From Haloarcula salinisoli (GTDB lineage Archaea > Halobacteriota > Halobacteria > Halobacteriales > Haloarculaceae): a DNA stretch of 64,000 bases. Positions within the stretch are counted from its first letter, which is position 1; the number at the start of each line of letters is the position of its first letter. The notes beneath the pieces are model-generated. The model saw nothing but the letters and a program-made list of their open reading frames with translations. It made no database searches and was not told the DNA's origin. The DNA is taken from positions 1,302,001-1,366,000 of the forward strand of contig NZ_RKLQ01000001.1 in the NCBI RefSeq assembly GCF_019599405.1. Reading direction: 5' to 3'. Position numbers and translations under genes: made by a program. Of this stretch, positions 1 to 64,000 are shown piece after piece.

Positions 1-191
1 AGATGGACACCTCCGACGAGGGGCTCGTCGTCGACGTGGTCGATATGCTGTCGGCGATGACACACAGCGCGCAGTTCGTCGAGACGCTCGCGGCCCATCC
101 GACGACGGTCCCCGAGGAAGATACAATCTCTCCGAGAGCGGGGCTGTTCGTGGGCAAGCTGCTGGAGAATCTGGAGAACGGGGTTTCCTGA
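1..191 (+). CDS. C-terminal end of an unrecognised protein (cut by window edge)
   Basis: An open frame runs in from the left edge and ends at a TGA at 189-191. About 62 residues are visible, acidic and probably helical, with no motif I recognise. An ATG at position 3 could be a start, but the frame may continue upstream, so I treat it as partial. It converges on the DNA polymerase gene 25 bp downstream. No function is assigned. Confidence 0.5.
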   Translation, partial: MDTSDEGLVVDVVDMLSAMTHSAQFVETLAAHPTTVPEEDTISPRAGLFVGKLLENLENGVS

Positions 192-216
192 CTGCCGGGC
201 CGCTTGCTCTGAGTGC

Positions 217-1596
217 CTACCCGAAGTCGCCCAGCGACGCCTGCCCGTCCGGGTCCTGCTCAGAGGTGTCCACCTCTCCGGCGGTTTCTGGCGTCGCGTC
301 GTCGCTCGCGTCCGTCCCGTCCTCGCTCGCGCCCGTCCCGTCACCGTCGAAGGCAGTCAGACTCGCCTGCCCGTCTGCCGTCGGCTCCGGTTCCAGCTCT
401 GTGCGGTCTGGCCCGGCGGCAGATTCAGCAGTCCCCCCGCCAGTCGCGCTCTCGAACCCGGTGAGGCTGGCCTGCTCGCCGGCCGAGAAGTCCAGGTTCG
501 AGACGCGGACGCCAAGCTTCCGCACCGGACGGTCGGCGAACTCTCCCAGTAAATCGAGCGCGATGGACTCGACGAGGTCGGCGTCGGCGACGGGACCCGG
601 CAGCGAGCGTGCGCGGGTGTTGATATCGAACGGCGGTTCGACCACTTTGATGCCGACGGTCTGGTAGCGAGCGCCCTTGCGGCCCGCCCGATCCGCGACG
701 GCTTGGGCGAGCGTGGTGACTTTCCGGCGTTTCTCGTCGGTAGCCTCGACGGCCTCGGTGAACGCGGACTCGCGTGAGAGGCTCTTTGGGTCGCCACGCG
801 GCGTCACTTCCCTGGTATCCTCCCCACGGGCGTACCGGCGTATCTCACGGCCGCGCTCGCCAAAGCGGTTCTCGAGGACCTCCGGGTCTGCCTCGGCGAG
901 GTCGCCAGCTGTCTCGATACCGAGTTCGGCCAGTTCACGGGCGGTCACGGGGCCGACACCATGGACCTCCTCGACCGGCAGGTCGGCGAAGAACGTCCGT
1001 ACCTCGCCCGGCTCGACGACAACCTGTCCGTCCGGCTTCTCCCGGTCACTGGCCACCTTCGCGGCGCTCATGGTCGGGGCGACGCCGACGCTGGCGACGA
1101 CGCCAACCTCGGACTCGATTGTCGCCCGCAGCTCGCTCGCCCACTCGGCGACGCCGTCCCAGCCGACAGTGTCGGTGATATCGAGGTACGCCTCGTCGAT
1201 ACTGACCTCCCGGACGGTGTCGCTCTCGGCGTGGAGTATCTCCTTGACCTCCGCAGCGACCGACTCGTAGTAGTCCATATCGACCGGCCGGTAGATGCCC
1301 GTCGCCTCGGCGTCCTCGTCTGCCGCGGCGTCGTCGGCGTCGGCCCGCCGAGGGAGCCGTTCGAGCGCCTCGGAGATGGCCATCGCGGACTCGACGCCGT
1401 AGGCCCGGGCCTCGTAGCTCGCCGTGGCGACGGCACCGTGGGTCTCGCCGCCCTCGTAGCCCATCCCGACGACCAGCGGCTCGCCGGCCAGGTCGGGGTC
1501 CCGTCGCTGTTCGCAGGCCGCGTAGAAACAGTCCATATCGACGTGGGCGACCACCTGGTCGGGGCGGGCGGTGCCGGGCAGTCGCGCGGCGTCCAT
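217..1596 (-). CDS. dinB: DNA polymerase IV, Y family, with three PIP-like boxes
   Basis: Error-prone translesion DNA polymerase that copies past damaged bases, normally recruited by the PCNA clamp. The palm motif HVDMDCFYAACE holds metal ligand Asp20. The SIDEAYLD motif holds Asp134 and Glu135. Helix-hairpin-helix and little-finger regions follow. The tail from about residue 370 is acidic and low in complexity. It carries three copies of a QxxLxxF clamp-binding motif at residues 375-381, 410-416 and 452-458, the last at the extreme C-terminus. The start at 1596 (MDAARLPG) is preferred over an ATG five codons upstream because haloarchaeal homologues begin close to it. Total 459 aa, longer than typical DinB because of the tail. 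It stands alone and converges on the partial gene to its left. Confidence 0.93.
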   Translation of the reverse strand: MDAARLPGTARPDQVVAHVDMDCFYAACEQRRDPDLAGEPLVVGMGYEGGETHGAVATASYEARAYGVESAMAISEALERLPRRADADDAAADEDAEATGIYRPVDMDYYESVAAEVKEILHAESDTVREVSIDEAYLDITDTVGWDGVAEWASELRATIESEVGVVASVGVAPTMSAAKVASDREKPDGQVVVEPGEVRTFFADLPVEEVHGVGPVTARELAELGIETAGDLAEADPEVLENRFGERGREIRRYARGEDTREVTPRGDPKSLSRESAFTEAVEATDEKRRKVTTLAQAVADRAGRKGARYQTVGIKVVEPPFDINTRARSLPGPVADADLVESIALDLLGEFADRPVRKLGVRVSNLDFSAGEQASLTGFESATGGGTAESAAGPDRTELEPEPTADGQASLTAFDGDGTGASEDGTDASDDATPETAGEVDTSEQDPDGQASLGDFG

Positions 1597-1829
1597 AGCA
1601 AGGTGATACACGTCGTCTGTGAAAACCTCTCCGTCCGCGGCCGCGCCGGGTAGCCGCGAGGCTCGCCGGTTGTATCAGGGGGTACTGGTTGGGTGCACTA
1701 TGCCACATCCAGGCCCCCCAACGTTGGGATTACGTGGTCCTCTAATGAACTTTTCCTTTTTCGACAGGTATTGCCGCCGAACCCGTGGCGTATCGACGGT
1801 TCCGGGCACACTCTGGCCGACTACTTCCG

Positions 1830-2801
1830 TCAGTCGCGTTCCCTCGGGGGTGTCCAGAGCTCCGACGCCCGCTCCCGGCCGTACTCGAACAGGTCGTCGA
1901 TGAGCGCTGGGTCCCGGTCCAGCTTGGAGTGGTAATCCAGGTCCCAGTCGAGGGTCACTTCCCGGACGTCGATGCGTTTGTACCGGTCGTCGGTGATGAC
2001 GTCGTTCGCGATGAAGCGGTTGATGACCCCGACGGTGTGTAGCTCCTGCTCCAGCGAGAGGTTCCCGGCGAGTTCGTTCCGGCGGTCGAGAATCTCGTTC
2101 ATACTCCGTGGGACCGTCCGAGTCCGTCGGGGGTTGATGCGGACGAGCCAGATCTCGTCTGGCTTCTCGTCGGGGTCGTCGGCCGCCGTGAAGTGGCGAA
2201 TCGGTGGGTTCTGGGCGAAGAGACCGTCCCAGTAGTAATCGCCGTCGATTTCGGTCGCCTCGTAGATGTTTGGGATGGTCGCCGAGGCGACGACCGCGTC
2301 CAGCCCGCCGTCGCCGTTCTCGAAGACGGTGAACTGGCCGCTCAGCACGTCGACGGCACTGATGTAGAGGTCCGGTGACTCGCCGGCCGTGACTGACTGC
2401 TCGATGTCGACGTAGCGGTCGAGCAGCCGCCGGAGATAGGCCCGGCCAAAGTCCGAGGCCGGGTTGTAGTACGGACTGACCGCGACCGAACCGAACTCGT
2501 CGGTGAACCGGTTCGCGAACACCAGCCCAGCGTTGAGCCCCCGTTCGAGGACGGTCTCGGCCGAGATATCCTCCCAGAACCCCGACAGTGAAGCGAGGGC
2601 TGCCTCCGGGTCGGATCGCCGGAGACCCTGCCAGGCCAGCATCGCACAGACGGCGCCCCCGGAGGTGCCACTCAGGGCAGTGACGTCGTAGTCGGCCGGA
2701 CTGTGCCGTATCACACCGGAGAGGACGCCGGCGGTGAAGGCGGTGTGACTGCCACCGCCCTGGCATGCGATGGCGACGCGCCGTGTCTCTGTGCTGGCCA
2801 T
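1830..2801 (-). CDS. Patatin-like phospholipase
   Basis: Predicted serine acyl hydrolase with a Ser-Asp dyad that cleaves ester-linked lipids. A glycine-rich oxyanion loop (QGGGSHTAFTAG, residues 14-25) precedes the nucleophile elbow GTSGG with Ser47. The partner Asp lies in the DGL motif at residue 192. No signal peptide or membrane segment is seen, so it is probably cytoplasmic. At 323 aa it has the usual length for bacterial and archaeal patatins. Archaeal membrane lipids are ether-linked, so the substrate is unclear. Free fatty esters or polyester granules are possible, but that is inference. Confidence 0.85.
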   Translation of the reverse strand: MASTETRRVAIACQGGGSHTAFTAGVLSGVIRHSPADYDVTALSGTSGGAVCAMLAWQGLRRSDPEAALASLSGFWEDISAETVLERGLNAGLVFANRFTDEFGSVAVSPYYNPASDFGRAYLRRLLDRYVDIEQSVTAGESPDLYISAVDVLSGQFTVFENGDGGLDAVVASATIPNIYEATEIDGDYYWDGLFAQNPPIRHFTAADDPDEKPDEIWLVRINPRRTRTVPRSMNEILDRRNELAGNLSLEQELHTVGVINRFIANDVITDDRYKRIDVREVTLDWDLDYHSKLDRDPALIDDLFEYGRERASELWTPPRERD

Positions 2802-2873
2802 CAGCCGGGATACGCCGGCCAGGAGAATAGTTATCTATCGCTTACACCGCGACCGACTGCGGGGGACGACGAG

Positions 2874-4277
2874 TTAGTCGTCGGTCGCTGGCACTTCGTC
2901 GACGGTGTCCGAACCCGTGGCGCTGGGCGCCTCGGCGTCGTCGGCGTACGGGAAGTGCCCGATGGTGGCCTCCCGGAAGGCCTCCTCGTCGAACTCGTAC
3001 TCGCCGTCGAGGAACTCTAGGAGGGTGTGGGTGTCCCGCTTGGCGTTCTTGAGACACGTCGAGGCACCCGGCGACGGTGTGATGTTGAAGATGACGTCGT
3101 CGCCGACGATCTTCGCCTCGCCCATGTCCAGCGATTTGGCTTTCGTGTCGACGATCTGCGGGCGGACGCCGCCGTACCCCTTCGCACGCTCGATGTCGTC
3201 CAGTTCGACGCTCGGGACGACCTTCTGGACGTGCGGGAGGAACTGTCGCGGCCCGACCTCCGGGAGGTCATAGAGCAGGTTCCGGAGGACGTACGGCAAC
3301 AGCACCTTATCCGAGAGGATGTTGGCGTAGCTGAGGAACGATGCGGCGTTCAACCCGAACACGTCGATGAAATCGGAGACAGTCGAGATGTTGCCCCGCT
3401 CCAGGGCCGGGACGAGCTTCGCCGTCGGGCCAAAGCGCGTGATAGAGTCGTCGTGGACGTCGGCGTCGCCGTGGACCGCCGCGAAGGGCAGCTTCTTCAT
3501 CTGCAGGGTGTAGACCTTCCCGTTCAGCAGGTCGTCCGCCAGGAAGAAACTGCCCGCGACCGGGAGCAGGACCTTGTCTTCGCCGTAGCCAAGCTCCTTT
3601 GCCATCTGGAGGCTGTGGGAGCCGGCGGCGACGACGGTCGCGTCACAGTCGAAGCGGCCGTCGTCGGTCTCGATGGTGTAGCCGTCCAGCGTCGGCGTGA
3701 TGTCCGTGACCTCCGTCCCGGTGTAGACGTCGACGTTCGCCTCCTGTTCGGCCTGCTCGACGAAGGACTTCGTCGTCTGTCCGTAGTCGACGACGTAGCC
3801 GTCGGGCGTCTGGAGCGCGAGCATATCGACGTCGGGCTCCCGACCCTCCAGGACTTTCGGCTCGATGTCCGCGATCTCGTCGCGGCCTATTGGTCGGAGC
3901 TTCGGGAAGAGGTCGCCAAAGCCCTCCTCGTGGTAGCGCTCTTCGAGCTGTGGGACCTCTTCCTCGCCCACTGCCAGCACCATCTTCGAGCGCTTGGCGT
4001 GCATCTCCCGCTCCGGGTCGTGATTTTCGAGATAGCCCGCCAGGAGTTCGGCGCCCTCCTTGACCTCCTCGGCTTTCTCGAGCGTGTAGTTCGTCTCGAT
4101 GTCGCCGAAATGCAGCGTCTGTGAGTTGTTCGTGTGATGGGAGTTGATGGCCGCGACCTCCTCTTCCTTCTCGAGGAGCGCGATGGAGTCGATATCGGTG
4201 AACTTCGCGGTCGTGTACAGCAGCGATGCACCGCTGATTCCCCCGCCGACGATTACCAGATCGTATTTCCCTGACAT
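2874..4277 (-). CDS. mqo: Malate:quinone oxidoreductase-type FAD enzyme
   Basis: FAD-dependent, membrane-associated dehydrogenase predicted to oxidise malate to oxaloacetate and pass electrons to menaquinone, a TCA-cycle entry into respiration. An N-terminal dinucleotide fold has the GGGISGAS motif. A family-typical HHTNNSQTLHFGDIETNYT region follows near residue 50, then a conserved C-terminal GYGGVRPQIVD and TPSPGAS region. About 467 aa, close to the usual Mqo length. The start MSGKYDLV at 4277 is chosen over an ATG four codons upstream because the Rossmann strand begins at once. The tail after residue 440 is an acidic haloarchaeal extension. A 2-hydroxyglutarate oxidase is the main alternative. 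Confidence 0.85.
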   Translation of the reverse strand: MSGKYDLVIVGGGISGASLLYTTAKFTDIDSIALLEKEEEVAAINSHHTNNSQTLHFGDIETNYTLEKAEEVKEGAELLAGYLENHDPEREMHAKRSKMVLAVGEEEVPQLEERYHEEGFGDLFPKLRPIGRDEIADIEPKVLEGREPDVDMLALQTPDGYVVDYGQTTKSFVEQAEQEANVDVYTGTEVTDITPTLDGYTIETDDGRFDCDATVVAAGSHSLQMAKELGYGEDKVLLPVAGSFFLADDLLNGKVYTLQMKKLPFAAVHGDADVHDDSITRFGPTAKLVPALERGNISTVSDFIDVFGLNAASFLSYANILSDKVLLPYVLRNLLYDLPEVGPRQFLPHVQKVVPSVELDDIERAKGYGGVRPQIVDTKAKSLDMGEAKIVGDDVIFNITPSPGASTCLKNAKRDTHTLLEFLDGEYEFDEEAFREATIGHFPYADDAEAPSATGSDTVDEVPATDD

Positions 4278-4481
4278 ACTTTCTCTCACGCTACCTGAAC
4301 GCGTGTCCTCCAGACTGATAACTCATATTTTCTCGGCTCGCATTTGTACAATCACCGAACACCCCATCGACACAGTGTGTAGACGTGTGTCTCCCCGGCC
4401 TGTCACGCTACTTCTCGGTGGTTTTGACGGACCGCTCTGGAAACCCGTGTTTTTATTCCTTCTTTGTCTATATGTTACCGT

Positions 4482-4841
4482 ATGGCACTCCTCGAAGCGC
4501 TCCAGAACGAGGTCGGCGACAATCTCAGAGCCGTGGCGACCTACGAGGAAAAAGAGTGGGAGATAATCTACGAGCGCGAGGATATCGAAGCCAAACCCCG
4601 TATCTTCGAGAAGATACACCGGGAGCTGATTCTGGAGGGGATGGGCACCGAGTATCTGGAGGAGGTCTTCGGCGTCGGCGACCTCAACTGCACCATGCAC
4701 AGCTTCGAGGAAGCGATGTGTTTCCACTTCGTCCGCGGGTCGCTGCAAGGGGTGTTCATCTCTATCGAGCCGGACGCCATGGTCCCCCTCGAGGAGTTCG
4801 TGACCATCTGCAAGGAGAGCGAGATAGAGCCGCCGCGGTGA
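4482..4841 (+). CDS. Small conserved haloarchaeal protein
   Basis: 119-aa acidic soluble protein with no signal peptide or membrane span. It resembles a small haloarchaeal family that shares a GDnLRaVatY segment followed by an acidic ...IYeReDIE stretch, but I cannot name a function. ATG 4482 is chosen over an upstream TTG because it directly starts the conserved MALLEALQNEVGDNLRAV region. A T-rich element (4451-4458) lies about 28 bp upstream, suiting a leaderless transcript. It is divergent from the malate:quinone oxidoreductase gene. Confidence 0.7.
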   Translation: MALLEALQNEVGDNLRAVATYEEKEWEIIYEREDIEAKPRIFEKIHRELILEGMGTEYLEEVFGVGDLNCTMHSFEEAMCFHFVRGSLQGVFISIEPDAMVPLEEFVTICKESEIEPPR

Positions 4842-4885
4842 ACTGGCCGGCCGAGAATCCCCTCTCAATCGCAGTGACCGTCCGA

Positions 4886-5167
4886 CTACCCCGACTCCGG
4901 CAGTCGCTGGGCCATCGCCCGCACGTACTCGACTGCGACGTCTGCGTCGACGCCGTCCGCCGGTGCTATCGCGTCGGTGACCGCCCCACAGCCATGCAGT
5001 AACTGCGCCCGGCGGTCGCTCTCCGGGAGCTTGTTCTGACTGACCCTCGTGGCCGTTTCGATGGTCCGTCGAGCGGTCTCGAACTCCCCGGCCTGTATCG
5101 CCGTCTCGGTCTCCTCGAGGAGCTGGGAAAGGACTGCGTGTACGTCACTCGGGAGGTCGTCGGGCAC
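4886..5167 (-). CDS. Hypothetical helical protein
   Basis: 93-aa, GTG-started frame. The product looks all-helical, with a pattern like a single tetratricopeptide-type pair around residues 12-45 (LLEETETAIQAGEFETARRTI). No catalytic motif or signal sequence is visible. It faces the small gene at 4482 tail to tail. The haloarchaeal amino-acid bias supports it being a real gene. Function unknown. Confidence 0.6.
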   Translation of the reverse strand: MPDDLPSDVHAVLSQLLEETETAIQAGEFETARRTIETATRVSQNKLPESDRRAQLLHGCGAVTDAIAPADGVDADVAVEYVRAMAQRLPESG

Positions 5168-5252
5168 GATTCGAAGTCGGAGGGCGCCGTGATAGAAGTG
5201 CGGGCCTCGAACGCAGCTATTCCGACTGGTCTGGTGTGAAAGGCCTGAGAGG

Positions 5253-5984
5253 TCACCGCTCCTGTTTTATTTCGTCGACGTACTGCTCTGGGCCGTCCAT
5301 TCGTATCCGTATGTGCGTAATCTCCTGGTGGAGTCCGGACTCGTCGTCGAACGCACCGACCTCCTCCCCGTCGATGAACAGTCGAAACTGGCCCCCGTCG
5401 GTCTCGATTCTGTAATCGTGGACATCTCCGTCGTGGTCGTAGCCCGGTTCGATCATCGTCGTCTCCTCCCCGTCCTCGTTTCGCAAAAGTGCGACGTTGT
5501 TATCGACGTAGTCCTTCCCGATACCATCGGGCAACTGTCTGACTGTGAGAGTGTACTTGTCCACGTTAGCATCCAGATTGTCCTCGGGTAGGTCGACGAG
5601 AAATTGGAACCGGAGGCCCCGTCCCCCCTCGTTATTCTGGACATCGTTGAACTGCCACGCACCGGTGAATCCGGATTGAATCGAGGTAGCCGCGAAGTCG
5701 TTCGACCGCCTCTCCGCTGTGAGTCGACTCGCCTCTATTGAGAACGCACCATCCAAGTCCCACCCGTTGTCCGCCAGTTCTGCTCCGGAATAGTCGAAAT
5801 CCTCTTCGAAGGTCTCGGCCCCCACTTCGGTGCTGGTCGCTTCCTCCCCATCGGTGGTGTTCTCTTCCCCATCATCTTCCAACTCCGCCTCTAACTCCCC
5901 CAGAGAACAGCCGGCGAGACCAGCGACACCAACGGCCCCCAGCGTCGTCAGATACTGTCGCCGATTCGGCAATTCCCCATACAT
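5253..5984 (-). CDS. Tat-type lipoprotein with a jelly-roll (LamG-like) domain
   Basis: The N-terminus NRRQYLTTLGAVGVAGLAGC combines a twin-arginine motif with a lipobox, so the mature protein should be lipid-anchored at Cys26 outside the cell. An acidic Thr/Glu-rich linker reaches residue 55. The rest looks like a concanavalin-like beta-sandwich: an EDFDYSGAE start, a central YDHDGDVHDYRIETDGG strand pair and a closing FIDGEEVGAFDDESG and VDEIKQ. Such domains often bind sugars. No catalytic residues can be named. It is monocistronic. Confidence 0.75.
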   Translation of the reverse strand: MYGELPNRRQYLTTLGAVGVAGLAGCSLGELEAELEDDGEENTTDGEEATSTEVGAETFEEDFDYSGAELADNGWDLDGAFSIEASRLTAERRSNDFAATSIQSGFTGAWQFNDVQNNEGGRGLRFQFLVDLPEDNLDANVDKYTLTVRQLPDGIGKDYVDNNVALLRNEDGEETTMIEPGYDHDGDVHDYRIETDGGQFRLFIDGEEVGAFDDESGLHQEITHIRIRMDGPEQYVDEIKQER

Positions 5985-6120
5985 TCCAAGATGGCGGGAG
6001 GTAAATAAAAGGCGGTGAGGTCCGATTGGTGGGTCGGTTCAGTCCGCTGTCGGCTTGTGGCCCTGTTCGAAAACGCCATGCTCATCCTGGCCGGAATCTT
6101 GGTGAGCTGTTTGTAGTCGT

Positions 6121-6567
6121 TCAGCCGGCTGGAGAACGAGCGAGAGTAGCCCATCCATCGTCACCCTGCACGTACAGCGTAGTTCCGACGTTCCTGACCG
6201 TCGTTCGATTCGAAGAACTCACAGCGGTGATCGCAATCTCGTCGCCGCGTCCGACATCGCTGGCATCAGGCAGGGAACCAAACGTGGCACTCAGGTACTT
6301 GCCGAGGTACGCGCCAGCTGTAGATTCCATATCGTGGCCGTCGTCACCGAACTCTATCAGCTCGTGCGAGCGGGTGCGGTCGCGTACCCATTCTTCGCCG
6401 CGGTCGTGAACTCCGAAGCGGTACCAGTCGACGAAGCCTTGCTCGTCCTGGAACTCGGGGTCGAGGTCGTCCAGGTCGTCGCGATAGGTCAGCGGGTACA
6501 CGTTGACAATCTCACCCTGGCCGTAGTCGGCCCACTTCTTCGCCAGCTCCGGTTGTCCCAGAGCCAC
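6121..6567 (-). pseudogene. Fragment of a plasmid- or virus-type replication protein
   Basis: About 148 codons are readable, but the only possible start is a GTG and an in-frame stop sits six codons upstream. The part from ELAKKWADYGQGEIVNVYP to AGAYLGKYLSA resembles the middle to C-terminal part of replication initiators of haloarchaeal plasmids and pleomorphic viruses, which share a ...YLgKYLs helix. The last 45 residues do not look like that family. It lies about 150 bp from tRNA-Trp, a usual integration site. I read it as the relic of an integrated element; a short functional gene is the alternative. Confidence 0.45.
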
Positions 6568-6607
6568 GGCATTCTGTCCTTTTCACGAGTCTTCATTTCG
6601 CTAGAAT

Positions 6608-6675
6608 AGGGTCGGATGGATTTTCACCCGACTGCGAGACTCACTGCGTTCGTCTCGCGTGGTTCAAATCCCTCC
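6608..6675. repeat. Degenerate tRNA 3'-end copy and inverted T-arm next to tRNA-Trp
   Basis: Bases 6608-6631 align imperfectly with the 3' end of tRNA-Trp (6722-6745) in the same orientation. Bases 6660-6675 (ggttcaaatccctcc) are an inverted copy of its T-arm. A hairpin with gcgaga / tctcgc arms lies between them. The arrangement looks like the remains of attachment sites of an integrated element. Confidence 0.45.
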
Positions 6676-6690
6676 TCGTCAACGATACAG

Positions 6691-6713
6691 TGCGCTCACC
6701 AATTGTGAGCGCA
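6691..6713. terminator. Hairpin downstream of tRNA-Trp
   Basis: A perfect 9-bp inverted repeat (tgcgctcac / gtgagcgca) with a 5-base loop lies 9 bp beyond the 3' end of tRNA-Trp, which is read leftward. It could act as a 3' processing or termination structure. No T-run follows, so an operator or recombination site is also possible. Confidence 0.4.
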
Positions 6714-6721
6714 CAGAATAG

Positions 6722-6902
6722 TGGGGTCGGAGGGATTTGAACCCCCGATCGGCTGATATCTCCAACCAGCGCCTCGGAACTCCAGAGGGTCATCGTCGCG
6801 GGCCGGTGATCAGCCGGTCGCTCAGTATATCAGCCCTCGGATTGTCGTCCCTGGCGCGTGGCCTCTGGAGTCAGCCGCCTTCCCGGACTAGGCCACGACC
6901 CC
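6722..6902 (-). tRNA. trnW: tRNA-Trp (anticodon CCA) with an intron of about 105 nt
   Basis: Read on the minus strand, a seven-base acceptor stem GGGGTCG pairs with CGACCCC, followed by discriminator A. CCA is not encoded. The D-arm, anticodon (complement at 6866-6868) and T-arm GGGGGTTCAAATCCCTCC are present. An intron of about 105 nt, roughly 6759-6864, interrupts the anticodon loop just 3' of the anticodon. Exon and intron bases can form the helix of a bulge-helix-bulge splice site (CTCCA with TGGAG). In haloarchaea this intron is known to act as a box C/D guide for 2'-O-methylation of its own pre-tRNA. Confidence 0.95.
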
Positions 6903-6952
6903 GCACTCCGTCGTATGCCGATTAGTACTAAAGGGATTTCGATTGCGGGACG

Positions 6953-7180
6953 TTATTCTCGGTCCGTCTCCGACCAGTCGCACTCCTGGCACTTGTAGCC
7001 CGTGACGAACTCCAGCGCCGTGGGCATGTAGCCCACAGCAAGCACGTTCTCGCCACACTCCGGGCACTCCCGGTCGGCGTCTTCGATCGGTTCTGCGTCC
7101 ATTACGCTCTCGCCTTCGATGAGTTCGGCGAGGCTCTCGGGGGTCTGCATACGCCCCTGTACCACGCGGTTGTCGGCCAT
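6953..7180 (-). CDS. DUF5795-like small zinc-ribbon protein
   Basis: 75-aa protein. The C-terminal half has two CxxC knuckles (CPECG and CQECDW) around a VGYMPTALEFVTGYKC segment, so it probably binds one zinc ion. The N-terminus VVQGRMQTPESLAELIEGE is typical of a small family restricted to haloarchaea that I recall as DUF5795. No function is established. It lies just upstream of tRNA-Trp on the same strand. Confidence 0.8.
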   Translation of the reverse strand: MADNRVVQGRMQTPESLAELIEGESVMDAEPIEDADRECPECGENVLAVGYMPTALEFVTGYKCQECDWSETDRE

Positions 7181-7306
7181 ACCGGAGAGCGGAGCGTCGG
7201 CCGCCTAAATCTTCCCCTCTGTATTAGTTTTGATGTGGACTGCGGCATGAGTTGCTACGAGCCAGTACTCCGCCTGAGGTACTGCAGTCTATACGAAGAC
7301 TCGGCG

Positions 7307-7611
7307 CCAGAAAGCCCCCGAGCTAAGGACTCCCGCGACTCGCTGTGCTCCTCGGTCGCTTTGCTCCCTGCGGTGCTTGCGTCGCCGGGGTTCGTCCTTA
7401 GCTCGGCCCCTTTCAGTCCCACCCGTAGCCGGTTACGCAAACAGCCCTGGGTGGGGCTGAAAGGGGCGGCAGGCTCCGGGAAGGCGGGCGACGTAAGCAC
7501 TGGAACGAACGGAGTGAGTGAAGCGCGCAGCGAGCCCCCCGACCGGAGCCTGCCGGGGCTTTCTGGCCGTTCGCAAGTCAGTCGGCAGCCGTTGCTAGCG
7601 GGGCTTTCTGG
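7307..7611. repeat. 260-bp imperfect palindrome (7307-7566) plus a third terminal arm
   Basis: Three nested inverted repeats share one centre near 7436: terminal arms 7307-7319 / 7554-7566, middle arms 7371-7387 / 7484-7500 and inner arms 7406-7424 / 7449-7467 (18 of 19 paired). A further copy of the right terminal arm (cggggctttctgg) lies at 7599-7611. The 522-bp gap between 7181 and 7702 has no convincing gene. This looks like a non-autonomous foldback element or a large RNA hairpin. Confidence 0.6.
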
Positions 7612-7702
7612 CTGTGAGTAAGCCGACAGGAAGATACTGCTAGCTGAGCGTTCTGACTCTCAATAGTAGCCCTATAGTCTCAAAAACTCAAATCTACGTT
7701 TC

Positions 7703-8590
7703 CTAGAGCCACGGCGCGCGTTCCTGGTCGGGGTCGTACTCCACTTTCGCGCCGTCGTCGGTGCGCTCGTCGGCCGCCACACCTTGGGAAGCCCCGCCGT
7801 CGGAGAACGCCGCGGTGAGGTCCACCGCGTCGGGGTGGTAGTCCTGGTGACGTTCGCGGGCGTTCTCCGGGTCGAAGGACAGCAGGGCGGTCACACCGAG
7901 GACAGCCAGCGCGACGGGTGCCTGCGTGGGCATTAGCCCGACGACGGAGAGGGCGAGCACGCCCAGGGCGACGGCACTGCCGAAGCGGAACCGGTCGATG
8001 TCGACCGCGTTGCGCAGCCACGGGCTGGCGAGTGCGACCACGAGCGCGAAGCCGACGCCGATGGCGGCAGTCGCCCCGGCGCGGGCCAGCATCTCGGGGT
8101 TGGCCTCGACCACCAGCTCCGCGCCGGCGGGGTCGACACTGGCCAGCAGGCCCAGGCCGACGATGATGGCGGGCCGGGGCAGCAGCTCACCGATGCGAGC
8201 GCTTGCGGTCTGGGCCGCGATGGCCAGGATGACGATGCCGGCGAAGCGCTCGAACGTCGCGAGGTGGACGACGCCGGCGATGGTCGGCGCGATGGCGGCT
8301 TCGAGTATCGCCACCGGAATCAACACGGCGCCGATGAGCAACACGGCCTTGGCCTGCTGGCGGGGCGTGCCGTCCATCTCGGCGAGGACGACGGCGACCA
8401 TCGCGGAGCCGCCGAAGACGAGCAGGCCGACCTCGAGCATACCGGTCCAGGTCGTGAGCGCGCCCGCCAGGACGAGCACCGGGAAGATACCGTCCACGAG
8501 CGGGAGGCCCATCACAGTCGCCAGCAGGCGGCCGCCACGGCCGACCTGCCGCTCGATGTCGAGCGCGACCGGGTGTCTGGAGCTACTCAT
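7703..8590 (-). CDS. DUF5794-like membrane protein
   Basis: 295-aa integral membrane protein with roughly seven or eight hydrophobic helices between residues 25 and 235, and a soluble acidic C-terminal tail (residues 240-295). I recognise it as resembling a haloarchaeal family recalled as DUF5794, of unknown function. The NPEMLARAG loop separates two helix groups. The gene is divergent from guaB across a 411-bp spacer. Confidence 0.7.
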   Translation of the reverse strand: MSSSRHPVALDIERQVGRGGRLLATVMGLPLVDGIFPVLVLAGALTTWTGMLEVGLLVFGGSAMVAVVLAEMDGTPRQQAKAVLLIGAVLIPVAILEAAIAPTIAGVVHLATFERFAGIVILAIAAQTASARIGELLPRPAIIVGLGLLASVDPAGAELVVEANPEMLARAGATAAIGVGFALVVALASPWLRNAVDIDRFRFGSAVALGVLALSVVGLMPTQAPVALAVLGVTALLSFDPENARERHQDYHPDAVDLTAAFSDGGASQGVAADERTDDGAKVEYDPDQERAPWL

Positions 8591-9001
8591 CGCGTGTTAG
8601 TGCTGGGGATACCCCGATTCCCCTCGGGTGGCTGCCGCGTGGTCGACACCGCCAGAGTGGCGATTCCACGTCCCAAAGCCCACCGAAAATGTGTTTGCCG
8701 ACGTCGTAGCACACGGGGCTTTTCGGTCGGTGAGGTCGCTGGTGGGGTGGGAGCAGCGCATATCTATAATTAACTTTCAAAAGGGTATAAGCGTTGTGTG
8801 AGAAACGGGACCACACGCCGTGAAATGTGGGAAATAGACACATACAACTGGACGAGTGTAGCGGCAAGCTGGTGTAAGTGAAAACAATCCACAAACGGAC
8901 CGCCACATTAGACAGGCCCTCACAGTAATCACGGTATGCGAGCCCACCACAGTCCACAGGAGTCTCGCAACGTTTTTGGCCGGCGGTCATGGACGACTTA
9001 C
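8591..9001. other. Intergenic spacer upstream of guaB
   Basis: This 411-bp spacer between divergent genes has no frame that looks coding. An AT-rich block at 8761-8790 (tatctataattaac, then gggtataagcg) looks like one or two archaeal promoters. Transcription from there toward guaB would leave a leader of about 200 nt. I see no recognisable RNA gene or riboswitch. Confidence 0.4.
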
Positions 9002-10486
9002 ATGGCGAACGATTCCGAGCCTTTCTCCGAGAAACTCCGCGTTCCGGAGGCGCTGACCTTCGACGACGTACTGCTGCGGCCGAAAGAGTCCCGGGTCGAA
9101 CCGGACGAAGCCGACACGGCGACACGCGTCTCGAAGAGTGTCGAGCTGAACGTCCCCGTCCTCACCGCGGCCATGGACACTGTCACCGAGAGCGACATGG
9201 CTATCGCGATGGCCCGCCAGGGCGGGCTGGGCGTGCTCCACCGCAACATGGACGCCGACGAGATGGCCGCCGAAATCGAGCGTGTCAAGCGCTACGACGA
9301 GCTCATCATCCGCGACGTCGTCACGGCTCACCCAGAACAGACCGTCCGAGAGGTCGACACGATGATGGACCGGAAGGGCGTCTCCGGCGCCCCCGTCGTC
9401 GACGACGAGACCGGCGAAGTCCTGGGTATCATCTCCGGGACCGACATCCGGCCGTACCTCGAGGTCGGCGAGTCCGACGCCGTCACCGAGGCCATGACCG
9501 ACGAGGTCATCACCGCCTCCGAGGACGTCACCCCGCGGGAAGCGCTCGAACTGATGTACGACCACAAGATAGAGCGCGTCCCCATCGTCGACGACGAGAA
9601 CCGCCTCGTCGGCCTCATCACGATGCGTGGCGTCCTGAAGCGCCGCGAGTACGACGACGCCGCCCGCGACGACGGCGGTCACCTCCGCGTCGGCGCCGCC
9701 GTCGGTCCCTTCGAGGTCGACCGCGCCGAGATCGCCGACGAGGCCGGTGCCGACGTGCTCTTTATCGACTGTGCTCACGCGCACAACGCGAACGTCATCG
9801 ACAGCGCCCGCGAGATCAAACAGACCGTCGAGGCAGACGTCGTGGTCGGCAACATCGGCACCAGCGAGGCCGCCGAGGCCGTCGTCGACTTCGCCGACGG
9901 CGTCAAGGTCGGCATCGGCCCGGGCTCTATCTGTACGACCCGCGTCGTCACCGGCGCCGGGATGCCCCAGATAACGGCCGTCTCGCAGGTCGCCGACGTG
10001 GCGAGCCAGCACGACGTCCCCGTCATCGCCGACGGTGGCATCACCTACTCCGGTGACGCCATCAAGGCCATCGCCGCCGGCGCGGACGCGGTGATGCTCG
10101 GCTCGTACTTCGCCGGCACCGACGAGGCCCCCGGCCGCGTCATTCAGATGAACGGCAAGAAGTACAAGCAGTACCGCGGCATGGGCTCGGTCGGCGCGAT
10201 GTCCGAGGGCGGCGGCGAACGCTACCTCAAGGAAGACGACGAGGACGAGGACTACGTTCCCGAGGGTGTCGAGGCCGCGACCCCCTACAAGGGGTCCCTC
10301 GCGTCCGAACTCCACCAGCTCGTCGGCGGGATGCAGTCGGGCATGGGCTACGTCGGTGCCGAGACCATCCCCGAGTTCAAGGAGCGTTCGGAGTTCGTCC
10401 GCGTCTCCTCGGCCGGCCACCAGGAGAGCCACCCCCACGACGTGATGATTACGGACGAAGCGCCGAACTACAGCCCCGACAACTGA
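9002..10486 (+). CDS. guaB: Inosine-5'-monophosphate dehydrogenase
   Basis: Oxidises IMP to XMP with NAD+, the committed step of GMP synthesis. A TIM barrel starts with [13 protein letters not shown] and is interrupted by two CBS domains (about residues 95-215) that bind regulatory nucleotides. The catalytic loop [13 protein letters not shown] carries the thioimidate Cys311. The IMP-binding stretch [11 protein letters not shown] and the flap [10 protein letters not shown] follow. The length of 494 aa is normal. ATG 9002 ([12 protein letters not shown]) is preferred to a frame opening 22 codons earlier, which has no conserved residues. Confidence 0.97.
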
Positions 10487-10529
10487 CCACCGGCACAACG
10501 TTCTCTAGCGCGGGCGCCACAGTTTTCGT

Positions 10530-10967
10530 ATGACCGACTACACTCGCCACTTCGGCAGTGACGCCGACACTATCGAGATGGCCCACGCCGTCCGGCGCCG
10601 CGTATTTATCGAGGAACAGGGTGTCGACGAGGCCGTCGAGATGGACGGCCGCGACGACGCGGCCACACACGTCGTCCTCACCGACGGTTCCGACCCGGTC
10701 GCCACGGCCAGGTTCCGGTTCGCCGACCCGTCGACGGCCAAAATTGAACGCGTGGCGGTGCTGCCCGACTCCCGCGGCCAGGGGCTCGGCTCCCGTGTCA
10801 TGGACGCCGCCGAGTCCGCTGCCGTCGACGACGGCGCGACCGTGGCAGTCCTCCACGCACAGGTCAGTGTCCGTGGGTTCTACAGGGAACTGGGCTACGA
10901 GCCCGTCGGGGAACAGTTCGAAGAAGCCGGCATCCCACACGTCGAGATGCGAAGGCGGCTCGGTTGA
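10530..10967 (+). CDS. GNAT-family N-acetyltransferase (ElaA/YjcF-like)
   Basis: 145-aa acetyl-CoA-dependent acyltransferase. The N-terminal RRRVFIEEQGVDEAVEMDG segment is characteristic of the ElaA/YjcF branch. Motif A, KIERVAVLPDSRGQGLGSRVM, provides the pyrophosphate-binding loop RGQGLG. A C-terminal FYRELGYEPVGEQFEEAGIPHVEM strand-helix completes the fold. The substrate is unknown. It follows guaB by 43 bp in the same direction and may be cotranscribed. Confidence 0.85.
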   Translation: MTDYTRHFGSDADTIEMAHAVRRRVFIEEQGVDEAVEMDGRDDAATHVVLTDGSDPVATARFRFADPSTAKIERVAVLPDSRGQGLGSRVMDAAESAAVDDGATVAVLHAQVSVRGFYRELGYEPVGEQFEEAGIPHVEMRRRLG

Positions 10968-11025
10968 GACAGTCCGTACTTGGTGCCAGCAGCAGCCGAG
11001 AGACGTTCCCACAATCCGTGCGCGA

Positions 11026-11277
11026 CTACTCGCGGCCGGCCACCAGATAGACAATCGGGACCACGACACATAGCGGCAGGAACGTAAACCCGAGCATAAA
11101 CATCCCCAGGAAGTTCATTATCGCCCAGATGGTGGCGGTGTCGTTGCCGCGTTTCTTCGCGTCACTGTACACCCAGTAGCTGACGCCGATCGAAACGACG
11201 AACAGCACCAGTATGCCGAGGAGAATAAAAATGAAGAGCGTGCCCATGCCCGGCACCTGTAGTAGCTGGAAGAGCAT
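11026..11277 (-). CDS. Small membrane protein with two helices
   Basis: 83 aa. Two hydrophobic helices (about residues 12-36 and 52-78) flank a polar loop, SYWVYSDAKKRGNDTATIWA. The YSDAKKRG loop recurs in short haloarchaeal and bacterial membrane proteins of unknown role. A likely promoter is the AT-rich run at 11286-11310. It converges with the acetyltransferase gene. Confidence 0.65.
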   Translation of the reverse strand: MLFQLLQVPGMGTLFIFILLGILVLFVVSIGVSYWVYSDAKKRGNDTATIWAIMNFLGMFMLGFTFLPLCVVVPIVYLVAGRE

Positions 11278-11407
11278 TAGTTTCCGTTTTGTTTAAAACT
11301 GAAAATAATTTGGGGTAACTGCTAACCGGATAGTCGACCCCAGGAAAGGGAGCCTACCGGGAGTGAGCAATCGCGAAGCGATTGCGAGCCTCGACGGACT
11401 GTCCTTC

Positions 11408-11818
11408 GGTGTTTGAACCACGGCCGGAGCGACGCTTCCCTGATTCAAATCCTACTGTTGTTTCCACTGCTCACTGCCGTTCGCCGTGGCGTCAAGCCGC
11501 CACGAGCCTTCGCTCACTCTGTTCGCGAAGACGCAGGGAAACGGGTCGGAAGGGACTGAGCGAACCCGAAGGGTTCGCGAAGGTCGATAGGCGAGCGGAG
11601 CGAGCCTATCGGGATTTGAACCACCTGCACTTCGCTCGCTACCGCTCGCTCGTGCCATCGTTCAAATCCTACTGTTGTTTCCACTGCTCACTGTCGTTCG
11701 CCGTGGCGTCAAGCCGCCACGAGCCTTCGCTCACTCTGTTCGCGAAGACGCAGGAAAACTGGCTGGAAGGGATTTGAACCACGGTCAGAGCAAAGCTCTT
11801 CCCTGATTCAAATCCTTC
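11408..11818. repeat. Array of tRNA T-arm-derived inverted repeats and a 94-bp direct repeat
   Basis: Three cassettes, each running from a T-arm-like (g)ggatttgaacca to an inverted ttcaaatcc, lie at 11410-11453, 11613-11670 and 11770-11818, ending 46 bp before tRNA-Lys. A 94-bp direct repeat (11444-11537 and 11661-11754) differs at a single base and begins with the ttcaaatcc end. The 586-bp gap 11278-11863 holds no convincing gene. The structure suggests repeated insertion and excision at a tRNA-derived attachment sequence. Confidence 0.6.
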
Positions 11819-11863
11819 CGCCCGGTTCGCGAGCCGCCTCACTTCGTTCGGCGGTCCGCTGTA

Positions 11864-11937
11864 CGGGCCGGAAGGGATTTGAACCCTCGACCGACGGCTT
11901 AAGAGGCCGTCGCTCTGCCAGACTGAGCTACCGGCCC
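11864..11937 (-). tRNA. trnK: tRNA-Lys (anticodon CTT)
   Basis: The minus-strand sequence has the acceptor stem GGGCCGG / CCGGCCC with discriminator G, a D-arm with AGCTCAG, an anticodon stem-loop ACGGC-CTCTTAA-GCCGT giving anticodon CTT, and the T-arm GAGGGTTCAAATCCCTT. No intron and no encoded CCA. Confidence 0.95.
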
Positions 11938-11964
11938 TGCGTGTATCGATTACGGAGGGGTTTG

Positions 11965-11970
11965 TATATA
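11965..11970 (-). promoter_or_regulatory. TATA box of tRNA-Lys
   Basis: TATATA lies 28-33 bp upstream of the tRNA-Lys 5' end, the usual distance for an archaeal TBP site. Confidence 0.55.
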
Positions 11971-12056
11971 CGTTTCCTTTCCACCCGGCGGCTGTTCCGT
12001 CTACCCCCCGGAATCTGGGGCATCCTGCCCGCCGGAGTGGACCGAGTACGGGGCAG

Positions 12057-13091
12057 TCAGTAACTGAAGTCGTACTCGATCGTGTCGATCTTGCCGGTCA
12101 CCGTGGCCGTGTTGCCGTCGGTGTTGATCTTGATGTCCCGGAGTTCACTGAGGTTCCCCTCACCGGTGTCGTTCGCTTCGACCCACTCCTCTATGTCGCC
12201 TTCGTTGACATCGCCCTCGCTCCCGAAGACGAAGACGTACTGAATTTTGGTCGTATCGCCGTTGAAGGTATCCGCCTGGCCGTACCCGATGAGCCCGTCG
12301 AACTCCCGCGAGCGAACGTCCTCATCTGGACCGTCTTCCGAACCGACCTCGTCATCGTAGAGGTCCAGCGAGATGCTGACTCCCTTGTCGGTCGAATCGA
12401 CCAGCGTCTTGAACTCCTCGTTGTTATCGACGAGCCGATTGTCGCCGCTTTCGCCAGTGTCGATAATGCCCTTGGCGACGTCCTCGGCCGAGACCGAGTC
12501 GGATTCGTTGCCATCGTTGGACACGCGGTTCCCTTGGACGATGGTCCCGTCGCCGATGGCGTACGCTCGCCCGGGCTCTTCCTGGTCGGCCCGAACGTAT
12601 ATTTCGTAGCCCTCGTGTGTGGTCTCGGACTCGTACTCGTAGCCTGCTGTGCTGTCGTCGTTGCTGCCGAACCCGGAGTCGGTAGGCGTCTCCCTGCTGG
12701 ATTCGAGTTCCGCTTTGATGCTCTCCGTGTCGAACGAACCAGTGACGATGCTACCGTCGGGAACGCTCATTCCCATGTTGATGTTTTCCGCTCGAATACC
12801 GAGCTGCCGGGAGCTGTTACTCTTGAGGCTCAGCAGAAAGTCCTCGTTGAGGTTCCCGCTGTTAGAGAGCGCCTTTTTCGTACTGAAGGCGAAGACGTCG
12901 ATCCCCTCGGCGTCGCTCTCGAACGTATCCGGCTCGTACACCCAGTTGGAGTAGCTACTGATACCAGCGCCGCCACCGCCGGGAATGAGGTCCTGAATCG
13001 CGCTACAGCCGGACAAGCTTCCGACTGCGCCCAGTGCTGTCGCCCCCGCCCCCACTCGCATCAACTTTCGTCGTGTAATATCTTCGGACAT
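12057..13091 (-). CDS. Tat-exported lipoprotein of unknown function
   Basis: 344 aa. The start is set at 13091 because MSEDITRRKLMRVGAGATAL begins a twin-arginine signal ending in a lipobox (LSGC), so the mature protein should be anchored outside the membrane. The longer upstream frame has no conserved character. The mature part is acidic and rich in Ser, Asp and Gly, with alternating beta-type segments (VFAFSTKKAL, YEIYVRADQ, YVFVFGSEGD). I recognise no domain. Confidence 0.7.
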   Translation of the reverse strand: MSEDITRRKLMRVGAGATALGAVGSLSGCSAIQDLIPGGGGAGISSYSNWVYEPDTFESDAEGIDVFAFSTKKALSNSGNLNEDFLLSLKSNSSRQLGIRAENINMGMSVPDGSIVTGSFDTESIKAELESSRETPTDSGFGSNDDSTAGYEYESETTHEGYEIYVRADQEEPGRAYAIGDGTIVQGNRVSNDGNESDSVSAEDVAKGIIDTGESGDNRLVDNNEEFKTLVDSTDKGVSISLDLYDDEVGSEDGPDEDVRSREFDGLIGYGQADTFNGDTTKIQYVFVFGSEGDVNEGDIEEWVEANDTGEGNLSELRDIKINTDGNTATVTGKIDTIEYDFSY

Positions 13092-13224
13092 TGTGGTCTT
13101 GTGTTTATTCACACTAATATAATCCTTACTACTCAAGTCCGATACAGTACCGAAACGAACGATGCGAGACACGAATTCGGTCACGGAACCGTAGTTGCTG
13201 TCGTGACAGACTGCGGAGACGGTG

Positions 13225-13233
13225 TAATATAAG
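13225..13233 (+). promoter_or_regulatory. TATA box of the TrkA-N/DHH gene
   Basis: taatataag is centred about 30 bp before ATG 13259. Transcription would begin at or next to that ATG, which supports a leaderless message and the choice of 13259 over the internal ATGs at 13283 and 13292. Confidence 0.5.
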
Positions 13234-13258
13234 TGTGTGCCGACCACACTGCTTGCCA

Positions 13259-14713
13259 ATGAGTGCTGCCAGTGGCATTACGATGGCGTCGATGTCTACC
13301 TACGCCATCCTCGGGTGCGGGAGCGTGGGACACGCCGTGGCGGAGGAACTCGTCGACGAAGGGAAAGACGTCCTGATTCTGGACGCCGACGAGGGCCGCG
13401 TCGAGGCGCTGCGCGACCAGGACCTGAACGCCCAGCAGGCCGATATCGGGGACGAACACGTCGCCGAGACAGTCCACGACCGGGACGTTATCCTCATCAT
13501 GTCACCGGACGTGACAGCCAACGCCGAGGCAGTCCGGAACATCCGCGCGGCCGACGGCGAGCAATTTATCGTCGCCCGCGCGGACGACCCCGTCTCGGCC
13601 GACGAACTGACCGAACTCGGCGCCGACGTGGTGATCAATCCCTCGGCGGTTATCGCCGACTCGGCGCTCCGTGCGCTGGAGACGGGCGAACTGGAGTACA
13701 AGGCCTCGCAGCTTGGCGACGTCATCGACGCCACGGAGGAGCGGATGGCGATTCTCATCCATCGCTCGCCGGACCCGGATTCCATCGCATCGGCGGCGGC
13801 ACTGCGGGCCATCGCGAGGAGCCGCGACGTCGAGGCGGATATCATCTACGAGGGCGAAATCGGCCACCAGGAGAACCGCGCGTTCGTGAACCTGCTGGGC
13901 ATCGAACTCGCCTCTCGCGAGGACGTCGAGCTGTCCGCGTTCGATACGTTCGCACTCGTCGACGTGGCGAAAGGGGGTGAGGTGAGCGTCGACGAGATCG
14001 ACATCATCATCGACCACTACGAGCACGACGAGGAGTACGACGCCGCGTTCTCCGATATCCGGCCGAACGTCTCCGCGACCTCGACGATTCTGACGAAGTA
14101 CATCCAGGAGCTGGACCTCACGCTCGACCAGACCGTCGCCACGGCCCTGCTATACGGTATTCGCGCCGAGACACTGGATTTCAAACGCGACACGACGCCG
14201 GCGGACCTGACCGCCGCCGCCTACCTCTACCCCTTCGCCGACCACGACACGCTGGAACAGGTCGAGTCGCCGTCGATGAGTCCGGAGACGCTGGACGTAC
14301 TCGCGGAAGCGATACGGAACCGGGAGGTCCAGGGGAGCCACCTCGTCTCGAACGCGGGCTTCATCCGCGACCGTGACGCCCTCTCACAGGCGGCCCAGCA
14401 CCTTCTCAACCTGGAAGGGATCACCACCACTGCCGTCTTCGCTATCGCCGACGACACCATCTATCTGGCCGCCCGCTCGAAGGACATCCGCATGAATATC
14501 GGCAAGGTGCTCGCCGACGCCTTCGGCGGGATGGGTGAGACGGCGGGCCACTCGACGGACGCCAGCGTCGAGATTCCGCTGGGCATTTTCACCGGGCTGG
14601 ACACGAGCGACGACAACCGCGACACACTGTTGGAACTGACCGAAGAAGCAGTCAAACGAAAACTGTTCGAGGCGATGGGCGTCGATAGCGGCGAAGGCTC
14701 GAACGGGAACTAG
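13259..14713 (+). CDS. TrkA-N (RCK) domain fused to a DHH/DHHA1 phosphoesterase
   Basis: 484 aa. The N-terminus is a dinucleotide-binding TrkA-N fold (YAILGCGSVGHAVAEEL, residues 15-130). The DHH domain has HRSPDPDSIA near residue 170, the second Asp in ALVDVAKGG and a third motif that reads DHY (residues 252-254) in place of DHH. A DHHA1-type domain with GGMGETAGHSTDASVEIPLG ends the protein. Related proteins hydrolyse nucleotides or cyclic dinucleotides, so an NAD- or redox-sensing nucleotidase is plausible. The final 4 bp overlap the convergent PRC-barrel gene. Confidence 0.8.
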   Translation: MSAASGITMASMSTYAILGCGSVGHAVAEELVDEGKDVLILDADEGRVEALRDQDLNAQQADIGDEHVAETVHDRDVILIMSPDVTANAEAVRNIRAADGEQFIVARADDPVSADELTELGADVVINPSAVIADSALRALETGELEYKASQLGDVIDATEERMAILIHRSPDPDSIASAAALRAIARSRDVEADIIYEGEIGHQENRAFVNLLGIELASREDVELSAFDTFALVDVAKGGEVSVDEIDIIIDHYEHDEEYDAAFSDIRPNVSATSTILTKYIQELDLTLDQTVATALLYGIRAETLDFKRDTTPADLTAAAYLYPFADHDTLEQVESPSMSPETLDVLAEAIRNREVQGSHLVSNAGFIRDRDALSQAAQHLLNLEGITTTAVFAIADDTIYLAARSKDIRMNIGKVLADAFGGMGETAGHSTDASVEIPLGIFTGLDTSDDNRDTLLELTEEAVKRKLFEAMGVDSGEGSNGN

Positions 14714-15015
14714 GCCGGGACCTCTTCTTCGTCCGTCTCGTCGTCGGGTTGGTGGAGTCGCTCCACGATGTCGTTGACGATGACCACGTCACCGACGGCC
14801 TGAACCCAGCGGTACGGAATGATGACCCCGCGAGCGCTCCGTGCCTCCGAGGAGAACAGTTCGTTGTTCAGCTGGTGCAGCGCCAGGCCGGTGACAGTCT
14901 GTCGTTCCAGGTCGAGGCGGATGTCTTCGACTTCGCCGACGAAGACCCCGTTTTTCGAATACACTTCCCGCCCCACCAGCGTCGTAATCTCCTGAGGAAT
15001 CTTCTCAGTTTCCAT
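14710..15015 (-). CDS. PRC-barrel domain protein
   Basis: 101 aa. The PRC-barrel signature is clear: ITTLVGREVYSKNGVFVGEVEDIRLD, then VTGLALHQLN and IIPYRWVQAVGDVVIV. It is small and soluble, with a short acidic tail. Such stand-alone barrels in archaea are linked to RNA processing or cell division (the CdpB proteins), and this one cannot be assigned. The 3' end overlaps the DHH gene by 4 bp. Confidence 0.85.
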   Translation of the reverse strand: METEKIPQEITTLVGREVYSKNGVFVGEVEDIRLDLERQTVTGLALHQLNNELFSSEARSARGVIIPYRWVQAVGDVVIVNDIVERLHQPDDETDEEEVPA

Positions 15016-15136
15016 ACCCCGTCTCAGTACCGGGCGGGTATTAAATGTTCATTGCGCGTCAGACGGGCGTCCTCGGTTCGGACCCTGACTGCACAGTGTC
15101 CGGGGCCTTTTCACCGCTGAGACCGTAGCCAGCCTG

Positions 15137-15577
15137 ATGCCCGAGGTCAGCGTGTCCGTCGAGGTCCCGGCCGCCCCCGAGACTGTCTGGTCGGTGTTGA
15201 CCGACACCGAGGCCTACCCCCAGTGGAACACGCTGCTCTCGGTACGTGGCGAGTTCGCCGTCGGCGAGACCGTCGCCGTTCGGCTCTCGATTCCCGGCCT
15301 TCCGACCGTCCCCATCTCCCCGGAGATTACAGCCGTCGAGCCCGGGCGGGCCCTACGGTGGCGCTCGCGGCTGTTCGGTATCGAGGCCGACCACGCGTTC
15401 CTGCTTGAGCCACTCGAGGACGGCGGGACGCGGTTCGTTCAGACCGAACAGTTCAGCGGGGCGATGGCGGGGCCGGTCCTGGCCCGGTTCGAGCGGCGGA
15501 TTCGACGCGGATTCGAGCAGATGAACGTCGGACTGTGCCGCCGAGCCACAGAACTCACCGACGACGCCACGCGCTAG
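15137..15577 (+). CDS. SRPBCC-fold protein (polyketide cyclase-like)
   Basis: 146 aa. It begins with the typical VEVPAAPETVWSVLTDTEAYPQWNTLL and has the later strand pair RALRWRSRLFGIEADHAFLLEP and a C-terminal long helix (FERRIRRGFEQMNVGLCR). This helix-grip fold binds hydrophobic ligands. The ligand is unknown. The gene ends one base before the stop of the convergent gene at 15579. Confidence 0.85.
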   Translation: MPEVSVSVEVPAAPETVWSVLTDTEAYPQWNTLLSVRGEFAVGETVAVRLSIPGLPTVPISPEITAVEPGRALRWRSRLFGIEADHAFLLEPLEDGGTRFVQTEQFSGAMAGPVLARFERRIRRGFEQMNVGLCRRATELTDDATR

Positions 15578-15578
15578 C

Positions 15579-16112
15579 TCAACGGCGGTCCACTTCGGTG
15601 TCGACGCTCAGGCGGAGCCGGTCGCAGGTTTCCTCGCCGACGGCGTCCCCGACCAGCGTGTATATCCCTGTGATGTCGTGGTCCTCGGCCAGTTCCGTCA
15701 GATGGTCCACGAAGCGGACGACACGGTTCTCCGCGGCGTACATGAGAAAGACGTTGAGGTTCTCGACGAGGAGATAACCGCTCTCGCCGAGGGCCTCGAA
15801 AGCCCTGGAGAGACGCATGCTCAGCCCCGTGAGGTCGTCGGGAACCAGCGGGTCACAGGTCCACATCGGCCCCTCGTACTCCGTCTCGGCGCCCGATATC
15901 GGGATGTGGGCGACGGCCGAAAGCTCCGCGCCCTCCTCTGCGAGCCGGTCAGCGACGGTCGCTGAGGGCTTCGAGGAGACGACGATGACGTTCCGGGATG
16001 CGTCGGCCGGCAGGTGGGCTATCGGTGATTGCATGGACGACAGTGACAGGAGGAGCTGTGTCCCCTGCTCCAGCGACAGCTCCGGCTGGAGGGCGTCCTC
16101 GTTAGCACTCAC
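15579..16112 (-). CDS. KaiC/RecA-like degenerate haloarchaeal protein (DUF7504-like)
   Basis: About 177 aa, GTG start at 16112 (MSANEDALQPEL); a second GTG five codons upstream is possible. The alternating strands NVIVVSSKPSATVADRLAE, YLLVENLNVFLMYA and ITGIYTLVGDAVGE recall RecA/KaiC folds, but there is no Walker A motif, so ATP hydrolysis is unlikely. Comparable proteins act in haloarchaeal signalling. The AT-rich ataaataatt at 16193-16202 could be its promoter. Confidence 0.6.
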   Translation of the reverse strand: MSANEDALQPELSLEQGTQLLLSLSSMQSPIAHLPADASRNVIVVSSKPSATVADRLAEEGAELSAVAHIPISGAETEYEGPMWTCDPLVPDDLTGLSMRLSRAFEALGESGYLLVENLNVFLMYAAENRVVRFVDHLTELAEDHDITGIYTLVGDAVGEETCDRLRLSVDTEVDRR

Positions 16113-16306
16113 TCCTCGCCACCCCACTCCCAGGCCCTGACGCTACTCCCCACATGGATACTACCCTTGTTGTTCAGGATTCAGCCCGGAATATAAATAA
16201 TTTGTGTGTACAATAATGACAGTTGGAGTGATACGTGGCCCAGAACGCGTCTCGAACGGCGGTCCGCTTTCGACTCTTTCATGTAGCCGGTGGTCCACCG
16301 CCAACC

Positions 16307-16993
16307 ATGAGCTTCAGGGTGCATCGCCGACTCAGCCGGGCCGACTCCGTAACGCTGTGTAACGCGGTCGTCGGCTTCGCCGCCGGGGTCGTGGCGTTTA
16401 CCGACCTCCAGCTTGCCGCGCGGCTCATCCTGCTTTCGGTCATCGTCGACGCGCTAGACGGTATCACGGCCCGCAATGGGGAAAGCTCCGACGTCGGCCC
16501 GCTGCTTGACTCCATCACTGACGTGCTCTCGTTTGGCGTCACGCCGAGCCTGTTCGTCTACGTCGTGTTACGGTCGAACTACGGGGCGGTCGGCGAGACG
16601 ACCGCGTTCGTCTCCGTCGGCCTGCTCGCCGTCGCCTCGCTGTACGCCGTCTTCTCTATCCTCCGGACGGCCTTTTATACGACCTACTTCGACGGCGCCG
16701 AGGAGCGGCCCGGGATGCCAAACTCCCTGGGAGCGATACTGCTGGCGACGGCCTATCTGGCCGGTGTCACCGACCCCGTCGCTATCACGGTGGGTGCGAC
16801 CGCGCTCGCGGTCGCACAGGTCTCGCCCTTCGATTACCCCAAGCCGGGAGTCAAAACGGTGGGGCCGATGGGCGTCGTCCTCTTCGGGGCCGTCGTGGCC
16901 CCGACCGAATTCGGTCGGGCTGCCCCCCGCCTGATGCTCGCCATTGCGCTCCTGTTTTTCGCCCTCGGCCCGCGCTATTACTGGGCCGATTAG
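16307..16993 (+). CDS. pssA: Archaetidylserine synthase-type CDP-alcohol phosphatidyltransferase
   Basis: 228-aa membrane enzyme predicted to join serine to CDP-archaeol, making archaetidylserine, a precursor of archaetidylethanolamine. The CDP-alcohol motif DALDGITAR...G...D...D sits near residues 48-72, with seven rather than the usual eight residues between AR and G. About six helices follow. ATG 16307 (MSFRVHRRLSRADS) is chosen over a GTG 24 codons earlier. In haloarchaea this enzyme supports archaeosortase-dependent protein sorting. The last 4 bp overlap the convergent hydrolase. Confidence 0.85.
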   Translation: MSFRVHRRLSRADSVTLCNAVVGFAAGVVAFTDLQLAARLILLSVIVDALDGITARNGESSDVGPLLDSITDVLSFGVTPSLFVYVVLRSNYGAVGETTAFVSVGLLAVASLYAVFSILRTAFYTTYFDGAEERPGMPNSLGAILLATAYLAGVTDPVAITVGATALAVAQVSPFDYPKPGVKTVGPMGVVLFGAVVAPTEFGRAAPRLMLAIALLFFALGPRYYWAD

Positions 16994-17772
16994 TCCCCGA
17001 GTACGGCTCCGAGAAAGCCCTCGACAGCACGGTTGAACGCCGATGGCCGCTCCAGCATCGCCAGATGCGCGGCGTCGGCGACGACGGCGAACTCCCCCTG
17101 TGGAAGCTCCATAGCGAGAGCCTCGTGGTCGCTCCTGGGCGTCAGTCTGTCGTGTTCACCACACAGCGCCAGCGTCGGCGCGTCGATAGCCGAAAGCCGG
17201 CCGGTCACGTCGAACTGGTCGCAGGTCCGGAAATCCCGGCGAGTGACGCGACGGCCGACAGCGCGGAGCTGGTCCCGAGACGGGCCACGGAGTGACTCGT
17301 CGTTGGCGTGAAAGAGTCGGTCGCGTCCGTGGAGAAAGTCGACGGCTCGCTCGAAGTCGTCGTCGAGCCACGCCAGGAGACCGTCGAAGACTGGTAACGT
17401 TGCCCCAGTCCCCGCCAGAACGAGTGCGTCGGGCTGCCAGTCGGACTCAAGGGCGACCCACTGGGCGATTGCGCCCCCGAGTGAGTTGCCCACCAGCACG
17501 TCGGCGTCGGTCACGCGGGCGACGGCGACGACGTCCTCGGCGTACGCCTCGAGTGTCTCGCTGCCCGGGGTGGTCGACACGTCCTCGGAGTCACCGTGGC
17601 CACTCAGGTCCAGGGCGACAGCCGGATGGGCCGGTCCCTCGGGTCCGTACTGGTGGCTCCAGAGCCGATGTGTCCCACCACTCCCGTGGACGTAGAGCGC
17701 CCCCGGACCCGAGCCGTCGCCGGGAGCTTTCCGATAGGCCGTGGTCCGCCCGTGGTGTGCCACAGTCTCCAT
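16990..17772 (-). CDS. Alpha/beta-fold hydrolase
   Basis: 260 aa. The oxyanion motif HGSGG follows strand 3, the nucleophile elbow is GNSLGG, the acid is in CGEHDRLTP and the catalytic His in ADAAHLAMLERP. This is a full Ser-Asp-His triad. The start METVAHHG at 17772 is chosen from two close ATGs as it directly precedes the first strand. The substrate is unknown; esters, lactones or C-C bonds are all possible in this family. Confidence 0.88.
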   Translation of the reverse strand: METVAHHGRTTAYRKAPGDGSGPGALYVHGSGGTHRLWSHQYGPEGPAHPAVALDLSGHGDSEDVSTTPGSETLEAYAEDVVAVARVTDADVLVGNSLGGAIAQWVALESDWQPDALVLAGTGATLPVFDGLLAWLDDDFERAVDFLHGRDRLFHANDESLRGPSRDQLRAVGRRVTRRDFRTCDQFDVTGRLSAIDAPTLALCGEHDRLTPRSDHEALAMELPQGEFAVVADAAHLAMLERPSAFNRAVEGFLGAVLGD

Positions 17773-17890
17773 ACGCATACGTACGCGAGCCCAGTGAATA
17801 AAAGGCTCCGTGACGTACCGTTTCTGGTGTGAACCGCATTCAAGCAACTATCTGATATTCGACGCCATCTGCCGGTTATCGGCGAAAGGT

Positions 17891-17898
17891 TTATATAC
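17891..17898 (+). promoter_or_regulatory. TATA box and BRE of the cdcH operon
   Basis: ttatatac, preceded by a purine-rich BRE-like cgaaagg (17883-17889), is centred about 29 bp before ATG 17923, so the operon transcript should be leaderless or nearly so. Confidence 0.6.
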
Positions 17899-17922
17899 TT
17901 ATCGCACTTACTTGTAGTTAGC

Positions 17923-18168
17923 ATGAACACAGACCAACAGTTGTTCGACGAGATGTCCGTCCGCCGATTCGAGTACGACGACAGCGTCGTCCTCGCGGCG
18001 GACGTGGGCGTCGCCGACGACACCACCGTGGACGTCGTGGACGACACTGTGATTCTCGTCACCGGTGACGAACAGTACGAACAGCCCCTGCCCGACGAGA
18101 GCGACGCACGGGCGTTTATCAACAATGGCGTCCTCACTATCGAACTGTCAGACGAGGAGGCACACTAG
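17923..18168 (+). CDS. Small Hsp20/alpha-crystallin-like protein (DUF7127-like)
   Basis: 81 aa, acidic. It reads like a shortened alpha-crystallin domain: strands VVLAADVGVADDTTVDVVDDTVILVTG, then QYEQPLPDE and the closing NNGVLTIEL, which matches the NGVL signature of small heat-shock proteins. The long N- and C-terminal arms of Hsp20 proteins, including the IxI motif, are missing. Its stop at 18166-18168 directly abuts the ATG of the Cdc48 gene, so the two are cotranscribed. I infer an adaptor or cofactor for the ATPase; the family name is recalled with moderate certainty. Confidence 0.7.
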   Translation: MNTDQQLFDEMSVRRFEYDDSVVLAADVGVADDTTVDVVDDTVILVTGDEQYEQPLPDESDARAFINNGVLTIELSDEEAH

Positions 18169-20430
18169 ATGAAACTAACAGTCAAACCCTTAAAGCAGAA
18201 AGACGCAGGACGCGGCCTCGCGGCCATCGACCGGGCCGCCATGGACGAGATGGACCTCGAGAACGGTGATTACATCGTCCTCGAGGGCAAGAACCGCGCC
18301 GTCGCCCGCGTGTGGCCGGGCTACCCCGAGGACGACGGTAACGGTATCGTCCGCATCGACGGCCAGCTTCGCCAGGAGGCCGGCGTCGGCATCGACGACT
18401 CCGTGACCGTCGAGAAGGCCGACGTCAAGCCCGCGACCAGCGTGACCGTCGCCCTGCCCCAGAACCTCCGGGTCCGGGGCAACGTCGGCCCGATGATTCG
18501 CAACAACCTCAGCGGACAGGCCGTCACGCAGGGCCAGACCGTCCCCGTGAGCTTCGGCCTCGGACCGCTCTCCTCGATGTCCGGCCAGAAGATTCCGTTG
18601 CGAATCGCCGAGACGGCGCCGTCCGGAACCGTCGTCGTCACCGACTCGACGGAGATTCAGGTCAGCGAGAAGCCCGCCGAGCAGATACGTGAAGGCGAAG
18701 GCGCGGCCAGCCCCGAATCGCCCGACGTGACCTACGAGGACATCGGCGGCCTGGACGACGAACTCGAACAGGTCCGCGAGATGATCGAGCTGCCGATGCG
18801 CCACCCAGAGCTGTTCCAGCAGCTCGGCATCGAGCCGCCGAAAGGGGTCTTGCTCCACGGCCCGCCCGGCACCGGGAAAACCCTGATGGCGAAAGCCGTC
18901 GCCAACGAGATCGACGCGTACTTCACGACTATCTCCGGCCCGGAGATAATGTCGAAGTACTACGGCGAGAGCGAAGAGCAGCTCCGTGAGGTCTTCGAGG
19001 AGGCCGAGGAGAACTCCCCCGCTATCGTCTTCATCGACGAGATCGACTCTATCGCGCCCAAGCGCGGCGAGACCCAGGGCGACGTGGAACGTCGCGTCGT
19101 CGCCCAGCTCCTCAGCCTGATGGACGGGCTCGAGGAGCGCGGGCAGGTCATCGTCATCGGCGCGACCAACCGCGTCGACGCCATCGACCCGGCGCTGCGC
19201 CGCGGTGGCCGCTTCGACCGGGAGATCGAGATCGGCGTCCCGGACAAGGAGGGCCGCAAGGAGATCCTGCAGGTCCACACCCGCGGGATGCCCCTCTCCG
19301 AGGAGATCGACATCGACAGCTACGCCGAGAACACCCACGGCTTCGTCGGCGCCGACCTCGCCACGCTCACGAAGGAGTCGGCGATGAACGCGCTCCGGCG
19401 CATCCGCCCCGAGCTCGACCTCGAATCGGAGGAAATCGACGCCGAGGTCCTGGAGAAACTGGAGATAAGCGACGACGACGTCAAGGACGCGATGAAGGGC
19501 ATCGAGCCCTCCGCGCTCCGTGAGGTCTTCGTCGAGGTCCCCGACGTCACCTGGGACTCCGTCGGCGGACTCGAAGACACGAAAGAACGGCTCCGTGAGA
19601 CCATCCAGTGGCCCCTGGAGTACGGCTCCGTCTTCGAGGCGATGGACTTAGACGCCGCCAAGGGCGTCCTGCTGTACGGCCCGCCGGGCACGGGGAAGAC
19701 CCTGCTCGCGAAGGCCGTCGCCAACGAGGCTCAGTCGAACTTCATCTCCGTGAAGGGGCCCGAGCTGCTGAACAAGTTCGTGGGCGAGTCCGAGAAGGGC
19801 GTCCGCGAAGTGTTCGCCAAGGCCCGAGAGAACGCCCCGACGGTGGTGTTCTTCGACGAGATCGACTCCATCGCCGGCGAGCGTGGCGGTGGCCAGACCG
19901 ACTCCGGTGTCGGCGAACGGGTCGTCTCCCAGCTGCTGACCGAACTCGACGGTATCGAGGAGATGGAGGACGTGGTCGTCGTCGCGACGACGAACCGACC
20001 GGACCTCATCGACAGCGCGCTCCTGCGCCCCGGTCGCCTGGACCGCCACGTCCACGTCCCGGTCCCCGACGAGGAGGCCCGCCGGGCCATCTTCTCGGTC
20101 CACACCCGCGACAAACCGCTGGCCGACGGCGTCGACCTCAACAGTCTGGCCCGCCGGACCGACGGCTACGTCGGCGCCGACATCGAGGCCGTCTGCCGCG
20201 AGGCCTCGATGGCCGCGACTCGGGAGTTCATCAACAGCGTGGACCCCGAGGAGATCGGTGACTCGGTCTCCAACGTCCGCGTGACGATGGACCACTTCGA
20301 GCACGCGCTCTCGGAGGTCGGCCCCAGCGTCACCGACGAGACCCGCGAACGCTACGACGAGATCGAACAGCGCTTCGACACGGCCGAACCCGACCTCGAA
20401 GAGGACAAGGTCGGACGGACGTTCCAGTAG
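18169..20430 (+). CDS. cdcH: CDC48/VAT-type AAA+ unfoldase
   Basis: 753-aa hexameric ATPase that unfolds proteins, probably feeding the proteasome. An N-terminal double-psi barrel domain (residues 1-185) binds substrates or adaptors. The D1 ring has Walker A GPPGTGKT (231-238), Walker [14 protein letters not shown] and the [15 protein letters not shown] segment. The D2 ring has Walker A at 504-511, [16 protein letters not shown] and [15 protein letters not shown]. The C-terminus is acidic. Haloarchaea have several CdcH paralogues. This one heads no further genes, because three hairpins follow it. Confidence 0.96.
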
Positions 20431-20432
20431 GA

Positions 20433-20553
20433 CCTTTTTATCGCTCGGGTTCGCGCTTCGCGCGAACCGCTCGCGATAAAAATCTACGCTAAAAAGGCTG
20501 CCTCAGCGGGCTCCGCCCGCTTCGGCAGTGAACCGCGGCGCAAAGCGCCGCGG
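20433..20553. terminator. Three consecutive hairpins after cdcH
   Basis: A long stem (20435-20482, tttttatcgc pairing with gcgataaaaa around an inner ggttcgcg / cgcgaacc), a second (20498-20527) and a perfect 9-bp stem (20533-20553, ccgcggcgc / gcgccgcgg) follow the cdcH stop within 125 bp. They may end or stabilise the transcript. The rest of the 401-bp gap to 20831 holds no gene. A TATA-like tttataaa at 20803-20810 belongs to the next gene. Confidence 0.5.
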
Positions 20554-20831
20554 ATGCTGACCGCGTATTGCTTCCGGTCTCTTGGCTCCGTTGAATCACC
20601 GGAGAGCGTGCTTTCGGTCGATAGAACGAGAGTTTGAAGCGAGAAACCGCCGTTGGTCCCCCGCTTCACGAGCAACGTCTTTCAGTTATCTATGTCTGGT
20701 AACGAACGTTCGAGAGCCCTACGGCGCATATAATACGATTCAGGAACGGACTGACCGGTAGCACGTATCGCACATCGGACGCTATCTTTCGCTGCAGAAA
20801 GACTTTATAAACATAGTAGAAACGTCGAAAT

Positions 20832-21761
20832 ATGGACCGGAGAGAATACGTCGCCGCGACGGTGGGACTTCTGACTGCGGGTTCCGCCGGCTGTCTCCGC
20901 CTTTCGTCAGCGGACACCGGAACACCGAGCGCTAACCGGACAGCAGCGGCGGCGACCCAGACACAGACGGGGACCGCACCCGATAGAGGGGACGAAGAGA
21001 CGAACGCCCGAGCCGATACGGTTCCCGAGTGGGCTGGCTGGATTCCGGCCAGCGGACTCCAAAACAGCGGCAGATCGCTGTTCAGTATCGACGTGGAGAC
21101 GGCCGCGGCGTCGTTCCCTTCGGAGGACATCGAACGGTACGAGATAACCGACACCAGCACACGGTACGGCGGTGAGACGGAGGTCACCCGGGAGGTCTTC
21201 GTAGAGAACAGCTGGGGGAACAAAGGGGCATACGTGTACTTCGGGTCGTTCACCGAGGAAGCCGTGTTATCCTACTGGAACAAGCGGTCGCCGGACTCGG
21301 AGTACCGGGGATTCGCGATTATCTCAGACAAGATCGGTATCAGCGAGAACGTCGTCATCAATAACAAAGCCTACGACTGTCTCGACGCCAAGTACGGCGA
21401 TACGGCGGCGCTCGGGAGCCGTGAGTCCGGCTGGGAGCGGGTCCTGGCTGCGGCGGCCGGCAGCACTATCATCGAGGCACAGGCAGGCGACCTGTTCGAA
21501 CTGCGGGAATCGACACTGCAGAGTGACGTGCAGTTGAGCGCACGGACTATCGACCCAATCAGTACGGAGACCGCGAGCGTCCAGTGCTATCTCCTGTTCG
21601 ACTCGGCGTCGACGGCGTCGTCAGTGGTGCAGGACGAACAGCAACCGTTGGTGGCTGATATCACCGACAACGGCGAGACGCTGGTCTCGCTCGAACAGCA
21701 GGGCCCGATGGTCGTCGGGACCTTCGAGAGTCCGGAGTTCTACTACGGGTATCCCTGGTGA
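20832..21761 (+). CDS. Lipoprotein sharing its signal peptide with the propeller cluster
   Basis: 309 aa. The N-terminus MDRREYVAATVGLLTAGSAGC is a twin-arginine-type lipobox signal almost the same as in the five propeller genes at 24.2-31.2 kb, and even the bases before the ATG match. The mature part is different: a Thr/Ala-rich linker to residue 65, then a mixed alpha/beta region with no repeats (WAGWIPASGL..., VFVENSWGNKGAYVYFGSF). No family is recognised. It is probably monocistronic. Confidence 0.7.
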   Translation: MDRREYVAATVGLLTAGSAGCLRLSSADTGTPSANRTAAAATQTQTGTAPDRGDEETNARADTVPEWAGWIPASGLQNSGRSLFSIDVETAAASFPSEDIERYEITDTSTRYGGETEVTREVFVENSWGNKGAYVYFGSFTEEAVLSYWNKRSPDSEYRGFAIISDKIGISENVVINNKAYDCLDAKYGDTAALGSRESGWERVLAAAAGSTIIEAQAGDLFELRESTLQSDVQLSARTIDPISTETASVQCYLLFDSASTASSVVQDEQQPLVADITDNGETLVSLEQQGPMVVGTFESPEFYYGYPW

Positions 21762-21841
21762 CGACGCGTATTTCGAGCCACCGAGATTGCAGCCACGCCA
21801 GCAAGCCAGTTATTTAACGACAGCGTCCCCAGCTACTGGTA

Positions 21842-22660
21842 ATGTCCGGTTGGCTGAACACCGCTGGCGGTCACGCCGAAGAAGACCACGACGGAGAGCA
21901 CCACGAACACCGGAGTCGGTGGCCACTCATCGCAGCCATCGGCGCGGGAATGCTGTATCTCGGAGCCGGATTCTTCTTCGTCGGCCCCGACCTCGTCCCC
22001 GTATTGATTCCCGCCGGGCTCGCCGGCGTCGGAATGGTGGGGATGCTCGCTGGCCTCTTTGGCTGGGCCTACGAGGCCTTTCTCGCCCCGGCAGCCGGTC
22101 ACGGCACCGGTGGGGCCGACCTCTATACGACGACGATGATACTCTTTCTGGCCTCCGACCTGTCGACGTTCTCGGCGGGCTTTATCTACTACGCGTTCGT
22201 CCGGGCCGGCGCCTGGGAGGCGAGTCACGGGCTGCTCACGCCACTCGTGTTCATCAACACCGCCCTGCTGGTCGCCAGCAGCTTCACTATCCACTATGGC
22301 CACCACGCGCTCGAAGCGGGTGACCGCAAGAAGTTCCTCGGCTTGCTCGGTGCGACGCTGGTACTCGGCGTCGTCTTCCTCGGTGGGCAGGTCTACGAGT
22401 ACTACGAGCTGCTCGTCGTCGAAGGGTTCTCGCTGACGAGTGGCGTCCTCGGCAGCGCGTTCTACGGTCTGACTGGGCTACACGGCCTCCACGTCGCGCT
22501 GGGCGTCCTGCTCATCGCCATCGCCTTCGGCCGGTCGCTTCGTGGCGAGTACGGCCCCGGTAACGACACCGCCATCAGGACGACGTCGCTGTACTGGCAC
22601 TTCGTCGACGTGGTGTGGATCTTCCTCGTCGTCGTCCTCTACGTCGGCGCGTCTATCTGA
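21842..22660 (+). CDS. coxC: Cytochrome c oxidase subunit III
   Basis: 272-aa subunit of the aa3-type proton-pumping terminal oxidase, with seven predicted helices. The family motifs are LFLASDLSTFSAGFIYYAFVR, the TNALL-like INTALLVASSFTIHYGHHALE, GQVYEYYEL, FYGLTGLHGLHVALG and the C-terminal SLYWHFVDVVWIFLVVVLY. A His-rich N-terminus (residues 10-24) precedes helix 1. Subunits I and II are encoded about 9-12 kb away, beyond the propeller cluster, and no other oxidase gene sits next to it. Confidence 0.93.
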   Translation: MSGWLNTAGGHAEEDHDGEHHEHRSRWPLIAAIGAGMLYLGAGFFFVGPDLVPVLIPAGLAGVGMVGMLAGLFGWAYEAFLAPAAGHGTGGADLYTTTMILFLASDLSTFSAGFIYYAFVRAGAWEASHGLLTPLVFINTALLVASSFTIHYGHHALEAGDRKKFLGLLGATLVLGVVFLGGQVYEYYELLVVEGFSLTSGVLGSAFYGLTGLHGLHVALGVLLIAIAFGRSLRGEYGPGNDTAIRTTSLYWHFVDVVWIFLVVVLYVGASI

Positions 22661-22725
22661 GCGCGGCGCGGAAAACGGTTCTCGACGCGCTACCAGACGT
22701 TGGTTGCCACATCCAGCGTTCTCGG

Positions 22726-22761
22726 CTTATAATTAATCATGCTTCAATCAGTAATTATAAG
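22726..22761. promoter_or_regulatory. AT-rich palindrome upstream of the Yip1/PH operon
   Basis: Perfect 10-bp arms cttataatta / taattataag flank a 16-base spacer. Each arm contains a TATA-like core in opposite orientation. The right arm lies about 28 bp before ATG 22785, so it can serve as the operon's TATA box; the left arm may be a second, opposite promoter or half of an operator. Confidence 0.5.
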
Positions 22762-22784
22762 ATTGTAGTCGTTGGATTTAGGGT

Positions 22785-23579
22785 ATGACAAATATCCGAC
22801 GCGGGTCCCTCGTCGGGAGCGTCTTCGACGCGGTTTTCAGACCGTCCGAGTTCGTCTCGGTCCGCGAGGAGTCAGAGTTTCGCGACCGGTCGACGCTGGC
22901 GCTTCGGCTGGCCGGACTCACAGGGTTCTACCTCTGGAACGTGTTCCTGTACGCGACCCCGCTGACACTTGCTGGTATCGGATTCACTTCGACTGCGGCC
23001 GCGCCGGAGTGGTTTGCCGGCCTCACTGCTGGGGTGGTCCAGACCCCTGACACGCTCTGGCGGTTGCTCGTCGGCCTCGTACAGAACTCCGCGTTCCTGA
23101 CCATCGCGACCGGGGTCGTGCTCGTCTCCTATCACGGCTCAGTCGCCCTGGTCACCGGGCCGGGCGGGGTGTTGAAGAGCTTCCACACGGTCGTTTACAC
23201 CACGGGCGCCTACCTGGCTGCCCTCTTTACCGGGGTGATGTATCTCAGTACGACGCCGGGGCTCGGCGCGGCTGCATCGCTAGTGTTGAACCTCCAGAAG
23301 AAGGGGTTCTATCTGGTCATCGACTGGCTCGGCGCCGACGTGGGGCTCCCGGGCGGGCGGCCCGACGCCGTCGTCGTCGGAACGATATCGCCGACGGGGC
23401 AAGCGATACTGGCCCTGCTGGGCGTGGCAGCTGTCTACTTCCTGTACTCGCTGTACCTCGGTGCCCGAATCAATCACGAGATGTCACGGTCCCAGGCCAC
23501 CGCTGTGCTGACGGCAGTCGCGGCGGCCCCGGTCATCTACATCGTCGGGACGGTGCTGTACTCCACGGTGATACTATGA
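22785..23579 (+). CDS. Yip1-like membrane protein
   Basis: 264 aa with five or six hydrophobic helices. The N-terminal cytoplasmic start SVFDAVFRPSEFV...SEFRDRSTLALRLA resembles the entry to Yip1-domain proteins, and helices at about residues 40-62, 95-118, 128-150, 205-228 and 238-262 support it. No catalytic residue is seen. Its last 4 bases overlap the start of the PH-domain gene (ATGA), so the two form an operon. Confidence 0.65.
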   Translation: MTNIRRGSLVGSVFDAVFRPSEFVSVREESEFRDRSTLALRLAGLTGFYLWNVFLYATPLTLAGIGFTSTAAAPEWFAGLTAGVVQTPDTLWRLLVGLVQNSAFLTIATGVVLVSYHGSVALVTGPGGVLKSFHTVVYTTGAYLAALFTGVMYLSTTPGLGAAASLVLNLQKKGFYLVIDWLGADVGLPGGRPDAVVVGTISPTGQAILALLGVAAVYFLYSLYLGARINHEMSRSQATAVLTAVAAAPVIYIVGTVLYSTVIL

Positions 23580-24109
23580 CCACACAGGTCCACCGCGTGA
23601 ACGGTGACGCTGAGGCGGCTGAGGAGGATGACGAGGCAACCGAGGAGTCAGACCAGTGGGCGCTGCACCGCGTCCACCCCAGCACCAAGCCGGTCGCGAT
23701 TCGTTTCGTCGCGTATCTGGTCGCTGGCATCGCGGCTGTGCTCGTCTTCTTGGACAACCCCGAGCTGCTCGGAAGCCGGGACGTGACCAATATCGGACTG
23801 CTCATCACGCAAGTGCTTGTGGTGATAGCGCTCGTGCGCCAGGTGGTCAAGTTTGTCCGGCTGCGTCACACCGAGTACATCGTCACGGAGGGGATGGTGA
23901 CGATAGCCTACCAGCTGCTCGGGCGGTCGGAGACGCGCCAGGTCCCCTTCGAGCGCGTCCGCAGCCACGAGCTGCGGCAGGGTCGCATCGAGAGCCAACT
24001 CGACCTGGGCACCATCACGCTCAACCAGGGCCTCGGTGGCATCGCACTCGCCAACGTCCCGAAGCCGTTCGACGTCTACGAGAGCATCCGGGAACAGACG
24101 GAACTGTAG
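23576..24109 (+). CDS. Membrane protein with a bacterial PH (bPH2, YdbS-like) domain
   Basis: 177 aa. An acidic N-terminus is followed by two helices (about residues 42-63 and 74-93) and then a PH-like domain: HTEYIVTEGMVTIAYQLLGRSETRQVPFERVRSHELRQ and the closing LGTITLNQG...VPKPFDVYESIREQTEL. The tail of this gene is copied in degenerate form twice inside the neighbouring propeller cluster. Translationally coupled to the Yip1-like gene. Confidence 0.8.
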   Translation: MTTQVHRVNGDAEAAEEDDEATEESDQWALHRVHPSTKPVAIRFVAYLVAGIAAVLVFLDNPELLGSRDVTNIGLLITQVLVVIALVRQVVKFVRLRHTEYIVTEGMVTIAYQLLGRSETRQVPFERVRSHELRQGRIESQLDLGTITLNQGLGGIALANVPKPFDVYESIREQTEL

Positions 24110-24196
24110 TCCCTGGGCTGGGGCGGTTCGTCGCACAGAAAAATTTGCGGTCTCATAGACGCTGGTTTTATTATACGCCCAGAGTGAGTCGAAAAT

Positions 24197-25369
24197 ATGG
24201 ACCGGCGTAGCTTGCTCGCCACGACAGCCGGGTTCCTGACAGCGTCATCGGCCGGGTGTCTCCGCCTCTCGAACCAGGAGACAGCGACAGTCACGCCGTC
24301 GGAAGCGGGGACTGACACCGAGACGGAATCCGACGGGGAAAAGTCGGGCCCCAGTCCGGGCTCACCGATGTTCCAGTACGACGCTGCGAACACGGGGACG
24401 AACACGGATGAAACCGGACCGCAATCCTCCGTCGAGGTAGAGTGGTCGTACGGGGAATCCACTAGCATGCTTTCGCCGCCGGCAGTCGTCGATGGGACCG
24501 TCTACGCCGCGGACGGCGCAGAGGTGTTCGCGGCGTCGGCCGACGACGGCAACAAGCAATGGAGCTTCGATACAGAGAGTACTGTATTTTCGTCACCGGC
24601 AGTGGTCGATGGCACCGTCTACTTCGGGAGTTACGATTTCAGCCTGTACGCGGTGTCGGCTGCGGATGGCACGGAGCAATGGTCGTCCGATATTTCCGTG
24701 AGTTCGTCGCCCGCAGTGGTCGATAACACCGTCTACGTCGTGAGTGGCGAGGGTAACGTGTACGCGGTATCTGCGGGGGCCGGCTCCGAGCAATGGTCGT
24801 ACGAGACAGGGGTTGCGACTTCGTCGCCCGCAGTGGTCGATAACACCGTCTACGTCGGCTTTGCCGACGGCACCGTATCCGCGTTATCGGCGGCCGACGG
24901 TACCGAGCAATGGTCCTTCCAGACTGGAAATCCGGTGCATTCGTCGCCGGCGGTGGTGGATGGTACGGTCTACGTCGGAAGTAACGACCACCATGTGTAC
25001 GCGATATCGGCGGCGGATGGCATCGGGCAATGGTCGTACAAGACCGGGGATGCCTGGCGGTCGGATGTGAGTGCGTCGCCGGCAGTGGCCGATGGCACTG
25101 TCTATATCGGGAGTGACACCGGCAGTGTGTACGCTTTGTCGGCCGAGGACGGTACCGAGCAATGGACCTTCGAAACTGGAGATTTGGTACAGTCGTCGCC
25201 AGTAGTGGTCGACGGGACCGTCTACGTCGGGAGCGACGACAACAATCTGTACGCGTTGTCGGCTGCTGACGGCTCCGAGCAATGGTCGTATGATACTGGG
25301 AGCCGAGTCGACACGTCGCCGGTAGTGGTCGATGACACCATCTTCTTCAGCGGCGGCGCCCTGTCGTAA
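24197..25369 (+). CDS. Beta-propeller (PQQ-like) lipoprotein 1 of 5
   Basis: 390 aa. The Tat/lipobox signal ends at Cys21. A linker and a SPGSPMFQYDAANTGT entry strand follow, then eight blades marked by ...SPAVVDGTVYVGS...YALSAADGTEQW. The protein is expected outside the membrane, lipid-anchored. The family includes PQQ dehydrogenases and BamB, but these short blades lack the cofactor residues of dehydrogenases, so a binding or scaffold role is more likely. The last blade is damaged: about nine codons are missing, and TAA (25367-25369) replaces the GAA that precedes CAG-TAG in the paralogues. A TATA-like tttattata at 24167-24175 suits its start. Confidence 0.85.
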   Translation: MDRRSLLATTAGFLTASSAGCLRLSNQETATVTPSEAGTDTETESDGEKSGPSPGSPMFQYDAANTGTNTDETGPQSSVEVEWSYGESTSMLSPPAVVDGTVYAADGAEVFAASADDGNKQWSFDTESTVFSSPAVVDGTVYFGSYDFSLYAVSAADGTEQWSSDISVSSSPAVVDNTVYVVSGEGNVYAVSAGAGSEQWSYETGVATSSPAVVDNTVYVGFADGTVSALSAADGTEQWSFQTGNPVHSSPAVVDGTVYVGSNDHHVYAISAADGIGQWSYKTGDAWRSDVSASPAVADGTVYIGSDTGSVYALSAEDGTEQWTFETGDLVQSSPVVVDGTVYVGSDDNNLYALSAADGSEQWSYDTGSRVDTSPVVVDDTIFFSGGALS

Positions 25370-25693
25370 CAGTAGCCGGTCCACTGCTGTCCCGGAGTCA
25401 GTGGGGTAGCGACTGGTTGCAGTCCGCACACCGATCGAGTATCGGGCGGCGACCATGCCGAAGGTGATTGTGAACACGCTGATAGCTGCGGTTCGAGGGC
25501 GGCAGGTCAGGTATCTGTCGGGATTACTGAGGCGTCGGAAGCTCGTATCGTTGGTGAGCGGCCGTTCGAGATGAACCGTCACATCCGCGATCAGACGAAA
25601 CTGTGAGAGCCTTTTCAGAGGAGTAAAATGACCGTCTGCGCCGCTCTATTTCGTTCCCAAATTTCTTATTACAATAGTGAATCTAGAAAATTT
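25370..25693. other. Spacer between propeller genes 1 and 2 with a PH-gene tail relic
   Basis: No intact gene is seen. Bases 25556-25603 can be read as RPFEMNRHIRDQTKL-stop, which aligns with KPFDVYESIREQTEL-stop, the C-terminus of the PH-domain gene at 23576. Sequence upstream of this is only doubtfully related. The AT-rich stretch 25649-25690 probably holds the promoter of gene 2. Confidence 0.5.
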
Positions 25694-26950
25694 ATGGACC
25701 GGAGGAGCCTTCTCGCCGCGACAGGCGGGCTACTGACTGCGTCATCGGCCGGGTGTCTCCGCCTCTCGGAGCAAGAAACCGGGGCAGCCACGCCGTCGGA
25801 AAACGGAACTGACACCGAAACGGAATCGGTCGAGGAACAGGAGACACCGACCGAGGAAGAGACCGACCCGGACGAAGAAATATCGGGCGATATTTCCGGG
25901 GCACCGATGTTCCGGTACGACGCTGCGAACACGGGGACGAGCCCGGACGAAACTGGCCCCAAAAACGCCGTCGAGGAACAGTGGTCCGCCAACTCTCTGG
26001 GCCAAGTGTATTCGTCACCGGCAGTGGTCGATAATACCGTCTATATCGGGAGCAGTGACGGCAGTGTCTACGCGTTTGCTGCGGCAGACGGCTCCGAGCA
26101 ATGGTCATATGAGACTGGCGACCACGTAGTTTCGTCGCCGGCAGGGGTCGATGGCACCGTCTACGTCGGGAGTGAGGACAACACCGTGTACGCGCTGTCG
26201 GCCGACGATGGCGCCGAACAATGGTCGTACGGGGCTGCGGGAATCGTGAACTCATCGCCAGCAGTGGTCGATGGCACCGTCTACGTCGGAAGTCACGACG
26301 CGAATGTGTACGCGCTGTCGGCCGACGACGGCACCAAGCAATGGTCGTACGAAACTGGGGGTTCCGTGGCTTCGTCGCCGGCAGTGGTCGATGACACCGT
26401 CTACGTCGGGAGTAGCGACGGCAGTATGTACGCGCTCTCGACCGACGACGGCACCGAGCAATGGTCGTACGAGACTGGGGATGGTGTTGGGTCGGCGCCG
26501 GCAGTAGTTGACGGCACCGTTTACTTCGGGAGTTACAGGGCCCGCAGCGATAGCGGCGGTGGTGCTGTGTACGCGTTGTCGGCTGCGGATGGTACAGAGC
26601 TGTGGTCGTACCAGACGGAGGGATATGTAGGTTCGTCGCCGGCAGTGGTCGGTAACACCGTCTACGTCGGGAGTTACGACCGTTCTGTGTACGCCCTGGC
26701 GACCGACGACGGTACCATGCAATGGTCGTACGATACTAACGATGCCGTGGCTTCGTCGCCGGCAGTGGTCGATGGCACCGTCTATATCGGGAGTCAGGAT
26801 GGCAACGTGTATGCGCTGTCGGCTGCGGATGGCACCGAACAGTGGTCGCACGGGGCTGGGGGCAACGTATTTTCGTCGCCAGCAGTAGTCGATGGCATCG
26901 TCTACGTCGGGACTTCCGACGGCACTGTGTTCGCGTTGTCGGAACAGTAG
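25694..26950 (+). CDS. Beta-propeller (PQQ-like) lipoprotein 2 of 5
   Basis: 418 aa, starting at 25694 with the twin-arginine lipobox signal (the frame extends 22 codons upstream without conserved character). An acidic Glu/Thr linker reaches residue 70, then GAPMFRYDAANTGTSPDETGP and eight blades. Blade 5 has an insert (SYRARSDSGGGAVYAL) that also occurs in gene 3. It ends in FALSEQ, which closes the propeller. Signal and linker (SEQETGAATPSENGT) match genes 3 and 4 more than 1 and 5. Confidence 0.87.
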   Translation: MDRRSLLAATGGLLTASSAGCLRLSEQETGAATPSENGTDTETESVEEQETPTEEETDPDEEISGDISGAPMFRYDAANTGTSPDETGPKNAVEEQWSANSLGQVYSSPAVVDNTVYIGSSDGSVYAFAAADGSEQWSYETGDHVVSSPAGVDGTVYVGSEDNTVYALSADDGAEQWSYGAAGIVNSSPAVVDGTVYVGSHDANVYALSADDGTKQWSYETGGSVASSPAVVDDTVYVGSSDGSMYALSTDDGTEQWSYETGDGVGSAPAVVDGTVYFGSYRARSDSGGGAVYALSAADGTELWSYQTEGYVGSSPAVVGNTVYVGSYDRSVYALATDDGTMQWSYDTNDAVASSPAVVDGTVYIGSQDGNVYALSAADGTEQWSHGAGGNVFSSPAVVDGIVYVGTSDGTVFALSEQ

Positions 26951-27069
26951 CCCGACCTGCTACGTCGCGAGTTCAGACGGAGTCCATTCTGACTGGCGTC
27001 GCCTGAAAGTCTGCGGGCGTTTGTGGTGTAGTGGGAACTCTTATTGCAACAGTATTGGAGTGTTAATTT

Positions 27070-28347
27070 ATGGACCGGAGAGCGTTCCTCGCCACGACGA
27101 CCGGGTTACTGACCGCGTCATCGGCCGGGTGTCTCCGCCTCTCGGAGCAAGAAACCGGGGCAGCCACGCCGTCGGAAAACGGAACTGACAACGGGACGGA
27201 TTCGGGCGAGGAAACGACGACACCGACAGAAGTTGAGACGACCGAGGAAGAGCCGGAATCGGAGGAAGAAAAATCGAGCGACATTTCCGGGGCACCGATG
27301 TTCCAGTACGACGCTGCGAACACGGGGACGAGCCCGGATGAAAGTGGCCCGAAAAACGCCGTCGAGGAACAGTGGTCCGCCAACTCTCTGGGTCCGGTGA
27401 ATTCGTCACCGGCAGTGGTCGACGGCACCGTCTACGTCGGGAGTAATGACAACAGTGTCTACGCGTTCTCCGCCGCAGACGGCTCCGAGCAGTGGTCATA
27501 TGAGACTGGGGGTGAGGTGTACTCGTCGCCGGCGGTAGTCGATGGTACCGTCTACGTTGGGAGTGGCGACGGCGCTGTGTACGCGCTGTCGGCCGACGAT
27601 GGCGCCAAACAGTGGTCGTACGAGACTGGGGCACAGGTGAACTCGCCCCCGACAGTGGTCGATGGCACCGTCTATATCGGGAGTCATGATTACAACGTGT
27701 ACGCGTTGGCGGCCGAGGACGGCACCGAGAAATGGTCGTACGAGACTGGGGGTTCCGTGTCTTCGTCGCCGGCAGTGGTCGATGGCACCGTCTACGTCAC
27801 TAGTGCCGATACCACTGTGTACGCGTTATCTGCCGCGGGCGGTATCGAGGAATGGTCGTATGACACTGGTGGTGATATCGGCGAGGGGTCATCGCCGACA
27901 GTGGTCGACGGCACCGTCTACGTCGGTCGTTCCGGGAACGGCAGCGATAGCGACGGTGGTCCTGTGTACGCGTTATCAGCTGCAGATGGCACAGAACAAT
28001 GGTCCTTTGAGACTGGAGATTCAGTGGCATCGACGCCGGCAGTGGCTGATGGCACCGTCTACGTCGGGAGCAACGACAACACTGTGTACGCGCTGTCGGC
28101 TGCCGACGGGACCGAACAATGGGCATTCGAGACTGAGGACCTTGTGATTTCGTCGCCGGCAGTGGTTGATGGCATCGTCTACGTCGGGAGCCGGGACAAT
28201 ACTGTGTACGCGCTGTCGGCCGACGACGGGACCGAACAGTGGTCGTACGGGACTGGGGGGTTCGTATTCTCCTCGCCGGCAGTCGTCGACGGCATCGTCT
28301 ACGTCGGGGATTTCGACGGCAATTTGTTCGCGTTGTCGGAACAGTAA
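27070..28347 (+). CDS. Beta-propeller (PQQ-like) lipoprotein 3 of 5
   Basis: 425 aa. It has the same Tat-lipobox signal (MDRRAFLATTTGLLTASSAGC), a longer acidic linker and eight blades, with the blade-5 insert (RSGNGSDSDGGPVYAL) corresponding to that of gene 2. It ends in FALSEQ. The 119-bp spacer before it closely resembles the spacer before gene 4, so genes 2-4 probably arose by duplication of one gene-plus-spacer unit. A TATA-like actcttattgcaac lies about 28 bp before the ATG. Confidence 0.87.
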   Translation: MDRRAFLATTTGLLTASSAGCLRLSEQETGAATPSENGTDNGTDSGEETTTPTEVETTEEEPESEEEKSSDISGAPMFQYDAANTGTSPDESGPKNAVEEQWSANSLGPVNSSPAVVDGTVYVGSNDNSVYAFSAADGSEQWSYETGGEVYSSPAVVDGTVYVGSGDGAVYALSADDGAKQWSYETGAQVNSPPTVVDGTVYIGSHDYNVYALAAEDGTEKWSYETGGSVSSSPAVVDGTVYVTSADTTVYALSAAGGIEEWSYDTGGDIGEGSSPTVVDGTVYVGRSGNGSDSDGGPVYALSAADGTEQWSFETGDSVASTPAVADGTVYVGSNDNTVYALSAADGTEQWAFETEDLVISSPAVVDGIVYVGSRDNTVYALSADDGTEQWSYGTGGFVFSSPAVVDGIVYVGDFDGNLFALSEQ

Positions 28348-28464
28348 CCCGGCGTTACTTCGCGGGTACAGACGGAGCCCATCCTGACTGGCATCGCCTG
28401 GAAGTCTGCGGGCGTTTGTTGTGTAGACGGAACTCTTAATGCAACAGTTGTCAAATCCTAATTT

Positions 28465-29715
28465 ATGAACCGGCGTAGCTTCCTCGCCACGACGGCCGGG
28501 TTCCTGACAGCGTCATCGGCCGGCTGTCTCCGGCTCTCGGAGCAGGAATCCGGGACAGCTACGCCGTCGGAAGAGGGGACTGTCACCGGGACGGAATCGG
28601 TCGAGGGAACGACGACACCGACCGAGGAAGAGTCGGATACAGACGAGGAGGGCCCAGGCGACATTTCAGGCGCACCGATGTTCAAGTACGACGCTGCGAA
28701 CACGGGGACGAGCACGGGTGAAACTGGCCCGAAAAACGCCGTCGAGGAACAGTGGTCGTATGAGATCGGAGAAAGGTTGTATCGACCGCCTGCCGTGGTC
28801 GATGGTACCCTCTACTTCGGAACTGCCGACGCCAATGTGTACGCCTTCTCGGCGATGGACGGTAACGTGGAATGGTCACACGACCCTACGGATTATTCCG
28901 ATTTGATAGTTTCGACGCCTGCAGTGGTCGATGGGACCGTCTACGTCGGAACCGACGCCGGTACCATGTACGCACTGTCGGCCAACGCCGGCACCGAGCG
29001 ATGGAAATATCATGCTGGTGGCTTGTTGCGTTCGCCGCCGACAGTGGTCGATGGCACGGTCTACTTCGGGACGGTAGACGACGGTGTGTACGCGTTAGCG
29101 GCCGACGACGGTGCCGAACAGTGGACGTACGAAGTAGGTCTGTCCGTGTATTCGTCGCTGGCCGTAGTGAACGACACCGTCTACATCGGCAGCTATGCCG
29201 CGGTATCGGCCGAGGACGGTACCGAGGTATGGTCCGGCAACTCCGATGTCACGCAACCGCCGACACCGGCAGTGGTCGATGGCACCGTCTACGTCACGCG
29301 TACCTACGTGGTAGACGGTGATTTCGTCGGTAGAGTGTACGCGGTGTCGGCAGACGACGGCACCGAACGATGGTCACATCAAAAAGAGAAGGACATACCG
29401 AGGTCTCCAGCAGTAGCCGACGACACTGTCTACGTTGGCTGTAACGACCACCACGTGTATGCATTGTCGACGGCCGACGGCACCGAGCAATGGGCATACG
29501 ACACCGGGGCAAAAGTGGACAGTACGCCAGCAGTGGTTGATGGCACCGTCTACGTGGGGAACGACGAAGGGACGCTGTACGCACTGTCGACCGACGACGG
29601 CACCGAGCAGTGGTCGTATCAAACGGGTTCGCCACTGTCCTCGCCAGTAGTGGTCGATGGCATGGTCTACGTCGGGACTGAAGACGGCACCGTGCACGCG
29701 CTGTCGGAACAGTAA
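28465..29715 (+). CDS. Beta-propeller (PQQ-like) lipoprotein 4 of 5
   Basis: 416 aa, the most divergent member. The signal begins MNRRSFLATTAGFLTASSAGC. Blade 4 is shortened (IGSYAAVSAEDGTEVW), blade 5 has its own insert (RTYVVDGDFVGRVYAV), and blade 6 carries a Cys (YVGCNDHHVYAL). Eight blades in total, ending HALSEQ. Blade sequences differ more from each other than in genes 2 and 3. Lipid-anchored surface protein of unknown ligand. Confidence 0.87.
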   Translation: MNRRSFLATTAGFLTASSAGCLRLSEQESGTATPSEEGTVTGTESVEGTTTPTEEESDTDEEGPGDISGAPMFKYDAANTGTSTGETGPKNAVEEQWSYEIGERLYRPPAVVDGTLYFGTADANVYAFSAMDGNVEWSHDPTDYSDLIVSTPAVVDGTVYVGTDAGTMYALSANAGTERWKYHAGGLLRSPPTVVDGTVYFGTVDDGVYALAADDGAEQWTYEVGLSVYSSLAVVNDTVYIGSYAAVSAEDGTEVWSGNSDVTQPPTPAVVDGTVYVTRTYVVDGDFVGRVYAVSADDGTERWSHQKEKDIPRSPAVADDTVYVGCNDHHVYALSTADGTEQWAYDTGAKVDSTPAVVDGTVYVGNDEGTLYALSTDDGTEQWSYQTGSPLSSPVVVDGMVYVGTEDGTVHALSEQ

Positions 29716-29778
29716 GCCGACGTCCCGTCGAAGAGCCTGAACCGACTCGCCGGCAGTGAGAACCGGATTTCCCGCAGT

Positions 29779-29845
29779 ACTCCACGTTCGCCCGCTCTTC
29801 CAGATCGACGTCTGGGACAGCATCCGGAAACAGGTTGAACTGTAA
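29779..29845. other. Duplication junction: tail of the 31213 gene joined to tail of the PH gene
   Basis: Bases 29779-29800 are identical to 31215-31236, the 3' end of the leftward gene after the cluster. Bases 29804-29845 read DVWDSIRKQVEL-stop, matching DVYESIREQTEL-stop at the end of the PH-domain gene, and the match continues through the upstream region of propeller gene 1. The two parts meet at a shared tcgacg. Confidence 0.75.
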
Positions 29846-29933
29846 ACCCCTCGGCAATGGCTGTTCGTCGCACCGAGAAATTTTCGCTCTCAAACGCGCT
29901 GTTTTTAATGTGATTACAGAGTGATTCGAAATT

Positions 29934-31154
29934 ATGGACCGGCGAAGTTTGCTCGCCACGACGGCCGGGTTACTGACCGCATCATCGGCCGGGTGTCTCC
30001 GCCTCTCGAACCAGAAGAGGGCGACAGCCACGCCGTCAGAGGCTGGGACTGAGGGTGAGACGACACCGGACGGGGAAGAGACGGAGCAGGACGAGGAAAT
30101 TTCGGGCGACATCTCGGGGGCACCGATGTTCCAGTACGACGCTGCGAACACGGGGACGAGCAAGGACGAAACTGGCCCGCAAACGCCCGTCGGTGAACTG
30201 TGGTCCTTCGAGACCGGGGGTTCGGTGGAAGCGCCGCCGGCAGTGGTCGACGGGACAGTTTACGTCGGAAGTCACGACGCGAATGTGTACGCGTTGAGAG
30301 CCGACGACGGCACTGTGCAATGGTCATCCGACGCATGGGAGGATGTGCGTTCGTCCCCGGCAGTGGTCGACGGGACCGTCTACGTCGGGGAAGCCACCGT
30401 GTTCGCGTTGTCGGCGGCCGACGGCTCCCAGCAATGGGAGTATAGCACGGAGGGTAACACGACGTCGTCGCCGGCAGTGGGTGACGGAACCGTGTACGTG
30501 GTAACTCACGCCGGGAACGTGTACGCGCTGTCGGCGGCAGACGGCACCGAACAATGGATATCTCAGACAGGAGCTTCTGTCACGTCATCGCCGGGAGTGG
30601 TTGACGGTACCGTCTACGTCGGTGGTGGGGACGTTTTCGCGTTGTCGGCGGCCGACGGCACCCAGCAATGGAAGCACAGCACGGGGGGGTACGTGAACTC
30701 GTCGCCGGCAGTCGTTGATGACACCGTTTACGTCGGGGACCAGTCCGACAATGCTGTGTACGCGTTGTCTGTGGCGGACGGTAGTGAGCGATGGACATCC
30801 CGGATTGGAGCTTCTGTGTCATCATCGCCAGCAGTGGTCGATGACACCGTCTACGTCGGGGGCACTGTCTACGTCGGGGACAACGAGGACACTGTGTACG
30901 CGTTGTCGGCGGCAGACGGCACCGAAAAATGGTCCTACCAGACTGAGAGTGGCGTGAATTCGTCGCCGACAGTGGTCGATGGTACCGTCTACGTCGGGGA
31001 TGACCACGGTACTGTGTACGCGTTGTCTGCTACGGACGGTACCGAGATATGGTCACATCGAGCGGGTGGGCGCCTGGCCTCACCTGTGGTGGTAGATGGT
31101 GTCGTCTACGTCGGGAGTTACGGTGACACTGTGTACGCGCTGTCGGAACAGTAG
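29934..31154 (+). CDS. Beta-propeller (PQQ-like) lipoprotein 5 of 5
   Basis: 406 aa. Signal and linker (MDRRSLLATTAGLLTASSAGC..SNQKRATATPSEAGT) match gene 1, and so does the DNA upstream of the start, so its 5' part derives from the gene 1 position. Eight blades follow. Blades 2 and 4 are short (VGEATVFAL, VGGGDVFAL), and blade 6 repeats its strand (VYVGGTVYVGDNEDTVYAL). It ends YALSEQ. It is the last member before the oxidase genes on the opposite strand. Confidence 0.87.
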   Translation: MDRRSLLATTAGLLTASSAGCLRLSNQKRATATPSEAGTEGETTPDGEETEQDEEISGDISGAPMFQYDAANTGTSKDETGPQTPVGELWSFETGGSVEAPPAVVDGTVYVGSHDANVYALRADDGTVQWSSDAWEDVRSSPAVVDGTVYVGEATVFALSAADGSQQWEYSTEGNTTSSPAVGDGTVYVVTHAGNVYALSAADGTEQWISQTGASVTSSPGVVDGTVYVGGGDVFALSAADGTQQWKHSTGGYVNSSPAVVDDTVYVGDQSDNAVYALSVADGSERWTSRIGASVSSSPAVVDDTVYVGGTVYVGDNEDTVYALSAADGTEKWSYQTESGVNSSPTVVDGTVYVGDDHGTVYALSATDGTEIWSHRAGGRLASPVVVDGVVYVGSYGDTVYALSEQ

Positions 31155-31212
31155 CCCGGTCACGACGTATATCCACCGCTACCGTCCGTAGACTACGAGA
31201 ACGGACGTCGAG

Positions 31213-31725
31213 TCACTCCACGTTCGCCCGCTCTTCTAGTTCGACGAGCTTCCGGTAGATGGGCGGGCTGAGGATGCCGATGACGCCGAAGATGATGGCG
31301 AAGACGCCAAGCGGGAATTGCAGTTCCGGCGCGACAAAGCAGGGGTTCTCCGCGACGACGGTGGCGTAGTGCTCCTCGCCCTCGTAGACGATGATGGAGC
31401 CGTTCCGAATGGTGTCACCGTTGGGGAAGTCACCGGTGACGCGGGCTTCCCCGATCGGGTCGGCCAGCGCCTCGTCGAAGGCCGTCTGTTCGGCCTCGGA
31501 AAGGTTCTCGTAGTAGAGCGTCGGGAGCGTTCGGGGTCGTGATTCGTTGAACCGCTCGGTGGTCTCTTCGGGGCCCTCGACTGCTACGGTTGGTGAGTCA
31601 CAGGTGGTGATGTCCTCCTGGATGATGGCGTAGCCGCCGGGGACCGCGGCGCCGATGCCGACGGCTACGACCAGGACGCCCACGAACGGCGCGATGTACG
31701 TAAAGAGGATCGACTCGTCGCTCAT
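31213..31725 (-). CDS. Two-helix membrane protein in the oxidase operon
   Basis: 170 aa. A helix at about residues 10-33 and another at 137-158 flank an external acidic domain with LPTLYYENLSEAEQTAFDEALAD, found in small haloarchaeal membrane proteins. Two Cys residues (TTCDSP and NPCFVAP) lie in the external part and could pair. The ATG is one base from the stop of subunit I, so it is cotranscribed with coxA. An accessory subunit or assembly role is inferred from position only. Confidence 0.7.
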   Translation of the reverse strand: MSDESILFTYIAPFVGVLVVAVGIGAAVPGGYAIIQEDITTCDSPTVAVEGPEETTERFNESRPRTLPTLYYENLSEAEQTAFDEALADPIGEARVTGDFPNGDTIRNGSIIVYEGEEHYATVVAENPCFVAPELQFPLGVFAIIFGVIGILSPPIYRKLVELEERANVE

Positions 31726-31726
31726 C

Positions 31727-33994
31727 TCAGGCCCCCATGTCGGTCCGTCGGGACCGCAGGAACTGGAAGGTCACTGCCAGACCGAGCCCGTAGGCCCAGT
31801 GGGCGACGAAGACGAAGGTCAGGTAGCCGACGAAGGCCAGCCCCTGCTGGTCCGTGTAGAACGCGACCGAGAACCCGGTCGCGACCAGCGTCGCGAACAC
31901 CAGCCCCGTCTCGAACATCCGACGCCCGGGCAGGAACTCCTGGAAGGAGAGGAACAGAAGGGGCCAGATGATGGTCCCGCCGGCGAGGAACAGCGCGGCG
32001 CCGATTATCGCACTCGTTCCCAGCCCGACCAGCTCGGATATCTCGGCGAAGGAAGCGGGGTCTAACACACCGATGACGATGGCGGTCCCGATGCCGCCCG
32101 TCATCAGGAAGGTTCCGATAAAGCCCGCGACAGCGGCCATCGAGGCGTTCCGGTAGACGTTCTGGGCGACGCTGCCGACGCCGCCGAGCAGCCCCATCGG
32201 CTCCAGTTCCGGTGCGTACGAGCGGCGGGTGGTCTCGGGCTGGGCCGGCTCCATGTCGTACTTCTCGACCATCCGCTCCTCGAACCACTGCCACTCGCGG
32301 GTGAACTGGTTCGTCGCCTTCAGGTTCCACGGGTCGGTGGACTGGACCACGTCGCCGCGCCAGTACGAGACAAGCATATTGTAGAGCCACATCACGGCCG
32401 AGAGGCCGATAACGTAGGAGCCGACGGTAGCCATCTGCTGTGCGAGCTGGTATTCGGGCGGGTAGATGGCCTGCCGGCGCGGCAGCCCCATCCCGCCGAT
32501 GACCAGCAGAATCATGAACGTGACGAAGGCCCCGACGATGAGCAGCCCCGACTGGAACTTCGCCAGCCGTCGGTCGTACCATCGGCCCGTCAGAATCGGG
32601 TACCAGTAGTACGACGAGGCGATCATCAGCATCGGGATGATGCCGACGACGATGAGGTGGAAGTGGCCCACCACGTAGTACGTGCCGTGATACAGGATGT
32701 CGATGGGGATGACCGCGAGGAAGACGCCGGTGACGCCGCCGATGATGAAGGTCCCGATACCGCCCGCACAGAGGATAAACGGCGCCGAGAGTTTGATGTC
32801 CCCGTCCCACATCGTCGTGAGCCAGTTGAACACCTTGATGGCGCTCGGGACGGCGATAGCGATCGAGATGGCCATGAAGGAGGCCTTCAGTCGCGGGTCG
32901 ACACCGGAGGTGAACATGTGGTGGGCCCAGACGCCAAAGGACATCACGGCAAGCCCCAGCGTCGAGTAGACGATGAACTGGTAGCCAAACAGTTTCCGGC
33001 CGACGAACTTCGGCAGGATGAGACTCATCAGCCCCGTCGCCGGCAGGAAGAGGATGTACACCTCGGGGTGGCCCCAGAACCAGAACAGGTGTTGCCAGAG
33101 CACCGGCCCGCCACCCTCCGTCGCGAAGAACGTCGTTCCGAGGTTCCGGTCGAGCAGGAGCATCACGAGCGCACTCCCCAGCAGCGGGAAGGCAAACAGC
33201 GCGATGGAGCTGGTGACCAGCATATTCCACGAGAAGATGTCGAGGTTGCCCCAGGTCACGCCGTCTGCCCGCTCGTAGATGACCGTCGCGATGAAGTTGA
33301 TGGCGCCCACGGTCGTCGCGATACCACTCAGGTGCAAGCCGAGCAACAGAAGGTCAATCTGGGGGTTGGGCTGGACCACTGAGAGGGGCGCGTACAGCGT
33401 CCATCCGACGCTGACCTCACGGAGCGAGAGGAAGAACATTATCTGATCGTCGGGCAGGAAGATACTGAGGACCTGCCCGCCGATCTGGACGATGAGCCCG
33501 AAGCGGGCCATCAACAGCGCGGGCGGGAGCAGCCAGAAGCCGATGGCGTTGACCCGCGGGAACGCCATGTCGTCGGCCCCGATGAGCAGCGGGAGGAAGT
33601 AGTTCCCGATGCCGAAGAAGACGGGCAGGACGAAGAAGATGAGCATCGTCAGCCCGTGGGTGGTAAACAGGGCGTTGTACGTCTCGGGCGTCCAGATGTC
33701 CGCTGGCGGCGTCAGCAGTTCGGTGCGGAGCATCATCGCGTCCATCCCGCCCCAGAGGGCCGCGATAGTGCCGAAGGCGATGTAGAGGATGCCGATTTCG
33801 CGGTGGTTCGTCGTCGTCAGCCAGCGCAGCGCCTCGTCCTGGAGGCGGCCGAGTTCGAACTGGAGCTCCTCGCGAGTGAGGTAGCCACCGTCACTGGCCG
33901 GCCGGGCCTTGTACCGCGCCCGGAACCAGATAGTGAGGATACTCAGGGCGAGGACGGCGAGTGCCGACCCTTCGATGACGGCCCGGTTCATCAT
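31727..33994 (-). CDS. coxA: Cytochrome c oxidase subunit I
   Basis: 755-aa catalytic subunit of a type A heme-copper oxidase that reduces oxygen and pumps protons. The low-spin heme ligand is in TTHGLTM. WGHPEVYILFLPATG holds a CuB His, the cross-linked Tyr and the D-channel Glu of the A1 subgroup. The other two CuB ligands are in WAHHMFTSG, and both heme ligands in VVGHFHLIV. The core ends near residue 560. About 190 more residues with four helices follow, longer than a plain subunit I. It is divergent from coxB across a 172-bp promoter region. Confidence 0.96.
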   Translation of the reverse strand: MMNRAVIEGSALAVLALSILTIWFRARYKARPASDGGYLTREELQFELGRLQDEALRWLTTTNHREIGILYIAFGTIAALWGGMDAMMLRTELLTPPADIWTPETYNALFTTHGLTMLIFFVLPVFFGIGNYFLPLLIGADDMAFPRVNAIGFWLLPPALLMARFGLIVQIGGQVLSIFLPDDQIMFFLSLREVSVGWTLYAPLSVVQPNPQIDLLLLGLHLSGIATTVGAINFIATVIYERADGVTWGNLDIFSWNMLVTSSIALFAFPLLGSALVMLLLDRNLGTTFFATEGGGPVLWQHLFWFWGHPEVYILFLPATGLMSLILPKFVGRKLFGYQFIVYSTLGLAVMSFGVWAHHMFTSGVDPRLKASFMAISIAIAVPSAIKVFNWLTTMWDGDIKLSAPFILCAGGIGTFIIGGVTGVFLAVIPIDILYHGTYYVVGHFHLIVVGIIPMLMIASSYYWYPILTGRWYDRRLAKFQSGLLIVGAFVTFMILLVIGGMGLPRRQAIYPPEYQLAQQMATVGSYVIGLSAVMWLYNMLVSYWRGDVVQSTDPWNLKATNQFTREWQWFEERMVEKYDMEPAQPETTRRSYAPELEPMGLLGGVGSVAQNVYRNASMAAVAGFIGTFLMTGGIGTAIVIGVLDPASFAEISELVGLGTSAIIGAALFLAGGTIIWPLLFLSFQEFLPGRRMFETGLVFATLVATGFSVAFYTDQQGLAFVGYLTFVFVAHWAYGLGLAVTFQFLRSRRTDMGA

Positions 33995-34166
33995 CGGTGA
34001 GTCGTCGTCAGAGCCGCAGTAGTTAGCGTTTCGGTCGGTGAAAGCATTACTCGATTCTCACGGAGCCACCGACATAAAACTACGCGACGACGGTCGGTAT
34101 GTGGCGGGCTGACAGCCGGGCGCAACTGGCCAAGCTATTTGATACCCCCGCCGTAAGTTGTCTCCA

Positions 34167-34964
34167 ATGCGTCTCAGTCGCGCCCTGTCCTGGCTCTGCG
34201 TTCTCACCCTCGGTGTGGTGGTGTTCAGCACGCCCGCGGCCGCCCAGTCGGTAAACCGGGCGGCCATCGACGAGCTCAACGAACAGCTACTCTACGTCGC
34301 GCTGCCGCTGACGCTGTTCGTGGAACTGATGCTCGTCTACGCCATCTATCGGTTCCACAACAACGACGACCCCAGACCGACCGTCGACGACCCGGCGCTG
34401 GAGGTCACCTGGACCGCAGCGACCGGCGCTATCCTCGTGTTCGTCGGCGTCTCTGGCTTTTTCGTGCTGGCGAACCCCTACATCTCGCCGGCCGCGGCCG
34501 GTGCCACCGACGGCGGGGACATGAGCGACGACATGGAAGTCGACGTGCTGACCTACCAGTGGGGGTACGAGTTTAGCTACCCCGATTCGAACGTGACCAC
34601 GAGCGAGACGCTCTACCTGCCGAACAACACCGACGTCACGTTCCGGCTGCGGTCGAGTGACGTGATACACTCGTTTTACATACCGGATTTTGGCGTCAAA
34701 CAGGACATATTCCCAGGTCAGGAGACGGTCGCACGGACCCAGGCCACTGAGACCGGTACTTACCGGCTCTACTGTGCGGAACTGTGTGGTTCGGGCCACG
34801 CGCGGATGCAGGCCGACGTCGTCGTCTTGAACCAGTCTGCGTACGATTCCTGGCTCGACGACCAGCGCGAGTCCGAGGCAGGGAACACGACGACCACACC
34901 CACCGCGGGGACGGCGACCGACAGCGGGAACGCCACCGCCGCCTCGGTCGCTCGACCGGCCTGA
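34167..34964 (+). CDS. coxB: Cytochrome c oxidase subunit II
   Basis: 265 aa. An N-terminal signal-like helix ending in AAAQS precedes two membrane helices (about residues 42-63 and 85-107). The external cupredoxin domain has YQWGYEFSYPD, the first CuA ligand in SSDVIHSFYIPDFGVKQD and the remaining ligands in YCAELCGSGHARM. A Thr/Ala-rich tail follows. ATG 34167 is chosen over a TTG three codons earlier. CuA takes electrons from a small copper or heme donor and passes them to subunit I. Confidence 0.95.
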   Translation: MRLSRALSWLCVLTLGVVVFSTPAAAQSVNRAAIDELNEQLLYVALPLTLFVELMLVYAIYRFHNNDDPRPTVDDPALEVTWTAATGAILVFVGVSGFFVLANPYISPAAAGATDGGDMSDDMEVDVLTYQWGYEFSYPDSNVTTSETLYLPNNTDVTFRLRSSDVIHSFYIPDFGVKQDIFPGQETVARTQATETGTYRLYCAELCGSGHARMQADVVVLNQSAYDSWLDDQRESEAGNTTTTPTAGTATDSGNATAASVARPA

Positions 34965-35034
34965 ACCCGGTACTCTCTGTGTGGGGTCCTCTCCCACACA
35001 ATTGATTTTACTGAGCCGGGCGGAGTATTTTAAT

Positions 35035-35592
35035 ATGCAGCAGGCGCGCCACCACGTGCCCCAGCTCACCGGGGCCCTGACAGCGGTCTCGTTCGCTATC
35101 GTGCTGGTCGTGATAGCGGGGGCCGTACCGTCGACGCTGTTCCCGCGCGCCCCGACGGCGGTTATGGCTGTGATACCCCACGCTATCGCCACCGTCAGCG
35201 CTGTCGCCATCGGGACGATTCTCGGGGGGCTCCGGGCCATACGGGCGGGCAATATCGACCGCCACCGGACGCTGATGGTGGTCAGCTTTCTGCTGTTCGG
35301 GCTCTTCCTGACCGTCGACTTCTACCGGCTGGCGGTCGTCGGTCCCACGGCCTTTGCGGGCCCAGCGGTCGTCGAGACCTATCTCTATCTCCCGCTGCTG
35401 GTCAGCCATGCGGTGGTCGCGTTGCTTACCTTCCCCGCAGTGTACTACGCGCTCCTCGTCGGCGTGACGACCCCCCGTGGGGCACTGCCAGCGACCGGCC
35501 ACGCCAGGGCGGGCCGGGTGGCGGCGGCGTGCTGGCTCCTGACGTTTGGCTCCGGGCTCGTCATCTACGCGATGTTGCACCTCCTGTGGTAG
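35035..35592 (+). CDS. DUF420 membrane protein A
   Basis: 185 aa with five helices. It shows the DUF420 pattern: VPQLTGALTAVSFA, GNIDRHRTLMVVSF, PAVVETYLYLPLLVSHAVVAL and a final HARAGRVAAACWLLTFGSGLVIY. Conserved His residues (RHR, SHA, GHA) may bind metal or heme. The bacterial DUF420 protein CtaM/YozB is needed for aa3 oxidase maturation, and the position after coxB suggests the same here. ATG 35035 starts the conserved region; the frame opens 18 codons earlier. Confidence 0.8.
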   Translation: MQQARHHVPQLTGALTAVSFAIVLVVIAGAVPSTLFPRAPTAVMAVIPHAIATVSAVAIGTILGGLRAIRAGNIDRHRTLMVVSFLLFGLFLTVDFYRLAVVGPTAFAGPAVVETYLYLPLLVSHAVVALLTFPAVYYALLVGVTTPRGALPATGHARAGRVAAACWLLTFGSGLVIYAMLHLLW

Positions 35593-35637
35593 GCGGAGTT
35601 CACAACCCACATTATCCGGTATCGCTAACCGACAGCT

Positions 35638-36195
35638 ATGTTCGACGTACGCGAGCAGGTCCCCGCACTCACCGGCGTCTTGACGGTCGTCTCGCTGGCA
35701 CTTGTCTTCGGTGCGGTCGGCGGGGCCATCCCGAGCGCACTGCTGCCCCGCGTCCCGGATTCGGTCCTCGGAGCCATTCCGACGGTCAATGCCGTCATCA
35801 GCGCCGCCGCCATCGGGACCATCGTCGCCGGTATCCGGGCGATTCGTCGCGGTGACGTCGAGCGCCACCGCCGACTGATGGTCGCCACCTTCGGCCTGTT
35901 CGTGGCGTTTCTCGTCCTGTACCTCTATCGTGTCACCTTGCTGGGCCCGACGGACTTTGCCGGGCCGGCCGTCGTCGAGACGTACGTCTACTTCCCGCTG
36001 CTGGCCATCCACATCCTGCTCGCTATCGTCGCCATCCCCGCAGTCTACTACACCCTCTTGCTGGCTGCGAGCTACCCTGTCTCGGAGCTCTCGCGGACAA
36101 ACCACCCGCGTGCGGGAAAGGTGGCGGCGACGCTGTGGCTGATTTCGTTCTCACTGGGCATCGTCGTCTACCTCATGCTATATCTGATCTGGTGA
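35638..36195 (+). CDS. DUF420 membrane protein B
   Basis: 185 aa, same length and layout as the gene before it (VPALTGVLTVVSLA, GDVERHRRLMVATF, PAVVETYVYFPLLAIHILLAI, HPRAGKVAATLWLISFSLGIVVY). The two are clear tandem paralogues, separated by 45 bp. The His pattern RHR / IH / NH is kept. Probably cotranscribed with coxB and the first copy. Confidence 0.8.
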   Translation: MFDVREQVPALTGVLTVVSLALVFGAVGGAIPSALLPRVPDSVLGAIPTVNAVISAAAIGTIVAGIRAIRRGDVERHRRLMVATFGLFVAFLVLYLYRVTLLGPTDFAGPAVVETYVYFPLLAIHILLAIVAIPAVYYTLLLAASYPVSELSRTNHPRAGKVAATLWLISFSLGIVVYLMLYLIW

Positions 36196-36205
36196 GTGAG
36201 ACGCG

Positions 36206-36910
36206 TCAGCGCTTCCACTTCCCGGATACGTCACCGTGGTACTCGCCACGCGCCTCGCGCTCCTGTGGCCAGAACGTGATGGCAGTCACCACGAGAAAGA
36301 AGACCGCGACAGTGACGAGGACGAGCTCACCGGCGAGGCCCGGAATCGAAGCGGTCTCGACCCACGACTGCTCGGGCGTGTACAGCGAGATTCGGAACGC
36401 CCACGCGACGCCCAGAAGGACGTACAGCGGGTAGTAGACCTTTCGGAGCCGTCGGGAGAGTGCCTCCCAGTAGGACACTTTAAATGTCGGCGTCCGGAGG
36501 TCGGCTGCGAGTTCCCGTCGCCACTCCGCCATGGGTGCCGCATCGGGGTCCAGTGAGTTCGCGAAGAGGTTCTCCTCCAGGACGCGGATACGGGCCCGAC
36601 TCGCGTCGAAGGCCCGATAGCGCCGGACGTCGAAAAAGAGGAACAGCGTGACACCCAGTATTCCGATGAGCAGGAGATACGCGGCGACGTCGCCGCCCTG
36701 AAACGCCAGCGCGAGAACGGCAGTGACGAGGACGATGGCCCAATCGATGGTCAGGTCGAGCCGCGACAGGAGGCTCCCACTCGTCGATACTTCCCCCCGG
36801 TAGTAGTGTGGCATCACAGAGAGGAACTCCTCGGCGTCCGTGGCGGCCGTCTGGCCGACTTCTCGAGCCTCCTGGTCGGTCGCGTCGAACTCGGTGTCGT
36901 CGTCGGTCAC
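36206..36910 (-). CDS. DUF2270 membrane protein
   Basis: 234 aa from a GTG at 36910. It matches the DUF2270 layout: a soluble acidic start with FLSVMPHYYRGEV, two helices (about residues 54-90), the conserved RRYRAFDASRARIRVLEENLFAN and WRRELAADLRTPTFKVSYWEALSRRLRKVYYPL segments, and two more helices at the end. Function unknown. It converges with the DUF420 genes. Confidence 0.8.
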   Translation of the reverse strand: MTDDDTEFDATDQEAREVGQTAATDAEEFLSVMPHYYRGEVSTSGSLLSRLDLTIDWAIVLVTAVLALAFQGGDVAAYLLLIGILGVTLFLFFDVRRYRAFDASRARIRVLEENLFANSLDPDAAPMAEWRRELAADLRTPTFKVSYWEALSRRLRKVYYPLYVLLGVAWAFRISLYTPEQSWVETASIPGLAGELVLVTVAVFFLVVTAITFWPQEREARGEYHGDVSGKWKR

Positions 36911-37047
36911 GGTCGGCCCTCTCTGGCGGTTCGGTCGGTCTGTCGTACGTGCATACACGTTAAATGTATGACAGGACAGAAACCACTGTCGGATGCTGCG
37001 ACCGCTGGTGGTTCGTGGCGGCGAAAATACGGGAGTGAAACCCCGAT

Positions 37048-38490
37048 CTAGTCGTCCGCGGGCTTCGGTTGCCCGCTGATATCGGGGCGGACGACGTCGC
37101 GGTCGGTCTCCTCGCCCTCGATGTCGTAGGGGTACTCCCCTGTGACACAGCCCAGACAGAGGTCGGCCTTGCTGGCCTCCAGCGTCTCGGCGATGGCGTC
37201 GATAGAGAGATAGGACAGTGAGTCGGCACCTATCTCTTCGCAAATCTCGTCAACGGACTGGTCGCCCGCGATGAGCTCGTCCCGGGAAGCCATGTCGATA
37301 CCCATGTAACAGGGGGCGATAATCGGCGGGGCGCCGATGCGGACGTTGACTTCCTCGGCGCCGGCGTCTTTGAGCAGCTGGACGAGCTGGTTCGAGGTAG
37401 TCCCACGGACGATGGAGTCGTCGATGATGGTGACTTTCTTCCCCTCGATGGTCGATTTGATGGGGTTGAGCTTCAGACGGACGGCGCGTTCGCGCTCGTC
37501 CTGGGTCGGCATGATGAACGTGCGGCCGACATAGCGGTTTTTCATCAGGCCCTCTGCGAACTCGATGTCCGACCCGTCGTCCTGGGCGGCCTCGGCGTAG
37601 CCCGAGGCGAAGGCGCGCCCGGAGTCGGGCACCGGGAGGACGACGTCGGACTCGACGCCCGATTCCTCCCAGAGCTTGCGGCCCAGTTCGCGTCGCACCT
37701 CGTAGACCAGACTCCCGTCGATGGTGGAGTCCGGTCGCGCGAAGTAGACGTGTTCGAAGAAACAGTGGGCCGTGTTCTCCTGCTCGATGAGCTGGTAGGT
37801 GTCGTAGCCGGTGCCGTCGTCGTGGAGGACGACGAGTTCACCGGGGCGAACGTCCCGAATCAGCTCCCCGTCGAGCGTGTCGATAGCGGCCGATTCGGAG
37901 GTGAGCACGTAGCCGTCCTCGAGTTCGCCGATGACCAGCGGGCGGTTGCCCTGCGGGTCGCGGACGCCCATCACGGTCTCGTCGTGCATGATGGTCAGCG
38001 AGTACGAGCCGTGGATGCGCTCCATCGTCCGCTTGACCGCGCGGACGAGGTCCTCCTCCAGCAGGTTGCGGGCGAGGTCGTGGGCGATGACCTCGGTGTC
38101 ACCGTCGCTCGTGAAGGCGTGGCCGAGGTCGGCCAGCTCGTCGCCGATTTCCTCGGCGTTGACGAGGTTCCCGTTGTGCGAGAGGCCCAGCGAGCCGGAT
38201 TTGAACGAGACGGAGAAGGGCTGGGCACAGCAGGCGTTGACGCTGCCCGCCGTGGGGTAGCGGACGTGGCCGATGCCGTTCGAGCCGTTCAGCGACTCGA
38301 GGTCGCCTGGTTCGAAGGCGTCGCCGACCAGTCCCATCTCGACGTGGCTGTGCTGCTGGAAGCCGTCGTGGGTGACGATACCGGCGGACTCCTGGCCGCG
38401 GTGCTGGAGGGCGTACAGAGAGTAGTAGAGGGGCCGGGCGGCGTCTCGGTCTTCGAGTGCAATACCAACAACGCCGCACTTCTCGTGCAT
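37048..38490 (-). CDS. purF: Amidophosphoribosyltransferase
   Basis: 480 aa. Makes 5-phosphoribosylamine from PRPP and glutamine, the first step of purine synthesis. The N-terminal glutaminase starts MHEKCGVVGI, so the nucleophile is Cys5 and a four-residue leader must be removed. YALQHRGQESAG and NGNLVNA follow. The phosphoribosyltransferase part has the PRPP loop VTIIDDSIVRGTTSNQLV and a C-terminal CLGCVTGEYP that may ligate an iron-sulfur cluster. It is the third gene of the lsm-rpl37e-purF operon. Confidence 0.96.
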   Translation of the reverse strand: MHEKCGVVGIALEDRDAARPLYYSLYALQHRGQESAGIVTHDGFQQHSHVEMGLVGDAFEPGDLESLNGSNGIGHVRYPTAGSVNACCAQPFSVSFKSGSLGLSHNGNLVNAEEIGDELADLGHAFTSDGDTEVIAHDLARNLLEEDLVRAVKRTMERIHGSYSLTIMHDETVMGVRDPQGNRPLVIGELEDGYVLTSESAAIDTLDGELIRDVRPGELVVLHDDGTGYDTYQLIEQENTAHCFFEHVYFARPDSTIDGSLVYEVRRELGRKLWEESGVESDVVLPVPDSGRAFASGYAEAAQDDGSDIEFAEGLMKNRYVGRTFIMPTQDERERAVRLKLNPIKSTIEGKKVTIIDDSIVRGTTSNQLVQLLKDAGAEEVNVRIGAPPIIAPCYMGIDMASRDELIAGDQSVDEICEEIGADSLSYLSIDAIAETLEASKADLCLGCVTGEYPYDIEGEETDRDVVRPDISGQPKPADD

Positions 38491-38499
38491 GGTGATGAG

Positions 38500-38673
38500 T
38501 TATTCGCCGGCTTTCGACTGCCACTCGTAGTCACGTCGTTTCGCCGATTTACCGAAGCCACACGACGAACAGACTTTCTTTTTTGTGTGATACGATTTGT
38601 TGCCACACCGTCGACATTTCGTATGTGTCGTGGTGTTCTTCTTGCCCTGGCTCGGGGTTCCTGCACCAGTCAT
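38500..38673 (-). CDS. rpl37e: 50S ribosomal protein L37e
   Basis: 57-aa zinc-binding ribosomal protein. The reading is [20 protein letters not shown]..., with zinc ligands Cys20, Cys23, Cys35 and Cys38 and a basic SYHTKKK and [13 protein letters not shown] body. The ATG overlaps the lsm stop (ATGA) and its stop lies 9 bp before purF. The lsm-L37e pair is conserved across archaea. Confidence 0.97.
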
Positions 38674-38852
38674 GGGTTGATGGACACGACGTTATCGCCG
38701 CGTATAATCGTTGTGTCTTCGTCTTCAATTACGAGATTCATGTGCTGGTCGTAGCCAGTCAGCGTGCCCTCGAATATCTCGCCGCCCTTTAGCTGTACAG
38801 TGACGGCCTCGCCGAGCGACGCTTCGAGCACGTCCAGCGGTCGTCCACTCAT
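38670..38852 (-). CDS. lsm: Sm-like (LSm) RNA-binding protein
   Basis: 60 aa, one of the shortest archaeal LSm forms. The Sm1 motif is [24 protein letters not shown] and the Sm2 motif [10 protein letters not shown]. It forms a heptameric ring that binds U-rich RNA. ATG 38852 ([12 protein letters not shown]) is chosen. A TATA-like cgtttaagc lies about 27 bp upstream, so the operon message is probably leaderless. Confidence 0.95.
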
Positions 38853-38930
38853 GTTCGGTTGGCATCGTGACTGGCGCTTAAACGTACCGCTTGTCGGGCG
38901 GGAATTGGTCAAACACCGAACATCCGACTG

Positions 38931-40085
38931 TTAGGCGGGGTCGCTGTCGACACCGTCGTCGGCGTCGTCGTGTTCGGCGCTCCCCTCGGATTCCGCGCGT
39001 TTCTCCAGGTCCCGTGCTGTCGGCGCCGGTATGGCTTCGACGCCGTCGCCGTCGATTAACACTGGGAGGACCAGCCGTGCGAAGTGGTAGATGACCACGA
39101 GCAAGAGCGGGCCCAGGAAGAGCCCGTACCAGCCAAACAGCAGCGGTCCGATGATGTACGCGATCATGACCAGTCCCACGTGGAGGTTCCGTCCCGAGAC
39201 GTACGGTCGGAGGACGAGGTCCGGGATGAAGTCCACGAAGACGACGGTCGCGGCGACGAAGACCGTCGGGAACCACAGCGGATTCCCCATCAGGACGGCC
39301 CGCGCGAACAGGCCGATGGCGAGGGGCACGTAGACGAGTTTCATCCCGACAACGGGGATCAGACTCGCGGCGCCCGCCAGCACGGCTATCAACGCGGGAT
39401 AGGGAATCGGTTCGGCGGGCGCGAAGACGTTCAAAACCGTGTAGACGAACGCGGCCACGACGGCGATGGCGATGGCGTTGAGGATGTTGCCGAAGAAGAC
39501 GCTGCTGAGGTCCTCGTCTACCTCCCGCAGATAGACCGTCAGGAACTCCTGCTGGTCGTCGAACGTCTCCCTGACCCATCGGCCGAGACGGTCGTCGTCA
39601 CGGAGCAAGTAGAAGGCGACGGCGAGCGCGATGAAAACGTTGATGAGCGCGGTACCGACGATGGGGATATACCCCAGCGCCCCCTCGGCGACCAGCTGAC
39701 CGGCGTTGAGAAGGTCCGGGTTCTGCAGCAACGTGGCCGGGTCTTGGACCACCTCCGAGACGTTCACGTACGGTTCTACCTGGTCGGTCAGTGGCCCCAG
39801 GTCCACGGTCCGCTGGAGCCGTGCCAGTTCCTGGGTCGCGATGGCGAGGGTGTAGGCCATCAGCAGGACGACTGGGACCGCGAGTACGAGGAGCGCTGTC
39901 GCCGCCGCGATGGACGGCCTGAACTGCGGCCTGAACCGGCGGTAGGCCGGCCGGGCCACGTAGTACAGGAAGAGGCCGAGCACGAACGTTCCGATGTAAG
40001 TGAGCACGACCCACCCGGTGATGGCTCCGAGGGCGAGCGCGACCATCCACCACGCGAGGCGGCTCCTGGAGTCTGGCCACTCCAT
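38931..40085 (-). CDS. AI-2E family (PerM-like) transporter
   Basis: 384-aa permease with about eight helices. The family features are present: an N-terminal helix pair with VLGLFLYYVARPAYRRF, a soluble loop (residues 85-140), then LLRDDDRLGRWVRETF, FFGNILNAIAIAVVAAFVY, ALIAVLAGAASLIPVVGMKLVY and a C-terminal LVMIAYIIGPLLFGWYGLFLGPLLLVV. Substrates in this family range from autoinducers to ions, so no specific cargo is claimed. ATG 40085 is chosen over a frame 14 codons longer. Confidence 0.88.
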   Translation of the reverse strand: MEWPDSRSRLAWWMVALALGAITGWVVLTYIGTFVLGLFLYYVARPAYRRFRPQFRPSIAAATALLVLAVPVVLLMAYTLAIATQELARLQRTVDLGPLTDQVEPYVNVSEVVQDPATLLQNPDLLNAGQLVAEGALGYIPIVGTALINVFIALAVAFYLLRDDDRLGRWVRETFDDQQEFLTVYLREVDEDLSSVFFGNILNAIAIAVVAAFVYTVLNVFAPAEPIPYPALIAVLAGAASLIPVVGMKLVYVPLAIGLFARAVLMGNPLWFPTVFVAATVVFVDFIPDLVLRPYVSGRNLHVGLVMIAYIIGPLLFGWYGLFLGPLLLVVIYHFARLVLPVLIDGDGVEAIPAPTARDLEKRAESEGSAEHDDADDGVDSDPA

Positions 40086-40212
40086 GCTACGAAACAGGGC
40101 CCCGTCCCAGCAGAATCCGTCGCACAATCCGCCGACAGCGAGCGGCGAGCATGCATGACCCGTCGGGCCCCACGCCGTTGGTTATAACTCCGCTACCGGT
40201 GGTAAGGTCGAC

Positions 40213-41271
40213 TTACACGTCGACTTCGAATGGGGCGTGCTCGTCGGCGCGGACGGCAAACCCCGCAAGCAGGTCCGCCATGGCGTCCAGATCTGCCTCG
40301 TCGATGACCTCGACGGGCGTGTGCATGTACCGATTCGGGAGCCCGACGTTGACCGACGGGATGCCGCCTCGGGAGGTGTAGAAGGCGTCGGCGTCGGTGC
40401 CGGTCCGGATGCCGGTCGCCTGCAGCTGCACGTCGATGTCGGCCTCCTCGCCGGTCGCCCGCAGCGCCTCGACGACGACAGGATGGTTGGTGCTGCCCCG
40501 TGAGACGACCGGGCCCTCCCCGAGTTCGACGCCGGTCGAGCGTTTGCCCGGCGAGTCCGGCGAGTCCGTCGCGTGGGTCACGTCCGCGGCGATAGCGACG
40601 TCGGGGTCCAGGTCGAAGCCGACCATCTTCGCCCCCTGGAGCCCGACCTCCTCCTGGACCGTCGAGACGGCGTGGACGGTCGCCTCGACGTCCTGCTCGG
40701 CCGCGCGTCGCAGCCCCTCGGCGGCCGCCCAGATGCCGATGCGGTTGTCCATCCCGCGGGCCGAGAGCCGCCCGTTCTCGAGTTCAGTAATCGTCTGCTG
40801 GAACGTGATGGGGTCGCCGCGGTCGACCAGCTCGGCGAGCTCGTCGCCGTCGGTCGCACCCACGTCGACGTGCTGTTCGGCGACGTCTGGAACGCCATCG
40901 TCGTCGGCCTCACGCAGGTGGATAGCCGTCTGGCCGACCACGCCGTCAACGGGGCCGTCGGCGGTGTGAATCGTGACGTGTTGGCCTCGCGAGACGGTCT
41001 TGTCCGAGCCACCGATGCGGCCCATGCGCACGTGGCCGTCGTCGGTCAGGTCGCGGACGATGAAGCCGATCTCGTCCCCGTGGCCAGCCAGTGCGACCTC
41101 GGTGTCGCCCCCCGAGAGCGTCGCGACGGCGTTGCCGTAGTCGTCCGTTCGAACCTCGTCGGCGAACTCGCTCACGTAGTCGACCCACACCCGCTGGCTG
41201 TTTGCCTCGTAGCCCGACGGGCCGGGCGTCGAGAGCAGGTCTTCCAGTAGCTGCCGTCGTCGTTCGTCCAT
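40213..41271 (-). CDS. M42-family metallopeptidase
   Basis: 352-aa di-zinc aminopeptidase that probably forms a dodecameric tetrahedron and trims short peptides after the proteasome. Metal and catalytic motifs are AGHGDEIGF (first His and Asp), RGMDNRIGIWAA (bridging Asp), TVQEEVGLQGA (Glu base and ligand), DVTHATDSP (Asp) and NRYMHTPVE (last His). Start ATG 41271 (MDERRRQLLEDLLSTPGPSGYE) fits homologues. A regulatory surface insertion domain lies about residues 75-165. Confidence 0.9.
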   Translation of the reverse strand: MDERRRQLLEDLLSTPGPSGYEANSQRVWVDYVSEFADEVRTDDYGNAVATLSGGDTEVALAGHGDEIGFIVRDLTDDGHVRMGRIGGSDKTVSRGQHVTIHTADGPVDGVVGQTAIHLREADDDGVPDVAEQHVDVGATDGDELAELVDRGDPITFQQTITELENGRLSARGMDNRIGIWAAAEGLRRAAEQDVEATVHAVSTVQEEVGLQGAKMVGFDLDPDVAIAADVTHATDSPDSPGKRSTGVELGEGPVVSRGSTNHPVVVEALRATGEEADIDVQLQATGIRTGTDADAFYTSRGGIPSVNVGLPNRYMHTPVEVIDEADLDAMADLLAGFAVRADEHAPFEVDV

Positions 41272-41430
41272 ACCCCGCTTTGGCCACCCCCGGTCATGAA
41301 TATCCGGGTATCGTAACAATTGAAACGGTTCACACACCGACCGCACGACTGCAGTGCGGTCGGGTGTGTTTTGATTTTTCAATGGCTACGATAGCACAAC
41401 CACTAAGAGTCAAGCGCCCGATGTGTCAGT

Positions 41431-41691
41431 ATGGTTGACATTACGATATTCGAACTGCACCTCGACGGCTCGGAGTTCACGGCCAACGCCCCCGGTGTCG
41501 GGGGCAGCGACGACGCAGAAGCAGACGAGAGTGACTCCGGCGGCGCCCCGCTGGGCCTGTTCGCGGTCCTGGCACTGGTCGGGCTCGTGGTCGCGGCCGT
41601 GGCCGCGAAGAAGCTGGGCGGCGACGACGAGGGGACCGGTATCGAGGTCGGCGGCGACGACGAGACGACCGGTATCGAGGCGGAAGCGTAA
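41431..41691 (+). CDS. Small single-helix membrane protein
   Basis: 86 aa. Beta-prone start (VDITIFELHLDGSEFTA), an acidic linker, one membrane helix (about residues 40-60, LGLFAVLALVGLVVAAVAA) and a short tail with a near-duplicate EGTGIEVGGDDETTGIEAEA. Function unknown. The same type of short acidic one-helix protein is common in haloarchaea. Confidence 0.6.
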   Translation: MVDITIFELHLDGSEFTANAPGVGGSDDAEADESDSGGAPLGLFAVLALVGLVVAAVAAKKLGGDDEGTGIEVGGDDETTGIEAEA

Positions 41692-41734
41692 GCGCCAGGA
41701 GAAGGCATATCACGCCCCGAACCGTTTACCGTGT

Positions 41735-42685
41735 ATGGGATTATATCACAGTGTCCGCGCCGTCGCCGGAGCGACGGGTGACGGACCGATAGACTGGAAT
41801 GCGGTCGCCGAGGCCGCCAAGGAGTCGACGGAGCCCGGCGACCTCACGCTCTCGGACGCCGAGACAGAGGGGTTCACCACGGACGTCCGCGACGCGCGCG
41901 ACCGGGTCCGTGAGGTCGGCGAACTCGACTTCGACCTGCCGGCGACCGTCGAGATTCAGAACCGCCACCACTGGATCGACGCCAACGTCGCGACCTTCGA
42001 GCGCGTGATGGCGCCCATCGAACAGCAGGCCGAGTACATCCCGGGCGTCGCCCGGGTCGTCAACACCGGCTCGATGGCCTTTGCGCTCTCGTTCCTCGGG
42101 AACAACGTCCTTGGCCAGTACGACCCGCTCTTGCTCGCGGACAACGACGACCACGCGCTGTACTTCGTCCGGCCGAACATCCAGCGCGTCGCCGGTCAGC
42201 TCGGCGTCGAGGGCGACCGCTTTCGCCGCTGGATCGCGTTCCACGAGGTGACCCACGCCGCCGAGTTCGGTGCCGCGCCGTGGCTCTCGGAGCACATGGA
42301 GGAGACGATGGAGGAGACAATCGAGAAACTCTCCAGCGGTGAGCTGGACCGGGACTCGCTGGGCGAACTCGACACCACGATGACCGCCGTCGAGGGGTAC
42401 GCCGAGCTGCTCATGGACCGCGCCTTCGACGACGAGTACGACGACCTCCGCCGGAAGGTCGACGAGCGGCGGAAAGGCCGTGGTCCGGTCGCCCAGCTCG
42501 TCCGACGGTTCCTCGGTCTCGGTATGAAACGCCAGCAGTACGAACGCGGCAAGGCCTTCTTCGACGAGGTCGCCGATATGCGGGGCGTCGCCGCCGCGGG
42601 TCGGGTCTGGGACTCGCCGGAGACGTTGCCGACCGACGACGAGATAGAGACGCCCCGTATGTGGGTCGAGCGCGTGCTGGACTGA
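41735..42685 (+). CDS. Zinc-dependent metalloprotease (DUF2342-type)
   Basis: 316 aa, starting at ATG 41735 (MGLYHSVRAVAGATG). The zinc site is HEVTHAAEFG, an HExxH motif with a downstream Glu helix. Conserved flanks are FERVMAPIEQ, NTGSMAFALSFLGNNVLGQYDP, RRWIAFHEV and the late AVEGYAELLMDRAFD. The family is also labelled coenzyme F420 biosynthesis-associated, from genome context in actinobacteria. No signal peptide, so probably intracellular or membrane-peripheral. Confidence 0.85.
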   Translation: MGLYHSVRAVAGATGDGPIDWNAVAEAAKESTEPGDLTLSDAETEGFTTDVRDARDRVREVGELDFDLPATVEIQNRHHWIDANVATFERVMAPIEQQAEYIPGVARVVNTGSMAFALSFLGNNVLGQYDPLLLADNDDHALYFVRPNIQRVAGQLGVEGDRFRRWIAFHEVTHAAEFGAAPWLSEHMEETMEETIEKLSSGELDRDSLGELDTTMTAVEGYAELLMDRAFDDEYDDLRRKVDERRKGRGPVAQLVRRFLGLGMKRQQYERGKAFFDEVADMRGVAAAGRVWDSPETLPTDDEIETPRMWVERVLD

Positions 42686-42694
42686 CGGCTCTCG

Positions 42695-43021
42695 TTATCG
42701 CTGGCCGTTCCGGTCGGTCGCTCGCTCTTCTCGCTGTGCCGACTGTTCCTCACGGCGCTCTTGTAACTTCTTGCCGGGTTTCGGACCGCGTTCCCGGTCG
42801 TCCTCGTATGGCGTCTCAGCGATGCTGTCGGGGAAGGTAAACTCCGCGAGGGCGCCGCCGACGAGCGTCGCGGCGACGCCGACACCCAGCGCGACCAGCG
42901 GGCCACTGGACCCCCAGAGTGCCACCAGCGTCATCGAGACGCCGACGAGCAGCGCGAAGCCGACCTTCAGCCGGACGAGGAACTTCTCGCGGTCCGCCTT
43001 CGTTATCGATGGGCCGACCAT
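42695..43021 (-). CDS. Small membrane protein with two helices
   Basis: 108 aa from ATG 43021 (MVGPSITKADREKFLVRLK). Two adjacent helices (about residues 18-60) are followed by a charged, helical, Arg/Glu-rich tail (RREEQSAQREERA). No family recognised. It converges with the metalloprotease gene and is 13 bp downstream of the gene at 43035, likely cotranscribed. Confidence 0.65.
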   Translation of the reverse strand: MVGPSITKADREKFLVRLKVGFALLVGVSMTLVALWGSSGPLVALGVGVAATLVGGALAEFTFPDSIAETPYEDDRERGPKPGKKLQERREEQSAQREERATDRNGQR

Positions 43022-43034
43022 CAGCGGGCACCCA

Positions 43035-43580
43035 TCAGTAGAATCCCCGCTCGACGTCTTCATCGATGACGTCCTCGAACTCCGCCTCCAGCAGCTGTTG
43101 GGCCTCCTCGAAGGTGTCGGTCAGCTCGTCCATCCGGTCGGGGCGGTCGTACTGGTCGTACTCCATGGGGCCGTAGGCGGGCGAGTCCATGGCGTCGAGC
43201 ATATCCTCGATAAGCGCTCGCGGCGTCGTCGGCGCGTCGGCGTGGGTTTCCAGCACCGTCTCGAGGTTCTTGGCCTTCTCCTTCGCGTCGTCCTCGTCTT
43301 CCGGCCCCCGTTGCACCCCGAAGACGCCGGTGCCCTCGTCTGGAAACAGCGGGTCGATGTCGTCGTCTATCTTCCGGGCGACCTGGGACCCGACGCCCTG
43401 GACCGACATCGGGTTCTTCGCGTAGGTCTTCAGCTGGTACACCCCCGCGGAGGGGTGGCCGATGTACATGTCCTCGCCGATACCCCCCGCGCGGTCGCCC
43501 CCGACGGCACGCCACCCGCCGGGGTCAGCGTTGCTGTCCATCACGTCTTCGATGATGTCCTGCCAGTCGCGGACGCGCAT
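43035..43580 (-). CDS. Hypothetical soluble haloarchaeal protein
   Basis: 181 aa from ATG 43580 (MRVRDWQDIIEDVMDSN). Acidic and soluble. A segment with WRAVGGDRAGGIGEDMYIGHPSAGVYQLKTYAKNP suggests a small beta domain. Residues 100-175 are helical and strongly charged. The frame is open 30 codons further up, but that part contains no conserved-looking residues. Function unknown. Confidence 0.65.
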   Translation of the reverse strand: MRVRDWQDIIEDVMDSNADPGGWRAVGGDRAGGIGEDMYIGHPSAGVYQLKTYAKNPMSVQGVGSQVARKIDDDIDPLFPDEGTGVFGVQRGPEDEDDAKEKAKNLETVLETHADAPTTPRALIEDMLDAMDSPAYGPMEYDQYDRPDRMDELTDTFEEAQQLLEAEFEDVIDEDVERGFY

Positions 43581-43697
43581 ACGCCGGCCTTGGGTCCCGG
43601 CCAGAATGAAGCCATCGGTCAGCAGATGCCGGGGATTGATTACGGTGCCGTTGCCAGTGATATGTAACACCGACTACCGAATCAGAGGGGTCTACGC

Positions 43698-46400
43698 GTG
43701 GGAACTACAGGCGGCGACGGCGGTGACAGCGGCGTCGACAGCCGCCAGCTTCTCCTGGTCGGCATCTGTATATTCGGGTTGATAGCGGCCGCGTTTCTCG
43801 CACCCGTCGTCGACGCGGGCGGTCTCGGCGGTGGCGGCCCCGGCGAGGGCGATGGTGAGGGCGAGGGCGAGGGTGAGGGTGAAGGTGAGGGTGAGGGCGA
43901 TGCCGATGAGCGGGGCGAGATCGGCACAGTAGCGCCCAGAACCGTCGACGGCGAGCGCTCGCGGCGTACTGATGGCGAGCGCCGCCGTGGCGCCGAGGAG
44001 AACGACACTCGCTGGGTCACCGACGACGACGGCACCCGGTGGCGTATCGAAGAGAACGGCACGCGGTGGGTCAGCGACGACGAAGGCCCCCGCAGGGTCG
44101 TCGAGAACAACGGGACGCGGTGGGTCTCCGAGGAGAACGGCACCCGTCGGGTCGCAGAGCGCAACGGCACGCAGTGGGTCGTCGAGGAGAACGGGACGCG
44201 GTGGGTCAGAGACCGAAACGGGACCCAGTGGGTCGCCGAGAAAAACGGGACGCGGTACGTCGTCGAGGAGAACGGGACGCGATACATCGTCGAGGAGAAC
44301 GGGACTCGCTGGGTCAGCGACCGGAACGGGACCAGATGGGTCGCCGAAGAGAACGGAACGCGGTACGTCGAGGAGGCGAACGGAACGCGATACGTCGAGG
44401 AGGCGAACGGAACGCGATACGTCGAGGAGGCGAACGGAACGCGGTACGTCGTCGACGAGAACGGGACTCGCCGTCCGGGCGATGCCAACGACACCCGGTG
44501 GCCGACCGACGCTAACGACACCCAGTGGCCGACCGACGCCAACGACACGCAACGGCCCGTCGACCGAACACCCCCGCCCGAGCCCCCACAGACGGGGTGT
44601 GTAGCAATCGTGAGTGGGACACCGAAGCCGGGGACCCAGACCACAGTGCGCGTGACGGTCGACACCCAGCCGTCGGCCGGCGTTCGGGTCTGGTTCAACA
44701 ATCGGTTCGTCGGTCGCACAGACGACAGTGGCGCAGTGACCGGGACCGTTCCGTTCGTGACAGAACTGGACGTTACGGTGGAGTCTCCGACCGACGAGCC
44801 GTGTCGGTTCCCGCGCCGGGGGAACGGATCGGGGGCCGAGTCGGCTATCGGTAGTGGGGCGGCCGCCGCGGTCGGTCTGGGGGGCGCCGGGGCCGACCCA
44901 GCAATCGGTGTCACCGGTAACGACGCCGCGGTCCGAACCGACCAGACCAGCCAGTCCAACGCCCGAGGAGGCGTCAACAACTCCAGCCAGTACGACCTTC
45001 CGAGCAACGTCACCATTCGCGTCAACGGCGACCCGGTCGCGGGGTCGACAGTCACTCTCACCGCCACGGTCGCGGGGGTGGCGATGCCGAACGCGAGCGT
45101 GGCGGTCGACGGCACCCAGGTCGGGCGGACAGACGAGAACGGCCGGTACGAGTTGACAGTGCCGGACAGGGACCGAATCGAGGTGACAGTCAGTCGCGGC
45201 GAGATACGCGGCAACACGACCATCACCATCCCGCGGCTCTCGGTTCGCTTCGTGCCGCGACCGGTCGTCCCCGGGCAGCGAGCGACCGTCGTGGTGACAC
45301 GTGGTGGCGACCCCGTCGAGAACGCCTCGGTGACCCTCGACGGACAGCGCCTGGGGACCACCGGGCCGAACGGGACGGCCTCGTTCGGGCTGCCGCTGTC
45401 GGTCAGTGGGGCGGTAACGGCCACCGTCGGCCCGCAGTCTGCTACTGCCCCGCTGTGGCTGGCCTACTGGCTCACCGCCAGTCTGACACTGTTGCTGGCA
45501 TTTCTCACAGCAGTTACGACGGCGGTTACCGCCCGATGGCGCGGTTGGGGAGCCGCCCAACGGCTCGCGTACGTGTGGGCCGGCGTCTGGACGCTGTTTG
45601 TCGGCTACGTCCTCGGCAGGCGTCTCGGGCTGGCTGTCGGGGCGGTTGCAATCTTGCTCGTCGCGCTCTATCGCTATCGACGGGCCCTCTCCTCGGGCGG
45701 TGCGACGACTGTCGGGTTAGTCGGCGCGTTCCTCCAGTGGTGCAGTCGCGCCGTATTGTGGGTCGTCGAAGCCCTCGAATCGCTGGTGGACTGGGCCCGG
45801 GCGGGCGCCCAGCGACTCGCGGCGTGGCTGCGAACGTTGCCGACCTCGCTCTCGGGGCTCGCGGCGCGGCTGGCCGCCTGGCTCCGTTCGGTCCCCGCCA
45901 GCATCGGGGCCTGGCTGCGCTCGCTCCCGCTGGGTGGCGTCGCCGCAGTGGTCGGAGCCGTGGCTCTCGTCGCCGCCGCCACCTACGCCTTCGGTGGGCC
46001 CGGCTTCCTGGCCGCCGTTGCAGTGGTCCTCCTGGCCGGCCTGGGCTGGTGGCTCAGCCGCCGGGAGTCGGCGTCCCCGGCGGTCGACGATGCCGACGAA
46101 TCGGTTACGGCCGGCTCCGACCGGTCGACCGACGACGTGGCGGTGGCGCCGCTGCGGGCCCTGTGGCGACGGCTCGCGAGCTGGGTCCTGCCGGGGACCT
46201 GGCAGACGAAGACGCCCGCCGAGGTGTCGCGGGCGGCGGTCGAGCGCGGACTGCCCCGTGGACCGGTCGAGACGCTGACCGAGGCGTTTCGCGACGTCGA
46301 GTACGGGGGCCGGCCCGAGGAGGAGCGACAGTCCAAGGCCCGGACAGCCCTCGACGAAATTGAGCGCGCCCACGATGCAGACGAGGAGGAGCGAGAATGA
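43698..46400 (+). CDS. DUF4129-domain membrane protein with an N-x-T repeat stalk
   Basis: 900 aa from a GTG start, head of a five-gene operon. Order: membrane helix (17-38), Gly-Glu tract (50-68), 21 repeats of nine residues (99-287) of the type xxxNGTRWV, a proline-rich joint, two or three Ig- or carboxypeptidase-regulatory-like beta domains (about 300-580, with NASVAVDGTQVGRTDENGRYELTV), several helices (586-790) and a cytoplasmic DUF4129 domain (about 830-885, KTPAEVSRAAVERGLPRGPVETLTEAFRDVEYG). DUF4129 is normally linked to MoxR and DUF58 proteins. The repeat region should lie outside the cell. Function unproven; envelope assembly or surface-protein maturation is inferred. Confidence 0.85.
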   Translation: MGTTGGDGGDSGVDSRQLLLVGICIFGLIAAAFLAPVVDAGGLGGGGPGEGDGEGEGEGEGEGEGEGDADERGEIGTVAPRTVDGERSRRTDGERRRGAEENDTRWVTDDDGTRWRIEENGTRWVSDDEGPRRVVENNGTRWVSEENGTRRVAERNGTQWVVEENGTRWVRDRNGTQWVAEKNGTRYVVEENGTRYIVEENGTRWVSDRNGTRWVAEENGTRYVEEANGTRYVEEANGTRYVEEANGTRYVVDENGTRRPGDANDTRWPTDANDTQWPTDANDTQRPVDRTPPPEPPQTGCVAIVSGTPKPGTQTTVRVTVDTQPSAGVRVWFNNRFVGRTDDSGAVTGTVPFVTELDVTVESPTDEPCRFPRRGNGSGAESAIGSGAAAAVGLGGAGADPAIGVTGNDAAVRTDQTSQSNARGGVNNSSQYDLPSNVTIRVNGDPVAGSTVTLTATVAGVAMPNASVAVDGTQVGRTDENGRYELTVPDRDRIEVTVSRGEIRGNTTITIPRLSVRFVPRPVVPGQRATVVVTRGGDPVENASVTLDGQRLGTTGPNGTASFGLPLSVSGAVTATVGPQSATAPLWLAYWLTASLTLLLAFLTAVTTAVTARWRGWGAAQRLAYVWAGVWTLFVGYVLGRRLGLAVGAVAILLVALYRYRRALSSGGATTVGLVGAFLQWCSRAVLWVVEALESLVDWARAGAQRLAAWLRTLPTSLSGLAARLAAWLRSVPASIGAWLRSLPLGGVAAVVGAVALVAAATYAFGGPGFLAAVAVVLLAGLGWWLSRRESASPAVDDADESVTAGSDRSTDDVAVAPLRALWRRLASWVLPGTWQTKTPAEVSRAAVERGLPRGPVETLTEAFRDVEYGGRPEEERQSKARTALDEIERAHDADEEERE
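43992..44558 (+). repeat. 27-bp coding minisatellite, 21 units
   Basis: In-frame 27-bp units encode nine residues each, residues 99-287. Nineteen of 21 units keep Asn-Gly-Thr or Asn-Asp-Thr; units 2 (DGT) and 4 (EGP) have lost the Asn. Most continue with Arg/Gln, then an aromatic or Arg. Units 14-17 are nearly identical in DNA, the mark of recent expansion. Confidence 0.9.
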
Positions 46401-47299
46401 GACGGCTCACAATCGTGCTGGTCGGCCTCGGGACGTTGCTGGTCCTGCTGGGCGCTGGCTTTGGCCTGCTGTCCAGCGACCCCGCCACCAGGATACCGAG
46501 CTGGATCGCCGTGGTCGGTGGGTTGCTGGTATTCGGCCTGGCGCTCTGGAAGCTCGTGCGCTCGCCGGGCGGCGGGGAGTTCGCCGACGCTCCCTGGAGC
46601 GAGGGCGGCGCCATCGTAGCGGAGCCGCCGGAATCGACGCGGAAGACGGACCCCATCTCGGGGACCGCGCTGTCTGACGTCATCGAGACGGCCGCGAGCG
46701 ACGCCCGCCAGGACACCGTACAGGCGGGGCTGGCGACGGTCAGAACACCGCTTCGGGAGACCCTCGTCGCGGCACTGCGCCGGGGCGGCTGGGAACGGGA
46801 CCGTATCGAGGCGGCGCTCGCCGACGGGTCCTGGACCGACGACCCCGTCGCCGCGGCCGTCCTCGACGAGTCAGTCGTCCCTCCGGAACGGTCGCTCCGA
46901 CGGCGGGTCTGGGCGTGGCTCTTCCCCGGGAACGCGGTCCGTCACCGGACGGCCCGCGCCGTCGGGGCCGTCGCCCGGGCGGCCGACGGGTCGCTGCCGC
47001 CGGTCGTCGGCCAGCAGGCCCCCCGGCCGATGCCCGTGGTCGAACCGACGCTCGACGACCTCAAGCGGGCCACCGACGGGAGCCTGCGGCGGGCCGTCGA
47101 AGGGGGCGCGTCGGTGGGTTCCCCCGAATACGAGAAAGACGGCCCCGACGGGGACTCGGCGGCCCCGGACGACACCGACGCGACACCGGAGCGCGAGAGG
47201 GACGGGTCGACCGCGGACAGTGACACACGGAGAACCGGCGAGGAGGGCGAGGACAACGCTGTCGCGTGGCCGGGCGAGCGCTCGGGAGGTGACGACTGA
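46397..47299 (+). CDS. Membrane protein of the DUF4129/MoxR operon (DUF7269-like)
   Basis: 300 aa. Two helices at the start (about residues 4-26 and 36-55) are followed by a cytoplasmic region with ALSDVIETAASDARQDTVQAGLATVRTPLRETLVAAL and RGGWERDRIEAALADGSWTDDPVAAAVL, typical of a haloarchaeal family found only in this operon. The C-terminus is disordered and acidic. It overlaps the gene before (ATGA) and the gene after (TGATG), so translation is coupled. Confidence 0.75.
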   Translation: MRRLTIVLVGLGTLLVLLGAGFGLLSSDPATRIPSWIAVVGGLLVFGLALWKLVRSPGGGEFADAPWSEGGAIVAEPPESTRKTDPISGTALSDVIETAASDARQDTVQAGLATVRTPLRETLVAALRRGGWERDRIEAALADGSWTDDPVAAAVLDESVVPPERSLRRRVWAWLFPGNAVRHRTARAVGAVARAADGSLPPVVGQQAPRPMPVVEPTLDDLKRATDGSLRRAVEGGASVGSPEYEKDGPDGDSAAPDDTDATPERERDGSTADSDTRRTGEEGEDNAVAWPGERSGGDD

Positions 47300-48606
47300 T
47301 GGCCCGGCGGGTCCGCTGGCGCGGCGCGGTGGTCGCGACCGTCCTGCTGGGCTTTGTCGGCGGTATCGAGGGGAACGGGACCCTGCTGCTGGCTGCGACG
47401 ATTCCGCTGGCCTACGTGGCCTACGGCTCGGTGTCGACGGCCTCGGTGCCGGAGACCCTCACCGTCACCCGGCAGCTCGACCCGCGCGTCGCACCGCCGG
47501 GCCACCCGGTGACCGTCACCCTCGCCGTGACCAACGACGGTGAGCGGACGGTCTCGGACCTGCGCGTGGTCGACCCCGTTCCCGAGGACCTCGCAGTGAT
47601 GAAAGGAACGCCGAGAGGCGGGCAGACGCTCGAACCCGGTGAGACGCTGACGCTCTCCTATCTGGTCGTGGCTCGCCGCGGCGAGTTCGACTTCCCGCCG
47701 GCCCGTCTGCGGGTCCGGGGCTCCGGCGCGGGGGCCGTGGCGACGGCCGACCGAACGCCAGCGGGTGACACGCGACTGGTCTGCCGGCTGGACGCCGACG
47801 CGCCGCCGCTGTCAGACGTCGGCGACAAACGTGTAGGACGGCTCACGACGGACTCGCCCGGCGACGGGCTCACCTTCCACTCGACCCGGGAGTACCGCCA
47901 CGGCGACCCAGCCGGCCGCATCGACTGGCGTGGCTACGCCAAGCAGGGAGAACTCTCGACCATCAACTACGACCGGCAGGTCTCGGCGACGGTCGTGTTC
48001 GTGCTGGACGCCAGGAAGGCCGCGCGGGTGGCCGCCGGGCCGGGCCGCCCGACGGCTGTCGAACTGGGCGCGTACGCCGCGACGCGGGGCCTCAACACAC
48101 TGCTGGGCGCCGGCCACGACGTCGCCGTCGCCGTCGTCGGCGTCGACGGTGACGGGCCGGGCGGGCTGGTGTGGCTGCCGCCGGGCAGCGGGAGCGAACA
48201 GCGCTCGCGGGCCATCGCGGTGCTTGGCGAGGCCATCGACGCGGCCCCGGCGAGCGGGCGAGACCCGACCCGGCAGGCCCGCAAACTCGGCGGCCTGGTC
48301 GGGCGGGCGGCCCAGTTCGTGCTGGTCTCGCCGCTGCTCGACGACGCGCCGGTCGCGATGGTCGAGCAGTGGTCCGGGTCCGGCCAGTCACGAACAGTGC
48401 TCTCGCCCGATATCGTGGCGTCGAACACGGTCAGTGGCCAGTACGAACAGGTCCAGCGCCGGACCCGGCTGGCCCGCTGTCAGGCCGGCGGGGCCCGGAC
48501 CATCGACTGGCGGCGCGGGACGCCGCTGCCGACCATCCTCGAAGCGACCTTCGCCGTCGAGGCCCACCGGGCCGGCGACAGCGTCCGCGCGGGAGGTGGG
48601 GGCTGA
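47299..48606 (+). CDS. DUF58 domain protein
   Basis: 435 aa. Two N-terminal helices (about residues 10-45), an external or membrane-proximal beta domain (VTVTLAVTNDGERTVSDLRVVDPVPEDL, residues 60-145), then the DUF58 signature TREYRHGDPAGRIDWRGYAK (about residues 195-215) and a von Willebrand A-like fold (TVVFVLDARKAARVA). The metal-site DxSxS motif of true VWA domains is altered here to DARKA. DUF58 proteins work with MoxR ATPases in protein or complex assembly. Confidence 0.88.
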   Translation: MARRVRWRGAVVATVLLGFVGGIEGNGTLLLAATIPLAYVAYGSVSTASVPETLTVTRQLDPRVAPPGHPVTVTLAVTNDGERTVSDLRVVDPVPEDLAVMKGTPRGGQTLEPGETLTLSYLVVARRGEFDFPPARLRVRGSGAGAVATADRTPAGDTRLVCRLDADAPPLSDVGDKRVGRLTTDSPGDGLTFHSTREYRHGDPAGRIDWRGYAKQGELSTINYDRQVSATVVFVLDARKAARVAAGPGRPTAVELGAYAATRGLNTLLGAGHDVAVAVVGVDGDGPGGLVWLPPGSGSEQRSRAIAVLGEAIDAAPASGRDPTRQARKLGGLVGRAAQFVLVSPLLDDAPVAMVEQWSGSGQSRTVLSPDIVASNTVSGQYEQVQRRTRLARCQAGGARTIDWRRGTPLPTILEATFAVEAHRAGDSVRAGGGG

Positions 48607-50052
48607 ATGGCCATCGGAGGGACGCGCCTGGACAATCCGTCCGCCGTCGGTGACGAGGGCCGACCGCGAGGGGCCAGCCTGACTGTCATCGCCGTCGTCG
48701 TCGTCGCGGTGCTCGCCGCCGCCGGCTACCTCGTCGGCAAGCCGCTCATGTTCACCTCGTTCGCGCTGTTCGTCGGGTTCATGTCGGCCGGGATGGCGCT
48801 GCTGTCCCGGGACCGCCTGCAGTCCACAGTGCTTGGCCACCTCCTCTTTCTCCCGTCGGCCGTGGTCCTCTCCGCGCTGGTCGGCGCCAGCGGCCTGCTG
48901 GGCCTGGCGACTCCGGGGGTCGCCGCGCTCGCGGTCGGGGCCCTGGCCGCGATGTTCGGCGTGGCCGCCGGCTGGAACGACGCCTTCGACCGGTCGACGG
49001 TCAGGACGACGCTCGTCGAAAGCGGGCTCTCGTACCTGCTGTTCGTCGTGTGGCTTGTCGTCCTGGGTGTCTTCGTCGGCCTCGGCCTTCTCGGCCGAGG
49101 GGTAGTGCTGTCGCTCACGCGAGGGGCCGGTTCGGTCGTTTCCTTTTTCGGCCTGTTCGGACTGCTCGCCATCGCAGCCTTCTGCCTCTACGTCGCGGTC
49201 CGGGCGTTCCCAGCCATCGAACTGACGCCGGTCCACCGCCGGGACGCCGCGAGAGCGCGCTATAGACGGCTCAAATCCACATTGCTCCGGCTGACGGCGG
49301 TCGCTGGTATTGCCGTCGTCGTCGGCTTCCTGGGCCTGGTGACCGGGACGATACAGCCACTCCTGTCGGTGCCGTTCGTCGGCGGGCCGATAGTCGTGCT
49401 GACCCGGCTGACCGCGATTCCGCTGGCCTCGGTCGCCACGCTGGCCCTGATTATGGCGGTACTTGCCTGGGTGACCCGCCGGGCGACCGCGGGCTTCGAG
49501 AACCTCTCGACCCGGACGGTCGGAGCGGCCGTCGCAGCGGTCTGTTACTCCGTCGCCTTGCTGGCTTCTATCCCTACCTTCCTCCGGCTGGGCTACATTG
49601 GCGTCGCGTTCTTCTACCTCGTCCCGGTGCTCCCGCTGCTCGTTTACCTTGGCCTCGTGGGTGTCGTGATTGGCTTCGCCACCGGGATGCTCCCCGGCCG
49701 AGCCGCCTCGCCGGCAGTCGTCGCGGCCGGGCTGGTCGCGATGGGACTGGGCGGCGCCATGTACGGGTTCCCGTCACTGTTCGTCTTCGCTGCAGTGACG
49801 GGCGCGCTCGTCACCTGGGACGTGGGGACGTTCGGACTGAGCGTCACCGCCGAACTGGGGCACATCCCGGAGACGCGTCGACTGGAGCTGTACCACGGCG
49901 TCGTCGCGGTCGGCATCGGGCTGGTCGCCGTCGCCGGGCTGACCGTGATAGACCTCGCGCGTCGGTCGGTCGGGTCGGGGATCGGGTCGCCCACCACGAT
50001 GGGGCTGGCGGTCCTCGGCGTCGTGCTGGTGGCCGTCGGGCTGCGGGGGTAA
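48607..50052 (+). CDS. Polytopic membrane protein of the DUF4129/MoxR operon (DUF7519-like)
   Basis: 481 aa with roughly 12 hydrophobic helices and very short loops. The order and spacing suggest a transport- or scaffold-like bundle, but no transporter motif is visible. It starts one base after the DUF58 stop, so it is translationally coupled. Known to me only as a haloarchaeal partner in this operon. Confidence 0.75.
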   Translation: MAIGGTRLDNPSAVGDEGRPRGASLTVIAVVVVAVLAAAGYLVGKPLMFTSFALFVGFMSAGMALLSRDRLQSTVLGHLLFLPSAVVLSALVGASGLLGLATPGVAALAVGALAAMFGVAAGWNDAFDRSTVRTTLVESGLSYLLFVVWLVVLGVFVGLGLLGRGVVLSLTRGAGSVVSFFGLFGLLAIAAFCLYVAVRAFPAIELTPVHRRDAARARYRRLKSTLLRLTAVAGIAVVVGFLGLVTGTIQPLLSVPFVGGPIVVLTRLTAIPLASVATLALIMAVLAWVTRRATAGFENLSTRTVGAAVAAVCYSVALLASIPTFLRLGYIGVAFFYLVPVLPLLVYLGLVGVVIGFATGMLPGRAASPAVVAAGLVAMGLGGAMYGFPSLFVFAAVTGALVTWDVGTFGLSVTAELGHIPETRRLELYHGVVAVGIGLVAVAGLTVIDLARRSVGSGIGSPTTMGLAVLGVVLVAVGLRG

Positions 50053-50157
50053 TCGCGTTCTATCCGCGCCACTGGAGCAGAAAAAACCCGGCAGGGCCGG
50101 ATAGCGACTCGCTCGCGGATGACACACTTTCATGAGAGCGGCGGCCGATTCACCGGT

Positions 50158-51504
50158 ATGAACGAATCGAGCCTGACGCCCGAGGCGGCCGCCGGGCGCT
50201 GTCGGGACATCGTCGACAGGGTGGAGGAGGCCGTGGTCGTCGAGCGGCGCGTCCTGTACGAGACACTGGCGGGCATCATCGCTCGCGGTCACGTCCTCGT
50301 CGAGGACGTCCCGGGGACCGGCAAGACCGTCCTGGCCCGCGTCCTCGCGGAGTCACTCGGCCTCACGTTCACGCGCATCCAGTTCACGCCGGACCTCCTA
50401 CCGGCTGACGTCACCGGCTCGAACATCTACAACGAGCACGAGGGGAACTTCGAGTTCGCAGAGGGCCCCGTCTTCACGAACGTCGCGCTGGCCGACGAAA
50501 TCAACCGCGCGCCGCCGAAGACCCAGGCCGCCCTGCTTGAGTCGATGGAGGAGCGCCAGGTCAGTATCGACGGGACGACCCACGACCTCCCCGAGCCGTT
50601 CGTCGTCATCGCGACGCAGAACCCGGTCGAGCAGGAGGGGACCTTCCGCCTGCCCGAAGCCCAGCGGGACCGCTTCAGCGTCAAGACCTCGATGGGGTAT
50701 CCCGACGTCGACGGGGAGATGGGGCTGCTGGAGATGCGGGCCAATCGACGGACTCTCGCGCCCAGTGTCGACCCGGTCGTGACCCCCGAGACGGTGCTCG
50801 AACTGCAGGAGCTGGCGGAGGACATCCGGGTCGACGAGAAGGTGCGCCGCTACATCGTCGACCTCGCCCGGGCGACACGGGCGGACGACCGCACGGAGAT
50901 CGGCGTCTCTCCCCGCGGGGTCCAGCGTGTGTTCGAGGCGGTGCGGGCAAGCGCCGTCATCGACGGTCGCGAGTACGCCACGCCGGAAGACGTAAAGCGG
51001 ATGGCCCGGGCGACGATGAGCCATCGGCTCATCCTGACGACCGAAGCCACCGTCGAGAACGTCGACCCCGACGACATCGTCCAGTCGGTGCTCGACAGCG
51101 TGGACGTGCCCGCCGTCTCGCCGGACGCACCGTCCGTCTCGGCCAACGGGGAGGCGAGTGTCGAGGGCGGGGCCGAACAGCTCGCCCCCAATGGGGTGAG
51201 CGACGACGGTGACGGGAGCCGTCCGAAGACGGCCGTCGAGCAGGCCGACAGCCAACCGGCGCCAGGAAACCAGCGGGACGACGGACAGGACGAGCAGGCC
51301 CAACCGGTCACCGACACCCCAGCCGACCAGCCCGACGACACCCCTGCCGACCAGCCCGACGACACCCCTGCCGACCAGCCCGACGACACCCCTGCCGACC
51401 AGCCCGACGACACCCCTGCCGACCAGCCCGACGACACCCCTGCCGACCAGCCCGACGACACCACCGACGCCGAGCTAAACGACCTGTTCACGGACGACGA
51501 GTAG
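50158..51504 (+). CDS. MoxR-family AAA+ ATPase
   Basis: 448 aa. Walker A VEDVPGTGKTVLA (Lys56), Walker B VALADEINRAPPKTQAALLESMEE, sensor 1 VIATQNPVEQEGTFRLPEAQRDRF and sensor 2 in VSPRGVQRVFEA are intact. MoxR ATPases remodel DUF58/VWA partners. ATG 50158 (MNESSLTPEAAAGRC) is chosen over a frame 13 codons longer. After residue 325 the tail is disordered and holds six copies of DTPADQPD (residues 386-433) and an acidic end (LNDLFTDDE). It follows the polytopic gene by 105 bp, so it may have its own promoter. Confidence 0.92.
   Translation: MNESSLTPEAAAGRCRDIVDRVEEAVVVERRVLYETLAGIIARGHVLVEDVPGTGKTVLARVLAESLGLTFTRIQFTPDLLPADVTGSNIYNEHEGNFEFAEGPVFTNVALADEINRAPPKTQAALLESMEERQVSIDGTTHDLPEPFVVIATQNPVEQEGTFRLPEAQRDRFSVKTSMGYPDVDGEMGLLEMRANRRTLAPSVDPVVTPETVLELQELAEDIRVDEKVRRYIVDLARATRADDRTEIGVSPRGVQRVFEAVRASAVIDGREYATPEDVKRMARATMSHRLILTTEATVENVDPDDIVQSVLDSVDVPAVSPDAPSVSANGEASVEGGAEQLAPNGVSDDGDGSRPKTAVEQADSQPAPGNQRDDGQDEQAQPVTDTPADQPDDTPADQPDDTPADQPDDTPADQPDDTPADQPDDTPADQPDDTTDAELNDLFTDDE
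51313..51456 (+). repeat. 24-bp coding tandem repeat, six units
   Basis: Six in-frame copies of a 24-bp unit encode DTPADQPD in the tail of the MoxR ATPase. Copies 2-6 look identical at DNA level and the first differs by one base, so the array is recent and probably variable between strains. Confidence 0.9.
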
Positions 51505-51548
51505 TCGTCCGGCCCAACGGTTTTGCCTCGCCGACCTGGAAGGCAACC

Positions 51549-51923
51549 ATGGAAAGCGAGACCAACGTTCTCGGTGAGGAGCTTATCGCCTGCTCGATGG
51601 ACCCAACGACGGGGTTCATGCGGGACGGCTACTGTTACCCGCTGCAGCGCGACCCCGGTCGCCACGAGATCTGTGCCGTGATGACCGAGGAGTTCCTGCA
51701 GTACAGCAAAGCGCAGGGCAACGACCTCGTGACACCCCGCCCGGAACTGGAGTTTCCCGGCCTCGAACCGGGCGACCGCTGGTGTCTCTGTGTCCCCCGC
51801 TGGATAGAGGCCCACGAGGCCGATACCGCACCGCCGGTCGTCCTCGAGGCCACGAGCGAGGACGTCCTCGAAGACGTCTCCCTGGAGACGCTGCGGGAGT
51901 ACGCACACGGCGATGGGGAGTGA
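51549..51923 (+). CDS. DUF2237 family protein
   Basis: 124 aa. Strong match to the family pattern: NVLGEELIACSMDPTTGFMRDGYCYP, EICAVMTEEFLQYSKAQGNDLVTPRPE, FPGLEPGDRWCLCVPRW and a closing VLEATSEDVLEDVSLETLREYA. Conserved Cys residues (ACS, GYC, WCLC) may bind metal. Function unknown. It is widespread in bacteria and haloarchaea. Confidence 0.9.
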   Translation: MESETNVLGEELIACSMDPTTGFMRDGYCYPLQRDPGRHEICAVMTEEFLQYSKAQGNDLVTPRPELEFPGLEPGDRWCLCVPRWIEAHEADTAPPVVLEATSEDVLEDVSLETLREYAHGDGE

Positions 51924-52131
51924 CGAGGACGAGACCCCGGCGAATCCGCCAGTGCAGTTCTACGGCATCTCTCTACGGACGCTGATACTCGCGGCAATCG
52001 CCCTCTATCTGGGGTCGCTGGCCCGCTTCGCACTGGTGACTCTCGTTCCGGGCCCGTTCGAAGTGTGTCACGGGAGACCGCCCGGACACTGCCACTTGAC
52101 GTGGTTTGGCAGCGTCTCTCACCAGCACTGA
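51913..52131 (+). CDS. Possible small membrane protein overlapping DUF2237
   Basis: 72 aa. Starts 11 bp before the DUF2237 stop in another frame. One helix (about residues 22-44) and a short tail rich in Cys and His (CHGRPPGHCHLTWF, SHQH). The composition and the coupling overlap suggest it is real, but the length makes this uncertain. The Cys/His cluster could bind a metal. Confidence 0.45.
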   Translation: MGSDEDETPANPPVQFYGISLRTLILAAIALYLGSLARFALVTLVPGPFEVCHGRPPGHCHLTWFGSVSHQH

Positions 52132-52183
52132 CCGACGCGGTCAGCCGGTGACCGACAGCGTTTTTCCGACCCCGCTCGTGGCT

Positions 52184-54910
52184 ATGGCCGTGCAATTGCG
52201 CGGTGTCGTCGTCGACGTCGAGGACCCAAAGACCGTCACCACGGACTACGGCGAGAGCGAACTCTGCGAGGTGACGCTGCGACCCGATAGGGGCGCCGGC
52301 GAGCCGACGACCGTGACGCTGTGGGGCAAGTGGACCGAGACCGCCGAGTATCTCGACGCCGGGATGGAACTGGCCGTCTACGACCCCGACGAGCGCCAGT
52401 ACCAGGGCGAGACCCAGTACTCCGTCGGCGGCGACTCGACTATCGTCGTCGAGCCATCCTTCCTCGTCGACGTGACCGACATTCGGGCGTGGGTGCAGTG
52501 TCCCCGGATGTACTACCTCCGAAAGCTGGACGGGGCCGAACTCGCCTACCCGCTCGTCAAGGGGACCGTCGTCCACGAGGTGTTCGGGGACCTGCTGCGC
52601 GGGCGAGACGTGGAGGACGCCATCGAGGACCAGGTCCACGAGGCCGGGCTGGACATCGGACTGCTGGGTCGGACCGCCGACGGCGTGGCAGGCGACGTCC
52701 GCGACCACGCGAAAGCCATCGAAGGGTGGCTGAATCAGGGCACTCTCACGGAGAAAGACCAGTGGCGCTCCGAGATGACGCTCATCTCCGAGCGCTACGG
52801 GATGAAGGGACGGGCCGACGCCGTCCGCCGGGGGATGCCGGTCGAACTCAAGACCGGGAAGAACACCAAACGCGAACCGCGCTTCCAGGACAAGATTCAG
52901 GCGACCGCCTACGCGCTGATGCTGGGCGAGCGGGCGGCAAAGTCGCTTGACGCGAGCGCGGTGATGGCCGGCGACGGCGGCGCGACACAGACGCCCATCG
53001 ACGCGGCGCCCGACACCGGAACCTTGCTGTATACGAAGAACGCTGCCGTCGAGCGCACCGAGGAGAGCGGCGACCTCTCGCCGGCCAAAGAGTTCTCCAT
53101 CGGCGCCGGGCTGCTGAAATACGTCATCAGGACTCGCAACGCCATCGCGGCGATGGAACACGAGACGGGCGTACCGACGGGGTACGAGGCCAACGCCAAG
53201 TGCGAGTACTGCTTCGAGCAGGACACCTGCATGGCCGTCTCGGGCCGGCTGGACCAGGAGTCAAAAGCCGGCCAGGTCGGCGTCGCAATCCCCGACGAGG
53301 AACGCGAGTACTTCGAGCAGTTCTACCGGGCTATCGAGGCCGAACGGCGCGCCGTCCACCGCGAGTACGCCAAGCTCTGGGAACAGACCCCCGAGGAACG
53401 GGCCGACGACGACCGCGCGCTCGTGGACCTGGAGCCGACTGGCCGCACCGAACTCGACGGCGGCCAGTGGGAGCTCCGTGCGAAAGGCACCGGCGCCGTC
53501 TCGAAGATTCGCGAGGGCGACTACGTGATGGCGAGCGACGGCGACCCCGTCAACGGCGACGCCGAGCTGGGGCGGGTCCAGCGGTTGAGTGACGGCGAAA
53601 TCGTCGTGACGACCGACGAGCCACTCGACCTGCGGCGGCTCGACGTCTACCCCTCCGAAATCACGACCGACCGGCTCCAGAACGCGCTCCACGACGCCTT
53701 GCTCACCCAGCCTCCGGAGCGCAAGGACGTGCTCTTTGGCCGGCGCGAGCCCGCATTCGAGCCCGTCGAGGAGACGTTCATCGACAACAACGACGCCCAG
53801 AACGAGGCCTGCCAGCTGGCCGTCGGCGCCGAGGACTTCGCGCTGGTCCACGGGCCGCCCGGCACCGGGAAGACCTACACGCTGGCGCGGATGGTCCGGG
53901 CCCTGGTCGAACAGGGTGACCGTGTCCTCCTCTCCGCGTTCACCAACCGCGCCGTCGACAACGCCATCGAGGCCCTCGAAGAGCAGGGCTTCACCGACAT
54001 CGTCCGCGTCGGCACCGAGAGCGGGGTCCGCGAGGATATGCAGAAGTACCGATTAGAGCAGTCCGGCGACCCCGACGAGTGTGCCGCCACCTTGCAGAAC
54101 GCCCAGGTGGTCGCGGCGACGACCGCGACCTGTGGCGGGACGGCGATGCAGAGCCAGTCCTTCGACGCGGCCGTCGTCGACGAGGCCGGCCAGCTGACCG
54201 AGCCGGGGACGCTCGCGGCGACGACGCTCTCGGACCGGTTCGTGCTGGTCGGCGACCACCAGCAGCTCCCACCAGTCGTCCAGTCAGACGACGAGACGCT
54301 CTCGACGTCGCTGTTCCAGCGGCTCATCGAGGAGTTCCCCGACGCAGGTGTTATGTTGGACCGCCAGTACCGGATGGCCCAGCGCATTCAGGCCTTCGCC
54401 TCGCGGGAGTTCTACGACGGCCAGTTGCGCCCGGCAACGGGCGCGGTGGCCGCCCAGCGAATCGACGACCTCGACGGCGTCACGATGGACGGGCTGCCCG
54501 CCCATCTGCGCGACAGCGTGGCCTTCGTCGACCCCGACGGTAGCCAGACCGGCAACACCAATCCGGCGGAGGCCGACGCCGTGGCCGAGGTGGTCGAGGC
54601 CTACCGGGCGGCCGGCGTGCCCGCCGAGGATATCGGCGTCATCGCGCCGTTTCGCGCACAGGTCGCCGAACTGAACCGCCGGCTGCCCGACGTGGCAGTC
54701 GACACGGTCGACCGGTTCCAGGGGTCGAGCAAGGAGGTCATCGTGGTCTCGTTCGTCGCGACCGGCACGCTCGAAGGCCCCATCTTCGAGGACTACCGGC
54801 GCATCAACGTCGCGCTCACCCGGGCGAAGAAGGCGCTCGTCCTCGTCGGCGACGCCGACGCGCTCGGGACCGACCCGGTGTACGGCCGGATGGTCGAGTG
54901 GGCACGGTGA
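52184..54910 (+). CDS. Dna2-like nuclease-helicase with an iron-sulfur cluster
   Basis: 908 aa from ATG 52184 (MAVQLRGVVVDVED). N-terminal OB-like region (1-95), then a Cas4/RecB-type PD-(D/E)xK nuclease with His131, Asp212, Glu221 and Lys223, framed by four Cys (106, 340, 343, 349) that should hold a 4Fe-4S cluster. A superfamily 1B helicase follows: GPPGTGKT (557-564), VVDEAGQ, VGDHQQLPPV, LDRQYRM, DRFQGSSKEVIVVS and NVALTRAKKALVLVGD. This is the domain order of eukaryotic Dna2, which trims flaps and resects breaks. Confidence 0.92.
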   Translation: MAVQLRGVVVDVEDPKTVTTDYGESELCEVTLRPDRGAGEPTTVTLWGKWTETAEYLDAGMELAVYDPDERQYQGETQYSVGGDSTIVVEPSFLVDVTDIRAWVQCPRMYYLRKLDGAELAYPLVKGTVVHEVFGDLLRGRDVEDAIEDQVHEAGLDIGLLGRTADGVAGDVRDHAKAIEGWLNQGTLTEKDQWRSEMTLISERYGMKGRADAVRRGMPVELKTGKNTKREPRFQDKIQATAYALMLGERAAKSLDASAVMAGDGGATQTPIDAAPDTGTLLYTKNAAVERTEESGDLSPAKEFSIGAGLLKYVIRTRNAIAAMEHETGVPTGYEANAKCEYCFEQDTCMAVSGRLDQESKAGQVGVAIPDEEREYFEQFYRAIEAERRAVHREYAKLWEQTPEERADDDRALVDLEPTGRTELDGGQWELRAKGTGAVSKIREGDYVMASDGDPVNGDAELGRVQRLSDGEIVVTTDEPLDLRRLDVYPSEITTDRLQNALHDALLTQPPERKDVLFGRREPAFEPVEETFIDNNDAQNEACQLAVGAEDFALVHGPPGTGKTYTLARMVRALVEQGDRVLLSAFTNRAVDNAIEALEEQGFTDIVRVGTESGVREDMQKYRLEQSGDPDECAATLQNAQVVAATTATCGGTAMQSQSFDAAVVDEAGQLTEPGTLAATTLSDRFVLVGDHQQLPPVVQSDDETLSTSLFQRLIEEFPDAGVMLDRQYRMAQRIQAFASREFYDGQLRPATGAVAAQRIDDLDGVTMDGLPAHLRDSVAFVDPDGSQTGNTNPAEADAVAEVVEAYRAAGVPAEDIGVIAPFRAQVAELNRRLPDVAVDTVDRFQGSSKEVIVVSFVATGTLEGPIFEDYRRINVALTRAKKALVLVGDADALGTDPVYGRMVEWAR

Positions 54911-54923
54911 CCGCGGGGGTCGG

Positions 54924-56507
54924 TCAGGCGTCGCGGTCGTGTTTTCTCGCCAGCAAGTCGCTGTAGAGTCGTTCGCGAAGGATGTCCCGTAGCTGTGCGG
55001 CGCGTTCGTCGTCCACGTCGTAGGCTCGGGCCGACCCGCCGACGATGGCGCTCGTCGACGCCGTGTCCGCCGTCACCGTCGCGAGGTCGCGCCGGCGCTG
55101 GAACGGCGAGCGGCCGACGAACACCGTCTGGACCCGGTAGTACGGGACGATTCGGGTTGTCTGTCGCCAGAACCCCGTCCGCGTCGCCAGTACGTCCTCG
55201 TCCAACGCGATGCCGCGGTGTCGCCACCGGAGGTGCGCGGCGGGCGGGACGACGAGGAAGAGTCCAAGCAACAGCCACCAGTAGCCACTGGCGAGCAGGA
55301 ACGTATCGACGGCGTACCCGATGGCGGTTACGACGCCGGCGACGATTGCAAACCGGGCGGCGTACCGACGACGGGCCCGCGTCGGCGCGCGCTCGAAGTC
55401 GAGGTCGCCGAACGGTTCGATGTCGTGGGCGAGGTCGTAGACGACGGGCCGGGGTGCCATCGGGATGGCGACCCCCTGGCCCGACTCCCGGTTGCCGCCG
55501 CTGTAGCCCGCCGTCTCGACGACGAGGGTGGCGAGTCCGAACCGGCGCATCACGACGTTCTCCCGTATCGAGACCGTCTGGACCTTCGACAGCGGGATGG
55601 TCCCGCTGTAGCGACGGAGCAACCCCCGCTCGTAGCGCAGGTCGTCGCCCTCACGGACGAGGGTAAAGCCGTAGTACTCGATGACCGTCAGGACGACGCT
55701 CAACACGAGGGCGGCCACCAGGAACTGCAGGGCGGTAAAGACCACCAGCGCAACCAGCTGTGGCGGTCCGAGCGCGTCGAGCACGGGAAGGGAAACCGTA
55801 CTCCGCCCACCGACCAGTCCCAGATTGAACCGGACGACGGTCAGCAGGGCGTCGATACCCAGTGGCAGCCCGATCAGGAGCAGGACCGGTGCGGCCGGCC
55901 GCACCGAAACGAGTGCGTAGGTCAGCAGGTCCCGGGTCGAAAAGTTGAACAGCTCCTCAGTGTCGGAGCGCCCGGCCCGCTCGTCGGTCCGGTCGGTGGG
56001 CTCGTCGGCGGCCCCGACAGGCGGTTCGACTACCGTCTCGTCCGTGGTCTCCTCGCCCGCTCTCTTGTCTGTCTCACCGTGGCGCTGGACGAGCCGGCGC
56101 AACCGCTCTGCCTCCGCCTCGTCGACGGCGTTGAGTGTCGCCTCGGTGGTGGCGCCACCCGCAGTCTCGAAGGCCACGACGCTGAGCCCGAGTACGCGGT
56201 TCACCACGCCCTGCCTGCTGTCCACGTTCTGGATGCGCCCGAGCGGTATCTCCCTGGACTGTCGAGCGATAACGCCCGATTCGACCCGTAGCGTATCCCC
56301 TTCGATTTCGTACGTGAACCGGTAGTATCGCGCCATCGCGAAGCCACCGAGGACCAGGGCCAGCGCCGGAATTAGCAGCGGGACGGCTGCCGCGGGGAGG
56401 CCGAGGAGCCCGGCCAGCGTGGTCCCGGCGATGACGCCGAAGAAGGCGCCCTGGAGCAGCCCGCGGCCGACGCGCAGGGCGCCACTGAGTGGGTGGAGCC
56501 GTCTCAT
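54924..56507 (-). CDS. Large bPH2 membrane protein (YdbT-like)
   Basis: 527 aa with three bacterial-PH domains separated by helix pairs. PH1 (about residues 62-140) has YEIEGDTLRVESGVIARQSREIPLGRIQNVDSRQGVVNRVLGL, PH2 has YGFTLVREGDDLRYERGLLRRYSGTIPLSKVQTVSIRENVV, and PH3 has DEDVLATRTGFWRQTTRIVPYYRVQTVFVGRSPFQRR. This matches the YdbT layout. A possible role in envelope or antimicrobial-peptide resistance is known only from Bacillus. It overlaps its partner gene by 4 bp. Confidence 0.88.
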   Translation of the reverse strand: MRRLHPLSGALRVGRGLLQGAFFGVIAGTTLAGLLGLPAAAVPLLIPALALVLGGFAMARYYRFTYEIEGDTLRVESGVIARQSREIPLGRIQNVDSRQGVVNRVLGLSVVAFETAGGATTEATLNAVDEAEAERLRRLVQRHGETDKRAGEETTDETVVEPPVGAADEPTDRTDERAGRSDTEELFNFSTRDLLTYALVSVRPAAPVLLLIGLPLGIDALLTVVRFNLGLVGGRSTVSLPVLDALGPPQLVALVVFTALQFLVAALVLSVVLTVIEYYGFTLVREGDDLRYERGLLRRYSGTIPLSKVQTVSIRENVVMRRFGLATLVVETAGYSGGNRESGQGVAIPMAPRPVVYDLAHDIEPFGDLDFERAPTRARRRYAARFAIVAGVVTAIGYAVDTFLLASGYWWLLLGLFLVVPPAAHLRWRHRGIALDEDVLATRTGFWRQTTRIVPYYRVQTVFVGRSPFQRRRDLATVTADTASTSAIVGGSARAYDVDDERAAQLRDILRERLYSDLLARKHDRDA

Positions 56508-56965
56508 ACGGCGTCCGTGGCCTCGCTCTCGCCGGCGAGGTCACGCAGGCGTTCGCGCAGTTCGGTCGCCCGCTCGGGTCGCAGCCCCGGCATCGTGATA
56601 TCCGCGCCACGTGAGCCAGCGGTGTAGATGACGACGCTTGCGAGCCCGGCGGTTCGCTCGACAGGGCCGCGCGTGGTGTCGACGTGCTGGACCCTGACGT
56701 ACGGGACTGACGTGTCGGTTCGTGTCACCACGCCCCGGACGAGAAAGAGCGCGTCGTCCTGCAGCTCGAACCGCCAGATGCGGTGGGCGAAGACGGCGTG
56801 GGCGGCGCCCAGCGAGGCCAGAATCACCCAGCCGGCGACGGCGAGTTCGACCGGCAAGGAGAGGACGAGTCGGTCCGCGACGACGACGAGGCCGACGAGA
56901 ACCAGGCTACCGAGAGCCGTCCGACCGGTCCACAGCAGCCTGACTCGCGGGTGCAGCGACTCCAT
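56504..56965 (-). CDS. Small bPH2 membrane protein (YdbS-like)
   Basis: 153 aa from ATG 56965 (MESLHPRVRLLWTGRTALG). Two helices (about residues 15-57), then one PH-like domain: RFELQDDALFLVRGVVTRTDTSVPYVRVQHVDTTRGPVERTAGLASVVIYTAG. Standard partner of the larger YdbT-like protein and translationally coupled to it (ATGA overlap). The upstream 42 codons of open frame have no conserved character. Confidence 0.88.
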   Translation of the reverse strand: MESLHPRVRLLWTGRTALGSLVLVGLVVVADRLVLSLPVELAVAGWVILASLGAAHAVFAHRIWRFELQDDALFLVRGVVTRTDTSVPYVRVQHVDTTRGPVERTAGLASVVIYTAGSRGADITMPGLRPERATELRERLRDLAGESEATDAV

Positions 56966-57115
56966 ACCATGTCGTGGGCCGAGAGCCGGATTAATCGTAC
57001 GGACCGGATTGCGCGGGGGAGACCGACTCCGAAGAGAGTCTGGGGGAAATTGGAACAGAGTCGTCCCCAATGTAGAAAAATGCCTATTCAAACCCCCTCC
57101 GTGGGCCCAGACGCA

Positions 57116-58123
57116 ATGTCAGACAGTTCGACTCGACGGAAATTTATCGCCGCGACGGGGAGCGCGGCCGCGCTCGCCCTCGCCGGCTGTAGCGGCGACA
57201 CCGGGGGTAGTGGCACCACGACCGGGACTGCCGAGAACATGACCGAAGCGGGGACGATGGACGATCAGATGACCGAGGACGGCATGATGGAACAGCGGAC
57301 CGTCACCGTCCGCATCGAGAACGTCGCGCCCTCGGATTTCTACGGCGCAGACAGCCACACCGGCGGCGGGATCTGGATAACGCCCGGCGCCTACGCGGTC
57401 CACTCCGGTGACAACCCCATCTTCACGGAAGGCGAGGCCGCCTCTATCGGCCTCGAAGCGCTGGCCGAGGCCGGGCCGCCGACGGGCTTCGAGGGCGAAC
57501 CGGGCCTCGTGGACGAGCTCGGCGGCATGAACGACGGCATGGGTGACGACGGCGACTCGATGGACGACAGTGAGTCGATGGACAACGGTATGAGCGGCAC
57601 CGTCGCTCACTCGGGGGCCTACACACCCGAGAACACCGTCGCGGACCCGAACGACCCGATGGGCGAGGTGCCCGGCGCACCGCCCATCGCCCCCGGTGGC
57701 GCCTTCGAGTTCGACGTACAGGCCACGCCCGGCCAGAAGCTCTCCTTCGCGAGTATGTTCGTCCCGTCGAACGACATCTTCATCTCGCCCGGGGCGGGCG
57801 GCATCCCGCTCTGGCCCGAGGAGGGCGAGCCGGTGGACGACGACGTGACCGACAGCGTCTACCTCTGGGACGCCGGGACAGAACCCAACGGCGAGCCCGG
57901 TCAGGGGCCGGACCAGGCGCCCGCACAGGACAGCGCGACCCAGGGCGGCGACGAGGGCGGTGTCGTCCGGCGACTCAACGATGTCGACGACGGCTACAGC
58001 TACCCCGACGTGAGCAACGTCATCCGGGTGACGCTGACACCCCACGAATCCATGGACGGCGGCGGCATGAACGACGGCAACGAGATGGGCACCGAGACGA
58101 TGGGCGACGACTCGATGAATTAA
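57116..58123 (+). CDS. Tat lipoprotein with a spondin domain
   Basis: 335 aa from ATG 57116. Signal RRKFIAATGSAAALALAGC (twin arginine plus lipobox) is followed by a Thr/Met/Asp-rich linker. The spondin_N-like domain begins VTVRIENVAPSDF, has GGGIWITPGAYAVHSG and EALAEAGPPTGFEGEPGLVDEL, then an inserted low-complexity Met/Asp/Ser stretch (about residues 138-160), and resumes with VAHSGAYTPENT, PGQKLSFASMFVPSNDIFISPG and VIRVTLTP. The C-terminus is again Met/Asn/Gly-rich. The Met clusters could bind copper, but this is speculative. Confidence 0.8.
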   Translation: MSDSSTRRKFIAATGSAAALALAGCSGDTGGSGTTTGTAENMTEAGTMDDQMTEDGMMEQRTVTVRIENVAPSDFYGADSHTGGGIWITPGAYAVHSGDNPIFTEGEAASIGLEALAEAGPPTGFEGEPGLVDELGGMNDGMGDDGDSMDDSESMDNGMSGTVAHSGAYTPENTVADPNDPMGEVPGAPPIAPGGAFEFDVQATPGQKLSFASMFVPSNDIFISPGAGGIPLWPEEGEPVDDDVTDSVYLWDAGTEPNGEPGQGPDQAPAQDSATQGGDEGGVVRRLNDVDDGYSYPDVSNVIRVTLTPHESMDGGGMNDGNEMGTETMGDDSMN

Positions 58124-58199
58124 GCCCCCAGCCACATCCTGCCGATGCAGAACGGTCCTGGTCTCCCGCAGTTGCTATCCGGCGGCCCTGCGCGGTGCC

Positions 58200-58823
58200 T
58201 TACACTCGTTCGCTGATTTCCTCACCGATTCGTTCGCCCGGTCGACGCAAGTGGCCGCTTTCGACCTCGTAGACGTAGCCAGTCACCGTGACGTCGTCCG
58301 GAATCAGCGGGTGGTCCGCCAGATACGCGACCTGTGCCGTACAGGCCTCGTCGATGTCGTCGGTCATGCGAACCCACTCGGCGATTGACGCGTCACCGAT
58401 GTTCAAATCGGGCAGCGCCGGGTCGAGGTCCACGTCGTCCATCTCGCCGCCCACAGTGGCTTCCAGGCCGCCGACGACGTCCTCGTCCGCGGCACTCATC
58501 ATCCCGCAGTCGGTGTGGTTGACGACGATTATCTCCTCGGTGTCGAAGAACTGGAGCGTCAGCGCGGCCGACCGGACGACGTCGTCGGTGACCTTGCCAC
58601 CGGCGTTACGGAAGACGTGCGCATCACCGAGTTCGAGGCCCAGCACCTCCTCGACCGGGATGCGCTCGTCCATACAGGCGAGGACGAACAGTCGCTTGTC
58701 GTTCGGAATGTCCTTGCGGCGCCGGCGCGCCCAGTCGTCGCGGGCGTCGACCGACTCGTCGACCCACTCGTGGACGTGCCCGGCTTCGGGCGGGTCGCGG
58801 TCTTCGTGTGTGTGATGTGCCAT
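58200..58823 (-). CDS. Beta-class carbonic anhydrase
   Basis: 207 aa from ATG 58823 (MAHHTHEDRD). Interconverts CO2 and bicarbonate. Zinc ligands are Cys50, His103 and Cys106, and the catalytic dyad Asp52/Arg54 lies in ACMDERI. RNAGGKVTDDVVRSA and VVNHTDCGMM are family-typical. A His-rich N-terminus (residues 3-20) is unusual and could buffer zinc or protons. Small size suggests the plant-like dimer type. Confidence 0.92.
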   Translation of the reverse strand: MAHHTHEDRDPPEAGHVHEWVDESVDARDDWARRRRKDIPNDKRLFVLACMDERIPVEEVLGLELGDAHVFRNAGGKVTDDVVRSAALTLQFFDTEEIIVVNHTDCGMMSAADEDVVGGLEATVGGEMDDVDLDPALPDLNIGDASIAEWVRMTDDIDEACTAQVAYLADHPLIPDDVTVTGYVYEVESGHLRRPGERIGEEISERV

Positions 58824-58892
58824 CGATTCACTGTTCGAGGCCCCGCACAATCACTTTTGTCACCAGTAAGATAGGAACCGCACAGACCGAAC

Positions 58893-61631
58893 TCAGTCGT
58901 CCACTGCGACGGCGTCGTCGTCCTCGATCTCGTCCATCACCCGGCGGTGAAACTCCGCGAGCACGGCGGACTCGTCCTCGGCCAGCACCACGTCGCTGGC
59001 CAACAGGGTCGCCAGCCCGAACGCGCGCGGCGACGGCGAATCCACGCGAATCGTCCTCACCGCGACCGTTCCTCGCTCGATATCGGTCAGCACGTCCTCG
59101 ATAGCGGCGACGTTGAGCTTGTCCTGGAGAATCTCGCGGTAGGTCTCCTCGACGACGGCGAAGTCGCCGAGGTCTTCGGCGAAGCCAAGTAGCATCTCCG
59201 CGGAGACCTGCTGTTCGCTCGCGGATTTCTCGTACCCCTTGTACCGCTTGAGAATCATCAGCGAGCGCGTGGCGTTGATACGGAAGTACCGCTGGAGCAG
59301 GTCCGTGCCGGAAAGGGCCGCCCGCAGGTCCGCCCGGACGTCGACGGGGTCGATGTCCCGTATGATGCGCTTGATGTCGACCTTCCGGTTGAGCGGCATC
59401 GAGAGGGTGAAACCGTTGTCGGCGACGGCGACCTGGACGTTGGCGTTGGCGGCCTGGGCGATTCGGTAGGCAAGCAGGCGCGAGAAGCCGTCGTTGAACC
59501 GCCGGCCGTAGTTGGAGTGGACGTGGTAGTGGCGTTCGTACTCGTCGTGGTCCATCGCCTCCTCGACGACGAGCCGTTCGTCCGTCGCGACGCTCTCGGC
59601 GCCGGCGTAGGCGACCTGTTCGCGGAACATCCGCGCGATAGCACGGACCGAGTTCTCGTCCAGCGGGAAGGTTCTGAGCCAGTTGCGGACCTCCGAGAGG
59701 CCGCCCGCTTCGAGCTTTGTGAGCAGGTCACGCTGGAACTGTAGTATCTCCCGGCCCAGGTCATACGAGAGCGGGAGCCGCTCGGAGAACCACGAGGGGA
59801 CGTTCGGCCGGGCCGCCGTCGGGTCGACGTACACCTTCGAGCCGCGCCGGTACCGGTACTCGTAGTTCGACCCGCCCAGGACGAAGACGTCGCCCTTTTC
59901 GAGTTTGTCGAGATAGGACTCGTCCAGTTGCCCGACCCACTCGTCCCCGCTGCGGGTGATGACGTCGCAGGTAAAGGAGTCAGGGATGGTCCCGATGTTG
60001 GTCATGTAGATGACCCGCGCCAGCCGCCCGCGCTTGCCGACGAGGGGTTCGCCCACGTCGTACTCGTCATAATGGTACTCGCCGTCGGGCGGGTCGTTGG
60101 TGTCGCGCCATATCTTCGCGTAGACGTTCCTGTCCTCCATCCCGGGGTAGTCGGCGGTGAGATACCGACAGAGCTGTTCCCACTGTTCGTCCGTGTAGTT
60201 GCGGTAGGGATACGCGCGTTCGAGGATACCCCTGACCTCGGCTTCGGGCCGGACCTGATTGATAGCCATCCCGTAGACGTGCTGGGTTGCGACGTCCTGG
60301 GCGTTCTCCGGGATGAACACCCGGTCAACGAAGCCGTCGGTGGCCTTCCCCAGCATCACCGCACACTCTATCAGTTCGTCGCGGTCCAGTGCGACGACAC
60401 GCCCCTCGACGGTCTCACCGAGCTGGTGGCCGGCACGGCCGACGCGCTGGAGCAGTGCGGCGACGGATTTGGGCGAGCCGACCTGCACGACCAGGTCGAT
60501 GTAGGGCATATCGATGCCGAGTTCGAGGCTCGTCGAGGTCGTCACCACGTCCAGCTCGCCCGCTTTCAACGCGCCCTCTATCTCGTGGCGTTTGTCCTTC
60601 GAGAGCGAGCCGTGGTGACAGCCCGAGTTATCCTGGTCGTAGTCGTCGTACCGCTCCCGGAGGTTCTGGAGGACCCGTTCGGCACCCGAGCGGGTGTTCG
60701 TGAACACGAGCGTGTTCGTGTGGTCCTGGACCTGGTCGTGGAGCTGGCGGTAGAACCGGTCGGTGACGACGCTGCTGGGCGTGTCGATGAGGTCGTCGGT
60801 CGGACAGGAGAGTTCGACGTCCAGGTCCCGGACGAAGCGGGTGTCGACGATCTCGTAGGGCCTGGGGTCCCCACCGGGCTCCTCGCGACCCACGAGGAAC
60901 TCCGCGACCGTCTCCAGCGGTTCGACCGTCGCCGAACAGCCGATTCGCGTAGGCGACCCCTCGGCCATCTGTTCGAGTCGCTCCAGGGACACCGAGAGGT
61001 GGGTACCGCGTTTGTTCTCCGCCAGGCTGTGAATCTCGTCGACGACGACGTACTCCACCGTCTCGAGTTTCTTCTGAAACTTCGGCGAGTTCAGCAGTAT
61101 CGCCAGCGTCTCCGGGGTCGTGTTGAGGATGTGCGGCGTCGTCTCCAGCATCGCCTGCCGGTCGGCGCTGCTCGTGTCGCCGTGGCGGATGGCGTGGCGA
61201 ATCTCGACGGACTCGCCCCGTTCGTCCAGCTTGCCCGTGATGCCTTCGAGCGGGACCGTCAGGTTCCGGTGGATGTCGTTGGCCAGTGACTTCAGCGGCG
61301 AGACGTACAGACAGTAGACACTGTTGTCGAGGCTTTCCTCGCGAGCCTTCGTAAACAGCTCGTTGATAATGGCGGTGAAGGAAGCGAGCGTCTTCCCGGA
61401 GCCGGTCGGGGCACAGACCAGTGCGTTCGTCCCCTCGTGGATGAGCGGAATCGCCTCCGTCTGGGGCGGCGTAAAGAAGCCGCCGTTGTCGGGGACGAAC
61501 TCGCCGAACTGCTCGACCCACCACTCCGCGACCACCGGCGCGAGCCGTTCGAGCACGTCGGCGTCGCCGATATCGACCGACGCCGCGTCGAAGGCGGGGT
61601 CGGTGGCGGCGAGGCGCTCGCGCGGGTCCAT
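58893..61631 (-). CDS. lhr: Lhr-type superfamily 2 ATP-dependent helicase
   Basis: 912 aa from ATG 61631 (MDPRERLAATDPAF). 3'-5' helicase linked to DNA repair. Q-motif-like PPQTEAIPLIHEG, motif I APTGSGKTLASF, Ia SPLKSLANDIHRNL, II VVDEIHSLAENKRGTHLS, III GCSATVEP, then TNTRSGAERVL, HHGSLSKDKRHEIE, VVTTSTSLELGID and VQVGSPKSVAALLQRVGRAGH. The winged-helix and Lhr-specific domains follow (VHSNYGRRFNDGFSRLLAYRIA). The length fits Lhr-Core. Upstream codons in the same frame are rejected as they overlap the divergent promoter. Confidence 0.93.
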   Translation of the reverse strand: MDPRERLAATDPAFDAASVDIGDADVLERLAPVVAEWWVEQFGEFVPDNGGFFTPPQTEAIPLIHEGTNALVCAPTGSGKTLASFTAIINELFTKAREESLDNSVYCLYVSPLKSLANDIHRNLTVPLEGITGKLDERGESVEIRHAIRHGDTSSADRQAMLETTPHILNTTPETLAILLNSPKFQKKLETVEYVVVDEIHSLAENKRGTHLSVSLERLEQMAEGSPTRIGCSATVEPLETVAEFLVGREEPGGDPRPYEIVDTRFVRDLDVELSCPTDDLIDTPSSVVTDRFYRQLHDQVQDHTNTLVFTNTRSGAERVLQNLRERYDDYDQDNSGCHHGSLSKDKRHEIEGALKAGELDVVTTSTSLELGIDMPYIDLVVQVGSPKSVAALLQRVGRAGHQLGETVEGRVVALDRDELIECAVMLGKATDGFVDRVFIPENAQDVATQHVYGMAINQVRPEAEVRGILERAYPYRNYTDEQWEQLCRYLTADYPGMEDRNVYAKIWRDTNDPPDGEYHYDEYDVGEPLVGKRGRLARVIYMTNIGTIPDSFTCDVITRSGDEWVGQLDESYLDKLEKGDVFVLGGSNYEYRYRRGSKVYVDPTAARPNVPSWFSERLPLSYDLGREILQFQRDLLTKLEAGGLSEVRNWLRTFPLDENSVRAIARMFREQVAYAGAESVATDERLVVEEAMDHDEYERHYHVHSNYGRRFNDGFSRLLAYRIAQAANANVQVAVADNGFTLSMPLNRKVDIKRIIRDIDPVDVRADLRAALSGTDLLQRYFRINATRSLMILKRYKGYEKSASEQQVSAEMLLGFAEDLGDFAVVEETYREILQDKLNVAAIEDVLTDIERGTVAVRTIRVDSPSPRAFGLATLLASDVVLAEDESAVLAEFHRRVMDEIEDDDAVAVDD

Positions 61632-61743
61632 CGTCTGGATAGAGGTTGGCCCGGACAGACAAGTGGGTTCCGCACGTGGTGGCGGTCGAACTCCGACTGC
61701 CGTCTCCACGAAATTCATTACGCTGGCCGTTCCTGACTGCGAT

Positions 61744-62580
61744 ATGTCTCTCCTGCCCTCCCGCGGCCCCGACACGAGCGACTCACAGGACGGTGAGTTA
61801 CAGGTCGTCGGTGTCGACGAGGACATCGACGCCGTCCTCGACGCACTCTCCTCGGAGACTGCTCGCGACATCCTCAACGCCGTCTACGACGAGCCCGGGA
61901 CGCCCTCCGAACTGGCCGACCGCCTCGATATGTCCATCCAGAAGGTCTCCTACCACCTGGAGAAGCTAGAGAGCGAGGAGCTCATCGCGGTCGCCGGCAC
62001 CCAGTACTCAGAGAAGGGCCAGGAGATGACGGTGTACGAGCCGCCGGAGGACCCACTCGTCGTCTTCGTCGGGACGCCGGACCGCAAGCGCACGCTGCGG
62101 TCGCTGGTCGAGCGACTGGTCCCTGCTATCGGCCTGCTCACGGCGGCGAGCGTCATGGTGCAGGCCGTCTTCGGGACGATTCCGGGGCTTTTCGGTTCGC
62201 CCGAGAGTCCCACTGGGTCCGGCACCGAACCCGAGGTCAGTGGTGGCACCGGCGGCGCCAACGAGACGACGAACACCACTGAGTCGACCCCGGACCCAGA
62301 CTCGGACGGGCCCCAATCGGGAGCGGAATCGACCGAAGCCCCGGAGCCGACTGACGGCGGTGGTGGCGTGGAAATCATGGAGACCAACGAGCAGCCGACC
62401 GAGACGCCGACACCGGACGCTGAGCCGTCCACACCGGTCGAGATGGCCCAGGAGGCAACAGATACTGCGACGGCCGTCGCGAGCGGCGGCGGGTTCGACC
62501 TCGAACCGGGCGTCGCGTTCTTCCTCGGCGGCCTGCTGGTCATCGCCGTCGTCGGCGTGACGTGGGCCTACACCTCGTGA
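61744..62580 (+). CDS. Membrane-tethered ArsR-like HTH protein
   Basis: 278 aa from ATG 61744. A winged-helix domain (about residues 20-85: VLDALSSETARDILNAVYDEPGTPSELADRLDMSIQKVSYHLEKLESEELI) is followed by a membrane helix (about 118-140), a long disordered Thr/Glu/Pro/Gly-rich segment with N-x-T sites (NETTNTTES), and a second helix (about 250-272) at the C-terminus. The disordered loop should lie outside the cell. A one-component membrane transcription regulator is inferred. It is divergent from lhr. Confidence 0.8.
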   Translation: MSLLPSRGPDTSDSQDGELQVVGVDEDIDAVLDALSSETARDILNAVYDEPGTPSELADRLDMSIQKVSYHLEKLESEELIAVAGTQYSEKGQEMTVYEPPEDPLVVFVGTPDRKRTLRSLVERLVPAIGLLTAASVMVQAVFGTIPGLFGSPESPTGSGTEPEVSGGTGGANETTNTTESTPDPDSDGPQSGAESTEAPEPTDGGGGVEIMETNEQPTETPTPDAEPSTPVEMAQEATDTATAVASGGGFDLEPGVAFFLGGLLVIAVVGVTWAYTS

Positions 62581-62768
62581 GCCCGCCTTTCGGTCGCTAA
62601 AAGCGTTTTTTGACTCTACGGTTGGCTTTTGATACGCCCGACCGTAGCCATAGACAGGCCGTCGACCGACACGACTGCCCACGTGTCCTGCCAGCCCCGC
62701 GACGGCCATCCACTCTACCGCCCCGCTGGCGCACCAACCAATTTGGCCCTCCCCCCCGTAGCCGAGCT

Positions 62769-63530
62769 ATGCGACTCACCTTCCTGGGGACAGGGGCCGC
62801 GTTGCCCACCGGTAGCCGAGCGCAGTCCGGGACACTGCTCGAAACCGACGCGGGCGCCCTGCTGGTCGACTGTGGTAGCGGCGTACTCGACGCGCTCGCA
62901 CGAACCGACACGGGATACGAGGGCGTCGACACCGTCCTGTTGACCCACCACCATCTCGACCACGTTTCGGACCTCGACGTACTCATGAAAGCGCGCTGGC
63001 TGGCCGGCGAGACCGACCTGACAATCGCCGGGCCGCCCGGCACGACCGCGCTCGTCGAGGAGCTGCTGTCGGTCCACGAGTACATGCAAGAGCGCCTCGA
63101 CCTTCGGCTGGTCGACATCGACGACCCGACGATAACGCTTGCCAGCTTCGACGCCGAGTGGCTGGAGACCCGCCACTCGATGCAGTGTTTCGCCTATCGG
63201 CTCACGCCATCGGCCGGCGGGCCCACCGTCGCGCTCAGCGGCGACTCCGAGGCGTTTCCGGAACTCGTCGAGTTCGCCGACGGCGCCGCCGTCTTCGCCC
63301 ACGACTGCTCCTTTCCCGACGACGTCGACGTCTCGAACCACCCCACGCCGACGAGCCTCGGGCGCGCCCTATCGGCGGCCGACGCCGACCTCGGCCGCGT
63401 CTACCTGACCCATCTGTACCCCCACACCGAGGGGCGCCACGAGGAGATGCTAGCCTCGCTGGGTGAAGAGTACGACGGCGACGTTCGCTTCGCCGAGGAC
63501 GGCCTCTCGATGACGGTCGAGAGCGTCTGA
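62769..63530 (+). CDS. Metallo-beta-lactamase fold hydrolase (RNase Z-like)
   Basis: 253 aa from ATG 62769 (MRLTFLGTGAALPTG). The zinc motif HxHxDH is at residues 60-65 (THHHLDHVSD). Later ligands are in ETRHSMQCFAYRL, SGDSEAFPEL and THLYPHTEG. The fold of tRNase Z and arylsulfatase-type enzymes fits. The exosite arm of true RNase Z is not seen, so the substrate is open. A T-rich stretch near 62605-62613 precedes a long leader, and the intervening frame is not conserved. Confidence 0.85.
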   Translation: MRLTFLGTGAALPTGSRAQSGTLLETDAGALLVDCGSGVLDALARTDTGYEGVDTVLLTHHHLDHVSDLDVLMKARWLAGETDLTIAGPPGTTALVEELLSVHEYMQERLDLRLVDIDDPTITLASFDAEWLETRHSMQCFAYRLTPSAGGPTVALSGDSEAFPELVEFADGAAVFAHDCSFPDDVDVSNHPTPTSLGRALSAADADLGRVYLTHLYPHTEGRHEEMLASLGEEYDGDVRFAEDGLSMTVESV

Positions 63531-63533
63531 GGC

Positions 63534-64000
63534 TCACGCACGCTGGAGCGTCACGCGGAACTCCGCCCCGCCCATCTCGCTCTCGCCCACCGTCACCCCG
63601 CCGCCATAGGACTCCGTGAGCGCGCGGACGAAGCCCAGCCCGAACCCAGTTCCGGAGCTGTCGGGCCCCTTCGCACCCATCTCGAATATCTCCGCGCGGA
63701 TGGATTCGGGGACGCCCTTGCCGTCGTCCGCGAACACGACGAGGATGGCGTCGTTACCCGTCTCGACGACCGAGATGTCCATCTTGACCGGCTCGTCGTT
63801 GTGGACGGCGGCATTCGAGAGGAGGTTCGTGAACACGGAGTCGAGCAGTTCGCCGCTGTAGACGCGGTAGTCGGCGGTCTCGGGGTCGAAATCGATCGTC
63901 AGCTCCGAGAAATTCGCGTCGACCTCGGTGACCGTCGCCTCGAGAATCGACCTGAGGTCCCGGGGTTCGGGCTCGTCTTGCTCTTCGAGCGTGCTCACGA
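63534..64000 (-). CDS. Histidine kinase ATPase domain, C-terminal part (cut by window edge)
   Basis: The visible 154 residues form the HATPase_c catalytic domain of a sensor histidine kinase: N box LLDSVFTNLLSNAAVHND, G1 VVFADDGKGVPESIRAEIFEMG, G2 GTGFGLGFVRALTESYGGGV. The dimerisation helix with the phospho-His and any sensor domain lie beyond the right edge. A Met at 63998 is probably internal. It converges with the hydrolase gene, 3 bp apart. Confidence 0.9.
   Translation of the reverse strand, partial: VSTLEEQDEPEPRDLRSILEATVTEVDANFSELTIDFDPETADYRVYSGELLDSVFTNLLSNAAVHNDEPVKMDISVVETGNDAILVVFADDGKGVPESIRAEIFEMGAKGPDSSGTGFGLGFVRALTESYGGGVTVGESEMGGAEFRVTLQRA

Follow-up and report, generated by a model that had tools for sequence, protein, structure and literature searches.

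A sequon array in a DUF4129 membrane protein

The locus described here raises the question of what is formed by a protein segment in which the N-glycosylation sequon N-x-T recurs every nine residues, and whether it is the sequon or simply the repeat that is being kept. It lies within the window, meaning the whole stretch of 64,000 nucleotides that was analysed (positions 1302001–1366000 of the contig, in the 4.03 Mb genome of Haloarcula salinisoli), and the gene, its parts and the operon genes given below are on the plus strand. The open reading frame at 43698–46400 has a GTG start and its translation gives a DUF4129 membrane protein of 900 amino acids. An N-terminal hydrophobic segment (residues 20–38; 43755–43811; hydropathy 2.65), which is preceded by a basic residue and is kept in orthologues, would serve as signal anchor or signal peptide. 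It is followed by a Gly/Glu-rich linker (residues 39–101; 43812–44000) that is predicted to be disordered (pLDDT mostly <50), by the array itself, and, after a Pro-rich junction, by an ectodomain (residues 291–591; 44568–45470) of Ig-like/CarboxypepD-like beta domains. These are seen in the structural model, with weak CarbopepD_reg matches at residues 444–507, and the ectodomain contains eight further sequons. Transmembrane segments assigned by hydropathy (residues 592–819; 45471–46154) contain no sequon, and the protein ends in a DUF4129 domain (PF13559; residues 820–886; 46155–46355) that is predicted to be cytoplasmic and matches its profile at 30.4 bits, above the curated cut-off of 24.8.

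Phased on Asn, the array comprises residues 102–290 (44001–44567) and consists of 21 nonapeptide units of the form N-G-T-[RQ]-[WY]-[VP]-x-[DE]-x, of which 19 contain N-x-T; the remaining two read DGT (unit 2) and EGP (unit 4). The unit table shows a strict 27-bp period without a single insertion or deletion, in agreement with the preliminary description, whose interval of 43992–44558 differs only in starting the phase three residues before ours. Tandem Repeats Finder also called the 27-bp array, as tandem repeats at 43991–44467 and 44480–44558. In 20,000 shuffles of the array residues the mean number of sequons was 2.7 and the maximum 9, compared with the 19 observed, and Asn makes up 10.6% of the array versus 2.0% of the remaining protein. 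The x position of the sequon is most commonly Gly but can also be Asp or Ser. Units 14–16 are near-identical and represent recent copies. An acidic residue stands two positions before nearly every Asn of the array ([DE]-x-N-x-T; 44001–44567). Such an extended sequon is a requirement of the bacterial oligosaccharyltransferase PglB, although here the pattern may reflect merely the general acidity of halophile proteins.

Distribution and age of the array

When the array was used as query against 146 genomes of the family, only the window genome and Haloarcula rara SHR3 (G017), the nearest array-bearing relative, gave matches. The two species differ in unit number, 21 in the window and 13 in H. 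rara, where 11 units have the sequon, and units 1–9, the degenerate second and fourth among them, are co-linear between the two. The anchor, ectodomain, transmembrane segments and DUF4129 domain are common to haloarchaeal DUF4129 proteins of this operon type, but the other 26 orthologues have at the place of the array a linker of 16–111 residues that has no more than one sequon and is in most cases rich in Gly, Ser and Asp. They thus lack the entire array and not merely its Asn residues. Since the array is found in two species and 26 orthologues have a short linker instead, it is probably a young, lineage-specific insertion that was born in the lineage of the two Haloarcula species and has since changed in length. 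In H. rara the gene (L006) shows two single-base frame-shifting differences after the ectodomain, which may be sequencing errors or indicate decay of the sister gene.

Other candidate relatives were rejected. A second locus in the window genome (L002; G000:C2 969116–969421) encodes an exported-looking protein with a nine-residue SDDDSSTGG repeat; composed of Ser, Asp, Thr and Gly, this repeat contains no sequons and is not a relative. Order-level sequence matches (L037–L040) proved to be of low complexity or in the wrong frame, with no homologue among them, and a search of viral contigs gave no relative.

Selection on the sequon

Comparison of all unit pairs within the window array gave pN 0.119 and pS 0.533 for the sequon codons (omega 0.14), compared with omega values of 0.78 for residues 4–6 and 1.12 for residues 7–9. 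The H. rara array shows the same trend (0.20 for the sequon, 1.04 for residues 4–6 and 1.07 for residues 7–9); all of these values are nominal, as the units are related by descent and the pairs are not independent. Between the species, the seven co-linear sequon units (21 codons) differ by four synonymous changes and no amino-acid change, and every co-linear unit that has Asn in the window array has kept it in H. rara. Taking both species together, all 30 units that have Asn also have Thr, compared with only one of the four that lack it, a sign that the Asn and Thr of the sequon are kept together. A pure Asn-Gly turn would not need the Thr and would allow Asp. In the codons for Thr and for the acidic residue at position 8, the first two bases hardly vary whereas the third is highly variable, so that position 8 also looks constrained, given that Asp/Glu swaps count as amino-acid changes. 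Over the whole unit the plus frame has an omega of 0.57 and is tied by one antisense frame (0.57). The plus frame was retained since the domains, the sequon pattern and the orthologues are all in that frame. Among the diverged units, then, the sequon codons are under strong purifying selection: the sugar-attachment signal is kept, and most other positions of the unit drift.

Topology and capacity for glycosylation

All 27 sequons of the protein fall within residues 102–558, after the single N-terminal hydrophobic segment, and none is found in the transmembrane or cytoplasmic part. By this topology, which is derived from hydropathy, the array is predicted to lie outside rather than inside the cell. 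Leaving the array aside, the ectodomains of eleven orthologues contain 70 sequons and the rest of these proteins three. Asn is also scarce outside the ectodomains and the contrast reflects both effects, but the bias fits the use of sequons outside the cell. STT3/AglB is encoded at two places in the genome (PF02516, above cut-off). We infer from the gene complement and the predicted topology that the protein is exported and that its array is N-glycosylated by AglB. Hence the densely glycosylated extracellular stalk put forward in the preliminary description gains indirect support from the sequon-focused selection, the predicted outside location and the presence of AglB.

AglB-dependent N-glycoproteins are known in haloarchaea. 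In Haloferax volcanii, 102 AglB/Agl15 glycosites have been reported on 39 proteins, among them HVO_2160 with 19 confirmed N-glycosylation sites (PMC8241124). The array protein resembles glycoproteins of the HVO_2160 type in being haloarchaeal, predicted to be exported and rich in N-x-S/T sequons in a genome that encodes AglB. It differs in that the sites of HVO_2160 are confirmed, whereas those of the array are predicted and recur in tandem, strictly every nine residues, on a DUF4129 protein; a literature search found no nonapeptide sequon array in archaea.

Predicted fold of the array

AlphaFold2, with the two natural arrays as input, places one strand in each unit, at approximately positions 3–8, with Asn-Gly at the turns. 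The mean pLDDT is 65, rising to ∼80 in units 13–17 and falling below 50 at the Pro-containing end. A model that includes the ectodomain gives the same layout of one strand per unit, and there the beta domains are well modelled. With Foldseek and VIA-align the best match of the array model was the TCP10/G-box of CPAP (Z 11.3 over 159 residues, rmsd 5.6), followed by MORN repeats and OspA, all of which are single-layer sheets. The array is therefore modelled as what is probably a free-standing, single-layer antiparallel beta-meander, although the model is shallow, being based on two sequences, and could be biased by the repeat. The beta-solenoid that had been offered as an alternative to a stalk is not what the model suggests, as each unit contributes one short strand and the nearest folds are single-layer meanders; among the structural matches listed no solenoid was recognised, the top-ranking ones being meanders.

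The G-box of CPAP/SAS-4 is built of ∼20 antiparallel strands in a free-standing meander. Each hairpin matches a repeat in the sequence, in many cases turning on PDG, and those who described the domain saw it as without parallel in natural proteins (PMC3776556; PDB 4bxp, 4ld1 and 4mpz). The modelled array shares with it the ∼20 short antiparallel strands, the match between hairpin and repeat and a Gly at the turn. The G-box, however, is eukaryotic and cytosolic and has no sequons, and the array contains no PDG turns, its own reading x-N-G-T or x-N-D-T. No sequence relationship was detectable with the Tcp10_C profile (PF07202), which scored the array at 6.4 bits (9.0 in the genome search) against a cut-off of 36. 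As to the lower-ranked matches, OspA uses its sheet to connect globular domains and MORN repeats have longer units than the array, and sequence similarity to them was not detected. The GlxA beta barrel profile (PF21110) matched at 29.5 bits (cut-off 27) but in two stretches, the better covering profile positions 4–54 of 105, and this is probably periodic beta similarity. Weak sequence matches of the array in the PDB (beta-propellers and designed Cake propellers) were set aside on the same grounds.

If the hairpins turn on the two residues Asn-Gly, Arg 4 would lie opposite acidic residue 8 of the adjacent strand, the aromatic residue opposite residue 7 and Val opposite Val, and such cross-strand pairing would explain which positions of the unit are conserved. 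Glycans would then sit on one edge of the ribbon and the other in turn, with a spacing of roughly 10 Å along each edge. Since Asn-Gly also strongly favours beta-turns, conservation of the array may be partly structural.

Nine-residue sequon arrays across haloarchaea

Of 391 genomes in the class, 61 contain a DNA pattern of four N-x-T motifs at nine-residue spacing, compared with 23 for a T-x-N control that keeps composition and spacing; a reversed-pattern control was set aside because reversal alters codon composition. Scoring by codon usage put 38 of the 67 N-x-T loci in the coding frame, against 8 of the 24 T-x-N loci. Six loci fit both patterns, one of them being N-P-T and not a sequon, which leaves 32 exclusive N-x-T loci versus two exclusive T-x-N loci (two-sided binomial p∼7e-8, a nominal value, as the 32 include the array in the window and some arrays are homologous to each other). 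Because their unit sequences are mostly unrelated, nine-residue sequon arrays must have arisen many times in haloarchaea. Crude criteria detect a signal of Sec, Tat or transmembrane type in 28 of the 34 array proteins with a readable start, and examples such as L107, L111, L119, L122 and L133 are mostly of Sec, Tat or lipoprotein type. These five resemble the array of the window in period, in sequon and in belonging mostly to exported proteins. Other haloarchaeal arrays differ in their units, which are unrelated and mostly acidic or Pro/Thr-rich, and the Arg-aromatic-Val strand is absent in those that were read. Two sequon arrays (L092 and L097) are in proteins without an export signal. L097, an acetyltransferase-like protein with VDGENGTAE repeats, warns against taking every sequon array to be glycosylated.

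Proposed origin and role

We propose, as the likely although by no means certain explanation, that the array is a lineage-specific, exported and densely N-glycosylated beta-meander stalk on an operon-encoded DUF4129 membrane protein; glycosylation is proposed because of the selection on the sequon, the predicted outside location of all sequons and the presence of AglB. The array would be an insertion that separates the Ig-like domains from the membrane anchor at the N-terminus. Its 27-bp unit was duplicated repeatedly, as the 13 and 21 units of the two species show, and selection, seen in the omega of 0.14 on the sequon codons, then kept N-x-T in almost every copy, supposedly since AglB would glycosylate the Asn outside the cell. 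Each nonapeptide would form a short beta-strand (T-R-aromatic-V-x-acid-x) with a hairpin turn at Asn-Gly, as suggested by the modest-confidence model and the register, giving a single-layer antiparallel meander with glycans on alternating edges. Such a stalk may act as a hydrophilic spacer that keeps the Ig-like domains off the membrane. The further idea, that the array is a free-standing meander of a single beta layer bearing N-glycans at almost all of its hairpin turns, and one case of convergent haloarchaeal nine-residue sequon arrays, is more tentative; no description of a glycosylated beta-ribbon stalk was found.

The same repeat could be structural and sugar-free, N-G being kept as a beta-turn former and T as a strand-favouring residue with the sequon incidental, as in the cytosolic G-box, whose hairpins turn on PDG without sugars (PMC3776556). 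Asn-Gly is indeed at every turn of the model and Gly is the commonest x residue of the sequon. On the other hand, N-D-T and N-S-T units hold Asn and Thr yet lose the Gly, and D-G would be an equally good turn, yet Asp very rarely replaces Asn although it is more frequent than Asn in the rest of the protein. In addition, Thr decays in units without Asn and other haloarchaeal arrays hold N-x-T without N-G, and we regard a sugar-free repeat as unlikely.

Less probable still is an N-glycosylated but extended or disordered, mucin-like stalk with no beta-meander. Orthologues have disordered Gly/Ser/Asp linkers at the place of the array, the other haloarchaeal sequon arrays, acidic or Pro/Thr-rich, look disordered and confidence in the array model is modest, but the aromatic and Val positions, which alternate with charged ones, are largely kept, and strands appear in both models with pLDDT up to ∼80. 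Neutral expansion of a functionless tandem repeat, its conservation due to recent copying only, would account for the difference in unit number, the near-identity of units 14–16 and the restriction to two species among the 146 genomes searched. It is hard to reconcile with the low omega of the sequon codons and with Thr and acidic codons that are nearly fixed at bases 1 and 2 and highly variable at base 3, and we give it equally little credence.

If the sugars of the proposed stalk are present, the array would be a very dense archaeal N-glycosylation platform, and with its countable units (13 or 21) it would offer a natural scaffold on which to study what N-glycans contribute to surface stalks at high salt. 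If true, a meander of this free-standing kind on the surface of an archaeon would be of structural interest, and the case could credibly prove more unusual should fold and sugars both be confirmed. The recurrence of nine-residue N-x-T arrays in coding frame, far above the T-x-N control, suggests repeated selection and makes them a direct target for glycoproteomics.

Operon and neighbourhood

The genes downstream of the array gene overlap or adjoin one another and, from open reading frames and Pfam matches, encode a DUF7269 membrane protein that overlaps the array gene's stop (46397–47299; 83.9 bits), a DUF58 protein (47299–48606), a DUF7519 membrane protein (48607–50052) and a MoxR-type AAA ATPase (50119–51504; AAA_3, 212.6 bits). 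The DUF4129/DUF58/MoxR context had thus been correctly recognised in the preliminary description. A literature search found no paper joining DUF4129 with haloarchaea, the rare mentions of DUF4129 being unrelated, and no role for the DUF4129/DUF58/MoxR operon. DUF4129-type paralogues in other genera (L068 and L069) have an apparent transglutaminase-like core at the place of the linker, a hint that the operon might encode a cell-surface protein-processing complex. Two further repeats were seen in the window: the C-terminal tail of the MoxR gene contains a near-perfect 24-bp tandem repeat (DDTPADQP, ∼6 copies, 51312–51483), and several arrays with a period of ∼120 bp at 24589–30879 correspond to PQQ-like beta-propeller repeats.
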